DNA from: a virus
DNA: 43,179 nt
Virus record (IMG/VR): IMGVR_UViG_3300043399_000508
Span: 1 to 43,179 of that record
Strand: one strand, 5' to 3'
The notes under the pieces are model-generated. The model ran no database searches, was not told the origin of the DNA, and was given only the letters and a program-made list of their open reading frames with translations. A program made the translations under genes and the position numbers. Each line of letters opens with the position of its first letter. Position 1 is the first letter of the stretch. Shown here piece after piece: positions 1 to 43,179 of this stretch.

Positions 1-139
1 TTGGTCGCGGTGTTGATGTTCCGCAAAATCGCAATCTGCTTGGCGTTGAGGATTCCACGGCGGGCAAGCTCGTCTAGGACTGGCTTTTCGATGTATTCCC
101 CGAACCACTTTCCGCCCTCCATGGCCTTTAGCTCGCCTT
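1..139. repeat. Terminal overlap, copy 1 (matches 43041-43179 with divergence)
   Basis: Positions 1-98 are identical to 43041-43138. From 99 to 139 there are seven mismatches (at 99, 102, 114, 115, 117, 118 and 138). Within the coding frame most are third-codon changes; one pair swaps Glu-Gly for Gly-Glu. The simplest reading is a circular (or circularly permuted) genome whose contig ends came from two strain variants. A true direct terminal repeat would be expected to be identical. Confidence 0.85.
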
Positions 140-3100
140 CGTTTGGCAGGTATCCGCCTTCGACGCGCTTTGCCTGAGCTTCGGTCAGGATCAATCCGGC
201 GCTGCTGCGGGCCTCGTCTGTGGCGCGGGAAATCACTTTCCGATTGCCGTCCTTGTCTATGACTACGTTCCCATTGGCGTCCGTTTCAAGAATGGCATGG
301 AACGAATCAATGATCGGGTCTCCCTCTTGGATGGTCATTCTCGCGCCGGCACCGTCCTTGCTCGCTGCCGTTTTCGACGCCATGGAGGTTGCCGCCTGCC
401 CTGCGGTTTCACGGATCATCTTGCGCATGAGCGCCCGTGCTTCCGGAATGTCGCGCAAGCCTTCGGTGAGCAAACCATTGCCCATGACGGGCCGCCCGTT
501 TGCATCGAGTGCCCCGCCAGTGCGGAAAAACAAGTCACGGATGATCGGAGTGCGGGGGATGGTTGCCTCGATGAATGCCCGCAAGTGCCGTCCTGCCTGC
601 GTCCTGCCAGCCATGCGGGAAATCTCGCCGGATTCCACCATTTCAACCATCGTATCAACGACTGCCTCGTTGAAGTATTCTTCCGCCACCTTTTCGAGCG
701 ATGGCTTGCCAAGTCCTGCGGCTTCCATGCGGGCCTCATAGGCGTCTTTGAACTTCTGGAATTGCGGGTCAAGCGTTCCGTCCACGGCGCGGAGGATGCC
801 GGGAGTTGCTGGCCTGTTCTCAGGGAAAAATGGCGTGTCGTCGTCAAGCGCGGTTGACTTCATGTCAGCATGCAAGATTTCGCCGCTTTCCAATTTCTGC
901 TGGCCGAACTTCTCACCGCCATCAAGGATCACGTATTCAACTTCCTCGTTGCCAAGTGAATCACGGGATTTCACCACTTCGGCAACCCGGACGTTTTCCC
1001 CGGCAACGGTGAACGTGTCGCCTTGGCTCATTTCCTCGGGGGCAACCGCCATGCGGTTTCCCTCCATGGCGTTTGCCTCGGCAAAGCGGGCGGCTTGCTC
1101 TTGCTGTTTTGCCGCCTGGGGCTTGGCTGCCTTTTCCGCTTTGGTTTGTTCCGCCAAGTGGGATTTGATGTCCCGTTGGCTCCATTCCCGGTTGTCGTTG
1201 CGGCGGTCGTTTTCGACGTCTTTCAGCCTTTCGATCTGCTTCAACTCCTTTGAGATTTGGAGCCACATTTCGGAGGGCTTCATGTCGGGGCTGATTCGGC
1301 CCGCCATGATGTCGGGTGCAACCCCTTTTCCGTGGTCTGCGATAATCAGGGAAAGCGCCTCCCTCGCAATCTTGCCATATTTTCCGGTGGAGTGAGCAAT
1401 GGCTTGCGCAACATTATCGTATCCGGCGTCCTCTTCAAGAATCCGGATTTCGCGATTTGTCAGCCTTGCTCCGTTTTTCTTGCGTCGTTTGATGAGCGCA
1501 ACGGCGGGATTGCGCGGGGCAATCTTGTCGGCGCTGAGGAAAAGCGCGGTCAATCCTGGGTAGTTCCCGGAGTTGAGGATTTCCATTGCCCGCTTGCGCT
1601 CCGGGGTGTCGAAGCGCCTCATGCGGGTCCGTGGGATTGTCGGGTCCGTGGTTTCCGTTCTTGGCGGGGTGATGTCGCGGACGAATCCCGGCGTGATTCC
1701 GTCGCCTAGCAACAACGAATGAACCACGGGCTGCATCTGGTTGCGAATTGTCACGTAGTGCGCCACCTCGTGCGCAATCAACGGCCTGAGCGGGTTGTTG
1801 CTCCTCGGGTTGATCGCAATCGTGTTCGTCGTCGGGTCGTAGTGGCTTTCCCGTGCGTTGAAATCCCAATTCAGATTCGGGAATGCCGCTGCATACGTCG
1901 AAAGTGCCCGCCGTGGGCCTCGGGGCAAGGTCCGGAATCCGTCGATGTTTCTCTGGTCGAGCGCCCGCGTGAAGTTGATTTCATCCGCAATCCGGATTTG
2001 TTTCAAGCGTTGTTGGCTGCCTTTGAAAATTGCGCCCGCTCCGGCTGATCCACCGCCGAACACAAGGGATGGTCCAATGGCGCGGACTGCTGCTGCTCCA
2101 ACGTCGCCCTCGGGGTCTTGGAGAACGTCAAACGCCAGGTTCATGGGATAGGCCGCAACGGTCCCCTTGATCGCCGGGGATGTCACTTCCGGCACCAAGC
2201 CGCCAAGCGTTGCCTCGTCCATCCGGTGCGCAAGGAATCGCTGGGTTTTGCTGATGGTCGAGTTGTTCGCAACCCGCCGCCAAAATGGAACGCTGCCACG
2301 CTCGGCAATCAGTTCCTTGCCAAGGATTTTTGCGAAGTTCCCGACCGATTGCATGAGCGGGCCGGATGCCAGGATTTGCGGAACGGCGGCAGGAATTGCG
2401 CCAGTCAGGGGCGCGGTGGCAATCGCTCCGATTCTGCCGGGGAGTGAATGAAGGGACTTGTAAACGCCAGTGAGTCCAACGCGGTCCAATGCCTCGGCAA
2501 CAAAGGCATCAGTCTTGATGAGTCCGCTGCCGATGGCTTCCAGTGTCCCGCCGATAGCGTTTGCCGGGACTTGCCTGATGGCGGCAAGGCGTTGATTGGC
2601 GGCAAGGAATCGTTCCGCAACGCCGGGTTTGTTGCCCATTCGTTCAAGGTCCATCGCAAGTTCCGATTCCTTGGCAAGAATCTCGTCAATCTTGCCGGTG
2701 ATGCCGGAAATCTTCTCATTCACGCGGGCGGATGTCGCCTCGTATCGAAGTGCCTGCGCCTCGTTGCCAACGGAACGGAATGCGGCGGCACGTTCTGCGG
2801 TGGTCGATGCTACTTCCTTTGCGCGGGCAATGCCAGCTTCCAACGTGGCACGTTCCGCTTGCAAGCCAACCTGCCCCATCCGGAGCGCCCTTGCTTTGAG
2901 TGCAAGTTTCTCGGCATGGAGCGTTGCGCGGGAAAATGCGCCTGCGCCTGCGGTCACGGCTTTGCCTGCTGCTAAGCCGAAAAGGTTGTTCGGATCGAGG
3001 ATGAAGTTGCCCGCCAGTCGGTCGGCTTGCTCGTCCTTGGTGACAGCTTCATCCCCCTGCTTCTCAACCAGTCGCTCGCGGGATTCTCCCCAAGTGTCCA

Positions 3101-3803
3101 TGCCGGTCAGGAACTCCATCATTTCCGCGCCCTTAAGCTCGGTGATTTCCGCCTGGTGGCGCTCCCATTCCTGCTTGGCGGCAAGTGCCTCGTCCCGCTT
3201 GCCTTGCATCTCGGCAAGGACTTTCTCGCTGCCGAAAACGACTCCAGCGGCAAGCCCCTCGGATGCCAAAACGCCACCCGTCACGTTTTCTGCGATCCGG
3301 TTGATTTTCTCGTCCGTGGTCATCGTGCGCGGGAGTTTGATTTCCTCCCCGGTTATCGCCTCGCCAATCTTGCGCGGGATGATCGTCGCCGCTTCGTAAA
3401 TCGGGGCCGCTGCCGTGTTGTAAACCGTCTCCGCATAGCGTGGGATGCCTTCGGTGACAAAATCCCCAAGCATGGACCAAAATCCGCCGCCGTCTCCGCT
3501 TTCCTCCTTGTCGATCTTGTTCAATCCGCGCTCTTCCCGGCGCTTGTAAACATCAAGCGGCGCGTCGAGGGAATCGCGGTAGTTCGTGGCGTAGATTTGC
3601 CCCTCTTCGGTCAGGTTTCCCGCCTTGTCGATCAACCCGGCTTTGTGGAGCGTCAGGAATTCCGTCCCGCGCTGTGTGGCCTCGTTGTTTTCGTCGAGGT
3701 AGCCACGTTCCAGCGGTGGTTTTTCCGCCAGTCCGTTTTCCTGCAAGTCGGCAAGGTGCGTCCTGAGAACGCGTTGCTTCAGAATTTCGATGCGTTCGGC
3801 CAT
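1..3803 (-). CDS. Giant virion (ejection/polyvalent-like) protein, N-terminal ~1267 residues; runs off left edge
   Basis: The frame is open from an ATG at 3803 to position 1 and continues in the same frame at 43040-42455 once the ends are joined, giving about 1463 residues. It lies last in a nozzle/fibre/internal-protein series, the place of the T7 gp16-type internal virion protein, so I infer that it is packaged and ejected with the DNA. Visible features are an Ala/Glu-rich coiled coil around residues 270-400, Gly/Ala-rich hydrophobic stretches after it, and an HEVAH motif at residues 678-682 that fits a zinc metallopeptidase HExxH signature. A Lys/Glu/Gln-rich helix follows near residue 880. 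A lysozyme domain is not visible. Start: the ATG lies 6 nt after the stop of the preceding gene. The family is not recognised with certainty; a polyvalent protein with several enzymatic modules is a reasonable alternative name. Confidence 0.8.
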   Translation of the reverse strand, partial: MAERIEILKQRVLRTHLADLQENGLAEKPPLERGYLDENNEATQRGTEFLTLHKAGLIDKAGNLTEEGQIYATNYRDSLDAPLDVYKRREERGLNKIDKEESGDGGGFWSMLGDFVTEGIPRYAETVYNTAAAPIYEAATIIPRKIGEAITGEEIKLPRTMTTDEKINRIAENVTGGVLASEGLAAGVVFGSEKVLAEMQGKRDEALAAKQEWERHQAEITELKGAEMMEFLTGMDTWGESRERLVEKQGDEAVTKDEQADRLAGNFILDPNNLFGLAAGKAVTAGAGAFSRATLHAEKLALKARALRMGQVGLQAERATLEAGIARAKEVASTTAERAAAFRSVGNEAQALRYEATSARVNEKISGITGKIDEILAKESELAMDLERMGNKPGVAERFLAANQRLAAIRQVPANAIGGTLEAIGSGLIKTDAFVAEALDRVGLTGVYKSLHSLPGRIGAIATAPLTGAIPAAVPQILASGPLMQSVGNFAKILGKELIAERGSVPFWRRVANNSTISKTQRFLAHRMDEATLGGLVPEVTSPAIKGTVAAYPMNLAFDVLQDPEGDVGAAAVRAIGPSLVFGGGSAGAGAIFKGSQQRLKQIRIADEINFTRALDQRNIDGFRTLPRGPRRALSTYAAAFPNLNWDFNARESHYDPTTNTIAINPRSNNPLRPLIAHEVAHYVTIRNQMQPVVHSLLLGDGITPGFVRDITPPRTETTDPTIPRTRMRRFDTPERKRAMEILNSGNYPGLTALFLSADKIAPRNPAVALIKRRKKNGARLTNREIRILEEDAGYDNVAQAIAHSTGKYGKIAREALSLIIADHGKGVAPDIMAGRISPDMKPSEMWLQISKELKQIERLKDVENDRRNDNREWSQRDIKSHLAEQTKAEKAAKPQAAKQQEQAARFAEANAMEGNRMAVAPEEMSQGDTFTVAGENVRVAEVVKSRDSLGNEEVEYVILDGGEKFGQQKLESGEILHADMKSTALDDDTPFFPENRPATPGILRAVDGTLDPQFQKFKDAYEARMEAAGLGKPSLEKVAEEYFNEAVVDTMVEMVESGEISRMAGRTQAGRHLRAFIEATIPRTPIIRDLFFRTGGALDANGRPVMGNGLLTEGLRDIPEARALMRKMIRETAGQAATSMASKTAASKDGAGARMTIQEGDPIIDSFHAILETDANGNVVIDKDGNRKVISRATDEARSSAGLILTEAQAKRVEGGYLPNEGELKAMEGGKWFGEYIEKPVLDELARRGILNAKQIAILRNINTAT

Positions 3804-3809
3804 GGCGGG

Positions 3810-5315
3810 TTATTCGGTGAGCAAGGAACGCAATTCGGTGGATGCGTCGCCTCGCGGGTCGGGTGGAGCGACTTGCCCGGTTTTGAGCCTGGTCATTCCG
3901 GCTTGCACCATCTTTTTGATCTCTTGGATGCGTTCGCGAACTTCGGTTTCCTTCATTTCCGGAGTAATGCCAAGGAATGCGGCCGATACCTTTTCGCCTT
4001 CCGCGTTGGAAAGTGCCCCCATTCCCTTCATTGCTTGGATGCTTTCGAGAAACCCCTTGCCTTCCAGTTGCTTGAATACGGCGTTTGCGCCTGCCCCTTC
4101 CGATCCGGGGATTTTCCGTTGCCATGGAATGGCGGACATGCCGAAAAGCTCGTTGAATCCCGGATGTTTTTCCAAGCGTTCCAGCGTCGATAGGAAATCT
4201 TGCGACTTGGCAAGCGTATCGGCCTGCCTTGTTGCGATGTCCTTTTCCTTCTGGGCAAGCTCGATCTTGTCCTTCTCCGTGAGTTGACCGGGAACGGGGA
4301 TTTTCCGCCCAACGCTGATTCCGGATTGTTGCTCGGCTGGCCCCGCCTGCATTGGCGCGGTGTAGTTCCGCCCATTGTAGCTCCAAATCTCGATTGGCTT
4401 GCCGTTCTTATCCACGCCTTGCCCGACCAGTGTTGATTCGTTGGCGGGCAGAACCGCGCCCTCGTTGGTGGAAATGTCGGCGGGCGGTGCTTCCATGCCT
4501 TTTCCGCCTCCCAAAGCTCCCTTCGGCGGCAAGACTCCATCGCCCATTTCAACCTGGTCCATGTTGCCGTATTCATCAATCAGGACTGGCAGTTCCCCGG
4601 GTTGTCCGTCGATGGTCGCGGGAATAGTTTGGAGTTTCCGCTTTGCCTTCTCCGGCAACGATGCCTCGATGAGCTTGGCAAGTTCGAACTGAGCGCGGGC
4701 AGGAAGTGCCTTGGTGCTTGCGAGGTAATCCGGGGAGAACATCCGTTGTTTCTCGGGCAGTTGGTTCAACGCCTCGATGCGGCTGGATAGCAAAGCCGGT
4801 CCCACCGACTCCGCAAGCGCATCCTCCTCGCGTTTCCGGTTGAGTTCCATTTTCGCTTCCGTGAGTCGCAGGTTGTTGATGCTTGCTGCTTGTCCCGCCT
4901 CTTGCTCCCGCATCTTCATGTCTTGTTGGCGCAATCCCATCTCCGCCTGCCAGCGGCTTTCTCCGACAGTCATGTTGATCATGTCGCCAATCTGTGAGGC
5001 AATCGCCGCACGCTCGGAAAGCGGCATATTCTCGTCCTTCAACTGCATGCCGATGTTTTCAAGGACGGGGCCATAGGAGGGAAACAGTTTTGCGGCAGCC
5101 TCGATCTGGACTGCGCCCGCCTTCAGCTTGTCCTTGTCCTCTTTCTGGCGCTTCTTGAAATCACCATATTCCCGGCCAAGCTGCCCGATCTGCGCCCCGA
5201 TGTTTGCAATTCCCTGCCCTTGGATCATGCCAGCATTGGCAAATCCGGAGTAGTCTTGAACGAACATCCGTGGGTCGATGGATGCTCCGAGTTGTTGTCC
5301 TTGTCCGTATGGCAT
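3810..5315 (-). CDS. Internal virion / ejection-type protein (501 aa)
   Basis: The ATG at 5315 (MPYGQGQQLGASIDPRMF) is preferred. A longer open frame reaches 5405 but would overlap the upstream gene and begins with unlike sequence. The protein is rich in Gln, Lys and Glu with long predicted helices (around residues 40-180 and 340-470) and an Asn/Gly-rich middle that includes a WSYNGRNYTAP segment. Its position between a gp14-like protein and the giant ejection protein matches the T7 gp15 slot. That role is inferred from order and composition, not from a recognised motif. It sits 6 nt before the start of the giant gene and 19 nt after the previous stop. Confidence 0.75.
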   Translation of the reverse strand: MPYGQGQQLGASIDPRMFVQDYSGFANAGMIQGQGIANIGAQIGQLGREYGDFKKRQKEDKDKLKAGAVQIEAAAKLFPSYGPVLENIGMQLKDENMPLSERAAIASQIGDMINMTVGESRWQAEMGLRQQDMKMREQEAGQAASINNLRLTEAKMELNRKREEDALAESVGPALLSSRIEALNQLPEKQRMFSPDYLASTKALPARAQFELAKLIEASLPEKAKRKLQTIPATIDGQPGELPVLIDEYGNMDQVEMGDGVLPPKGALGGGKGMEAPPADISTNEGAVLPANESTLVGQGVDKNGKPIEIWSYNGRNYTAPMQAGPAEQQSGISVGRKIPVPGQLTEKDKIELAQKEKDIATRQADTLAKSQDFLSTLERLEKHPGFNELFGMSAIPWQRKIPGSEGAGANAVFKQLEGKGFLESIQAMKGMGALSNAEGEKVSAAFLGITPEMKETEVRERIQEIKKMVQAGMTRLKTGQVAPPDPRGDASTELRSLLTE

Positions 5316-5334
5316 GATCTTGTGGGGTGGGGTA

Positions 5335-6180
5335 TTAGCGAGCGGAAAGCAAACCGCCTCCGAGTCCTCCGACAACGGAGCCAATCGCACCGAACATTCC
5401 GGCACCGTAGGCGGCTTGTGACTGCGCGTTTGCCGATTGCGCGGCGACTGTGTTCTGACGCTGGGCGGCTCCGATGTTCAAGGCGGAACCAATGTCGTAA
5501 AGCTGCGGTGTTCCCGCTCCGACCGATCCGAGTCCAAGTTGCACCATGTTCTGGCCGGCGGCGTAGCTCGCCGGAGTGCTGGAAAGTGCCATCAATCCGG
5601 GTTGAGCATAAAACGCAGTCGAGTAGCCGAACGATTCATTGCCACGCTGGGCCGCTTCCTGCCGCTTGGCCGTTAGCATCTGGTCGCGGTTCATGTATTC
5701 GCCAACGACGGAGGCATTGGAATTGAGCATTCCCCTCGCTCCGAACGATTGCCGCGCCATCTGCTGCGCCTGCCGTTGCTCCTGCGGGGTTAGTCCGGAC
5801 GATGCCGCGTAAGCCCGCTGTGCCTCTGCCTCGGCCCGCTGGACTTGTGCCGCTGCCTCCGGTGACATGCCGGAAAGCATCTCCCGCACGGCTCCGGTCT
5901 GGGATTGCATCGTGGCAAGCTCGTTCGCCCGCGCATTGGCCATCGTGTCGGCTTCCTGTTGCGTCGAAAGTGCACTCAATCCGAAAATTCCCTGCCTGCC
6001 ATTGGTCCCTTGTAGGAATGAACTGATGTCGCTCAGGTTCAGTCCCTGGAACTCCTTCCGGTATTTGCGCTCCAGATTGAGGATGCGCGGCAAGGACTTC
6101 GACAATCCGCCGACGTATTGATTGATGTCCTTCGTCAAGTTTACTTCCGGAGCGGAAACGCTGTCTGGTGAGTTGCCCAT
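5335..6180 (-). CDS. T7 gp14-like internal virion protein (281 aa)
   Basis: Gln/Ala-rich helical protein. An N-terminal LNLERKYRKEF segment is followed by a long Ala/Gln/Glu/Arg helix (about residues 70-150), a GARGMLNSNASVVGEYMNRD segment, and a Gly/Ala-rich hydrophobic C-terminus (roughly residues 250-281). This layout is typical of the small internal core protein that forms the membrane-spanning ejection channel in T7-type podoviruses. The gene lies between the tail fibre region and two larger ejection-type genes. No enzyme motif is seen. The start ATG at 6180 has an A/T-rich leader without Shine-Dalgarno. Confidence 0.7.
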   Translation of the reverse strand: MGNSPDSVSAPEVNLTKDINQYVGGLSKSLPRILNLERKYRKEFQGLNLSDISSFLQGTNGRQGIFGLSALSTQQEADTMANARANELATMQSQTGAVREMLSGMSPEAAAQVQRAEAEAQRAYAASSGLTPQEQRQAQQMARQSFGARGMLNSNASVVGEYMNRDQMLTAKRQEAAQRGNESFGYSTAFYAQPGLMALSSTPASYAAGQNMVQLGLGSVGAGTPQLYDIGSALNIGAAQRQNTVAAQSANAQSQAAYGAGMFGAIGSVVGGLGGGLLSAR

Positions 6181-6187
6181 AATCGTG

Positions 6188-6511
6188 TTAGGTTAGTTTA
6201 GAATGAAATGCGGCCATAGGGAACACCCTAAGCCGTGTGTTGGGTTTGAAGTCGCGCCGATATGCAATAAAGTCGTAGCCATCGGCAATGATGGATGCCG
6301 CTTTGCGCATGTTCCCGGCGCAATAGGTGACAAAGAACGTATTTCCGTGGTGCCTTTCAACCGGCGTGCAAGGGTCAAGAGAATCAGAAGGGAAACCCAT
6401 AGCGAAAACCTCATCGTCGGACACAACTCCACCGTGGTAGAGGTGCCATGTGAGGATGTCTTGCAGTTTGTCGCCATAGGTTTGAATTGCTTTGTCCAGC
6501 GGTGTGTTCAT
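6188..6511 (-). CDS. Small conserved virion-cluster protein (107 aa), function unknown
   Basis: The protein MNTPLDKAIQTYGDKLQDIL... contains a compact segment FVTYCAGNMRKAASIIADGYDFIAYR in its second half (quoted here only as a landmark: residues FVTYCAGN...YDFIAYR). The gene overlaps the fibre gene upstream by ATGA and ends 7 nt before the gp14-like gene, so it belongs to the tail operon. It could be a chaperone or a minor tail component. I cannot assign a function. Confidence 0.7.
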   Translation of the reverse strand: MNTPLDKAIQTYGDKLQDILTWHLYHGGVVSDDEVFAMGFPSDSLDPCTPVERHHGNTFFVTYCAGNMRKAASIIADGYDFIAYRRDFKPNTRLRVFPMAAFHSKLT

Positions 6512-7188
6512 TGCATCACAACGAAACTCACGAGTGCTGAATTGTAAAATCCGCTTGTTGATGCGGTGGAAATTAGGAATTGGCTGGCTGTGTTGATTGT
6601 CACAAAGCAGTTCACGGCGTATGTCGCGCCTGCCGATGCGTTGGCAACAACGGTGTAGCCTGTCGATGCCATTGGCTCGGTAAGCGTCACCACGTAAACC
6701 CCAGTCGATGAACGCACCACGCTTGCCACGTTGCCGGATGCAATCATGGTAAACGGGGATGTTCCCGCTCCGTTAAATGAACCATAGGCCCGCACTCCGA
6801 ACACTGGAGCCAATCCGCTCTGCCCGCCGCTGAGTTTCGCCGCTGTCACCGCCGCGTTGGCAATCTTGGCAGTCGTCACCGCGTCTGCTGAGAGCTTGCC
6901 AGCCGTGATTTGCAAGTCGCCCACTTTGTCAGTCAGGACCGCACCCAGCCCGATCTTACCTGCTGTCACCGCGCCGTCCTCGATGGCAACGGTTTTGACT
7001 GCCGATGCCCCCATTTGCGCGGCTGTGACAGTGCCGACTTTGAGCTTTCCGGCGTCCACTGCCAGCGTCGATCCGGTAACGGCGTCGGCGGTGAAGCTCG
7101 ATCCGGTCAGAATGCCGTTGAGCTTGGCTGATGTTACCTGGTCGCCGTTGGCAAACGCCGGTTGTGATGTTTCGATGACTCCTGCCAT
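6508..7188 (-). CDS. Tail fibre / receptor-binding-type protein (226 aa)
   Basis: After a short N-terminus there are repeated motifs of the type AVTAGKIGLGAVL, AGKLSADAVTTAKIANAAV, AAKLSG (about residues 30-120). Such hexapeptide-like repeats are common in the trimeric beta-helical shafts of phage fibres. The C-terminal ~100 residues (from PVFGVRAYGSFNGAG) look like a compact beta-rich head, the part expected to touch the host surface. The gene follows the nozzle gene by 9 nt and is coupled by ATGA to the next gene. The receptor is unknown. Confidence 0.75.
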   Translation of the reverse strand: MAGVIETSQPAFANGDQVTSAKLNGILTGSSFTADAVTGSTLAVDAGKLKVGTVTAAQMGASAVKTVAIEDGAVTAGKIGLGAVLTDKVGDLQITAGKLSADAVTTAKIANAAVTAAKLSGGQSGLAPVFGVRAYGSFNGAGTSPFTMIASGNVASVVRSSTGVYVVTLTEPMASTGYTVVANASAGATYAVNCFVTINTASQFLISTASTSGFYNSALVSFVVMQ

Positions 7189-7197
7189 GGTCGTGTT

Positions 7198-10100
7198 CTA
7201 TTGTTGGGAAATGGTTTGCCGGTTTGTCTCCGTGCCTTGCATGGTGATCGAGCGAATGCGCGGGCGGCCTGCGGTCGGGGTGACGGTGACGGTCGCATGG
7301 TGTCCCCGGATGCCTCCCACGCGGATTCTTGCGTCCGCGCTGTCATCTGCGGCAAGGATCATGCCCAAGGATGCCGAAAGATTGGTGGAAACCTGCGTCG
7401 AGTCCGGGTCTTGCGTCGAAACGCCAATCGTCAACTCGGATTGGACGGTCCCGCTGCGGCAAACGATGCCCGCTTGGGTGAATCGCTTCCTTCCGATGCT
7501 GCCAAGCATGAATCCCCGGCTCGTTAGGGACGATTCAATCGGCACTTCGAGGTTGTCGGTGCTCGTATTGACGCTCAGACGGTCGTAGTTCTCGTTCAAC
7601 GCGTTGAAAATGTGGATTCCTCCGGATTGTGTCACCCCGTAAAGGGCATTCCTGGTGCCTGCCCGCCCAAGGAACAGGTTGGAAACGAGGAAATTCGTAT
7701 CTCCCCACGTATCGACGCTTTCCCATGCCTGGTTCAGCATGTTGAAAACGAGCATCGCGTTGTTTCCGGCTGCGTCATTCGCTCCAACGGCGGAATCAAG
7801 CGGCACGGCAAGCCAATAGCGGTTGTCGAAGTAGATTCCGATGGAGTCTGCCGCCAAATCCTTGTTGATCCGGTCAATCAAAGGCTGGATTGGCTCGGAA
7901 AGCGGTTTCTCGACGCCACGGAGGTTGTATTCGTCCACGAATCCGATGCCGTAAACGCCGTTATCGGAAAGGAAGAACACCGCATTGCCTTGGCTTGCAA
8001 TGGTTTTGCGTGCCAGTGCGCCAACCTCCCGCGTGAGTTCCTTTACGGTCAGGGAATCCGTCCCGGCGCCCGCAACAACGTGGATTGAATTCCGCATGAA
8101 AACAAGCATCCGATCCTCATAGAACGGGTGCATCCCCACAAGGCTATCGGCAATCCCCGCCGTGATCCGCAGTTGGCCTAGAACAAGGTCGTAGGTGTCG
8201 GAGTCGAGGATGTCGCTGAAAAGGATTTCGTCGCTAACCGCACGATCCGCCAGCGTCACGGAGTCATAGGCATACGGAATCCATAGGCGGCGTTGGAAGT
8301 AGTTCCCCCAAGCCGGGCCGGGCATGTGGCCGAATCCGCTGCCGATGGAAACCGCCTTGCCGACGTAAAGGAATTCGCTCGTTCCGGCGCTGGTGTAGTT
8401 GCCCGCGCCAAGGTAGAACTTGATGCTCGTTGTGCTTGCACTCGAAACGGAGTATTCCCGGCCAACAAAATCGACAAAGTGGGCAATTTCGCTGCCGAAA
8501 ATGCGGATTCTGTCGCCTTCCGCAAACGTGGTGTTGCCTGTCACTGTCAGCGTTACCTCTCCATCCGCTACGGAAACATTGTCCTGCCTCACGTTAAACG
8601 CCTGCGGTTGGGTGTAAGCGCCGTTTTTGACTACGGTGAACGAGCTGGAAAGCACTTCATCGCCGTTGAACGTGAATGTTTCATCGCCGCCGGAATCCGC
8701 GTAGGTGAATGTGTCATCCGTGACGCTCGCAACGACGAACGTGCCGTTTGGATCGTTCGATGCGTAACCGATTCCCGTTACCGTAACGGAATCACCGGCA
8801 GTCAGTCCATGCGCCTTGACGGTGAGCGTGACCACGTTCGTTGCCCTTGCTCCCGCCGTGATGCTCCTGCCCCGCGATCCATACCACTCCCACGCGGGCA
8901 GTCCCTCGCGGAAGAGGATGACTTTATCGAAGCACTGCAACAGGTCCACCGGGCCGCTGATCTCGCCTCCGGTCGGGTAGTCAATGTCCGTCGTCGTGCC
9001 ATCTGCAAGACTCACCTTGCGGGCTTTCTGGGCAAACGCCAGGATGGCAAACTCCGCGTCTCCGTTGTTCGGGTCGGAAAAGACGCAACTGCCGAAAACG
9101 TCGTCAACAGAACCATCGTCGATGCGGCTCCGGGCGTATTCATTCCCGGAAATCGTGTAAGTCTCGTTCCCGCTGCCGTCGATCTCGTAGGTCAGGGTAT
9201 TTGCGTCTGTCGGGGTTACCAAATAGAAACCATTTGGATTCGCATTTGAGAAACCAATCCCCGTCACTTCCAGCCACGCGGAACCATCTCCGCCAGCGCC
9301 ACCGCTCAGAAGGGTTTGCGCCACCACTCCAACCGCACCCGTTGCCGCGCCCGATGCACTTGCCGTCACAAGGGCGCTTGCCAAAACATCCGCATTCACC
9401 GCGTCGATGACTTCTTGGGCGGTGTTGAATCCTCCCGTAAGAACGAAAACGGAGCCTTCACCGGCTTCATCGGACCATGATGCCACTTCCAGTGGATTCA
9501 GCGGAACCGGATTGCCAATCGGTCCCGTCCCGCCTGAAAGAGCACTGCCGCCAGGTCCCATGATCCATCCAACTCCATCATACCAAATCTGATGACCGGT
9601 CGGAAACCCGGACCCAGGCGCTGGACTCAATGGGTCAGTGCAATACCATACCCTGCCGTTTACTTCCCCCATGTAAACGTATTCCCCATTCGCCGCCGTG
9701 CCGAATGTCCCCGCTCCGCCGCTAACTATGATCTTGGAAATCGAAGGCCGAATCACGATTTCATTGCCCGCAACTTCAACCTCCACCGTCGTCCCGTTGT
9801 CGCCATCCCCCACAATCTCCACGCTGATCGAGTTCCCGCCAACACCCGCCTCAACCGCCGTAAAGATCATCGTATTATCCGCCCCAGATGGGTCAATCGT
9901 CACACTGGCAGTTCCTCCCACCGGCAAACCGTGTCCTGTAGCCGTCAATGTCACGACATCGCCAACAATCGCACCCGCACTCACCGCAACACCATCCGGC
10001 GTATCGTCCACCAGCCAGAACGGCAGTCGCAGGCTTCCCAGAACATCCGCAACACCGCTTGAAACAACGTCCACACCCCTCCTCGGAACCCACTCCCCGT

Positions 10101-10242
10101 CAATCCTACCATTCACGCTCCCGCTCACCATCCCTCCCGTCAACTGCCACGATGGCCGCCGCTGGTCAACACCCACGAATCCAACATCCCCGTCCTCCAG
10201 AACAGGGTCGTCCAATCCGCCAAAACTGCGATACCTCGGCAC
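7198..10242 (-). CDS. Tail nozzle protein (T7 gp12 / tail tubular protein B type), 1014 aa
   Basis: A large beta-rich protein whose opening (MPRYRSFGGLDDPVLEDGDVGFVG) and overall plan fit the nozzle or 'stabilisation' proteins of podoviruses. Residues ~95-130, 325-380 and 465-530 carry related modules (VTLTATGHGLPVGG, VTLTVKAHGLTAGD, and DPNG..TFTYADSGGDETF-like turns). These resemble the small FCCH-type beta-domain repeats often found inserted in such proteins. The rest alternates YW/VW/GNA turns typical of a beta-propeller. The start is a GTG at 10242; an AGGAAAAGG stretch just upstream is one of the few purine-rich leaders. It is the first gene after the non-coding region at 10.24-10.95 kb, so it probably heads the late operon. 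It is longer than T7 gp12 (about 790 aa), the excess being the repeats. Confidence 0.8.
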   Translation of the reverse strand: MPRYRSFGGLDDPVLEDGDVGFVGVDQRRPSWQLTGGMVSGSVNGRIDGEWVPRRGVDVVSSGVADVLGSLRLPFWLVDDTPDGVAVSAGAIVGDVVTLTATGHGLPVGGTASVTIDPSGADNTMIFTAVEAGVGGNSISVEIVGDGDNGTTVEVEVAGNEIVIRPSISKIIVSGGAGTFGTAANGEYVYMGEVNGRVWYCTDPLSPAPGSGFPTGHQIWYDGVGWIMGPGGSALSGGTGPIGNPVPLNPLEVASWSDEAGEGSVFVLTGGFNTAQEVIDAVNADVLASALVTASASGAATGAVGVVAQTLLSGGAGGDGSAWLEVTGIGFSNANPNGFYLVTPTDANTLTYEIDGSGNETYTISGNEYARSRIDDGSVDDVFGSCVFSDPNNGDAEFAILAFAQKARKVSLADGTTTDIDYPTGGEISGPVDLLQCFDKVILFREGLPAWEWYGSRGRSITAGARATNVVTLTVKAHGLTAGDSVTVTGIGYASNDPNGTFVVASVTDDTFTYADSGGDETFTFNGDEVLSSSFTVVKNGAYTQPQAFNVRQDNVSVADGEVTLTVTGNTTFAEGDRIRIFGSEIAHFVDFVGREYSVSSASTTSIKFYLGAGNYTSAGTSEFLYVGKAVSIGSGFGHMPGPAWGNYFQRRLWIPYAYDSVTLADRAVSDEILFSDILDSDTYDLVLGQLRITAGIADSLVGMHPFYEDRMLVFMRNSIHVVAGAGTDSLTVKELTREVGALARKTIASQGNAVFFLSDNGVYGIGFVDEYNLRGVEKPLSEPIQPLIDRINKDLAADSIGIYFDNRYWLAVPLDSAVGANDAAGNNAMLVFNMLNQAWESVDTWGDTNFLVSNLFLGRAGTRNALYGVTQSGGIHIFNALNENYDRLSVNTSTDNLEVPIESSLTSRGFMLGSIGRKRFTQAGIVCRSGTVQSELTIGVSTQDPDSTQVSTNLSASLGMILAADDSADARIRVGGIRGHHATVTVTPTAGRPRIRSITMQGTETNRQTISQQ

Positions 10243-10248
10243 ACCAGC

Positions 10249-10277
10249 CTTTTCCTACTTTGTGCATACTTTGTCAA
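10249..10277 (-). promoter_or_regulatory. Candidate late promoter/element upstream of nozzle gene
   Basis: On the minus strand a perfect TTGACA (10277-10272) is followed by GTATGCACAA (10269-10260). The latter decamer recurs once on the plus strand at 37348-37357, upstream of the divergent gene at 37427 and of the scaffold gene. A good -10 hexamer at standard spacing is not visible, so this may be an activator site or a phage-specific promoter instead of a plain sigma-70 promoter. Confidence 0.35.
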
Positions 10278-10818
10278 TACAGGATTTTGCTCGAATCAAT
10301 TTGCCAGCAAGGCAACGGTTGGCCAGTTTGCGAATTTTTGTGAGGCGAGTGGAAGGGTCGGGGTTTTTGCTGGGCCGCAGAACCTAACCCCCTCCCCCCC
10401 CTGCTTTTAGCTCACTACTTGTTACAACGTGCATAATGCTGAATCCCTTTCTATTGATTTGCAATGAGTTACGCATGATTGGCTTGTAATTGAGGATTAG
10501 CCACTCTCTGAGCTACTACCTGTAGATGCTCCGGGCCGTCGTCGGGCGCGTGTTGCCAGGATCGAAGCTACACCGCACCGATTCTGTCCTGTTTCCATCC
10601 TCATCTTTCCTTGGATTGCTACCCTCATTCTGAGCCCCTCATTGTTCTTCCCTCATCCTGCACCCAAGCTCGTTTCCTCTGGTTGATCCTGTTCTGCTTG
10701 CGGCCTGCTTGTGCCTCGCTCTGATCCGTTCCTCACCGACCTTTTCATTCCTTGGTTGCATGCTCATTGGCATCGCCTCGGTCGTCATTGATCCTTGCTT
10801 GTCGCTGGTATTCTTAAT

Positions 10819-10867
10819 CCTGACCTTGCTGCTCTGAATCCTTAGTTTATCGCTAAGGTTAGTCAGG
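10819..10867. promoter_or_regulatory. Nested inverted repeat
   Basis: Outer arms CCTGAC (10819-10824) and GTCAGG (10862-10867) enclose inner arms CCTTAG (10840-10845) and CTAAGG (10853-10858). It could be a protein-binding site or a structured RNA between the early terminator and the late operon. Confidence 0.4.
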
Positions 10868-10952
10868 TTTGATCCTTGGAATCGCATCGTCGGATCGTGA
10901 TTTGTTTATGGGATGGGGTGATTACCGGGTTTTGTGGTTGATCGCAGGCACG

Positions 10953-10988
10953 AAAAAACCATGCGGGATTGGTGTCTCGCATGGTTTT
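10953..10988 (-). terminator. Intrinsic terminator of the replication operon
   Basis: A perfect 11-bp stem (AAAACCATGCG / CGCATGGTTTT, 10955-10965 and 10978-10988) with a 12-nt loop. On the minus strand it is followed by six T residues. It lies about 95 bp beyond the SSB stop, so it should end transcripts of the early/replication block. Confidence 0.85.
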
Positions 10989-11081
10989 AGGGTAGGAACT
11001 AAATGGAATTACGCTTGGTCTGAATAATTTTAAGCAAAAGCGTCAAGCATTGTCTAGGGGAAAGTCCTTACTTGTTGATAA

Positions 11082-11423
11082 TCAGAAGGGAATTTGTTCA
11101 TCGTCTGGCACGTTGTCTTGCGGTGGCGGTGTTGATTGCGTCCGTTCGGGTTGTTTGTTGAGGTGCTTCCAGTTGCCAAGGATCGGCCCTTTTTCGCCTG
11201 CCATTCGGCGTTCTTTTCCGATGTCAAGCGAAGCAAACCCGTCGTTGCCGTATTTGTCCTGTCCGTCCCGGTTTTCGATGATGGTGACAGGCATGTAGAT
11301 GCCCTTTGCGCCAACGTGGAGGTTGTTCGCAGCAATGGGAATTGCGATGTGCTCCGTTCCGTCCTTAGCGGTGAATTGCTTGGCTCCGGTGAGCTTGAGT
11401 AGGTCGATGTTTATGGATTGCAT
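11082..11423 (-). CDS. ssb: Single-stranded DNA-binding protein (113 aa)
   Basis: The C-terminus NVPDDEQIPF reproduces the acidic tail ending in a hydrophobic Pro-Phe pair that SSB proteins use to recruit replication partners. The body (MQSINIDLLKLTGAKQF... VGAKGIYMPVTIIENRDGQDKYGNDGFASLDI) has the alternating beta pattern expected of an OB fold, although it is shorter than E. coli SSB. It is the last gene before the terminator and lies in the same operon as DnaB, RecT and the resolvase. It should coat ssDNA during replication and recombination. The leader is A/C-rich (GAACCAACAATAAAATG) without Shine-Dalgarno. Confidence 0.8.
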   Translation of the reverse strand: MQSINIDLLKLTGAKQFTAKDGTEHIAIPIAANNLHVGAKGIYMPVTIIENRDGQDKYGNDGFASLDIGKERRMAGEKGPILGNWKHLNKQPERTQSTPPPQDNVPDDEQIPF

Positions 11424-11424
11424 T

Positions 11425-11628
11425 TTATTGTTGGTTCGTGGTGATTCGTGATTTCCTGATCTTGTCTGAGATCCAAGCCGAGCGGGTCTGATTGCCCCGT
11501 AGCGCGTCGAGCCTAGCCCATAGTGCCGGTGTGAGGCTGATTGACGACGTTTCCACCGTTCGGCCCTTGCCGGTGCCTGGTGGTCGGCCTGCGCCTTTTC
11601 TGGGGCCGCCTCGTTGTTTTGGGGTCAT
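11425..11628 (-). CDS. Small basic ribbon-helix-helix-like DNA-binding protein (67 aa)
   Basis: The N-terminus (TPKQRGGPRKGAGRPPG) is AT-hook-like, followed by VETSSISLTPALWARLDAL and a Arg/Lys-rich helix, which fits the beta-strand plus two helices of an RHH fold. The ATG at 11628 is chosen because it overlaps the stop of the gene upstream (ATGA). It may be a small repressor or nucleoid-type protein; targets unknown. Confidence 0.6.
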   Translation of the reverse strand: MTPKQRGGPRKGAGRPPGTGKGRTVETSSISLTPALWARLDALRGNQTRSAWISDKIRKSRITTNQQ

Positions 11629-11798
11629 GGGCGGGCTTTCCTTGGGCGTCCCATCTTCGGCTTGTTGAGACCAGCGATGACTTGCGCCATGTAGATCCGC
11701 TTCATTTGGTAGATCGCACTGGCGAGAGCTTCCGGACTGTCCGGCGTCTCCCACGCCTCCAAGACTTCGCGCATGGCGCGTTCAATTTCTGGTTTCAT
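11625..11798 (-). CDS. Small hypothetical protein (57 aa)
   Basis: MKPEIERAMREVLEAWETP... ends in GRPRKARP, a basic, AT-hook-like tail. It is coupled on both sides by ATGA overlaps, which is the main support that it is translated. Mostly helical; function unknown. Confidence 0.55.
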   Translation of the reverse strand: MKPEIERAMREVLEAWETPDSPEALASAIYQMKRIYMAQVIAGLNKPKMGRPRKARP

Positions 11799-12094
11799 TT
11801 CCAAAGGTCTTCTACTGTTTTTCCTTTTTCCAGTTCTCCCAATGCCAGCATCATCGTTTCCATCTCTCCGGCCAGAGCCAATTCTATCAGGCGGCTGGAC
11901 AGATCGTGGATAGCATCCTCGTATCCCAACCTGTAAGCGTTTGGGATGTCGCGGAGTGGTTGGCCATGGGTGTGTGACAGCGTGGCGTCTGTGGCAGCGT
12001 GTTGCTTCCATTTCGGGTCTTCTCTGAGCGGCAGCACCTTGCTTAGTGCTTGCTTCGACTCTTCGATGTTTGCGATGACTGTTTCGAGGTTCAT
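11795..12094 (-). CDS. Hypothetical helical protein (99 aa)
   Basis: MNLETVIANIEESKQALSKVLPL... is helical and acidic, with the sequence GYEDAIHDLSSRLIELALAGEME near the C-terminus. The ATG at 12094 gives a sensible protein; the longer frame to 12160 has an unlike, Cys/Arg-rich extension that overlaps the next gene. Its stop overlaps the next ATG (ATGA). Function unknown. Confidence 0.6.
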   Translation of the reverse strand: MNLETVIANIEESKQALSKVLPLREDPKWKQHAATDATLSHTHGQPLRDIPNAYRLGYEDAIHDLSSRLIELALAGEMETMMLALGELEKGKTVEDLWK

Positions 12095-12099
12095 GGTTT

Positions 12100-12390
12100 T
12101 CAGAATTGTGAGTCGAAGTCGATTGTGGCACCGAATCCAGCATTGCGGAACACTTGGCAAGTGGCACCGCTCTTGATGCTGAACAGAAATTTTTCCAGCG
12201 TGCGGGCTTGCTTGAACTCATGGCGTTCGCCGTCCACTTTGACGAGGAAGCGAGGCATGGCGCGCTCAGAAGCGGTGCGGCCTTCGCGGACTTCGGCGGC
12301 TTTGATGGCGGCTTTGACTACTGGCTTCGCATAGGTTTGCGTGCATCCGTTGGAGAGAGTTTGGGTTTCGAGCGTGATGATCGTTTTCAT
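12100..12390 (-). CDS. Hypothetical protein (96 aa)
   Basis: MKTIITLETQTLSNGCTQTYAKP... contains RFLVKVDGERHEFKQARTLEKFLFSIKSGA (residue landmarks RFLVKVDGERHEF and KFLFSI). The ATG at 12390 is preceded by AAGGAA, close to the start; an alternative TTG at 12459 would place coding in the palindrome after the helicase gene. No family recognised. Confidence 0.6.
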   Translation of the reverse strand: MKTIITLETQTLSNGCTQTYAKPVVKAAIKAAEVREGRTASERAMPRFLVKVDGERHEFKQARTLEKFLFSIKSGATCQVFRNAGFGATIDFDSQF

Positions 12391-12447
12391 TTCCTTGTGG
12401 GGTTGCCTTACGAGCGAAAGATGCACCCCATCTTGATTCCCGTCAAC

Positions 12448-12466
12448 AAAATAATTCAATTATTTT
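12448..12466. promoter_or_regulatory. 19-bp perfect A/T palindrome after the DnaB gene
   Basis: The sequence AAAATAATTCAATTATTTT is a perfect palindrome with a single central base, directly after the DnaB stop and ~58 bp before the next start. It is a good shape for a dimeric repressor or IHF/H-NS-type operator; as RNA it would form only a weak A/U hairpin. Confidence 0.5.
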
Positions 12467-13728
12467 CAAAGGTAGTGCCGAAACCGTTGCTGGCTGCCGT
12501 CGAGAGCAAGCGGGATGGTGTCGTTTCGAGCTCCATTGCGGACCTTTTTCATCAGAATCCCATCCGGCTGAATGAGCATCAAAACATCGGCGTCTTGCTC
12601 GATGGCGCGGGATTCGCGGGTCTTCCCGTCGTCGTTGAGCTGCGTTCCCGTGATGACGGGGCACTCCATTTTCTTCGCCAACTGCTTCAAGCCTCCGGAA
12701 ATGCTGGCAATCTCCATTTCGCGGGAATCGCCCTTGTTCCGGTGGCCGCGAACGATTTGGATGTAGTCAACGACGACCAGGTCAACGCGTCCCTCGATGT
12801 CCCGGATTCGTTCTGCCTCGCTGAAAATTGAATCAATCGTTTGATTTCCTGCGGCGTCGATCCACAAACGGGTTGTCGCCATCTCCTTCACTGCCGCTTG
12901 GACCTTGGCCATTTCGTGCTTTGTTACTTCCTTCGGCGTGGTGATCGCGGCATAAGGCACACGCGCTTTGAGCGTTACGAGCCTCCCGACAACCTCTCGC
13001 GCCATGAGTTCGGCGGAAAATATCGCCACGGTTTTGCCCTCGCCAAGGAATTCGCTCGCCACCTGATACATGAGCACGGACTTGCCGGATGAACTCGGCC
13101 CGCCAATCACCCACAATTCCCCAGGTTTCGCGCCGCCCGTGATCGCGTCGATTTCCCCGATTCCAGTGCTGACGCCGGGAATGTCCCCGTTTTCAAACGT
13201 CTGAACGTAGCTCTGGATAAACTCCTCGCACGCTTGTTTGGCGTTCATGGCGCGGGTCTTTGCCCTGATTGCCCCGCTAATGGCCTCCAGCGCGTCTCTG
13301 GCGGCTTTGATTGCCTCTTCGCTATCCATCACACTGGAAAGCCTCTCGGACGCGTCCTGAGCGATCCTACGCGCCTTGCACTCCCTGAGCTGTTCACAGA
13401 ACGATGACCAGCCGGACGAGTCGAGGGCATAGGAGGCGATGGCGTAGACCTCGGACGGACCTCCCATTCGTTGCAACAACCCATCCATGTGCGCCTGCTG
13501 GGCAAAAACGGAAAGGTCGATTTCCCCGGAGTCGGTCGTCATTCCGGCATCCCGTGCCGCTTTGAGCCTTTCGAGGATGATCCGGTGCGCTGGGATGTGG
13601 AACGCGGCGTGGTCGATTCCTTCCGCTGCGGCTCTGGCGATGTTTGCCGGGTTCCGGAACATCATCGAAAGGATGCTCTTTTCCGCAATCGGGGCGTGCG
13701 GGGCGGGAATGGTGGCGTCGTCGGTCAT
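12466..13728 (-). CDS. dnaB: Replicative DNA helicase, DnaB family (420 aa)
   Basis: The N-terminal domain (residues ~10-155) begins with PIAEKSILSMMF, typical of DnaB N-domains. The RecA-like ATPase domain carries Walker A GGPSSSGKS at 209-217, a Walker B region DLVVVDYIQIV around 315-325, and the downstream SISGGLKQLAKKMECPVI ... LNDDGKTRES segment (DnaB motifs 3-4). It should form the hexameric 5'-3' helicase at the fork. It is slightly shorter than E. coli DnaB (471 aa). The replisome organiser two kilobases upstream in the same transcript is its likely loader. The start ATG at 13728 has an A/C-rich leader (CACACAAAACCAATG). Confidence 0.92.
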   Translation of the reverse strand: MTDDATIPAPHAPIAEKSILSMMFRNPANIARAAAEGIDHAAFHIPAHRIILERLKAARDAGMTTDSGEIDLSVFAQQAHMDGLLQRMGGPSEVYAIASYALDSSGWSSFCEQLRECKARRIAQDASERLSSVMDSEEAIKAARDALEAISGAIRAKTRAMNAKQACEEFIQSYVQTFENGDIPGVSTGIGEIDAITGGAKPGELWVIGGPSSSGKSVLMYQVASEFLGEGKTVAIFSAELMAREVVGRLVTLKARVPYAAITTPKEVTKHEMAKVQAAVKEMATTRLWIDAAGNQTIDSIFSEAERIRDIEGRVDLVVVDYIQIVRGHRNKGDSREMEIASISGGLKQLAKKMECPVITGTQLNDDGKTRESRAIEQDADVLMLIQPDGILMKKVRNGARNDTIPLALDGSQQRFRHYL

Positions 13729-13788
13729 TGGTTTTGTGTGAATTGTGGCGGCTACGCTTAACGCGCTTCCTTGGCAAGAGTGCGTGAA

Positions 13789-14199
13789 CTACCTGTTCGG
13801 CAGAGGATTGCCACCGGGGGCAGAGGGCGAGCTACATTGCGCCTCGCTCATCCGTTCCGCCCCCAGCGGCAAAGTTTCAGGCTTCGGAATGGCTATCCAT
13901 TCCCCGCACTCTGGCCCACGTTCTTTCCAGACATGGAGCGAGCACATGACTTGGCGGGCTTCGACTTTCTGGACCATGTAGCGGCTTTGATCATCTTCCG
14001 CGCCGTAAGCGAGCACCTGCATCATCTCCCATCGGAAGGATGGAGCGCCACGCCACCAATAGAATCCGGGCGTCTCAGGCCATGCCGAACAAGCCGTGCG
14101 AGCCAACCGCTCTTCGGCATTTCTTTTGCGGGCGCAGCTTGGACACACAGGCGGACCATTCAGGCCGATCATATCGTTTTGGCAGGTAGGGCATTTCAT
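13789..14199 (-). CDS. Zinc-ribbon protein (136 aa)
   Basis: MKCPTCQNDMIGLNG...VCPSC gives a CxxC-x14-CxxC zinc ribbon at residues 3-22. The rest has Trp-rich segments (FYWWRGAPSFRWE) and a C-terminus rich in Ser/Pro. ATG 14199 is taken because it starts just before the ribbon and does not overlap the upstream gene. Probably nucleic-acid- or protein-binding; function unknown. Confidence 0.6.
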   Translation of the reverse strand: MKCPTCQNDMIGLNGPPVCPSCARKRNAEERLARTACSAWPETPGFYWWRGAPSFRWEMMQVLAYGAEDDQSRYMVQKVEARQVMCSLHVWKERGPECGEWIAIPKPETLPLGAERMSEAQCSSPSAPGGNPLPNR

Positions 14200-14212
14200 G
14201 GCATTGGCTTTC

Positions 14213-14548
14213 TCATTTGCGCGGCGGCTCCACATCGGCGTTCGGCAGAGACGGAAGGGTCATCCACAGCGTGTCTTGGGTGATGACGAAGCTGCGGGTT
14301 CGCTCGCCGCGAGTCTCCATGACGGCGAATCCTTGTTCCCAGATTTCGGTGACGGTTCCGGCCCAGAGCATCATTCCGCCTTCGCAGTGTTCCGCCGCGC
14401 AGGCTATGTTATCCCCGACAGCAGGAAGTCGATCCGTGATCGGCGTCCAAGCCGAACAAGGCATCGCTCCTAACCGCCGGGTTCCGGTGATTCCGGCCCA
14501 CAGGGCTTCGAGTTTGAGTGATCGTTTGAGAAGGCGTTTTGGCATCAT
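14213..14548 (-). CDS. Hypothetical protein (111 aa)
   Basis: MMPKRLLKRSLKLEALWAGITG... with ITDRLPAVGDNIACAAEHCEGGMMLWAGTV in the middle (a segment often seen in short phage DUF551-like or surface-fold proteins, from memory only). It lies 14 nt from each neighbour in the replication operon. Function unknown. Confidence 0.55.
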   Translation of the reverse strand: MMPKRLLKRSLKLEALWAGITGTRRLGAMPCSAWTPITDRLPAVGDNIACAAEHCEGGMMLWAGTVTEIWEQGFAVMETRGERTRSFVITQDTLWMTLPSLPNADVEPPRK

Positions 14549-14562
14549 GGCGGTAGGAGGAT

Positions 14563-14841
14563 TTAGACGTTCTCCTCAATGAATCTGACCTCACCGCCGG
14601 GTGTGTCTGGCACGTCGATCCAGATCTTCCCACAGTAGAGCATTTGCACGCGGATCAGTGATCGCGGCGACTCGCGCCGGATACCTCGATAGATGTTCGC
14701 GAAGCCGTCGCCGGATTGGCGGCATCGCCATTCTTCGCGCCATTTCCCGCGTTTCCGCCAAGCATCTCCTAGCAAGGAGAACAAGCCAGCGCTGAGCAAC
14801 CCGCCTTCTGCGGTGAGTTCGGTGTGTAGTTTTTCGGGCAT
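14563..14841 (-). CDS. Hypothetical protein (92 aa)
   Basis: MPEKLHTELTAEGGLLSAGLFSLLGDAWRKRGKW..., basic in the middle and acidic at the end (VRFIEENV). It lies within the replication operon with a 50-bp gap on its upstream side. No family recognised. Confidence 0.5.
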   Translation of the reverse strand: MPEKLHTELTAEGGLLSAGLFSLLGDAWRKRGKWREEWRCRQSGDGFANIYRGIRRESPRSLIRVQMLYCGKIWIDVPDTPGGEVRFIEENV

Positions 14842-14893
14842 AGTTTTCAGGGGTTCGGAGCTTCTTTCCCGGCGGGTGCCAGGCTATCGACGT

Positions 14894-15718
14894 TCAATCA
14901 ATGAAAGTGATTTGCTTCTGTGGTGTTGGCGCGGTGACCATCTGCCGCTGTCTCGCCCGGTCAAGTTCGCCGTGGAAGTTGTTGAGGAACGTGGCGAGGT
15001 CCCTGCGGTGGATTCCCTGGTCGCCCTTGGCCCGCTCTGCTTCGGTGTAGCGGCAGACAAGCTCAAGGTCTTCCGGGTCGATTACTCCAATGGCTTTGTA
15101 GCTGCGGATCTCCTTGGCACTCCATGGGGTTGTCGGTCTGCGGCGGAACAGTTCGGCAATGCGGATGGCTTGCGGGCTTGTTGGGGTGTTGTCAGAATCC
15201 TTTCCGGCTTTTGGCAATTCCCCCTTTAGGGGGTTAGGGGGTATTTCTTCTGTATCTGTATCTGTATCTGCTTCTGCTATGTCCCTGTCTTGCGTTAACA
15301 AACCGTTACTGTAACGCTTAGGCGTTACATGACCGTTACATTGCGTTACATTCGCATTCCTCTCCCGGTGGCGCTTCACCCGTGCTGCCGAAGCTGCCTT
15401 TGAATCCTCCTTGGACGCCATGAGCCGATACTTGGCGTGGTTCATCAATTCCCACCCGCCGTCAATAGGGCAGATTCTCCTGCCTTCGTTGTCTGGCGTG
15501 CGGCTGTAAGGATCGGGAGAAGCGAGCGTTTGAATTGCCTTTTGGCAGTCATCCAAGGCAACTCCAGCGACTCTGGCCAGCCCCGGAATGCTCGCATGAA
15601 CCTCGCCGTTTTTGTCGGCAAGTGCCAGCATAGTGATCCAGACAATGCGGGTTTTGTCGTCCTCGGTCCAAATGGTGGAAGTGACGATTGAGTTGAAAAG
15701 TTTCGTGTATGTTGGCAT
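14894..15718 (-). CDS. Phage replisome organiser (DnaD/replication initiation-like), 274 aa
   Basis: The N-terminal half (MPTYTKLFNSIVTSTIWTED.. MLALADKNGEVHASIPGLARVAGV.. DCQKAIQTLASPDPYSRTPDNEGRRI) matches the winged-helix N-domain of phage replisome organisers that bind the origin. A low-complexity hinge (residues ~140-170, with a TDTDT run and PPNPLKGEL) leads to a C-terminal helical domain likely to bind DnaB. The hinge is encoded by three TGTATC hexamers and a CCCCCT-rich palindrome. Iterons and inverted repeats lie just upstream and within the gene, the usual layout of a phage origin beside its initiator. Start ATG 15718. Confidence 0.75.
   Translation of the reverse strand: MPTYTKLFNSIVTSTIWTEDDKTRIVWITMLALADKNGEVHASIPGLARVAGVALDDCQKAIQTLASPDPYSRTPDNEGRRICPIDGGWELMNHAKYRLMASKEDSKAASAARVKRHRERNANVTQCNGHVTPKRYSNGLLTQDRDIAEADTDTDTEEIPPNPLKGELPKAGKDSDNTPTSPQAIRIAELFRRRPTTPWSAKEIRSYKAIGVIDPEDLELVCRYTEAERAKGDQGIHRRDLATFLNNFHGELDRARQRQMVTAPTPQKQITFID
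15218..15270. repeat. Short repeats inside the organiser gene (CCCCCT palindrome and TGTATC x3)
   Basis: Top strand 15219-15242 reads TTCCCCC..AGGGGG with a second TTAGGGGG, giving complementary C5/G5 runs. It encodes the hinge PPNPLKGEL. Next to it are three tandem TGTATC hexamers (15251-15268). It may be replication slippage or an inserted mobile palindrome. Confidence 0.5.
15311..15328. promoter_or_regulatory. Inverted-repeat box, copy 1 (within organiser gene)
   Basis: GTAACGCTTAGGCGTTAC has GTAACG/CGTTAC arms. It differs by one base from the box at 15729-15746. Further GTTAC words follow at 15333-15350. Candidate initiator or repressor site. Confidence 0.55.
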
Positions 15719-15728
15719 GTGCGTAATT

Positions 15729-15746
15729 GTAACGGTTAGGCGTTAC
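15729..15746. promoter_or_regulatory. Inverted-repeat box, copy 2 (organiser upstream region)
   Basis: GTAACGGTTAGGCGTTAC, arms GTAACG/CGTTAC, lies 11 bp upstream of the organiser ATG. Its left 11 bases also occur on the minus strand at 24203-24193, upstream of another minus-strand gene block. A shared repressor operator is likely. Confidence 0.6.
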
Positions 15747-15786
15747 TTATCAAAGGAATTGCAGAACTCATTTTGTAATTTCTGAA

Positions 15787-15817
15787 CCATATGGTTTCCA
15801 TATGGTTTCCATATGGG
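15787..15817. repeat. Three tandem 11-bp iterons (CCATATGGTTT)
   Basis: CCATATGGTTT is repeated at 15787 and 15798, with a third, partial copy (CCATATGGG) at 15809. Each contains the palindrome CCATATGG. It lies in the 99-bp gap between the 60-aa gene and the replisome organiser. Candidate iterons of an origin or an autoregulatory operator. Confidence 0.6.
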
Positions 15818-16000
15818 TTATGCCGATTTCCTCTCCTTGATCCTCTCCGCGTGCATCTCGGCCAAGGCAATCAACGCCTTGTCCAGTTGCTCGCGTAGCC
15901 GCTGAACCATCTTGTCATGGTCGCGCTTCAAAACCCACGGGCCGTTACGCCACGCGGCGAGTTCGGTCCTTTCCTGATCTGGTAGTGGTGTCGTGTTCAT
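15818..16000 (-). CDS. Small helical protein (60 aa)
   Basis: MNTTPLPDQERTELAAWRNGPWVLKRDHDKM... followed by an amphipathic helix ending KERKSA. The ATG at 16000 overlaps the stop of the resolvase gene (ATGA). Function unknown. Confidence 0.55.
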   Translation of the reverse strand: MNTTPLPDQERTELAAWRNGPWVLKRDHDKMVQRLREQLDKALIALAEMHAERIKERKSA

Positions 16001-16491
16001 AGCTGTTTGAGTCTGGCGTGTTCTGCGATTAGTGCTGCGTCGATCATGCCATCGTGGGGTGTCTTGCACCGTGGCGTTGCGAGCCACGTTTCGTCCGGCC
16101 ATAGCTGCCGTGCCTTGGCCAGTGCTCGCGGCTTGGTGTCGCCTGTCTTGCATCCCGGCAGCATGTGCTTTTGCCACGCCTGCGGGGTGATGCGGTGCCA
16201 ACGGAGAAACTTAACGTCGAGGAGTGCGCGGATCGCATGGAAACTTCCGGCCATGCTTGCCCCGGCTTTGGCACTCTTGCTGCCTCCCGGTTCCTCGATG
16301 ACGTAGGTAGCGTTTGACAGGTTGCCGCCGGTCGCTTCGGTAATCCACAAGTGGACAGCGCGGATGTCGATTTCGTTGCCTTTGCGTGCCTTTGTGAGAG
16401 GCATGGGGCAGGCCGCAATGACCTTGCCGTGCTCCTCGCTGATGGCGGCGAGTGCACCACTCACGCCGTTGTCGATGCCAATGTAGATCAT
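15997..16491 (-). CDS. RuvC-like Holliday junction resolvase (164 aa)
   Basis: RNase H-fold nuclease of the RuvC type. The first strand MIYIGIDNGVSGALA carries the catalytic Asp7; YVIEEPGG carries Glu66/67; DGMIDAALIAEHA carries Asp147/151. Length and motif spacing fit RuvC (~170 aa). It should cut recombination or replication junctions before packaging, acting with RecT and the exonuclease encoded upstream in the same operon. It is coupled by ATGA overlaps to both neighbours. Confidence 0.85.
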   Translation of the reverse strand: MIYIGIDNGVSGALAAISEEHGKVIAACPMPLTKARKGNEIDIRAVHLWITEATGGNLSNATYVIEEPGGSKSAKAGASMAGSFHAIRALLDVKFLRWHRITPQAWQKHMLPGCKTGDTKPRALAKARQLWPDETWLATPRCKTPHDGMIDAALIAEHARLKQL

Positions 16492-16943
16492 GGCTTCCCT
16501 CCCTTCACGGCGGCGAGTGCGTCATTAGCAATGCCCCAAACTCTATCATCGTTGCAATATGGCATGTATGGATTCGGAGTGGTGACTTGCATAATTCCTC
16601 GCAAAGCCTCCGCCAGCGTGTCGCGCTGTTGCTCTGCCGTCATTCGTTCGGACGTTTGAGATTGCAGTGCGTCCACCTTTGTTCGGCAGTGTTCCTTCAG
16701 GTGCTCGATATGCTCCCGCGCCTCGGCAAGCTCGCGTTCGAGTCGTGCCAATTCCTCCGGCATGCGATGTTCGATGGCTGTGAGTCTTGAAAGCAGGTCG
16801 GCATTCTCGCGTTCGAGTTGGCGGGCAAAGTCTGCAAGAACAACATGCTTGTCGTTCACGGTGAATTTTCTTCCTCCCGGCCATGCGGGGTGTTCGTAGC
16901 GGCACAGTGCCGCATCCGTCCTCGGTGTCGGTGTCGTGCTCAT
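16488..16943 (-). CDS. Coiled-coil protein (151 aa)
   Basis: The start ATG 16943 (MSTTPTPRTDAALCRYEH) overlaps the upstream stop. Residues ~45-115 form a long Glu/Arg/Leu coiled coil (LARLERELAEAREHIEHLKEH). It resembles the 'DUF'-type helical proteins frequent beside phage recombination genes. Function unknown. Confidence 0.6.
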   Translation of the reverse strand: MSTTPTPRTDAALCRYEHPAWPGGRKFTVNDKHVVLADFARQLERENADLLSRLTAIEHRMPEELARLERELAEAREHIEHLKEHCRTKVDALQSQTSERMTAEQQRDTLAEALRGIMQVTTPNPYMPYCNDDRVWGIANDALAAVKGGKP

Positions 16944-17179
16944 GGTTCGTAATGGTTGCAGCATGGGGCGTCCTCGCAGTTGCAAATGCGTCCGTCTTGT
17001 GGGCGGTTGTTTGGTCGTGATTCTTTCCATTGCCGATCCCGCATCTCGTCGCGGAGCCGGTCGGCGTGGTCGATCTGCTGTTGCGTCCATCGTCCGGTGT
17101 ATTCGACGCATTCGCAGTTGTCATCGTCCTTGCCGCAATCCGGGCATTCCCATCGGTCTGTGTTGTGTGGTGAGTTCAT
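16940..17179 (-). CDS. Cys-rich small protein (79 aa)
   Basis: WECPDCGKDDDNCEC near the N-terminus and ICNCEDAPCCNHYEP at the end give two Cys clusters that could bind zinc, separated by a charged helix. ATGA overlaps on both sides support translation. Function unknown. Confidence 0.6.
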   Translation of the reverse strand: MNSPHNTDRWECPDCGKDDDNCECVEYTGRWTQQQIDHADRLRDEMRDRQWKESRPNNRPQDGRICNCEDAPCCNHYEP

Positions 17180-17499
17180 ACGTTTGAAATAACAAGGGTT
17201 GTCTGAATCCGTGGCAGCCTGGCGACCACAAAATGGTGCCGGTCAACGAGCATCAATGCGGCCCGCCGTGCGCCTCTGCGGATCGTTTCATAGCTGCGTT
17301 TCCATGGCAGGTTTCCGATGGCTTCGTAGCTCATGCCGCATGAGTAAAAGTGCCACCAGAGGATATGTCTCGCATCCTTTGCGGCGTCCGGAACTGAATA
17401 GTTTTGCGACAGAATTGCTTCCGGGGTTGTTCTGTAATAGACGGCGGCAATCTGGATGCAGTCCGCAATCTGCTGCGCCTTGGTTTGCTTGTGGTTCAT
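17176..17499 (-). CDS. Stand-alone DnaA domain IV-like DNA-binding protein (107 aa)
   Basis: Residues ~10-85 follow the layout of the DnaA C-terminal domain: AAVYYRTTPEAILS, then AAKDARHILWWHFYSCGMSYEAIGNL, then a basic helix KRSYETIRRGARRA. In DnaA these correspond to the R..AR..A.YL helix, the S...IG turn and the DHTTV..A recognition helix; here the DHTTV signature is replaced by YETIRR. No ATPase domain is present, so it would bind DNA without acting as an initiator ATPase. It sits in the replication operon, coupled by ATGA to both neighbours. It could be an origin-binding factor or a competitor of host DnaA. Start ATG 17499. Confidence 0.65.
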   Translation of the reverse strand: MNHKQTKAQQIADCIQIAAVYYRTTPEAILSQNYSVPDAAKDARHILWWHFYSCGMSYEAIGNLPWKRSYETIRRGARRAALMLVDRHHFVVARLPRIQTTLVISNV

Positions 17500-17711
17500 G
17501 GTTCTTTCCATTCGATGATGTTGTAGGTGTCCTCGTAATTGACTACCGCTTTTGTTCCATCGTGCGGTGTTCCGTCTGGCGATGTAACGCCTTGGCACCA
17601 GAGAGAATCTTCCGACGCGTCGAGCACTCGGAATGCCGGCCAGTCGTTTCCGGCGTTGTAAGCCTTGTTCGTCCAAAATACGATGATGCGTTTTCCAAGT
17701 AGGTGTGTCAT
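17496..17711 (-). CDS. Hypothetical protein (71 aa)
   Basis: MTHLLGKRIIVFWTNKAYNAGNDWPAFRVLDASEDSLW..., a short beta-rich chain ending EWKEP. The start ATG 17711 overlaps the upstream stop. Function unknown. Confidence 0.55.
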   Translation of the reverse strand: MTHLLGKRIIVFWTNKAYNAGNDWPAFRVLDASEDSLWCQGVTSPDGTPHDGTKAVVNYEDTYNIIEWKEP

Positions 17712-17902
17712 GGTCTTTTGCGGTTCTCTCTTACGATTTGCGCGCATTGTTTGCGGGTCAGGTTGATACAAGAATCTCCAAGGTAAAGAGACGCCTGCCA
17801 GCCTGATTGTTTGACGTCTCCGCCTCCGTGCAGCGTAACAACGGCGGCACGGTTGAATTCATAGTGGCATGTCTTCGGGCAGTTGTTGCGGGTAGTTCTC
17901 AT
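17708..17902 (-). CDS. Hypothetical protein (64 aa)
   Basis: MRTTRNNCPKTCHYEFNRAAVVTLHGGGDVK..., basic C-terminus. Held in the operon by ATGA overlaps at both ends. Function unknown. Confidence 0.5.
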   Translation of the reverse strand: MRTTRNNCPKTCHYEFNRAAVVTLHGGGDVKQSGWQASLYLGDSCINLTRKQCAQIVRENRKRP

Positions 17903-18090
17903 GGAATGAATTCGTGAAATGCTTTGGTAATGGTGTCCTTGTCGAATCCCCAAGCCGCCATTGCCACGAATGCCATATCAACGGCGTGCTCAATGGTAAT
18001 GTTGTCGTCGGCTGGGTGTTCGATGCTGACAGCCAAATAGGGATGTTTCTCCACTGATTGGTCCTCGGATGGTGCGATGGTGATTTTCAT
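17899..18090 (-). CDS. Hypothetical acidic protein (63 aa)
   Basis: MKITIAPSEDQSVEKHPYLAVSIEHPADDNITIEHAVDMAF... ends with FDKDTITKAFHEFIP. It is coupled to the exonuclease gene by an ATGA overlap. A short modulator of the recombination enzymes is possible but unproven. Confidence 0.55.
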   Translation of the reverse strand: MKITIAPSEDQSVEKHPYLAVSIEHPADDNITIEHAVDMAFVAMAAWGFDKDTITKAFHEFIP

Positions 18091-18743
18091 GCTGCGTTTC
18101 CTTTCAAGAGTTCCTGTTTCTTGTGCTCGGCCTTCATCTTCGCGCCCAGCCTTTCGTAGTAGTTGGAGTAGCTTTTCAGTCCTTCCAATAGCTCCGTGGT
18201 GTAGCTGTCCCACTCAACAATCTTGTGAAGGAACGGATAGCCAGGAAACCATGCGAAGAAGTGCCAGCGTTTTGCTCCGGTGACTGCCATGGAACCATGA
18301 ACCTGCGGCTTGTATTCGCTAGGCAGTTCGTCGGCTTCGATGTATTGAATGAGCTTGGACACTCGCGGAATTTTGATTTCCAAGCCTTCGCCAGTGGAGA
18401 GGATCAACCCATCCGGCGAGCATCCAAAATGCCCGTGCTTGGACTTGGCAAATCCGATTTCGTCCACTTCCAGCTTGGTTACGATCTGGAAAAGGTCGCG
18501 GGCGTCCGGTTCAAGCTCGATGCCTCTCCGCATGTCATCTGTCTCGCGTGGGGGTGGGTCCGGATTGCCGGTCGCCTCGGCCATGACCTTCGATGCTGCC
18601 GTGAGTCTTGCGCTGTCCGCAGTCTTGCCGCTCTTGGTGAGCCAGTCGCCGAACTGCGATGCCGTGAGATGGCCTTTGCGGGCTTCAAACCAAGCCTCGC
18701 TTCGTTGTTCGCAGTCGATGAGTTCACAATCTGGGAATTTCAT
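18087..18743 (-). CDS. YqaJ/lambda-exonuclease-type recombination nuclease (218 aa)
   Basis: PD-(D/E)xK nuclease of the YqaJ family. The N-terminal RSEAWFEARKGHLTASQFGDWL motif is the family signature. Candidate catalytic residues are Glu76 (GIELE), Asp111 (GCSPDGLIL) and Glu122-Ile-Lys124 (LEIKIP). It should degrade one strand of dsDNA ends to give ssDNA for the annealing protein, whose gene lies directly upstream with an ATGA overlap, the classical exo/recombinase pair. Start ATG 18743. Confidence 0.85.
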   Translation of the reverse strand: MKFPDCELIDCEQRSEAWFEARKGHLTASQFGDWLTKSGKTADSARLTAASKVMAEATGNPDPPPRETDDMRRGIELEPDARDLFQIVTKLEVDEIGFAKSKHGHFGCSPDGLILSTGEGLEIKIPRVSKLIQYIEADELPSEYKPQVHGSMAVTGAKRWHFFAWFPGYPFLHKIVEWDSYTTELLEGLKSYSNYYERLGAKMKAEHKKQELLKGNAA

Positions 18744-19519
18744 GGTTGCTCCTCCTCCACCCATGGTTCTTCCGTTGGCATCGCGGCAGTCTCGATCTTC
18801 TCCGGTTCGTCGGAAAACGCATCAAACGGATTGCCCTTCGGCGTTACGTCGCGGAGTTGGTTTCCACTGAACTGCTCGTCGTCGCGTTCAACGTGCTGCA
18901 TGATCTCGCTGGAAAGCGGCAGCATCTTGGAGAGGCGGCGAACGGCGGTTTTCTTGGCCATCTCAGGGAAGTCTGTCACCCATGGTCCGGATGTTCCTGC
19001 CCGGCTGCGCTTGCGGATGGCTTCAACCTCGGCAATGGTCATCACTGCCGTCTGGCGTTCTCCGCTTTTCATCACGGCTTCCGCATAGACAGCTTGCATC
19101 TTGCCACGATCCTCGCGCCAGTTGACGCGGTGGGTAATCTCGCCGTTCTGCCATGAAAACTCGTCACGCTCGCAAACGGTTTCGGATCGGATGGAAACAA
19201 CGTCGCCGGAACGCCGGATCAGTTCAACGAGTCCACGGTAATCGACAATTAGCGTGGCTTCCTTGCCGTAAGGAATCAAATGCGCCCGCCGTCCATCCGG
19301 TTCCAGTCCCATTGCGGACAGGTCGAGCAGGCATTTCATCATGGAGGCTGGCGTGCATTCCGCTAGCTTCGGCGTCCTGGTCAATGCCGTGATTGCCACG
19401 CGGCAGAATCGGTCGGCTGGCAGGTGTTTCGGCAGTGCGCGGGCGAATTGTTCGCGCATGCTGTCGGAGTTAATCAGGGACTTGATGTCGTTTTTCTGTG
19501 TTGTCAGTTGTGTGCTCAT
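18740..19519 (-). CDS. recT: RecT-family single-strand annealing protein (259 aa)
   Basis: The body contains the RecT hallmarks: FCRVAITALTRTPKLAECTPASMMKCLLDLSAMGLEP, HLIPYGKEATLIVDYRGLVELIRRSGDV, and an acidic variable C-terminus. It anneals complementary ssDNA and works with the YqaJ nuclease. ATG 19519 (MSTQLTTQKNDIKSL) is preferred over an upstream alternative start at 19561, which would overlap the methyltransferase gene. The leader is A/C-rich (CCAACCAAGACACCAATG). Confidence 0.9.
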   Translation of the reverse strand: MSTQLTTQKNDIKSLINSDSMREQFARALPKHLPADRFCRVAITALTRTPKLAECTPASMMKCLLDLSAMGLEPDGRRAHLIPYGKEATLIVDYRGLVELIRRSGDVVSIRSETVCERDEFSWQNGEITHRVNWREDRGKMQAVYAEAVMKSGERQTAVMTIAEVEAIRKRSRAGTSGPWVTDFPEMAKKTAVRRLSKMLPLSSEIMQHVERDDEQFSGNQLRDVTPKGNPFDAFSDEPEKIETAAMPTEEPWVEEEQP

Positions 19520-19544
19520 TGGTGTCTTGGTTGGAAATGGTTGG

Positions 19545-20546
19545 TTAATCAAGTCCGGCAAGCAGCGGGACTTCTTCCATTAGGTTGCCTTTGGCCGCCT
19601 CTTCGCAGTTGCGCACGGCTTGGCGGAAATAGGCTTCTTTCAGCTCAATGCCGATTGCCTTGCGCCCGTTTAGTATCGCGCCGTAAGCCTCTGATCCGAC
19701 TCCAAGGAAAGGAGTCAAAACAACCTCGTTTGGGTTGGACCATAGGACGCAAGCACGCTCGATCACGTCGAGTTGCAGCGGGTGGACGTGCTTTTCGTCG
19801 TCCTGGTCGCGGCATTCCTTGTATGGTAAAACATTGTCAATCCGGATGTCGTCCCAAAATGAGGACGCGTATTGTCGCCAGATCCAATGCGAAAAGCGGT
19901 TCTCCTTTTGGTCGCCTTTCCATCCCCGGTATTGTTGCAATTCGTGAGGCATCACGCGTTCGCCGCAATACTTCATCAACCCTTCCGGGTGAGATACAGG
20001 GACTTCGTTTTCACCCTTCTTGCGGAAAACCAGAAGTTGGTCCGCTGTGGCAACATCGCAAAGCGTGCTGTCCTCGGTTAGTGTCCGGTGGGCAAGTCCC
20101 TTCGCCATGGTTCGGAGTCGCACGCCAAGCGGTTCCTTCCAAATGTGTCGTCGCATGCAATACTGGAATCCGTGCTTTTCATGCTCGCGGATGATGTCGC
20201 CGGGAAAGTCAATCAACCCGGTTCCCACGTTTGCCCCGCACCCCATCTTTGCCGTGTCCCCGTTGCCTGTCCCCGGAACATCCATGCAATGAACGGCGGT
20301 CATGCGTCCTGGTTTTGTGGCGCGTGCAATCTCGGAGATCAAGAATCCGTAGTGTTCGAAAAACTCCTGATAGGAATCATTATTGCTCATGTCCCTTGGG
20401 TCGGACGAGTAATTGTAAAGGCCGCAAAACGGCGGGGAATAGATTGAGAAGTCAACCGATGAATCGGGAATGGTTGGCAGGACTTCGCAACTGTCCCCAT
20501 TGTAAAGGGCGTAGCGGTCGGTTATCACTTGTTGTTTTACAGCCAT
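19545..20546 (-). CDS. DNA methyltransferase, N4-cytosine/N6-adenine type (333 aa)
   Basis: Motif IV is SPPF (residues 37-40), which is most often seen in N4-cytosine enzymes, and the SAM-binding motif I is LTPFLGVGSEAYGA near residue 290. This motif order (catalytic first) with a large central target-recognition region is the beta class. A conserved DFPGDIIREHEKHGFQY.. RHIWKEPLGVR block lies between. It probably modifies phage DNA to protect it from host restriction; no cognate nuclease is present. It overlaps the upstream helicase gene by 10 bp. Confidence 0.85.
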   Translation of the reverse strand: MAVKQQVITDRYALYNGDSCEVLPTIPDSSVDFSIYSPPFCGLYNYSSDPRDMSNNDSYQEFFEHYGFLISEIARATKPGRMTAVHCMDVPGTGNGDTAKMGCGANVGTGLIDFPGDIIREHEKHGFQYCMRRHIWKEPLGVRLRTMAKGLAHRTLTEDSTLCDVATADQLLVFRKKGENEVPVSHPEGLMKYCGERVMPHELQQYRGWKGDQKENRFSHWIWRQYASSFWDDIRIDNVLPYKECRDQDDEKHVHPLQLDVIERACVLWSNPNEVVLTPFLGVGSEAYGAILNGRKAIGIELKEAYFRQAVRNCEEAAKGNLMEEVPLLAGLD

Positions 20547-21901
20547 GACGGGATGGTTTCTTGGTTTGTGTTTTCGTTTTTGTGTTCGATGATCAACTCA
20601 TTGTTGATGTGGGAAATCAGGCTCTTGAACATTTCCTCGGCCTGTTTCGCCTTGGCATTCATGTTACCAAGGACTCTTGACTCAGCCTCTGTTGTGATGA
20701 CGTCAACGGTTACGGTTTTCTTTTGCCCGAAGCGCCATGAACGGCGGATGGCTTGATACCATTGCTCAAATGAATGGGACGGGAAAAACGTCTGTCTCGC
20801 GCAGTGCTGCCAATTCATCCCGAATCCGGCGACGATTGGTTTGCTGACTAGCACTCTGGCTTGCCCGTGAGTGAATGCGGAAAACAACTCTTCTTTCCTG
20901 TCGTCGCTGTCGCGGCCAGATACTTGCACGGCGTCAGGGATGAGCTTTTCCAAAAGGTCGCTTTCGGAATTGGTGTGGCACCAGCAAACAACCGGCTCGT
21001 CGCATCCATTGGCGATTCTTGCGGCCATTTCAGCACGCTCTTCAACCGTTCTTGACCTTTCCCGCCGTTGTTCCTCAAGGGTGATTGCTGGCATCTCAAA
21101 AAGGAAATCGGTGGACGCTGTTCTTGGTTTTACGGTGTGCTGGTTGGTGATAAGCGGGGGCAATGTAAATCCCTCATCTGAGAATCCGATGTCGGATGGT
21201 TTTCTGACAGCCCTTGCCCAGCTCGCAATCCACCGCCAAAAGTCTCGCTCAGAGTGTCCACGGAAACGATAGGTTCCGCTTCGAAACTCCTGACTCCGGC
21301 TGGTTGTCGCTTCGGCTTTCTTAAAGAACTTGCCCAGCATATCCATAAATCCAAGGTATCCGAGCGCCTCCGAAGAAGTCCCTAGTTCGATGTGATCGTT
21401 TGGCGCGGCGGTTGCCGTCCAAAGGCTGCGATATGGCAACTTTCGTGAAAACTCGGTCACGGCTTGCTTGGTCACTCCGTCGAACGATTTAAGGATTGAG
21501 GACTCGTCGCAACAAATCCCGGCAAAATCCCATTCGTTGAAAAGGTGTAGCTTTTGGTAGTTTGTCACAGTCACCGGGGCTGTAACGCTGCCATCCATGG
21601 ACCTTGCGGCCTCGATTCCAAAGCGTTGCGCCTCTTCCACTGTCTGAGCGCCAACGGCAAGAGGTGTAAGTAAAAGCACGGGCTTGCCAGTCTTCAAATG
21701 AACGTTCTTGCACCAGGTTAGTTGCATGAGCGTTTTTCCCATGCCGCAGTCCGCAAAGATGGCTCCGCGCCCTTTCCGGCAAATCCATTCGATCAAATGC
21801 TGCTGGAAATCGAATGCGGCATCAGGCATCCAAAGCGGATCAAAGCCAAAGTTTCCGGCGAGGTGTGATTTACGATAAATGAATTGTTCGTAGGTTGTCA
21901 T
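20537..21901 (-). CDS. SF2 (DEAD/SNF2-type) helicase (454 aa)
   Basis: Walker A DCGMGKT at residues 51-57, motif II DESS at 132-135, motif III TATAAP around 173-178, and an arginine-finger motif QAIRRSWRFGQ near the C-terminus. The last resembles SNF2-like translocases. An insert rich in Arg/Glu (about residues 280-300) separates the two RecA domains. It overlaps the methyltransferase downstream by 10 bp; paired SF2 helicase and methyltransferase genes are frequent in phages and may serve modification or replication. Start ATG 21901, coupled to the gene upstream. Confidence 0.85.
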   Translation of the reverse strand: MTTYEQFIYRKSHLAGNFGFDPLWMPDAAFDFQQHLIEWICRKGRGAIFADCGMGKTLMQLTWCKNVHLKTGKPVLLLTPLAVGAQTVEEAQRFGIEAARSMDGSVTAPVTVTNYQKLHLFNEWDFAGICCDESSILKSFDGVTKQAVTEFSRKLPYRSLWTATAAPNDHIELGTSSEALGYLGFMDMLGKFFKKAEATTSRSQEFRSGTYRFRGHSERDFWRWIASWARAVRKPSDIGFSDEGFTLPPLITNQHTVKPRTASTDFLFEMPAITLEEQRRERSRTVEERAEMAARIANGCDEPVVCWCHTNSESDLLEKLIPDAVQVSGRDSDDRKEELFSAFTHGQARVLVSKPIVAGFGMNWQHCARQTFFPSHSFEQWYQAIRRSWRFGQKKTVTVDVITTEAESRVLGNMNAKAKQAEEMFKSLISHINNELIIEHKNENTNQETIPSWL

Positions 21902-22068
21902 GCCAATGCCTTCCTCCTGCGTTTGATTTCGCTCCTGATCGCCGCCAGCCTACCTTGCTCCCATGATCCCTTCATGTGAATCATGCGGTTTTTCGCAAGG
22001 TCGCGGGCGATGGCCTCCAGCGTTTCAAGGCTATATTGCGCACATGCGGCGTCGTGGTTTGCGGTCAT
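21898..22068 (-). CDS. Small helical protein (56 aa)
   Basis: Reads MTANHDAACAQYSLETLEAI... and ends in a basic SEIKRRRKALA. It overlaps the helicase start (ATGA) and the stop of the gene upstream (TAATG). Tight coupling on both sides supports translation; function unknown. Confidence 0.6.
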   Translation of the reverse strand: MTANHDAACAQYSLETLEAIARDLAKNRMIHMKGSWEQGRLAAIRSEIKRRRKALA

Positions 22069-22241
22069 TAGAAAATGGTTGAAAGGACTGCAATGGCGAT
22101 TGTCACGATTGCCCCGGTTGCGGCGTAGAACGTCAAAAACTTGGCGATGCTCCGGAGCTTGCGGTTGTGTTCGCGTTCGGCGGCGACCATGAGCCGCAAG
22201 AACTCTTCGTGTGATGGTGTGAATGGGTGGGATGTTTTCAT
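22068..22241 (-). CDS. Small single-pass membrane protein (57 aa)
   Basis: A charged N-terminal half (MKTSHPFTPSHEEFLRLMV, then AAEREHNRKLRSIAKF) is followed by a C-terminal hydrophobic helix (residues ~36-57, FYAATGAIVTIAIAVLSTIF). An A/C-rich leader (AACCAACAACCAAATG) precedes it. It may be a membrane-anchored accessory factor. Confidence 0.6.
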   Translation of the reverse strand: MKTSHPFTPSHEEFLRLMVAAEREHNRKLRSIAKFLTFYAATGAIVTIAIAVLSTIF

Positions 22242-22256
22242 TTGGTTGTTGGTTTA

Positions 22257-23219
22257 TTAGCCTTCTTCGGTTTGTTGGTGGTAATCGTCATCCGCGCCGA
22301 CCTCGCATGATTCGCCGCATGATGATCCAAGGTCCAGTAAGTCATCAAAAAGCTCCGGTTGGTTGAATTGATCGTCAACGTAAGGCGCAAAATCCGTCGT
22401 GAATGCCAATTTTACAATGTCCTGTGCTGACTTGTTTTGTCTAAAAAATGTCCTTGGCTCGGTCTGGTTGTCTCCGTTGCTAACCATCCCGTATTTGCGT
22501 TCCATCTGCCCCCACCAGTCAAAAACTGACGGGTCCTCTTTTGCTCTTGTCATCAGTTTGCGAAGCGACTTTTTCCAACATCCGTCGCAGTTTCCGTGAT
22601 GATCTCCGGCAAGTTTTAAGTCCCATGGAAACTTTGCCATGTATGCGTTAACGTCCCGCTTGCGCCATCCCTCGTCGGCCAATGGGTAAACAAAACGGCG
22701 TTCTTTCATATTCTTGCTGGCGCGGGAAAGAATTTCGTCGGCGCGAATTCCGATTGCGGTGTCATAGCTACCGCGCTCCCATCCTTGACTTCTAAGCCAC
22801 CAGTGGATCGGTTCGTCTTTAAGCCTGCCGGTGCAGTTTGGATAGCTCTTGTTGAAGATTCCATGTTTGGCGATTGCCGACTCGAAAACCTTGCCGTCGC
22901 GGTTTGCCGTCTCAAAAGTCACAACTTTTGCTGTCGGCGCTTTTCGTTCGCCGTGATGAATAATTGCCTCAAGCCACACAACGCGATGCCCTCTGGGTTG
23001 GCAGAAATGGCGATCCGCAGCGTCAACGAACTCCAGAGTCTCTTCCTTTTCTCGTCCAGTATTTGCAAAAGTGATCAAGATTTCATGCGTTTCCGAAAAG
23101 CGTTCTAGGCAACGATCGAGCATAACTGCGGACGAACGGCCACCGCTAAATGATATGGCGAGCCTGGGGCGTTGCTCGTCGTGCAATCGTTTAGAGATTT
23201 TCTGTGGGTATCTAGACAT
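22257..23219 (-). CDS. PAPS-reductase-like ATP pyrophosphatase (320 aa)
   Basis: The N-terminal SFSGGRSSAVML (SGG loop at residues 25-30) is the PP-loop of the adenine nucleotide alpha-hydrolase/PAPS reductase family. ITFANTGREKEETLEFV and a Cys-rich NCDGCWKKS near residue 212 plus a C-terminal CGESC suggest a metal cluster. Such proteins are common in phages; proposed roles include sulfur or nucleotide modification (the DndC enzyme of DNA phosphorothioation belongs to the same fold). The substrate cannot be told from sequence. It lies just upstream of the helicase/methyltransferase pair. Confidence 0.8.
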   Translation of the reverse strand: MSRYPQKISKRLHDEQRPRLAISFSGGRSSAVMLDRCLERFSETHEILITFANTGREKEETLEFVDAADRHFCQPRGHRVVWLEAIIHHGERKAPTAKVVTFETANRDGKVFESAIAKHGIFNKSYPNCTGRLKDEPIHWWLRSQGWERGSYDTAIGIRADEILSRASKNMKERRFVYPLADEGWRKRDVNAYMAKFPWDLKLAGDHHGNCDGCWKKSLRKLMTRAKEDPSVFDWWGQMERKYGMVSNGDNQTEPRTFFRQNKSAQDIVKLAFTTDFAPYVDDQFNQPELFDDLLDLGSSCGESCEVGADDDYHQQTEEG

Positions 23220-23232
23220 GGGCGGTCTCTGA

Positions 23233-23319
23233 TTAAAGTCCTGGGCAGAGGTTGAGGTGGAGGAGAACGGCGTAGATCACGACGTTGACAGCTAGGACGA
23301 TGGCTAAAGTGAGCTTCAT
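23233..23319 (-). CDS. Tiny hydrophobic peptide (28 aa)
   Basis: MKLTLAIVLAVNVVIYAVLL followed by HLNLCPGL: a start, a hydrophobic helix and a short tail. It sits in the gap between the wHTH gene and the PAPS-reductase-like gene. It could be a small membrane peptide; translation is unproven. Confidence 0.4.
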   Translation of the reverse strand: MKLTLAIVLAVNVVIYAVLLHLNLCPGL

Positions 23320-23324
23320 GGCAG

Positions 23325-23630
23325 TTATGCGTTGAGGATGTCAGACATGAGAAGATGGCAGGAATATGTCGCCGTAATGTGGAAAACCCTGCGGTCGCCA
23401 ACTCCGGCAACCCGTTCGACGAGTCCCTTGGAAACGAGTCCGTCAACTAGGCCGGTTATCGACGCGGAGCTAACGTCTAGCTCCCTTGCGAGCTTGGTCA
23501 TGGACGCCGCTCCCTTTGCGTCCTCGATGACGCAGAGCGCGTGCAATGCAGAAAGGGACAAGTTATGCGCTCCGGCGATGGACAGCATTCTAGCGAGCCT
23601 GCCCGGTTTGATGTGTGTTGTCGTTTTCAT
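23325..23630 (-). CDS. Winged-helix (MarR-like) transcription regulator (101 aa)
   Basis: The segment LSLSALHALCVIEDAKGAASMTKLARELDVSSASITGLVDGLVSKGLVERVAGVGDRRVF (landmarks: AASMTKLARELDVSSASITG and LVERVAGVGDRR) is a clear wHTH with the DRR wing turn of the MarR family. It lies near the 5' end of the early block and is a candidate regulator of the operators with GTAACGGTTAG half-sites. Start ATG 23630. Confidence 0.75.
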   Translation of the reverse strand: MKTTTHIKPGRLARMLSIAGAHNLSLSALHALCVIEDAKGAASMTKLARELDVSSASITGLVDGLVSKGLVERVAGVGDRRVFHITATYSCHLLMSDILNA

Positions 23631-23638
23631 GGGTGGAA

Positions 23639-23902
23639 TCAGTCGAGGATTTCACGGACGCGGATTGATTCGCCGCGCATGGCGTCGATGTCACCGGCAT
23701 AAAGCGTAACTGCTCCGTCTTGCCAAAATGTCAGCTTCCACTCACGCGGCTCCGGCTTGACTCGGTATTCGATAACGTCGTGAAAGTGCGTGTAATCAAT
23801 GTCACGCCAGATTCCGGACGCTTGATCCTTTATTTGAATGGTTTTCCCATCCGCATAAGCCTGAAGAACAGGCAACAACTCTTTCGCTCTTTGTCGTGTC
23901 AT
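23639..23902 (-). CDS. Hypothetical protein (87 aa)
   Basis: MTRQRAKELLPVLQAYADGKTIQIK... then YRVKPEPREWKLTFW, a pattern frequent in small phage proteins that begin with a helical 'LLP.LQAYA.GK.IQ' stretch. The leader is strongly A/C-rich (CCAACCAAACCAAGCACC). Function unknown. Confidence 0.65.
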   Translation of the reverse strand: MTRQRAKELLPVLQAYADGKTIQIKDQASGIWRDIDYTHFHDVIEYRVKPEPREWKLTFWQDGAVTLYAGDIDAMRGESIRVREILD

Positions 23903-23992
23903 TGGTGCTTGGTTTGGTTGGATTCCCCGGCCTGTTTTTGCGTTCCGTTGGTCTGCGGCTCGTGGGCGACAATCCACTCGGGGAAAAGTGTT

Positions 23993-24175
23993 TCATTCTC
24001 CGCATTCCGGACCGTTCTCCGGATACAGCAATTCCGTCACTTGGTCTTTCATGGAGTCCAAGATTTCCTCCAAGAGTTGAAGCGTTTGCGCCTTCCGGCT
24101 TCGCTTCTGATCGTTGGCAATGGCGTCGAGGATTACGGTGCGGGCGTCGTCAAGTTCGATAGCAATGATTGGCAT
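23993..24175 (-). CDS. Small acidic protein (60 aa)
   Basis: MPIIAIELDDARTVILDAIA... with a helical middle (QKRSRKAQTLQLLEEILDSM) and an acidic end. It is the first gene downstream of the control region with the box at 24193-24203, so it may be the first gene of the early transcript. Function unknown. Confidence 0.55.
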   Translation of the reverse strand: MPIIAIELDDARTVILDAIANDQKRSRKAQTLQLLEEILDSMKDQVTELLYPENGPECGE

Positions 24176-24192
24176 GGCGTTGTTCTAGCTAA

Positions 24193-24203
24193 CTAACCGT
24201 TAC
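24193..24203 (-). promoter_or_regulatory. Half-site box GTAACGGTTAG
   Basis: The minus strand reads GTAACGGTTAG, identical to the left part of the box at 15729-15746. It lies 18-28 bp upstream of the ATG at 24175, a suitable operator position. Confidence 0.45.
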
Positions 24204-24361
24204 CTGCCAAGTATTTTTTCATTATTTTTTTGGTATCGACGCAAGCTGTTGATTTTTAAGGCGAAATAATTCTTGCTGTTGCTGCCTGATAGGTTAGAAT
24301 CCGCGCCGACGAGAGGTCGAACTCAAGCGTCAAAGTCTTTTGAGGGTATCCCCTCACAAAC

Positions 24362-24403
24362 AGCCCCGAGCGCGGTAATTCGACCTCCCGCCTCGGGGCT
24401 TTT
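24362..24403 (+). terminator. Hairpin with short T-run
   Basis: AGCCCCGAG (24362-24370) pairs with CTCGGGGCT (24392-24400), followed by TTTT on the plus strand. On the minus strand it is followed by GTTTGTG, so it may weakly end the accessory transcript as well. Confidence 0.5.
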
Positions 24404-24670
24404 CCCTTCCAGAAAAAGCTCCGTCTGTTCCCACTCCCACACAGACCAACAGAAGGGACAAACGTCGTACTAGGCCGGAGAAGCGGGAAAGCTGCCATCT
24501 GGTTGTCCGAAGACGCTAAATGGCGGGCAGGAGGTTGACTCCTAAGGTTCATGCGGCGGCCCATATTGGCCTTTAAATACCGCGCTCTTGTTTTCGGTTT
24601 GCCGATCCTAAGAGGAACTAGGGAGGTTATTTGAAGTATTGCGCCCAAAAATATGAAAAAGGATGAAACC

Positions 24671-24874
24671 ATGAAACAAAAGCCAAGCGATTCACCATTC
24701 CCGGATCAATGCTGCTGCTTTGAGAAGCGCAATCCATTTCGGTCCCGCTGCCCGATTTGCGGCCTTCCCTATTCCGATTCGTTGCTGGCAAAAATTTGCC
24801 TCGCCGTTTCACAAGCGATGATCGGTTTCATTGTCGCAATTCTCATCGGCCTGCTTTTGCGCTGCTGCGGGTAA
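24671..24874 (+). CDS. Plus-strand small Cys-rich membrane protein (67 aa)
   Basis: MKQKPSDSPFPDQCCCFEKRN... has a Cys cluster QCCCF...CPIC (zinc-ribbon-like) and a C-terminal hydrophobic helix (residues ~42-64, ending LLLRCCG). An AAGG lies ~8 nt before this ATG, unlike the A/C leaders elsewhere; an in-frame ATG at 24653 gives 6 extra residues. It is one of only two plus-strand genes and its 3' end overlaps the minus gene at 24843. Its Cys-rich, membrane-tethered form suggests a host- or membrane-directed accessory role. Confidence 0.5.
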   Translation: MKQKPSDSPFPDQCCCFEKRNPFRSRCPICGLPYSDSLLAKICLAVSQAMIGFIVAILIGLLLRCCG

Positions 24875-25046
24875 AATGCGGATGCGGTGGCTTGGTTTGC
24901 TTCAACAACAGCCGCAGGAAAACGCCCCGGCTCGCGGCTCCGCGTTGTCGGTCAAGCTCCTGCCAAGCGTGCGGCGGCATCGAAACAGACCGCGTAATCA
25001 CAGTCCTCCCGCGTGGTTTCGGGCCTGGTTTCTTTCGTTCCTTCAT
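24843..25046 (-). CDS. Ribbon-helix-helix-type basic protein (67 aa)
   Basis: The N-terminus KERKKPGPKPRGR is AT-hook-like; TVITRSVSMPPHAWQELDRQ and the helix after it fit an RHH fold, as in the 67-aa protein at 11425-11628. Coupled to the gene upstream by ATGA. Likely DNA-binding regulator. Confidence 0.6.
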   Translation of the reverse strand: MKERKKPGPKPRGRTVITRSVSMPPHAWQELDRQRGAASRGVFLRLLLKQTKPPHPHFTRSSAKAGR

Positions 25047-25393
25047 GCCGCTGTTCCTGCCAAGAATTTCCGCAAATGGTCAAGCGCCCATGTCCAGCCA
25101 TGGGATGACGTTTTCCGCCCGTCCGGTGATTCCAGCGTGATCCGGTCGGCACGGTCGCCAATACGGACGGTCCAACGACGAACGCGCCCGGTTCGGAAAT
25201 CGTGCCATTGGAGCGAGCCGAGCGGATCACCCTGTTTGCGCGGGAGGTTTTGCGCTTCGATTTGGGCAAGTTCGCGGATTCGCTCGCCAGCGTCGGCCAC
25301 ACGGCGTTCCGCTTGGACTTGCTGAGAGCGTTTTCCCATCGCGCTGAATCTCAGCCGCTTGCGCTCCGCACGTTGTTTTTGGTAGCTTGGCAT
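25043..25393 (-). CDS. Hypothetical basic protein (116 aa)
   Basis: MPSYQKQRAERKRLRFSAMG... with a charged coiled-coil (residues ~15-50) and a C-terminal part WTVRIGDRADRITLESPDGRK (as landmark) typical of a small beta domain. It follows the 97-aa gene with 3 nt between them. Function unknown. Confidence 0.55.
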   Translation of the reverse strand: MPSYQKQRAERKRLRFSAMGKRSQQVQAERRVADAGERIRELAQIEAQNLPRKQGDPLGSLQWHDFRTGRVRRWTVRIGDRADRITLESPDGRKTSSHGWTWALDHLRKFLAGTAA

Positions 25394-25396
25394 GGG

Positions 25397-25690
25397 TCAC
25401 TCAATAACACTGTTGTCCCGAAGAATCACCGGTCCGAGTTCGTCCTCGCCTTCGATCCATTCCCGGCTGGCGATCATCGCGGGAGCATTCAGCGAGATTC
25501 CAAGCGTGACCGGCACACCTTGGCAGTCTTCCACGAGTTCCGTCAGGCTTTCGTATCCATACTCGGGATTGTTCTGATCCCAGTAGATGATTTCCGCACC
25601 GGGGAAGCCGTTCTTGCGAGCGAACTCCAGCACAATAGCGGCGTCGATTGTTTGGCGCGGGAGCACTCCCGCATTGCATGTATGGTTCAT
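25397..25690 (-). CDS. Hypothetical protein (97 aa)
   Basis: MNHTCNAGVLPRQTIDAAIVLEFARKNGFPGAE... contains EIIYWDQNNPEYGYESLTELVE (landmarks YWDQNNPEYGY). ATG 25690 has an A/C leader (CGAACCACCAGAAAACC) and follows the attC-like site at 25723-25809 in reading direction. No family recognised. Confidence 0.6.
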   Translation of the reverse strand: MNHTCNAGVLPRQTIDAAIVLEFARKNGFPGAEIIYWDQNNPEYGYESLTELVEDCQGVPVTLGISLNAPAMIASREWIEGEDELGPVILRDNSVIE

Positions 25691-25722
25691 GGTTTTCTGG
25701 TGGTTCGGATATTTCAAAAGAG

Positions 25723-25809
25723 GGACAACAAGCCACGGCACACGACCGGGACTAGCTCTCCAGTTTCATTTCAAAGGCTTCTCATTGGCTCCCGGCGCGT
25801 GCGTTGCAG
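25723..25809 (+). repeat. attC-like recombination site 1
   Basis: Reading the plus strand: GGACAAC-AA-GCC (25723-25731) at the left and GCGC... GTGC-GTTGCAG (25803-25809) at the right. Inner arms are GGCACACGACCGGGA (25737-25751) and CCCGGCGCGTGC (25791-25802). The pattern AAC-AA ... GC-GTT is the classical attC unpaired central spacer. The right half lies inside the C-terminal codons of the gene at 25766-26140. Confidence 0.6.
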
Positions 25810-26140
25810 CGTTCGTCGGAAAGAATCCCATGAATCGTGACTCCCATTTAGGTTCCTCGTCGGTTCCTGTTTTCACGACTTCCATTCGAGCCTCGTATTG
25901 CGGCGGGATTTGCCATTCGGGGACTTCCTCGAAGTGCGGACTGATTGCCACATATTCAAAGGTCATCGTCTCGTATCGGAGTTCGCATCGGATCACCACG
26001 CATTCCGCCATGACTTTTATCACTTCGGCGGTGTGGCTTCTGAGTAGTTCTTCGGACACGCGGAACGAACCAAGACGACGAACAAGTCGCTCCTGGACAA
26101 CCGCGCCCGCCTCGTTGTTGGGCTGTGTTTGGTTTGGCAT
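25766..26140 (-). CDS. Cassette-borne hypothetical protein (up to 124 aa)
   Basis: From ATG 26140: MPNQTQPNNEAGAVVQERLVRR... The first ~20 residues overlap the attC-like site at 26077-26197, so a GTG at 26059 (97 aa) is a possible true start. The core (VIKVMAECVVIRCELRYETMTF, PHFEEVPEWQIPPQYEARMEVV as landmarks) looks like a real beta-rich protein. The C-terminus TNAATHAPGANEKPLK is encoded by attC-like site 1 and resembles the C-terminus of the 169-aa protein. Function unknown. Confidence 0.6.
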   Translation of the reverse strand: MPNQTQPNNEAGAVVQERLVRRLGSFRVSEELLRSHTAEVIKVMAECVVIRCELRYETMTFEYVAISPHFEEVPEWQIPPQYEARMEVVKTGTDEEPKWESRFMGFFPTNAATHAPGANEKPLK

Positions 26141-26197
26141 AGATTTTAGGTGTTGCGGCACGCGCTCTCGGCGCGGTGCCAGAGCTAGGCGTTAGCC
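26077..26197 (+). repeat. attC-like recombination site 2
   Basis: GACGAAC-AA-GTCGCTCCTGG (from 26077) and GCTAG-GC-GTTAGCC (to 26197). Inner arms are CTGGACAACCGCGCC and GGCGCGGTGCCAG (near 26091-26105 and 26170-26182). AAC-AA and GC-GTT match the classical attC spacer. It follows the Tad2-like gene in reading direction. Confidence 0.6.
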
Positions 26198-26223
26198 GGA
26201 GAATGGAAGATCCACTCTCCGGC
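26195..26223. repeat. Hairpin between attC-like site 2 and the Tad2-like stop
   Basis: GCCGGAGA (26195-26202) and TCTCCGGC (26216-26223) form a perfect 8-bp stem directly after the Tad2-like gene in transcription direction. No T-run follows, so it is not a clear terminator; it may protect the mRNA end. Confidence 0.5.
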
Positions 26224-26231
26224 CTGGTTGG

Positions 26232-26549
26232 TCAGTCGAGGATTTCCCAGTCTTCGGCCAGCATGTCAGACTGCGAGGCGAGCCAGCCCGTGAGGACTTT
26301 CTTGTCTGCTGTCATCATGCGGATCGAGCCAAGGGCTTCGATTTCTCCTCCATTGGCTTCCGCCACCTCTTTCAAGTGAGGTTCGCGGCACCATTCGGCT
26401 TTCACCATGGCAGCGGGCAGCAGCCAGAGATACATGCCTTTTCCATTCCATCCCTTGCGGGATACGCGGTGCCCTGCTTTGAGGGCTTCGATTGCATTAC
26501 CGAACGGGAGTTCCGTCGTCCTGCCTACTGGTTCTTGTGTGGTATCCAT
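26232..26549 (-). CDS. tad2: Tad2-like anti-Thoeris protein (DUF2829), 105 aa
   Basis: Matches the DUF2829 pattern by eye: PFGNAIEALKAGHRVSRKGWNGKGMYLWLLP, then IRMMTADKKVLTGWLASQSDMLAEDWEI at the end (both quoted as landmarks). This is the family described as Thoeris anti-defence 2. Such proteins bind the gcADPR-type signal made by the Thoeris sensor and so block NAD depletion. A housekeeping role of the family cannot be excluded. It lies between attC-like sites at 26077-26197 and 26581-26667, that is, as a single cassette with its own A/C-rich leader (GGAAACCACAAAACAAACATG). Confidence 0.8.
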   Translation of the reverse strand: MDTTQEPVGRTTELPFGNAIEALKAGHRVSRKGWNGKGMYLWLLPAAMVKAEWCREPHLKEVAEANGGEIEALGSIRMMTADKKVLTGWLASQSDMLAEDWEILD

Positions 26550-26580
26550 GTTTGTTTTGTGGTTTCCGCGTCCCCCGAAC

Positions 26581-26667
26581 GGCTAACAAGTCGGTCGAGG
26601 CAACGGCGGGAAGGTCTATTTTTGAGGCGGCGTCTTATCTCGCCGTGCCTCACCTATTGCGTTATGC
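26581..26667 (+). repeat. attC-like recombination site 3
   Basis: GGCTAAC-AA-GTCGG (26581-26594) at the left and CCTATT-GC-GTTATGC (26653-26667) at the right. Inner arms GAGGCAACGGCG and CGCCGTGCCTC (26597-26608 and 26641-26651). It is the site closest to the integron consensus: RYYYAAC, AA spacer, GC spacer, GTTRRRY-like end. It overlaps the 3' end of the gene at 26616-26978. Confidence 0.65.
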
Positions 26668-26978
26668 CCAGAATGATCCACCTCAACGCGACCCGTGATA
26701 AATCCACGGCGCGGCATCCTCGCGGAGTGCATCACGGCCAGAATATCAATCGCCGTGTCGATGTAGTCGCCGCGTTTCAGCGGACCCATCGTGAATGCGG
26801 CGAACTCATCGAAGCCGCCCTGCATTTCGGCGGACGCCCTGACAAGGTAGTTGCCAACATCGCCACCGCCTCGCATGTCGCCAGCGGTGCCGTCGTTCTC
26901 GATGTCCACGACAGCAAGCTTTCTTTTCCGGGATTCGTCCCCCCGTGGGATCAGTTCAATGGTAACTCGAAGAGGCAT
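26616..26978 (-). CDS. Conserved phage hypothetical protein (120 aa)
   Basis: MPLRVTIELIPRGDESRKRKLAVVDIENDGT... has the beta-rich start (VTIELIP.GDE) of a small family common in phages. The start ATG overlaps the TAAC core of the attC-like site at 26975, and the C-terminus GHNAIGEARRDKTPPQK is encoded by attC-like site 3. Function unknown. Confidence 0.65.
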   Translation of the reverse strand: MPLRVTIELIPRGDESRKRKLAVVDIENDGTAGDMRGGGDVGNYLVRASAEMQGGFDEFAAFTMGPLKRGDYIDTAIDILAVMHSARMPRRGFITGRVEVDHSGHNAIGEARRDKTPPQK

Positions 26979-27070
26979 AACAAGTGAGTGGATTCGACCC
27001 GGAATTAGCGGGCCAGTTTCGATGCTATGGCTTTTCAACGGCTCCGGGCGCATCACTCCCAGCGTTCAGC
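26975..27070 (+). repeat. attC-like recombination site 4
   Basis: GCATAAC-AA-GTGAGTGG (26975-26991) and CACTCCCA-GC-GTTCAGC (to 27070). Inner arms GACCCGG and CCGGGCGC near 26996-27002 and 27044-27051. AAC-AA/GC-GTT spacer as in classical attC. It overlaps the C-terminal codons of the 169-aa gene (27025-27534). Confidence 0.6.
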
Positions 27071-27534
27071 GGAGAAACAAGATAGCCTTCCAGCCGCCCG
27101 ATTTCCTTCTTGGCATGGCGATCTCGTTCTTCACGGCAGCAGTATTCGATGTCGCCCATCAGTCCGATCGCGTTGATTGCGCTGTTGATTCCGCGCCGGG
27201 CCAGATCGCGAGCGCGTTCCAGTTCCTGCATTTTGAGATGCATCCGGATTCCAGTCATCGGCCCCGAGTTTTGCATGCAGTGGGCATACAATGCATCAGA
27301 TTCCGGCGTGTCAGTGTCAGCCGCGATGGCGGTGGGCTGGCGGTGGAGCTTCTCCCGTTCGAGTTGGAGCGCGAGCCATTCCGCATAACGGCGGACGAAG
27401 CCGATTCCATCCTCACGGACAGCAAAGCGCCCAGTGGCTTGCGCATCGGCGATTTCCATCTCCGAGCATTCGCCGGAGGTTACAATTGCGCCACCCTCGG
27501 CGGCGAGTTGATTGATTAGTTGGTCAATGGTCAT
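27025..27534 (-). CDS. Cassette-borne helical protein (169 aa)
   Basis: MTIDQLINQLAAEGGAIVTSGE... is mostly helical, with MQELERARDLARRGINSAINAIG and CCREERDRHAKKEIGRL in the second half. The C-terminus NAGSDAPGAVEKP is encoded by attC-like site 4 and echoes NAATHAPGANEKP of the 124-aa protein. The leader is A/C-rich (GAACCACCAACCAAATAACACC). Function unknown. Confidence 0.6.
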   Translation of the reverse strand: MTIDQLINQLAAEGGAIVTSGECSEMEIADAQATGRFAVREDGIGFVRRYAEWLALQLEREKLHRQPTAIAADTDTPESDALYAHCMQNSGPMTGIRMHLKMQELERARDLARRGINSAINAIGLMGDIEYCCREERDRHAKKEIGRLEGYLVSPLNAGSDAPGAVEKP

Positions 27535-27563
27535 GGTGTTATTTGGTTGGTGGTTCGGAAGAC

Positions 27564-27651
27564 GCTGAACAAGACGCGGATGGACGACGGCGATCAGCCG
27601 TCAATTTGATTTCGATCTCCAGCGCGCCGCGCCATCGCTGGATCGTTCGGC
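27564..27651 (+). repeat. attC-like recombination site 5
   Basis: GCTGAAC-AA-GACG (27564-27577) and GGAT-C-GTTCGGC (to 27651). Inner arms GATGGACGACGGCG and CGCCGCGCCATC. The right spacer is TC instead of GC. It overlaps the 3' end of the gene at 27594-27851. Confidence 0.6.
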
Positions 27652-27851
27652 AGAATCGGACTCCCCGGTTTGTATTCGTTCCACCATGTCCCTTTGCATT
27701 TTATGCACTCGTGAATTTCAGGATTCATGCCGTAAGGTTTAGTGGCCCCTGTATAGCCGCAATGAGGGCAAGCAAAAGAAGCCGAACAAGCCGCGTCACA
27801 CGACGGCGATGGCGTGGCAGTTTGATTATCGTTTGGCATATCGGTGTTCAT
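27594..27851 (-). CDS. Zinc-ribbon protein (85 aa)
   Basis: Two CxxC pairs (CPHC, residues ~34-37, and CIKC, ~55-58) in SFACPHCGYTGATKPYGMNPEIHECIKCKGTWW (landmarks CPHCGYTG and CIKCKGTWW) form a zinc ribbon. The first ~24 residues overlap attC-like site 6, and the C-terminal PNDPAMARRAGDRNQIDG is encoded by site 5. It may bind nucleic acid. Confidence 0.6.
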   Translation of the reverse strand: MNTDMPNDNQTATPSPSCDAACSASFACPHCGYTGATKPYGMNPEIHECIKCKGTWWNEYKPGSPILPNDPAMARRAGDRNQIDG

Positions 27852-27887
27852 TGGTTGTTCGCGCCGCGTGTGCGCTCTGCGTTCTCT
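27781..27887 (+). repeat. attC-like recombination site 6
   Basis: GCCGAAC-AA-GCCGCGTCACACGACGGCG (27781-27808) and CGCGCCGCGTGTGCGCTCT-GC-GTTCTCT (to 27887); only the spacer pattern and the stem (CACACGACGGCG / CGCCGCGTGTG) are used as evidence. It overlaps the 3' end of the gene at 27848-28105 and the 5' end of the next. Confidence 0.55.
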
Positions 27888-28105
27888 GGACTCGCCGCTG
27901 GTGGTGTCCACCCGGCAGCAATCAGCGTGGCGTGATCCACCCGCGTTTCCGTGTAGTGGCCGGGAGCGTCACAGACCACTCGGAGGTAGCCATCGGCGTT
28001 CATGATCCCGACGCACGGGCTGTAGTAGGTGGTTACGGAGAGTTCACCGCCGTCCGTGATTTGATCGTCGGCGATGTTTTCGATGTGCATATTTGGATTC
28101 GTCAT
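27848..28105 (-). CDS. Cassette-borne hypothetical protein (85 aa)
   Basis: MTNPNMHIENIADDQITDGGELSV... with YYSPCVGIMNADGYLRVVCD. The C-terminal SPENAERTRGANNQ is encoded within attC-like site 6, and the stop overlaps the next ATG. The A/C-rich leader (CCAACCAACACCGACAAACCAA) is long. Function unknown. Confidence 0.55.
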   Translation of the reverse strand: MTNPNMHIENIADDQITDGGELSVTTYYSPCVGIMNADGYLRVVCDAPGHYTETRVDHATLIAAGWTPPAASPENAERTRGANNQ

Positions 28106-28140
28106 TTGGTTTGTCGGTGTTGGTTGGTGGATGGATCGCC

Positions 28141-28228
28141 AGAGAACAAGTCCGGTGCTGGCAACCGCGAGGAAGTCGGTTAGGTAGCGGAGTCCTGTGG
28201 CGCGGTTGCCAGACCGGGATCGTTCCTA
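28141..28228 (+). repeat. attC-like recombination site 7
   Basis: AGAGAAC-AA-GTCCGG (28141-28155) and CCGGGA-TC-GTTCCTA (28214-28228). The inner arms CTGGCAACCGCG (28158-28169) and CGCGGTTGCCAG (28201-28212) are perfectly complementary over 12 bp. The 3' end of the small gene at 28180-28296 lies within it. Confidence 0.6.
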
Positions 28229-28296
28229 AAATCTTCCAATTCCGGCCCAACGTCGTCATCTTCCCAGCCGCCAAATGTATTCGGTTTCGCTTTCAC
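28180..28296 (-). CDS. Small acidic protein (38 aa), GTG start
   Basis: Reads (V/M)KAKPNTFGGWEDDDVGPELE then DFRNDPGLATAPQDSAT. Start GTG 28296 (CACACGTGAAAGCG). It is short, but its composition is protein-like and it ends inside attC-like site 7, as other cassette genes do. The tail RNDPGLATA resembles PNDPAMARRA of the neighbour. Unknown function. Confidence 0.5.
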   Translation of the reverse strand: MKAKPNTFGGWEDDDVGPELEDFRNDPGLATAPQDSAT

Positions 28297-28529
28297 GTGT
28301 GCATCGTGCCGCTTTTTTGCAATTCGTCAACAACGAATTGCAATTTGTTACCCGAAAAATACCCGAGCGATCCAGTCCGCCACTTTCCGCCAGTTTTTTG
28401 AATCGTTGATTTTTCGTGCATTTTCCCATCGTGGCGGAAACTGGAATGCCAATAACGGGAGTCGAGTCCCCCCGGCGGCATCGTTGATTTGCAAGCAGTT
28501 ATGGAGAAGATACCCGCTTGTTACCCTCG
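28297..28529. promoter_or_regulatory. Control region between lysis genes and accessory block
   Basis: About 230 bp without an accepted gene. It holds a perfect inverted repeat (28319-28341), a TTGACG hexamer on the minus strand (28330-28325), a direct repeat TCGTTGATTT (28403 and 28481), and a tRNA-3'-end-like stretch at 28455-28480. It probably separates late (lysis) and accessory transcripts. Confidence 0.5.
28319..28341. promoter_or_regulatory. Inverted repeat overlapping a -35-like hexamer
   Basis: GCAATTCGT-CAACA-ACGAATTGC, perfect 9-bp arms with a 5-bp loop. The minus-strand TTGACG lies in it, so a dimeric repressor binding here could block transcription into the 38-aa gene and the cassette array. 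Confidence 0.55.
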
Positions 28530-29099
28530 CTAGACAATCGGCCCGTCAATCAGGATGTAAACGAATCCCGTTTGCCCTGCCCGCTTCATTTCGAGTCTGG
28601 CAAGGGCGTAGAACGCGTCCCATTGGCTCGGGTGGATCGTCTGGCAACCTTCGGAGCTGGTCGAGTTCCATCCGCCTTTGTGGATGTTGATGGCGATTCC
28701 TGGGCGCTTGGATGGGATGACGCTTTCCCCGTCGCGCTTCACCGGAAGTGCCTCTCCACGGGTTGCGGGCCGGAATGCCGGATATCCTCCACCGGGGCGG
28801 GAAATGCCGTGGTTGCCAGGCTTGTATGGCCAGCATCCGGGGAGCAGGGTGGCGACTCCTTTCCGCCATGCTGACGGATCGGTGTTTGAATTAAATGCCG
28901 CGAACGTCTCTCTGCCCAAAATGAAACAGGCATCGTCGTAGATACCTCTTTCGTTCACTCCCGGCTTCCCCATGCTGTCCCGGTAGTATCCCCGGACGCC
29001 AACGACAACCATGGTTGGAAACGGCTCCGTGCTGCGGCATTGCGTCCACATGCGTCGGGCGGCAGCTTCCACGATTGCGAGCGGGGCGCGGGGTTTCAT
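28530..29099 (-). CDS. Putative peptidoglycan-active lysis enzyme, L,D-transpeptidase-like (189 aa)
   Basis: The C-terminal half contains INIHKGG (His140) followed at short distance by STSSEGCQTIH (Ser149 and Cys152). A His ... S/T-x-G-C pattern is the active-site signature of YkuD/L,D-transpeptidase folds, though the spacing here is shorter than in typical members. Upstream elements include VVVGVRGYYRDSMGKPGVNERGIYDD (landmark only). The gene follows a lipoprotein, a small membrane protein and a holin-like protein, so it lies in the lysis cassette. It could be the endolysin, but amidase/lysozyme motifs are absent and direct enzymatic proof is lacking. Confidence 0.6.
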   Translation of the reverse strand: MKPRAPLAIVEAAARRMWTQCRSTEPFPTMVVVGVRGYYRDSMGKPGVNERGIYDDACFILGRETFAAFNSNTDPSAWRKGVATLLPGCWPYKPGNHGISRPGGGYPAFRPATRGEALPVKRDGESVIPSKRPGIAINIHKGGWNSTSSEGCQTIHPSQWDAFYALARLEMKRAGQTGFVYILIDGPIV

Positions 29100-29102
29100 A
29101 GC

Positions 29103-29297
29103 TTAGAGTGCTGGGTTGCCTGTGATGGCGCGGAGGTTGCCCGTGTGGAGGCTTGTGGGACAGTCCGCTTGCCATGGCTCGTCAAGCGGGTTTGGACCGA
29201 CTGGAAACGCTTTTGGAGCGCAACCGGCGAGGATGGCTACGGCGATCATGGCGGCGCCGAGAACGATGCCCTTGGCGATGGCTTTGGTGAGTTTCAT
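29103..29297 (-). CDS. Small lipoprotein, outer spanin (Rz1-like) candidate (64 aa)
   Basis: Signal peptide MKLTKAIAKGIVLGAAMIAV with lipobox LAGC (Cys26) gives a lipidated protein. The mature part is Pro-rich (APKAFPVGPNPLDEP). Size, lipobox and location beside membrane proteins and a cell-wall enzyme fit an outer-membrane spanin subunit. An unrelated phage lipoprotein is the alternative. Confidence 0.65.
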   Translation of the reverse strand: MKLTKAIAKGIVLGAAMIAVAILAGCAPKAFPVGPNPLDEPWQADCPTSLHTGNLRAITGNPAL

Positions 29298-29298
29298 G

Positions 29299-29421
29299 TC
29301 AGTGTTTGGAGAAAGGTCCGTAAAGCAGGAAGAGGATAACGACGCTGTAGAACAGCAGGCAAAGGACAGCGGCGAGGATCATCCCGCGATCACATTCTTT
29401 GTCTGGGTCAGTTGGTATCAT
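29299..29421 (-). CDS. Tiny single-pass membrane protein (40 aa)
   Basis: Reads MIPTDPDKECDRGMILAAVL followed by a hydrophobic helix and GPFSKH. It overlaps the upstream stop (ATGA) and ends 1 nt before the lipoprotein gene. It could be a holin-related or spanin-related membrane subunit. Confidence 0.6.
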   Translation of the reverse strand: MIPTDPDKECDRGMILAAVLCLLFYSVVILFLLYGPFSKH

Positions 29422-29807
29422 TTCCGTGCTTTGAATGCCCGCCAGCCGAACATGCGGACTGCACGGTAGATGGTTTCCCTCGTTGGCCAGGAAATGCCGC
29501 TGTTGAACATCGCTTCTTTGAAAAGCCAGTCTGCGGTGTAGCGGTCGGCCTTGAAATGACAGTCGCTCCAGACGGAGTAGAGGTAGTCATGGATCACTGC
29601 CGCATGGAGGTAGTTCCCGGCGTAGGGATCAAAGATCGGCCAGAACATGCGTGGCACCGATGCTCCATCCGTGCGAAATCCAGTTGGCACTGTGATGGTC
29701 CCGACGCTGGAAATGTAGCGGAAATAGTGAGTCAGTTGGAACACCCTCGATCCGCCCGCCATGCCGGCGTCGCGGAACTCAAGCGGGTCGGGGAAATAGG
29801 AGTTCAT
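29418..29807 (-). CDS. DUF1353-family phage protein (129 aa)
   Basis: Contains the family pattern ITVPTGFRTDGASVPRMFW and AAVIHDYLYS (YLYSVWSDCHFKADRYTADWLF as further landmark). DUF1353 proteins occur in many tailed phages near lysis or tail genes; their function is not known to me. The gene is coupled by ATGA to both neighbours. Confidence 0.8.
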   Translation of the reverse strand: MNSYFPDPLEFRDAGMAGGSRVFQLTHYFRYISSVGTITVPTGFRTDGASVPRMFWPIFDPYAGNYLHAAVIHDYLYSVWSDCHFKADRYTADWLFKEAMFNSGISWPTRETIYRAVRMFGWRAFKARK

Positions 29808-30028
29808 GGCATCGGCGGGATAGGCTTTTCCGGTTGCTGGACTTCCGATGGTGACTTGTCGATGTATGCCCGCAACGCGTTGTTTCCGGCCAAAATCACG
29901 GCAGCACTGAACACTGCGACTTGCTTCCAGTCAGTGAAATCCACGGTCGCCACCCCGCCGATGAACGCGGAAAGGATCGCGGCATTGACGTAGGTCAGCA
30001 GTCGGAGCATGGAGGCTTTTTGGGTCAT
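29804..30028 (-). CDS. Holin-like protein (74 aa), two membrane helices
   Basis: MTQKASMLRLLTYVNAAILSAFIGG... has a first helix (residues ~8-26), a polar turn, a second helix (VAVFSAAVILAGNNALRAYI, ~36-55) and a Pro/charged tail (PSEVQQPEKPIPPMP). Length, topology and the lysis context fit a holin. Coupled by ATGA to both neighbours. Confidence 0.65.
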   Translation of the reverse strand: MTQKASMLRLLTYVNAAILSAFIGGVATVDFTDWKQVAVFSAAVILAGNNALRAYIDKSPSEVQQPEKPIPPMP

Positions 30029-30360
30029 GGCGATTCGTGGATTTTGTCGATCTTGTCTTCAATCCGGGACAGCGATTCCTTGATCGGCGGGATGGCTTCT
30101 TCCAATCGGGTGATTCTGCGGTCGAGCAATGCACGCTCCTCATCGAGCGAGTCTTTTGCTCTTGTCCAATCCACGCTGGAAAACCGGTTGCCGTTGGTGC
30201 TCGCTGCGTTGACCTGCAAATCCCGCACCCGGTCATCCATGACTGCCATTTTTCCATAAACGTCCGTTAGGAAATACCCCGTGATTCCTAGCAGGACGGG
30301 CATGAAGATTGTGGCGAGTCGGTGAATGTTGATCCAAATATTTTCGGGGCGGGCGGTCAT
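30025..30360 (-). CDS. Membrane-anchored coiled-coil protein, inner spanin-like (111 aa)
   Basis: An N-terminal membrane helix (residues ~12-30, LATIFMPVLLGITGYFL) is followed by a long coiled coil (residues ~68-108, RALLDRRITRLEEAIPPIKE). This is the plan of an inner spanin (Rz) or of a phage membrane-tethered holin partner. It lies directly upstream of the holin-like gene. Confidence 0.6.
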   Translation of the reverse strand: MTARPENIWINIHRLATIFMPVLLGITGYFLTDVYGKMAVMDDRVRDLQVNAASTNGNRFSSVDWTRAKDSLDEERALLDRRITRLEEAIPPIKESLSRIEDKIDKIHESP

Positions 30361-30369
30361 GGGGAGAGA

Positions 30370-32202
30370 TTAGGGATAGAAATTCCACGCGGCGGGATTT
30401 TCGACATAGGTCCTCATGTCAGCAATCGTGGACGGAAGAACCGGAATCCTGGATGGAGGCCCTGACACGAGTGATCTCAGGTTGAAGTCCCAATGCTGTT
30501 GCGGGCCTGCTTCCGTGATCGGTGTGATACCGTCTCCAAATACGCCGATTCTGGCTGTGTTGTCTTTGTCGTAAACCCGTGCGTTCGGGTTGATGCGATA
30601 GTCTCCGGATGCAGGGCCGCTGTTTACTCCGGTCGAGATTCCAAGCCAGAACGCGTATTGGTTGCCGCTCGTCTGGTCGGTCGATTTCAGATAGACGCTG
30701 TTTTGATCCTGTCCGGATGCCGCAACGTAGGAACTGAATGCGGTAGTCGATGATGAATACAGTGTGCCGTTCCAGTGTAAAATCGGGTTTGATTGCCCAA
30801 TGAAATAGAAGACATTGAAATCTCCTGTGTAAAGGTTCGTCACTAGGTCGAGCGGGCGGCCATTGGTGTAGATGACAGTGTTTGTCATCGCGTATTCGCC
30901 TTGATATAGCCCAGCGCCGCTTGTCGTGTTGCAGATGGCGCAGTGGTCAATCACAGGTTTTGCGCCCCCTGCAACATTGCGGATGCACGCTCCTTTCAAG
31001 GTGTTGGACGCCACATGATAAGCCTCAAAGGTCGAAGCGTTGTCCAGCCTACGAAATACCTGGTTTCCTGCTGCCAGCGGTGTCGGTGCAGTGTCATGGA
31101 CAATCAAATGGCTAACCCGGTTGAGAATAGCCGCCTCCGCAACCACGATTTGATATGGGTCCTCGCAATAGGCTCCATTGATCACAAGACGCTTGGACGA
31201 TGCGTTGGCGAAGTCTAGGCCCCGAGCCGCGCAACCCTCAATCGCCAACTCTTCCGGTTCCCGTGTGGTGGCAGAATGCGAATAGAAAGCGGATGACCCA
31301 GCCCCGGCACGCGCAGACCCACCACTGAAGGGGATGATGAGTCTGCGGAAAGTGGACGAGAAACCGGCACCGGATGCTTTGTAGGCTACAAAAACCGAAG
31401 GCCCGATGTTCGGTGAGTATTCGGCAGCAAGGATGTCCTCCAGCAACGAACCTTCTGTAACCGAGTGATGGATGTTTCCATCTCGAAGCAGCATTTTTTT
31501 TGCTGTGCCAGAACCAAGAGACAAGGCATTGTAGTGACCAACGCACCGCTTGATTTCCAATGGTCCAACAATGCTTTGGCCGGTCCTCGTAACGCCAAGC
31601 GTTGTCGTGTGCCCGCTGATCCCGTAATGGCGGCGGGTGATTTCCCGCGCCACTCCATCCGTGTTAGGATCAGATGCCGCCTTGATGTAAACCGTGGCTG
31701 TCTGAGTGGTGAGGCTTGACGCATACCAGCCGCCGTTTGTTTGCAAATCTGCAAGCGATGTTGCGTAGCGGGCTGGCCTTGCTCCATTTTCCCAAAGTCC
31801 CAGTATCTCGCTTGCTGTCGTTGTGGCGCTAGTCCTAGTCCAGCTCTGTGACCAGACGTTCGGATAGGTAACGGAATCCGGTTGTGTCCATGTTCCTGCC
31901 GGGTCCGCACCGTCGATCACCGGCATTGCGCCGGTTCCGTAGGTGACGAATCCCACGTTGTTGGCAGAAATGTTGTATTGCTCGCGCCAGTAGCTGCCGC
32001 GTGCAAATCCGATTGTTTTCCCGTCCGTGGTGATCGCCTGTGCCGCCGCCAGCGTTTGCAACGGAGCGCTCTGCGACAGCCCGTCATTCGAATCACTCCC
32101 ATTCACGGAATCTACAAAAATGTCAGCGATTGATCCACCCCACCCCGTAATCGGACGAGACAGCGAGCGTGACAATGGCCGGGTCAGCGTGCGGGAAAGC
32201 AT
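30370..32202 (-). CDS. Tail spike / beta-helix protein, possible depolymerase (610 aa)
   Basis: After an N-terminal anchoring segment (LSRTLTRPLSRSLSRPITGWGG) the chain has repeated Gly/Asn turns and short strands typical of a right-handed parallel beta-helix, with FVDSVNGSDSNDGLS near residue 30. That opening is frequent in phage pectate-lyase-type tail spikes. Such spikes often cleave host polysaccharides; no catalytic residues can be assigned here. ATG 32202 is preferred to a TTG at 32223 that would overlap the gene upstream. It precedes the lysis cassette. Confidence 0.7.
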   Translation of the reverse strand: MLSRTLTRPLSRSLSRPITGWGGSIADIFVDSVNGSDSNDGLSQSAPLQTLAAAQAITTDGKTIGFARGSYWREQYNISANNVGFVTYGTGAMPVIDGADPAGTWTQPDSVTYPNVWSQSWTRTSATTTASEILGLWENGARPARYATSLADLQTNGGWYASSLTTQTATVYIKAASDPNTDGVAREITRRHYGISGHTTTLGVTRTGQSIVGPLEIKRCVGHYNALSLGSGTAKKMLLRDGNIHHSVTEGSLLEDILAAEYSPNIGPSVFVAYKASGAGFSSTFRRLIIPFSGGSARAGAGSSAFYSHSATTREPEELAIEGCAARGLDFANASSKRLVINGAYCEDPYQIVVAEAAILNRVSHLIVHDTAPTPLAAGNQVFRRLDNASTFEAYHVASNTLKGACIRNVAGGAKPVIDHCAICNTTSGAGLYQGEYAMTNTVIYTNGRPLDLVTNLYTGDFNVFYFIGQSNPILHWNGTLYSSSTTAFSSYVAASGQDQNSVYLKSTDQTSGNQYAFWLGISTGVNSGPASGDYRINPNARVYDKDNTARIGVFGDGITPITEAGPQQHWDFNLRSLVSGPPSRIPVLPSTIADMRTYVENPAAWNFYP

Positions 32203-32206
32203 GGCC

Positions 32207-32470
32207 TTAGTTGAGGTTGGCAAGGGACACTTTCACGGAGCATGCCGACGCCACGGAAGACATGACCAGAGTCAGCGTTCCGCTTGGGGCGCTGAAAATG
32301 AATCCGCCGTTGGCTGTGAGCGGCGAATCATCGAATGCCACGGTGTTTCCGCTGGCGTCGGTCCAGCTAATGGCGAGCGATCCGCTGTCCCATGTTCCTG
32401 CGGCTCCGAGTGAGTATTCCTGGCCTGGGATGATGTCGATGGTCGAGGTTCCGTTTCCTGTGATTGTCAT
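32207..32470 (-). CDS. Small virion-cluster protein (87 aa)
   Basis: MTITGNGTSTIDIIPGQEYS... is beta-rich and Ser/Thr/Gly-rich, a composition of small fibre or decoration proteins. It lies between the adaptor and the spike. Function inferred from position only. Confidence 0.6.
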   Translation of the reverse strand: MTITGNGTSTIDIIPGQEYSLGAAGTWDSGSLAISWTDASGNTVAFDDSPLTANGGFIFSAPSGTLTLVMSSVASACSVKVSLANLN

Positions 32471-32474
32471 GGCG

Positions 32475-33077
32475 TTATCTGAGTTGGTTGTTGGCGTTGG
32501 TGTTGATGCGCGTGAAAACGGAGTTTGAGCTTGCCACGATGTCGGCTTGCATCAACTCGTCCGTGAGTTCGTCGTTGGCTTCCGCGTCGGCAAGTGCGGC
32601 CTTTTCCTGCTGCCCTTCGGAGCGGAGGAAGTCGGCATAGGTGCCGTATGCGATGTAATAAAACCACTCCCCCGGAATGTCGGTGGAAGTGGAGGAAATC
32701 GCCGGGGTGTAGGCTTGCTTGTAGGTGACGTATGCGGTTGTCAGGGAAAGCCCGCCGTCGATCATGTGCGCCCCGTCGCTTTCGACATGGAATACCAGTT
32801 CTTGCGCGGAGGCACTGGCAAACGGTTGCGTGCGGTGGATGCGGAGGAACTGCCCGATTTCGCTTAGTCCGGATTGCGTGAAGGGAATGACGCTGGATGA
32901 TGCGGTTCGTGCCTCGCCAACGGTAAGGTATCGCGGCCAGTGGTCGCACGCCCGGTATGCCTTGGCAGCACGACGGTTCATTAGCGCCACAATGCGCGGA
33001 AGTTCGATGGTGTTGAACTCAACACCGCAAAGTCCTTGGATCAAATCGAGGAGGTCTGTGTAAGTTCTTGTCGTCAT
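32475..33077 (-). CDS. Head-tail adaptor (T7 gp11-like tail tubular A type), 200 aa
   Basis: MTTRTYTDLLDLIQGLCGVEFNTIE... followed by a long helix with NRRAAKAYRACDHWPRYL. Length (~200 aa) and helical start match the adaptor proteins that dock the nozzle below the portal. The acidic, helical C-terminus (ANDELTDELMQAD) is also typical. The start ATG 33077 overlaps the stop of the upstream gene. Assignment from layout and order; moderate certainty. Confidence 0.65.
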   Translation of the reverse strand: MTTRTYTDLLDLIQGLCGVEFNTIELPRIVALMNRRAAKAYRACDHWPRYLTVGEARTASSSVIPFTQSGLSEIGQFLRIHRTQPFASASAQELVFHVESDGAHMIDGGLSLTTAYVTYKQAYTPAISSTSTDIPGEWFYYIAYGTYADFLRSEGQQEKAALADAEANDELTDELMQADIVASSNSVFTRINTNANNQLR

Positions 33078-34354
33078 CGGATTTCTTTCCACTCAAGCGA
33101 GGCATAAACGTCGGTTGTTGCGCCTCCGGTGTCATAAAGCAGGGAGAGGGTGTCGGCGGCTGACAGCAAGTGGGAGTAGTTGAGAATCACCTTGCCAAGC
33201 AGGCTGGAGCTTGTCGTGGCGCGGAGTGTCTGACTGGCCGGGATGTAAAGCCTGGTAAGCAGTTGCCCGGTGCCTGCGGTGACGGTCGGGTCGGTCCCGC
33301 CGTTGCCAGCGTAGGATTCCTGCATCATCGAGTAAGTCCCGTCAACGTCGGTGAAATCGCCAGCCGTGACTGTCGCGTTGCGCCTTACCTCCACCCAGCA
33401 TCCGGCATCCGCAACGGCAATGTTCATTCCTGTCGGGATGGCAAGCGCCGTCTGATTGATCGAGTTGAGTTGTGCCTTGGCACGGATGACAAGCAAGGTG
33501 CCGCTGGCTGCGTTGCTCACCGTTCCGGTCGAAACAAAGTTGCGTCCCGGCATGTTGGAAAGTGAATCGCCGCCTTCGGAAATCACACTGGCACAGATTG
33601 CTTTGAGCGTGCCGCCATTCGCCGCCGTTGTCCGGATGCTGTAATGAACCGGCAAGTTGGCATTGGCGATGTAGGGGGCGGAAATGACGTTGGCATGGTC
33701 GAACACATGCACCGGAACAACCGTGCCGCCGATGTCGAAACCGATTGTGACGCGCCCGACGTAAAGCGCCTGGAACTGGATGACGAGGATTTGAACATCG
33801 GACAAGTCGAGCGTGATTCCGCTAGGTCCGGTTCCGTCCAGCGGGTCAATGTTCCAATCCGCTTTTGCAATCGACTGGTGAGCGTAGCCGGTGCCGCCAG
33901 TCCGTAAAACGAGATTCACTCCGGTTGCTGTCTGCTCAAGGTAGAATCCTTGGTCCAGTGTCTCGTCGTAAAGTCCTGCACGGCGGGAAACACCGCTTGA
34001 TGGAGTGGCACCGAAAAGGAAAGTGACAAATCCAAGCTGCCCACGGCCAGGAGTGTAAGGAGAGCAATAGTGCGATTGAAGTATCGCCTTGCTGCCGTTG
34101 CTTGCCGCTGCGGTCAGGGTGGCGGCCCGCATCGCGGAATCGTGGGCGATGGTGCCGCTGGTCGCCGTGGATGAATCCCAAAGGTCGGCGTCGATTTGAT
34201 AGGTGAGCTGTGAGTCGAAACGGTAGGCCGGTGACGCAACCCGCAACCGCGAAAACGCATCCACGCTGGCGGCTGGAAAACTGGCGATCTGGCTTGTTGT
34301 GTTCATGGTGTATGCCAAGAGTTGCGGCCAGGTCACTATCCGGTTTGGATTCAT
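33074..34354 (-). CDS. Virion neck/tail-associated protein (426 aa)
   Basis: The N-terminal region has DAFSRLRVASPAYRFDSQLTYQ, a pattern I have seen at the start of phage structural proteins. The rest is beta-rich with many Gly/Ala/Ser turns. It lies between a small helical protein and the adaptor gene. ATG 34354 is the longest start; ATG 34306 (MNTTSQIASFP) removes 16 residues and is possible. It could be a fibre or a head-tail neck component. Confidence 0.6.
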   Translation of the reverse strand: MNPNRIVTWPQLLAYTMNTTSQIASFPAASVDAFSRLRVASPAYRFDSQLTYQIDADLWDSSTATSGTIAHDSAMRAATLTAAASNGSKAILQSHYCSPYTPGRGQLGFVTFLFGATPSSGVSRRAGLYDETLDQGFYLEQTATGVNLVLRTGGTGYAHQSIAKADWNIDPLDGTGPSGITLDLSDVQILVIQFQALYVGRVTIGFDIGGTVVPVHVFDHANVISAPYIANANLPVHYSIRTTAANGGTLKAICASVISEGGDSLSNMPGRNFVSTGTVSNAASGTLLVIRAKAQLNSINQTALAIPTGMNIAVADAGCWVEVRRNATVTAGDFTDVDGTYSMMQESYAGNGGTDPTVTAGTGQLLTRLYIPASQTLRATTSSSLLGKVILNYSHLLSAADTLSLLYDTGGATTDVYASLEWKEIR

Positions 34355-34358
34355 CGTG

Positions 34359-34646
34359 CTACGCGTTGTGAACCTTCATGGTTGGTTCCAGCTTTTGGAA
34401 ATCCTTGATAAACTCTTTATCGTGCCAGCATTCCTCTCCGTATTTTTGCCGCATCAGGAAGTATTCATGCTGCGGAATAACGGCGAGAGCTTTGCCAAGA
34501 ACGGAGTGGGTCTTACCCTTTAGTTCCTGTGCCTCTTGCGCTGCGCTCATTTCACGGACTTGCTGCCTCGCCTCCATGAGCTTACGCCCGGTGCGGAACT
34601 CGGTAATGAGTGCTTCCGTGAGCGCGGCGTCGGCAATAATGTCCAT
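34359..34646 (-). CDS. Small helical protein of the capsid operon (95 aa)
   Basis: MDIIADAALTEALITEFRTGRKLMEARQQV... is a charged helical chain that ends with DFQKLEPTMKVHNA. It sits between the decoration-type gene and the neck protein gene. A minor capsid or assembly factor is possible. Confidence 0.6.
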   Translation of the reverse strand: MDIIADAALTEALITEFRTGRKLMEARQQVREMSAAQEAQELKGKTHSVLGKALAVIPQHEYFLMRQKYGEECWHDKEFIKDFQKLEPTMKVHNA

Positions 34647-34661
34647 GTTCTTGTTTGGTTT

Positions 34662-34699
34662 CCGGCTGGAGTGGAAAAACGAAAAACCACTCCAGCCGG
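34662..34699. repeat. 13-bp perfect hairpin downstream of the decoration gene
   Basis: CCGGCTGGAGTGG (34662-34674) and CCACTCCAGCCGG (34687-34699), loop of 12. No T-run follows on the minus strand. Likely an mRNA-stabilising or processing hairpin, or a weak terminator. Confidence 0.65.
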
Positions 34700-34728
34700 T
34701 TGTCTGTAACCAAGGCCCAAATGAGAAC

Positions 34729-35172
34729 TTAGACGAGGCCGCCGATGTCACGCTGGTTCCAAGCAATGATCCATTCGCCGGTCGCAAGGCCAGCGGTGGT
34801 CAGGGTGCCGTTGAACTCGGCAAGGATCGGCACTGCCGAAGCGGTGTTGTTGACGTAGTAGTTCGCGCCGGTCGTAATCAGGGCGTCCCCGGTGTTGTGG
34901 GCGGCCTTGGTGAGTCCGTCGATGTCGAGGGCGTCGATAAACTCGTCAGGGTCCGCGCCAGTCGTGCCAACGTCGAGTGTGACGTCGGTGGAAGTTCCGG
35001 TAGCGTTAACGATTTCAAGGACGGTGCACGCATCCACAACGCCGCCAGGAGGGACGCTGCCGATGGTGAATTGTCCACCTGCGGTCTTGGTGACAGCTTC
35101 GGCGGCGGTGACGCGGAACCAGTGAGTGTATCCGGTGGCGAGTTCGTTATTGATGGTCTTTGCAGCTTGCAT
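34729..35172 (-). CDS. Capsid decoration/head-fibre-like protein (147 aa)
   Basis: MQAAKTINNELATGYTHWFRVT... is beta-rich with many Thr/Ala/Gly residues and DVGTTGADPDEFIDALDIDG. It lies directly after the major capsid gene and is flanked by two strong hairpins, a typical place and expression pattern for a decoration protein. The role is inferred from position. Confidence 0.6.
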   Translation of the reverse strand: MQAAKTINNELATGYTHWFRVTAAEAVTKTAGGQFTIGSVPPGGVVDACTVLEIVNATGTSTDVTLDVGTTGADPDEFIDALDIDGLTKAAHNTGDALITTGANYYVNNTASAVPILAEFNGTLTTAGLATGEWIIAWNQRDIGGLV

Positions 35173-35201
35173 AAGTGTGCTTTTTCTGTGGTTAGGAGTT
35201 A

Positions 35202-35235
35202 GGCCGGGAGCGAATCAAGCGACTCACTCCCGGCC
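35202..35235. repeat. GC-rich hairpin between capsid and decoration genes
   Basis: GGCCGGGAG (35202-35210) and CTCCCGGCC (35227-35235), with additional partial pairing inside. No T-run. Together with the hairpin at 34662 it brackets the decoration gene. Confidence 0.65.
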
Positions 35236-35245
35236 AGGGTTGGGG

Positions 35246-36238
35246 TTAGGAATAGGCGATCTTGCCGTGGGCCTGCGGATGTTTGCAGAGGAACGCACCC
35301 ACCGCTTCGACGTATCCACGTTCGCCGCCGCCTTGGTTTTCGAGGCGCTGCGATCCCATGGGGATTAACGTATTGAAGCCAAGGTATTTCGGATTGACGA
35401 TGTAGCCTTCGTTCGTGGCAGCCGCTGGCATACAGTCAGGGTTGGCATTCACGATGTTGATGACGCCGAAATCACTGTCGAACAAAGTCACCGAGAGAGT
35501 CACCGCTTTCGTGGTGGCGTCTTGGTTGACGTTGTAGGATGTCGTGCGGGCGGTGCCTTCAAGACGCGTGAAGTTGGCAATCACCTTGCGGAGCGCCACG
35601 TTGGCGATGAGCGTAAGGTTTTGCATGTCCCCGGTCTTGCTGAAGATCGAGCCAAGTGCGTTGTTCAAACCGGCTTCGGTCACTGCGCTGGTCAGGATCG
35701 AAGCGGTTGGGGTGCGGTAGTCAGCCGGAACGTCGGACGGTCCAGCGGAATCCAGCCAGTCGCCCAAGCCACGGGTGGCGTAGGGAGTGCCTGCGCCGTC
35801 TTCGGCAGTGCGGTCGCTGTTGGAGCAAATCCGCGCTTCGATGTTCCGCTTCAACTCCATGATGCTCTTGGCTTGCGCGGCAGCGGCATCAGCCGGAGCA
35901 GCGGAAGAAACCGCATTCTGGAGGTTGGAAACCAACCACGGCTTGCGGAAGATTTGCACGTAGTTGCCAAGGCGGGCGCGGCTGGCGAACTTGTCGTCAA
36001 AGCTCGTCACGTCGGCAGTTTCGGCAATACCGGCAGTATCAACGGCGTCGAGTTTGTCGGCGGTCCATTCGCAGAACGTCGAGGATGCCGTTCCTTTCGA
36101 GCAAAGCGAAAGAAGCGGTGTTTGCTCCGGCGCGAGCATTTGCAGCTCATTGGAGAGGTCCTCACGATTCCCAACGGCGGAGCCTTGGGTGGTGGTGGCG
36201 GCAGGTGCCGACGGATTGTAAGTGGTAGAGATAGGCAT
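35246..36238 (-). CDS. Major capsid protein, DUF5309/SU10-like HK97 fold (330 aa)
   Basis: Reads MPISTTYNPSAPAATTTQGS and then EDLSNELQMLAPEQTPLLSL, the opening pattern of DUF5309 capsid proteins. Central parts have the Ala-rich spine helix (SSAAPADAAAAQAKSIMELK) and CMPAAATNEGYIVN..LGFNTLI near the C-terminus. It should form the icosahedral shell with the scaffold encoded immediately upstream. ATG 36238 (leader CAACCTCCTAAAACA, no Shine-Dalgarno) is preferred over the upstream alternative at 36289 that would overlap the scaffold gene. Confidence 0.85.
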   Translation of the reverse strand: MPISTTYNPSAPAATTTQGSAVGNREDLSNELQMLAPEQTPLLSLCSKGTASSTFCEWTADKLDAVDTAGIAETADVTSFDDKFASRARLGNYVQIFRKPWLVSNLQNAVSSAAPADAAAAQAKSIMELKRNIEARICSNSDRTAEDGAGTPYATRGLGDWLDSAGPSDVPADYRTPTASILTSAVTEAGLNNALGSIFSKTGDMQNLTLIANVALRKVIANFTRLEGTARTTSYNVNQDATTKAVTLSVTLFDSDFGVINIVNANPDCMPAAATNEGYIVNPKYLGFNTLIPMGSQRLENQGGGERGYVEAVGAFLCKHPQAHGKIAYS

Positions 36239-36242
36239 TGTT

Positions 36243-37295
36243 TTAGGAGGTTGAGAGTTTTGCTGTTCTTGCGGCGATCCAGTCATCAACGGAGCCCGTC
36301 TGCTGGAATCTGTTGTAAGCCTCGTTCTCCTTCTTCCGTGTGCTAGTTGCCGATGGTGCTGCGGTTGCGCCTCCGGGGGCCGGTGTCACTTTGGACTTTC
36401 CGGGAGTTCCCCGTGCAATCGTTGGTACTTTCGGTTTTGCCTTGGAACGGATGATGGATGCCGAAGCGTGGGCGAGGATGTAGTTCAGTTGCGGTGCCAG
36501 TTCCGGCACCCGCTTCCTAACTTGCTCGACCAACGGATCTTCCCTCAGTGTCTTAAACATCTTTCCGACTTCGCCCTCTTCGTCCTGTGCCTCGGGAACT
36601 TCGGCGGGAATCACTTTCTCGTATTCTGCTTCCATCGCTTTGAGGGCTTCACGCTGCTGGAGCGTTGCGGCCTGGGCGGGAAGGAATTTGAGAAGTGCCT
36701 GTCTGGCGTTCCTGTTTGCGGTGCGAATCTGGCGTTTAGTGAACTCCTTGCCCTCAACATCAATGATGTCGTCGGGTCCGTAGTCCTCGTTGTCTTCTAG
36801 AATCCTGTCAGTGACTTCGACCGTGGTTTCCAACTCCGCATATTTTGCTTTGACTGCTTCGATGGTCGGTAGATCACGAAACGGGTTCTCAGCGTCTGGA
36901 ATGGCGGGGGCTGGTGCGGCCTGCTGCGTCTCTTCCAATTTGGCTTCCAAGGCTCTTTTCTGTGCCGTCAACTCACCGATTCGGTGGAGCAAGCGGCTTT
37001 TCCCCTTTTTGGCTAAATCTTGGATCTGCTGTGGTGTCAGTGACAGTAAATCGACTTCGGTATTTTCCGGCTCGTCCTCCTCTTCGTTGTCGCCTTCGAT
37101 CTCGGGTTCGTCCTCGGGGATTTCCTCGTCGGCTACCGTTTCCGGCGCTTCTGGGATTTCCTCGCTGATTTCCTCCGGGGTTTCCGGTTCCTTCGGTTGG
37201 GGAGTATTTGCCTTAGTCCGGTGAGCGATAAACTCCTCTAGACTCATATTCGATGGATTGGTTCCCCCATCGGCAGGATTCTGTTCTGGATTCAT
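36243..37295 (-). CDS. Capsid scaffold protein (350 aa)
   Basis: Highly acidic residues ~35-95 (Glu/Pro-rich, EIPEDEPEIEGDNEEEDEP) are followed by coiled coils (residues ~115-150, TAQKRALEAKLEETQ, and ~185-260) and a basic C-terminus (KKENEAYNRFQQTGSVDDW) that would bind capsid subunits. This layout and position just before the capsid gene are typical for scaffolds, which leave the procapsid before packaging. The start ATG 37295 lies in the divergent intergenic region with the plus-strand gene at 37427. Confidence 0.8.
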   Translation of the reverse strand: MNPEQNPADGGTNPSNMSLEEFIAHRTKANTPQPKEPETPEEISEEIPEAPETVADEEIPEDEPEIEGDNEEEDEPENTEVDLLSLTPQQIQDLAKKGKSRLLHRIGELTAQKRALEAKLEETQQAAPAPAIPDAENPFRDLPTIEAVKAKYAELETTVEVTDRILEDNEDYGPDDIIDVEGKEFTKRQIRTANRNARQALLKFLPAQAATLQQREALKAMEAEYEKVIPAEVPEAQDEEGEVGKMFKTLREDPLVEQVRKRVPELAPQLNYILAHASASIIRSKAKPKVPTIARGTPGKSKVTPAPGGATAAPSATSTRKKENEAYNRFQQTGSVDDWIAARTAKLSTS

Positions 37296-37426
37296 GGCAC
37301 CGCTTTGAACGCCTTGGTGATGGCGATGGTCGTAACTACCCGAAAACGTATGCACAATGCAAGGACAAAGTGAATACAATGTAAATTTGTGGCGAAAATG
37401 CCGTTTCCTCTTGTTTTTGGGGTCGG
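37296..37426. promoter_or_regulatory. Divergent intergenic region between scaffold (-) and a plus-strand gene
   Basis: 131 bp, A/T-rich in the middle. It contains GTATGCACAA on the plus strand at 37348-37357, also found upstream of the nozzle gene, and ACAAAG/ACAATG words. Likely promoters for one or both directions. Confidence 0.45.
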
Positions 37427-37741
37427 ATGGCGGATGTTCACGCCATGACTGCGTTGGTCCTCGATACCGTCACCGGGCAGAAATCAGTGATTCAGGCGCG
37501 GCCATGGGATTTTGCCGAAGGTAACTATTCCTGCGACTGCAACCGCAACCCTTGGCAAATTGACACGGGAAAGCCGGATGGCGTGTGCCATGGATGCGAG
37601 CGGTTCCTTGTGGTGGATGCCGTTTTTGACGATCCAACCGAGCCTGTTTTTACTCTGGACGAGCTAAACGAGGATTATCCGGAGGAGTTGAAACGGCGGT
37701 TTTTAACCCCGCAGGATCGACAGCAATTCATCCAAGCGTGA
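37427..37741 (+). CDS. Plus-strand small Cys-containing protein (104 aa)
   Basis: MADVHAMTALVLDTVTGQKS... with GNYSCDCNRNPW and VCHGCERFLVVDAVF, two Cys pairs that could bind zinc, then a charged C-terminus. ATG 37445 (MTALVLDT) is an alternative start. It is transcribed opposite to all neighbours and its 3' end overlaps the 66-aa minus gene by 39 bp. Unusual as a lone counter-oriented gene inside the structural operon; may be a regulator or a morphogenesis factor. Confidence 0.65.
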   Translation: MADVHAMTALVLDTVTGQKSVIQARPWDFAEGNYSCDCNRNPWQIDTGKPDGVCHGCERFLVVDAVFDDPTEPVFTLDELNEDYPEELKRRFLTPQDRQQFIQA

Positions 37742-37903
37742 GACTCCACCGGCCAGTTTCATCACCTCGTTTGGGTCGGATGCCGGGCCTAAATCGGCCA
37801 AGCATTGCTCGCGGGAATCGCGGATGAAATCAAGAATCACCTTGTATTCCTCCCGGTCTTTGAGGGTTGCAATCGCAGCGTCGAGTGTTGGTTTCGGGAT
37901 CAT
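37703..37903 (-). CDS. Small helical protein (66 aa)
   Basis: MIPKPTLDAAIATLKDREEYKVIL... ends with LAGGVSRLDELLSILRG, a helical plan common for small proteins between portal and scaffold. The start overlaps the portal stop (ATGA). Function unknown. Confidence 0.65.
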   Translation of the reverse strand: MIPKPTLDAAIATLKDREEYKVILDFIRDSREQCLADLGPASDPNEVMKLAGGVSRLDELLSILRG

Positions 37904-39954
37904 TGGTTCTGTATTGACTGTGTATTTACACCGCCCATTTCAGCGGGTGCGGTTCCAAGGCGTCCAATCTGGGCGTTCTGGGCCTGCGTGAGTTGGAACT
38001 GATACTGCTCAGCGTATTTAGTCAGGCGGCCAGCAAATGCCTCGTCCTGCTGCAATCTGCCCGCAACGTCGGGTTGCTGCGCGTAGGCTTGGACAAGCTG
38101 CAAGGCGATCTGTGCACCGTTCGGCTGGGCTGGCATTTCGATGCCCGCGAAGATTTTGGCAAGGTCGTCTGTGACGCTCTTGGCAACCTTCTGCTGCGCT
38201 TCCTCGGCCGGTTGCAGAACATAGTCGGCAAGGACTGGCGAAATGCTGGCGGCGGTGAACTCCAAGAACTTGTCAACGTCGATCCTGCCGTTGCGGTCGA
38301 ACTGCATGAGGCTGCCGATTTGCTCCAACTGTGCCTTTGCCGTTTCCGGGTCGTTGCTGCGGGTGTCGAAATTCACGGTGATCGTGAAATTGTCGTCGGC
38401 ACTGCCCTTTTGGATCAACTGCGGATTTGGATTGCCCGACACTTGGAAAAACACTTCATCCGGTCCCATTCGTTGGAACATCTTCCAAGCCATTGTCAGA
38501 CAGTCGCGGACATGATCCAAGAATTTCCCGATTAGGAATTGCTGGCGGGCCGATGCGATGGGTGACTCGAAATCCAGCCCCACGGCACGGTCGGCTTGCT
38601 GGCGTTTGTTCATCTCCACTTCGATGCTGCCGCTGTCGTTTGGCGGGATGGGTCCAAAGGCGATTTCCCCAAGGCGGCGGTATGGCACCTTGCGCCCTGG
38701 TCCCCAATCGGAAGGCGGGCGGCCTGCCGGGTGCATAAGCGGCGGCAGTGTGGCAAGGGATGCCCTGTCGGTGCGGCTGTCGCACTCCGTCTTGATCTGC
38801 ATTTGCGGCCCGCGAAGGATTTCCGGCATCGTCTGGACTTCGTAAATCCGCTTCTGGCTCCGGTTGAGTTGGGTAAATACGAACGGGTAATCGTCCGCTC
38901 CATTCACCAGCATGTGCGTTGCGTAGTCCTCCGCATCAGGGTGGAACACGGTGAGGTAAATGCCCTCGGCTCCGTCCTCGTCGATCAAGCGTTGGTAGCC
39001 ATAGACTGCCATGATCAGGTCCGTATCCTCGGCAGGGGACAAGCTCACGGAAAGGTTCTGCTTCTCGCTGTCGATCTTGTGGGAGTCCTTGCCTTTCAGA
39101 TTTTTGATCGCGTAATCAACCCACTCGCGGTCCCATCCTTCCGTTGTGACTTTCTTCTCCATCTCCTGCGGCGTCATAAACGTGCGCCAGAAAATGTAAG
39201 GCGCGGACTGCGGGTCGGTGCAGTAAGGCGGCAGGATCACGTCACCATCCGGGGCGCATGCTTTTACAACCGGGCAATCCACGGAAACGCGGGGTGACGG
39301 CAATTCCGCTTCACCCTTGTTGCGGAGGTTGGAAATCGCCTTGCGTGCGCGACTTTTGGATGCGGTGGGGAACTGCTGCCGGATCAAATCGACAAGCATA
39401 TCGTCGTCTTGCCCGCCGAGGATCATCTCGGCCACTTCCTGCGACATGGCGGCAATCTCGTCTAGCGTGACGGTCTGGAGGTATGTCCGCAATTCCCGCT
39501 TCCATCCGACGTATGACACGGCGATGCCCTTCTCAAGCAGGTAGTTGCCCGCAAGCTCCATTTGGCCTTTGAAGTCGGGGATGTAGCTCGATCGCATCCA
39601 TTTGAGGAACGAGGAAACCACGCCCGCCCGTGGCATAGCGGTCACGTTCGTCGGAAATGCCTTGATGTGGCTGCGCTCCAGAGCCTCGCAAAACAAGGCA
39701 ACGTAGGTGTCGATCCGCTCGCCCACGACGTTGACCTCGGCGTCCGAAGCTCCGTCCCACGGGAACGCATTCGCCCCGTGTTTGCGCAGGTCTTTGGACT
39801 TCCCTTGCCAGATGTTGCGGCGGTCGTCGTAGGAACGGCGGCAAGTCTCGAAGTATTCGTCAAGGTCGTTGATCGCGTCCTTGTAGGCTTGCCCGAGTGC
39901 CTTAACGTCCGGCTCGCTCTGGGCGTAAATCATGCTCTCGTCGGTGTCGTTCAT
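37900..39954 (-). CDS. Portal protein (684 aa)
   Basis: Long, helical protein with DEYFETCRRSYDDRRNIWQGKSKDLRK near the N-terminus and PFVFTQLNRSQKRIYEVQTMPEIL in the centre (landmarks), a Gln/Ala-rich C-terminus (EQYQFQLTQAQNAQIG), and a length fitting podoviral/large portal proteins of ~680 aa. It should form the dodecameric ring at the packaging vertex. It lies after terminase and before the scaffold, the standard order. The leader is AACCAATACCACTATCACCC, without Shine-Dalgarno. Confidence 0.85.
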   Translation of the reverse strand: MNDTDESMIYAQSEPDVKALGQAYKDAINDLDEYFETCRRSYDDRRNIWQGKSKDLRKHGANAFPWDGASDAEVNVVGERIDTYVALFCEALERSHIKAFPTNVTAMPRAGVVSSFLKWMRSSYIPDFKGQMELAGNYLLEKGIAVSYVGWKRELRTYLQTVTLDEIAAMSQEVAEMILGGQDDDMLVDLIRQQFPTASKSRARKAISNLRNKGEAELPSPRVSVDCPVVKACAPDGDVILPPYCTDPQSAPYIFWRTFMTPQEMEKKVTTEGWDREWVDYAIKNLKGKDSHKIDSEKQNLSVSLSPAEDTDLIMAVYGYQRLIDEDGAEGIYLTVFHPDAEDYATHMLVNGADDYPFVFTQLNRSQKRIYEVQTMPEILRGPQMQIKTECDSRTDRASLATLPPLMHPAGRPPSDWGPGRKVPYRRLGEIAFGPIPPNDSGSIEVEMNKRQQADRAVGLDFESPIASARQQFLIGKFLDHVRDCLTMAWKMFQRMGPDEVFFQVSGNPNPQLIQKGSADDNFTITVNFDTRSNDPETAKAQLEQIGSLMQFDRNGRIDVDKFLEFTAASISPVLADYVLQPAEEAQQKVAKSVTDDLAKIFAGIEMPAQPNGAQIALQLVQAYAQQPDVAGRLQQDEAFAGRLTKYAEQYQFQLTQAQNAQIGRLGTAPAEMGGVNTQSIQNQ

Positions 39955-40262
39955 GGGTGATAGTGGTATTGGTTCTCGCTGTCGCCTTCGGTGATGCTGA
40001 CTTGGAATCGTTTTCCGACAAGCCTCTTGGCAAAGCGCCGGCCAGCGAACACCGCAATGCGCTCCCCTTGGAAGTTGGCGTAAATGAAGTTCTCGTTCTT
40101 CGCCAACCGGATGCCGATGACGTCGATGATGTTGCCCTTGTCCTTGGTTTCGATTTGCTCCTCCTCCATCACTTCGGCGGCGGGAAGCTCGATCTCGATT
40201 GGCTGTGTTTCCGTCTTCGGTTGCAGTGGCTTGCGGCGTGTGTATTTCCGTTTGATTCTCAT
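39951..40262 (-). CDS. Basic protein between terminase and portal (103 aa)
   Basis: MRIKRKYTRRKPLQPKTETQP... with a basic start, an acidic middle (AAEVMEEEQIETKDKG) and a small beta domain (FIYANFQGERIAVFAG). It overlaps the portal start by ATGA. Function unknown. Confidence 0.6.
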   Translation of the reverse strand: MRIKRKYTRRKPLQPKTETQPIEIELPAAEVMEEEQIETKDKGNIIDVIGIRLAKNENFIYANFQGERIAVFAGRRFAKRLVGKRFQVSITEGDSENQYHYHP

Positions 40263-40263
40263 A

Positions 40264-41865
40264 TTAGTATCCTCCTGTGTGAGAGCATGTGGCAAGTGAG
40301 TGTCTTTGTTCGTAGTGCTGGATGTCAGAAATAGCCGCATAGCGCAAAACGTCAACCGGGTCTTTCCACGCTTCTTTCAAGCCTTGTTCTCCGGTGTATT
40401 CGGCAAGCGCATGGATGATGTTTTCGCATTCGGATGAAATGTAGAAGTGCGGGCGGTTGACTGAATCGAGTGGCTTGCTTGTATCCCATGACATTTTGGA
40501 AATCAAGGCTTGAAGTCCATCCTCGATCTCCAATCCCGGGGCGGGGATGCAAATGATTCCCTCTTCCGCCAGGTCTTCGATGATGGAGCTTGACCCGTCG
40601 CTGCCTTGGTATTTCGCCGCGCCTAGCCGTGGGTCGATTATTCGTTCGTAAATCTCCTCGCCTTCCTCCATGGCGGAAATCAATTCCACGTAGTCCCTGA
40701 TTCCCATTCCCTGCCCTTTGGCCCCCGGTCCCGGCAACCACTTGCCCGCTTTCCATTCGGCCCAATCGCCAACGTCCACGCCCGGCCATTCCCGGTAAAC
40801 CCAATACGTTCCGGAAAGGTCCACGGCAACCCACGCCATGAACCAGTTTTTGGAACCTGCCGGGTCGATGATCTGATAGCGGGTGACGTCTTTGGTTGGG
40901 ATGCTCTTCGGGTCAACCACGTTGACCGCTGTATTGAATCGCGGGAACTTCGTGGCGTGGCTTTTTACCGGCACGCCATAGGCACGGATCAGGATTTCTT
41001 CGCGTGGTCTGCCTGCCAGCGTTTCCTTAATCCGCTCATATCCCCCGAACGGGTTGTCCTGCGAATGGAAATAGTGAATGCTGGCGTTCCGGTTCTTGCT
41101 CCGTTGCACGTAGGGAACAAGCTCGCCGTTGAGCAATTCGGCATTGCGGCTTTCAATGGTGCGGGCGTTGTCGAGGTAGTCCTTGATGACTTCGGTGTAG
41201 CCGTCGATGGGTGTGAATGTTAGCAGCAATTTGCCTTCACGCGTGGCAAGGCGGAATCGAAGTGTATTCAGTAATTCGGGTCCGATCAGGTATTCATCAA
41301 GCCAACATGCGATGTTGTGCCACTGAGGATTTTTGCTGCCAAGCTCCGCGCCTTCCAGAATCGTCTGATTGTTCGCCCACTGCGTGTAAGTCTTAAAAAT
41401 GATCTGGCTTTGATTCGGGAGGATCAAACTTGAATCGGTGAATCCGTTTTTGACAGAGTAGCTGATGTATGCCCCGGCGCTCATTTGCTTCGTCCGCATC
41501 TCGGCGGGGAGTGCTTCCCATACGGCTTTTTGCTGCTGGCGGATGCTGACCTCGCTGGTCTGTGCGAAACAAAAGATTTCCGATCCGGGGTTTTCAACGG
41601 CGGCCCTGACAACGGTGAATGCGCCAAAACGCGTTTTCCCGCTGCGATTTCCACCCAGGCAAACAACCTCCGTGACTTCCTTCAACTGATCCTCGGCCTT
41701 GGACCAGTGCGGCAGCTTGAAACCATAGCGATACGGGTCATTGTCCGCGTTGACGATGGCCTCATGATAGATCGAGTGGAGCGTCAGCAATTCCTCCGGT
41801 TCCATCACGGCGATCTCGTCGTCGGTTGGAGCGGAAAGGACAGGGTGTTGCCTCCAATTCAGCAT
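40264..41865 (-). CDS. terL: Terminase large subunit (533 aa)
   Basis: ATPase domain with Walker A GGNRSGKT (residues 71-78) after a conserved PHWSKAEDQL.. VVCLG lead, and a WLDE Walker B near residue 190. The C-terminal nuclease domain carries RYQIIDPAG, an Asp of the RNase H-like active site, and YERIIDPRLG. It translocates DNA into the prohead and cuts it. The gene overlaps the small-subunit gene by 7 bp and ends 1 nt from the next gene. Very clear assignment. Confidence 0.95.
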   Translation of the reverse strand: MLNWRQHPVLSAPTDDEIAVMEPEELLTLHSIYHEAIVNADNDPYRYGFKLPHWSKAEDQLKEVTEVVCLGGNRSGKTRFGAFTVVRAAVENPGSEIFCFAQTSEVSIRQQQKAVWEALPAEMRTKQMSAGAYISYSVKNGFTDSSLILPNQSQIIFKTYTQWANNQTILEGAELGSKNPQWHNIACWLDEYLIGPELLNTLRFRLATREGKLLLTFTPIDGYTEVIKDYLDNARTIESRNAELLNGELVPYVQRSKNRNASIHYFHSQDNPFGGYERIKETLAGRPREEILIRAYGVPVKSHATKFPRFNTAVNVVDPKSIPTKDVTRYQIIDPAGSKNWFMAWVAVDLSGTYWVYREWPGVDVGDWAEWKAGKWLPGPGAKGQGMGIRDYVELISAMEEGEEIYERIIDPRLGAAKYQGSDGSSSIIEDLAEEGIICIPAPGLEIEDGLQALISKMSWDTSKPLDSVNRPHFYISSECENIIHALAEYTGEQGLKEAWKDPVDVLRYAAISDIQHYEQRHSLATCSHTGGY

Positions 41866-42458
41866 GTCTCGGTGTCGATCACTTCGGCGTCAATCGCCTG
41901 ATTGCGGGTCTTGTTGGCGATGCGCTCTCTTGCGGCAGCAATCATCGCGGCGGCATCGTCAATGGATGCCCCCTTGCGGTGCTCGATGACGGCACTTGCC
42001 ATTCCGGACAAGCGGGATGCGTGGTCGGTGAGGATGCCAACTGTCACGGCGAGACGGTCGGGGGAAACCGCGTCAAGCGTTTCCGGGTTGTCCATCAACC
42101 TATCTGCCTTCTCAAAAAGCAAGTGCGTGTATTCCTCGGCGGCGGCGGCATACAGCTTGGAAAACTTCGCCTTTTGCTCGGTCAATGCCTTGGAATGCCG
42201 ATGCACCACGCTGCGGAGCGTCATCTTGGAAAGGTTCAAGTCCTTTGCCACACGGTAAAGTGGTTCGCCCTGCGCAATCCTCCAAAGGGCAACGGCGGCA
42301 AGCTGCGGGTGTTTGTTCTCCAATGCTGCCGGGGAAACGAGTTCCCGTGCCGCGTCGATTTGCCGGATAAAGTCAATCGGGCATTTCGGGTCAATGGATT
42401 TCATCGACTCCAGCTTTTTTTTGGAGGTTTTCTTTTCGGGGAGAAGTTTCTGTTTCAT
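41859..42458 (-). CDS. Terminase small subunit-like, HTH protein (199 aa)
   Basis: MKQKLLPEKKTSKKKLESMKS... then a helix-turn-helix (PLYRVAKDLNLSKMTLRSVVHRH, landmark VAKDLNLSKMTLRSVV) and a helical oligomerisation region. The position immediately upstream of terL and the DNA-binding N-terminus fit a TerS that recognises the packaging site. The ATG at 42458 overlaps the stop of the giant virion gene (ATGA). Confidence 0.75.
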   Translation of the reverse strand: MKQKLLPEKKTSKKKLESMKSIDPKCPIDFIRQIDAARELVSPAALENKHPQLAAVALWRIAQGEPLYRVAKDLNLSKMTLRSVVHRHSKALTEQKAKFSKLYAAAAEEYTHLLFEKADRLMDNPETLDAVSPDRLAVTVGILTDHASRLSGMASAVIEHRKGASIDDAAAMIAAARERIANKTRNQAIDAEVIDTETC

Positions 42459-43179
42459 GGTTGTTGCGCTGGTTTGATTGGTTGATCCGGCACGCCATCC
42501 GGAAGGAAATTCGCCTTGATGAGCGGATACTTCACCGGCAGCGGCGTCCCGTCCATCTTGGTTGCCTTGGAAATGCGGTCGAGGCGATACGTGCGATAGA
42601 CTCCCTCGCTGTCCTTGATCTTGTCCGCGTCGAGCATGGGATTGATGCTCCGTTGTTCCTTGGTCATCACGCCGAAAATGGTATTGATGAAGTTCTGATG
42701 CTCCTGCCACTTCGCGCCGTATTTGTCCTGGTAGAACTTGTCGGTTTTCGTGTTCGTCTTGTGGAGGTCGATCATCGAGTCGATGTCCTGCTTGATCGCC
42801 TCCGTGTTGCCGCTGTAAAGATCACGCCCGCGCTTGCTTGCCGCCCGGTTCTGAATGTTCCGGTTGAGTTGTTCGACGTTGATCAGGTGAATGAGGATGT
42901 TTCCATCCTTGGTAATGCCGATGCCAAGCGGAACGGTTTCGCGGAGTGTCGCGCCAAGCGTGGCATAGCGGACTTTCCCGCCGCGCCCTTTGACGGTAGC
43001 GGGGTGGTTGATGACAAGGAATCTGTGGCCTTGTCCGCTCTTGGTCGCGGTGTTGATGTTCCGCAAAATCGCAATCTGCTTGGCGTTGAGGATTCCACGG
43101 CGGGCAAGCTCGTCTAGGACTGGCTTTTCGATGTATTCGCCAAACCACTTTCCTTCACCCATGGCCTTTAGCTCGCCCT
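42455..43179 (-). CDS. C-terminal part of the giant virion protein (same gene as 1-3803), open at right edge
   Basis: The frame is open through the right edge. Its first residues (GELKAMGEGKWFGEY) match the end of the left fragment (GELKAMEGGKWFGEY), so this is the C-terminus of the gene cut at position 1 rather than a separate gene starting at the internal ATG 43162. The tail is charged and helical and ends in PIKPAQQP. The stop overlaps the ATG of the small terminase gene (ATGA), so the two are translationally coupled. The region contains a GITKDGNILIHL segment and a long Lys/Asp-rich helix. I do not recognise a catalytic motif here. Confidence 0.85.
   Translation of the reverse strand, partial: GELKAMGEGKWFGEYIEKPVLDELARRGILNAKQIAILRNINTATKSGQGHRFLVINHPATVKGRGGKVRYATLGATLRETVPLGIGITKDGNILIHLINVEQLNRNIQNRAASKRGRDLYSGNTEAIKQDIDSMIDLHKTNTKTDKFYQDKYGAKWQEHQNFINTIFGVMTKEQRSINPMLDADKIKDSEGVYRTYRLDRISKATKMDGTPLPVKYPLIKANFLPDGVPDQPIKPAQQP
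43041..43179. repeat. Terminal overlap, copy 2
   Basis: Second copy of the end overlap. It encodes the same part of the giant virion protein as 1-139, with seven substitutions confined to the last 41 bases. It sets the circular unit length at about 43,040 bp. Confidence 0.85.

Follow-up and report, generated by a model that had tools for sequence, protein, structure and literature searches.

Integron cassette arrays in a tailed phage and the apparent exchange of small, probably counter-defence, genes among phages

Integrons are a gene-swapping system known mainly from bacteria, where, according to recent reports, their cassettes can store defences against phages. Integron elements also occur in bacteriophages: Qi et al. 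(2023, PMC9892861) described CALINs and integrons in the phages TJE1, P12002L, PH101 and MW202573 and found that IntI1 recombined five of six tested phage attC sites. Like the phage analyzed here, these phages harbor attC clusters devoid of an integrase, some of them in lytic phages, and their cassette genes include methyltransferases. The statement in the first-pass annotation of our locus that integrase-less attC clusters in phages are not well described is thus too strong.

We analyzed a stretch of viral DNA of 43,179 nucleotides (IMG/VR record IMGVR_UViG_3300043399_000508), hereafter the window. Judged from its sequence, this tailed phage very probably carries two integron cassette arrays that are part of a swappable counter-defence gene pool served by an IntI enzyme acting in trans.

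Two arrays of attC sites in the window phage

The first-pass annotation had interpreted seven elements between 25.7 and 28.2 kb as attC sites of a cassette array, an interpretation supported by our analysis. All seven are present where it placed them, with AAC-AA on the left and GC-GTT (five sites) or TC-GTT (two sites) on the right. Its estimate of about six cassettes has to be raised to seven, as the first cassette begins at position 25412 with an isolated GTT core, which pairs with the R'' of the first attC and is similar to the attI core of IntI-bearing phages (..CACT followed by GTT). A second array of three attC sites (14.08-14.90 kb) had been missed. The borders and sites are as follows.

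13795..13803, + strand: left border of array 2, lone core GTTCGGCA
14083..14247, + strand: attC site 8 (covariance model 25.6 bits)
14450..14576, + strand: attC site 9 (45.6 bits)
14775..14899, + strand: attC site 10, right end of array 2 (40.1 bits)
25412..25420, + strand: left border of array 1, lone R'-type core GTTGTCCC, with CAATAACACT before it
25722..25818, + strand: attC site 1 (69.6 bits)
26076..26198, + strand: attC site 2 (41.0 bits)
26580..26668, + strand: attC site 3 (62.5 bits)
26974..27071, + strand: attC site 4 (64.6 bits)
27563..27652, + strand: attC site 5 (56.1 bits)
27780..27888, + strand: attC site 6 (48.5 bits)
28140..28229, + strand: attC site 7, right end of array 1 (36.8 bits)

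Three independent sequence-level tests, namely a covariance model, covariation of the arms and complementarity of neighbouring cores, confirmed the seven elements of array 1 as attC sites. The covariance model (R1) was built on 31 attC sites found in other phage genomes, excluding window sequence. All seven sites score with E-values of 1e-12 to 5e-6, while the best non-site of the window reaches E=0.084, and the model also picks up the aadA1 attC of R100, with its strand assigned correctly (E 1.5e-4 in 920 kb). Rfam at curated thresholds gave no match in the window. Our own arm-pairing finder assigned the seven sites scores of 31-44; in ten first-order (dinucleotide) resampled windows nothing with an AACAA core scored above 28.

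In the 31 related sites outside the window, pairing of the L'' and L' arms is kept by compensatory change, with 13 of 13 pairs covarying and a covariation score of 0.788 compared to at most 0.172 when slid, and the window sites fit the resulting model. An R'' ending in AAC and an R' starting with GTT flank all ten window sites. The central spacer is AA opposite GC, TC or AC in 56/56 non-redundant sites, of which only the opposite-side spacer is a free observation because the finder demanded the AA; the phage G015 was excluded from non-redundant counts as a repeat of G014. The extrahelical bases expected of attC were recovered, as the first extra L'' base lies at position 7-9 in 54 of these 56 sites and its column is unpaired in the consensus structure. 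When the bottom strands of the seven sites of array 1 were folded as single-stranded DNA, which had also been proposed as a check, the L''/L' hairpin was the most stable structure in five, but not in sites 2 and 5.

The R' of each window site is the complement of the R'' of the next site, with 4-5 of the 5 variable bases matching in 8/8 neighbour pairs, whereas non-neighbour window cores mostly match at 1-3. On average, neighbour cores match at 4.52 of 5 bases compared to 2.02 for a site's own cores (p 8e-17). Such complementarity is the hallmark of cassette joining at G^TT. Other hairpins, such as terminators, REP-like or translational-coupling elements, might mimic attC, given that the elements sit between small genes and some hold overlapping stop and start codons. 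Yet terminators do not require AAC/GTT cores, a fixed extra base or complementary neighbour cores, and stop/start overlaps are not clearly commoner than in control frames (19/54 versus 26/107). The probability of such mimicry thus appears minute, and the model scores, the R100 match and the neighbour cores refute it for practical purposes.

Polarity and cargo of the cassette genes

Each cassette consists of one small gene and one attC, neighbours being joined at the G^TT of the R' core; an integron integrase would fold and cut the attC bottom strand and thereby insert or excise cassettes. The cassette genes of the window are listed below; a function is assigned only where given.

13789..14235, - strand: array 2 cassette gene, N-terminus Cys-rich
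14213..14548, - strand: array 2 cassette gene
14563..14841, - strand: array 2 cassette gene
25397..25741, - strand: 114-aa ORF spanning the left border of array 1
25766..26161, - strand: 131-aa ORF whose final codons lie in attC site 1
26232..26549, - strand: Tad2-like (PF11195, Pfam match), predicted anti-Thoeris protein
26616..27056, - strand: cassette gene 94% identical in the unrelated phage G225
27025..27534, - strand: cassette gene partly common to integron phage G001
27594..27911, - strand: cassette gene with a weak, sub-threshold zinc-ribbon match
27848..28105, - strand: cassette gene with a weak, sub-threshold TY-Chap3 match

Genes are reversed relative to their own attC in 43 of 53 non-redundant phage cassettes, compared to 10 of 105 cassettes in chromosomal arrays of Akkermansiaceae, the family of the nearest prophage IntI, which may not be that of the window phage's host. 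The phage cassette genes usually extend past the border of their cassette in a single, constant frame and obtain their stop codon from the attC of the neighbour, whereas 100 of 101 Akkermansiaceae array genes end before or within their own attC. The usual, though not defining, trait of integron cassettes, a gene on the attC strand with its stop near its own attC, is not the rule here. When only the window is considered, the longer ORF lies on the reversed strand in no more than 7/10 cassettes; a codon-position test settles two of the three others. The contig G004 is an exception with ordinary polarity. Gene polarity, open-ended genes and the IntI of related phages (see below) had gone unnoticed in the first-pass annotation.

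Because the genes point against attC, they would not be driven by a promoter beside attI, but may rather run as an operon along phage transcription, each ending at a stop within the neighbour's attC. With the stop located there, a cassette inserted anywhere would leave a readable operon in which only a short C-terminal tail is altered. We also considered translational coupling via an ATGA overlap within attC, which was dropped as not clearly above control frames.

The Tad2-like protein matches PF11195 with 81.1 bits (curated cut-off 25; E 8.9e-23); the function of this family (Thoeris anti-defence 2) is reviewed in PMC12043709. Recognisable cargo of the phage cassettes includes Tad2 and DNA methyltransferases, and the cassette pool may serve the swapping of such counter-defence genes. 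While the window copy of Tad2 lies in an integron cassette, the attC model finds no attC near its close relatives (L001-L003, L006), and no chained attC was found among 80 Tad2 loci in other phages, so Tad2 is not generally cassette-borne.

Integrases and cassette turnover in related phages

In agreement with the earlier claim that the array lacks an integrase, no IntI or tyrosine recombinase is encoded in the window record. The window arrays fit the definition of a CALIN (at least two clustered attC, no intI in the element), although the record may be incomplete. Arrays without IntI are also present in the relatives G002, G003 and G226. Other phages with the same kind of cassettes encode their own IntI adjoining an attI-like sequence, a conserved ..CACT/AACT/CTCT ahead of GTT directly 5' of IntI with the array beyond. 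Their attC array lies on the strand opposite intI, and they contain complete integrons, which the window does not. The best NCBIfam match of these proteins is TIGR02249 (180-195 bits, below the curated cut-off of 265) and the best PDB match IntI4 (2a3v); the integron-specific insertion aligns and the catalytic R, H, R, H and Y are retained. Their AlphaFold model was unusable (mean pLDDT 39.6, four sequences). Phylogenetically, they form a separate clade with 100/100 support.

This clade also bears on whether the arrays are ordinary host cassettes, i.e. pieces of bacterial chromosomal integrons picked up by a phage with nothing phage-specific about them. The phage model recognises attC in 53/79 Akkermansiaceae genomes, which speaks for related attC types, but the separate IntI clade, the opposite gene polarity and the crossing of cassette borders argue against such an origin, which we consider improbable. 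The major capsid protein of the window has no match in 195 Akkermansiaceae genomes.

The first-pass annotation had named three outcomes that would refute it, and all three checks came out in its favour: the covariance model scores every site, the extrahelical base is present, and in related phages complete cassettes, with their edges at G^TT, have been gained, lost and moved. The IntI-bearing phages G014 and G015 share a 7,650-bp flank of 99.4% identity, but their cassettes are reordered: a 741-bp cassette has moved (99.9% identity) and another was gained or lost. A 2.2 kb G015 cassette is an artefact that ends at a chance site, and one spanning the G001 contig ends is unreliable since its cores do not chain. 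The match of the window gene 26616..27056 in G225 starts, at one edge, at G^TT, and the substitutions lie in third codon positions of the - strand. The attC body of the G225 homolog differs from that of the window, so some exchanges must involve more than the transfer of an intact cassette. Site 4 is 92.6% identical to a G002 attC carrying another gene, site 2 has the same R' as and arms very similar to one site of contig G018, and a stretch of gene 13789..14235 is 84% identical in integron phage G014. Among relatives with a 75% identical terminase, four are without attC and one, G226, carries arrays. The closest GenBank phage, C75C1, contains no attC, and a DnaB query found no relatives. We searched for an empty integration site and found none; no relative examined covers both flanks.

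Without an IntI in the phage, the window arrays could be inherited and inert: genuine attC sites may have been acquired in a single recombination event with an integron phage and since been immobile in the window lineage, as the missing recombinase here and in G002, G003 and G226 would suggest. Against this, all ten sites retain arms and cores good enough for the model to score them, neighbour cores are still 7-8/8 complementary, and the sharing of a gene at 94% identity with an unrelated phage points to a transfer in the fairly recent past. We regard a fossil array as unlikely, albeit less so than ordinary host cassettes, and favor arrays that take part in cassette exchange. Having no IntI itself, the window phage probably depends on one supplied in trans, which might be encoded by an IntI-bearing phage or prophage that co-infects or resides in the cell, or by a chromosomal integron of the host.

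A broader reading, to which we lean only slightly, is that a phage group, some members of which infect Akkermansiaceae-like Verrucomicrobiota, possesses a phage-borne IntI lineage and a common pool of reversed, stop-less, phase-locked cassettes enriched in counter-defence genes, and that unrelated IntI-less phages use the enzyme in trans. The single reading-frame phase would then permit a translatable operon in any cassette order. If true, a phage-owned integron would be a modular route for swapping anti-defence genes and help account for the fast turnover of small phage genes without assigned function. The genes between these attC sites would be good candidates for new counter-defence proteins, and the reversed, phase-locked layout a directly testable variation on cassette-array expression.

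Comparison with known integrons

The R100 class 1 integron (IntI1, aadA1) likewise has AA/GC spacers, an extra L'' base and IntI opposite attC, but its aadA1 lies on the attC strand and the phage cassette genes on the opposite one. Chromosomal Akkermansiaceae integrons also carry IntI opposite attC and one model fits both sets of attC, whereas they differ from the phage arrays in the polarity and the ends of their genes and in the clade of their IntI. The attC type is distinct from that of the phages in PMC9892861, as our model finds none in TJE1, MW202573 and the searched part of P12002L. The complete phage integrons of that study are fragments of integrons from Vibrio or Shewanella or of class 1 integrons, while here related phages have a separate IntI clade, cassettes are common to unrelated phages and cassette genes are reversed and open-ended. 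What appears to be new is an own IntI of a distinct clade beside attI in other phages with such cassettes, cassette reordering between near-identical flanks together with a cassette gene in an unrelated phage, reversed genes that usually end on a stop codon provided by the attC of the neighbouring cassette, and recognisable cargo including Tad2 and DNA methyltransferases.

Identity and borders of the attC sites

The seven structured elements between 25.7 and 28.2 kb (array 1), which the first-pass annotation had proposed to be attC-like integron recombination sites, are all present as described. With a finder that searches for AACAA, a GTT 45–180 bp off and pairing arms, these elements score 31–44, against a maximum of 28 in ten first-order resampled windows. 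The finder also yielded three sites at 14.08–14.90 kb (array 2):

14083–14247, additional attC site
14450–14576, additional attC site
14775–14899, additional attC site

The strongest test of attC identity was an out-of-sample covariance model, for which 31 attC sites of other phages were aligned and a consensus structure was derived. This structure comprises 13 pairs, every one of which shows compensatory changes, and the covariation score of the alignment drops from 0.788 to at most 0.172 if the partners are slid. The model, a check that had been proposed along with the sites, finds ten of the ten window sites (69.6 to 25.6 bits, E 1.2e-12 to 7.9e-4), the next-best match in the window having an E-value of 0.084. 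Since the same phage-built model recovers the attC of the aadA1 cassette in plasmid R100 on the correct strand, the phage elements are tied to proven attC sites.

In an integron array, the outer core R′ of a site is part of the following cassette (one small gene plus one attC). Hence, R′ of a given site is expected to pair with the outer core R″ of the next. In the window, all eight neighbour pairs match at 4–5 of 5 variable bases and non-neighbours mostly at 1–3, while across all phages scanned neighbouring cores match at 4.52 of 5 bases and the two cores within one site at 2.02 (p = 8e-17). Each window array opens with a lone GTT core (25412 in array 1, 13795 in array 2) and closes with R′ of its last site. 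If the elements were hairpins with another function, neither the complementarity of neighbouring cores nor such array borders would be expected.

A CTTGGCAWGG-like stretch about 25 bp 5′ of GTT is common to the left borders of both window arrays and of the phage contigs G013 and G002/G003, and is a possible attI-like motif of arrays devoid of an integron integrase (IntI). Two arrays of the phage contig G226 (locus L311, 1667 and 4254) are preceded by nearly identical 30 bp (TCACCCGAYCTTTGGCGAGTRAWCTTGGAT directly before GTT). Immediately beyond the right border of array 1, a near-perfect inverted repeat surrounds TTGCAATTCGTCAACAACGAATTGCAA (28319–28345).

Phage integrases and cassette turnover

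Queries from genes in or near the window array recovered four phage contigs with the same array type (G001–G004). G001 is the contig of a tailed phage and encodes terminase, portal, capsid and tape-measure proteins. Its tyrosine recombinase is matched best by the NCBIfam model of the integron integrase, scoring 180 bits, which is under the curated cut-off (265); among solved structures, Vibrio IntI4 is the closest, and the alignment to it includes the integron-specific insertion. A scan with this recombinase revealed further contigs with IntI and arrays (G013–G018), the compared phage IntIs being 71–80% identical to that of G001 with catalytic residues retained. Directly 5′ of each complete intI, a conserved sequence ends in CACT, AACT or CTCT before GTT and is followed by the array; judged by its sequence, it is the predicted attI at the usual location. 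In a tree, the phage IntIs form a single clade (100/100) separate from IntI1 and from Akkermansiaceae chromosomal IntIs. Their nearest bacterial copy, in an Akkermansiaceae MAG, is probably a prophage, as its neighbours include Mu-type transposition genes as well as cassettes that carry a methyltransferase and a Lar-like gene.

Besides IntI, G015 bears a second tyrosine recombinase of the ordinary phage-integrase type (L134:11511–12695) with a homing-endonuclease-like gene close by. G014 contains an isolated strong attC (L133:2524–2614, 61 bits) on the opposite strand, apart from its main array.

Cassette gain or loss in related phages, put forward earlier as a check, is apparent between G014 and G015. 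Both have a 7,650-bp flank including intI in common (99.4% identity), and differ by a relocated 741-bp cassette (99.9% identity across 753 bp) and by another present in only one of them. The window cassette gene at 26662–26984 is 94.1% identical to its copy in G225, a phage contig whose capsid protein shares only 29% identity with that of the window, and the match starts at the G^TT point and stops just past R″ of attC. More cassettes, partial or whole, are common to the window and G001, G002, G014 and G226. Five long contigs share about 75% terminase identity with the window; among them, G226 has two arrays and attC is absent from the other four (G214–G217). The arrays are thus accessory. The window array may alternatively be inherited and inert; we infer instead that a recombinase would be supplied to this phage from elsewhere.

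Compared with G225 and G002, the gene and the attC body of one window cassette (26662–27064) have different partner phages, and the similarity to G225 does not extend past R″ AACAAG, a pattern resembling an exchange of attC bodies at this core.

Polarity, reading frame and cargo

The R100 control has attC and its gene on one strand and intI on the other. The phage attC sites are opposite intI too, yet the cassette genes lie on the intI strand and are thus reversed relative to their attC. By longest ORF, 14 reversed and 4 ordinary (same-strand) cassettes were counted in IntI-less phages and 29 and 4 in IntI phages (leaving out G015, which repeats G014); G004 has 0 and 2 (L129, 3340–3869). The same script gave 10 reversed versus 95 ordinary genes in Akkermansiaceae chromosomal arrays (Fisher p = 2e-21 for phage versus Akkermansiaceae in a fuller count). 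Because long ORFs can be misleading in GC-rich DNA, polarity was also checked by domains and codon positions. Six DNA methyltransferases, Tad2 and other domains were recognised on the reversed strand, the sole match on the opposite strand being one helix-turn-helix type protein. Between homologous cassettes, substitutions concentrate at the third position of codons as read in the reversed genes (2/0/15, 13/12/47, 5/5/24 and 4/3/26). One chromosomal array (L201, contig C86 of the Akkermansiaceae genome G080), with three ordinary and four reversed genes, adjoins a short IntI from a distinct clade and is possibly a further mobile or prophage integron.

Where the longest reversed ORF crosses the left border, it uses one and the same frame, that of the AAC codon, in 41 of 50 cases; a different selection rule gives 43 of 45. 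The remaining ORFs that cross there are without such a preference (6/22). The stop codon of a phage cassette gene thus usually comes from the attC of its neighbour, or from attI. Chromosomal Akkermansiaceae cassette genes stop before or inside their own attC in 100 of 101 cases.

One window cassette gene encodes a Tad2-like protein (above the curated cut-off), a family that sequesters signals of Thoeris and of some CBASS systems (PMC12043709), and other phages carry six cassettes with a methyltransferase. As the majority of cassette genes have no known function, a counter-defence pool is proposed only as a hypothesis. Outside its arrays, the window contains PAPS-reductase-like (22257–23219) and DNA-methyltransferase (19545–20546) genes, kinds that G015 and other phages also carry in cassettes. 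Its replication region has short CATATGGTTTC repeats in tandem (15790–15818).

Relation to known integrons

Phage attC clusters, initially regarded as not well described, and their use by IntI1 have already been published (PMC9892861). For the phage IntI lineage, reversed phage cassettes and phase-locked open-ended cassette genes, we found no report in the literature outside bioRxiv and most subscription journals.

The fixed frame would allow any neighbouring cassette to close the reading frame. Recognition of the bottom strand fixes cassette orientation; in ordinary integrons the genes thereby come under the control of a promoter close to attI (PMC8191803). Reversed cassette genes would be unable to use such a promoter; transcription would enter from the far end of the array and run toward attI and intI, in agreement with the direction of phage transcription in the window.
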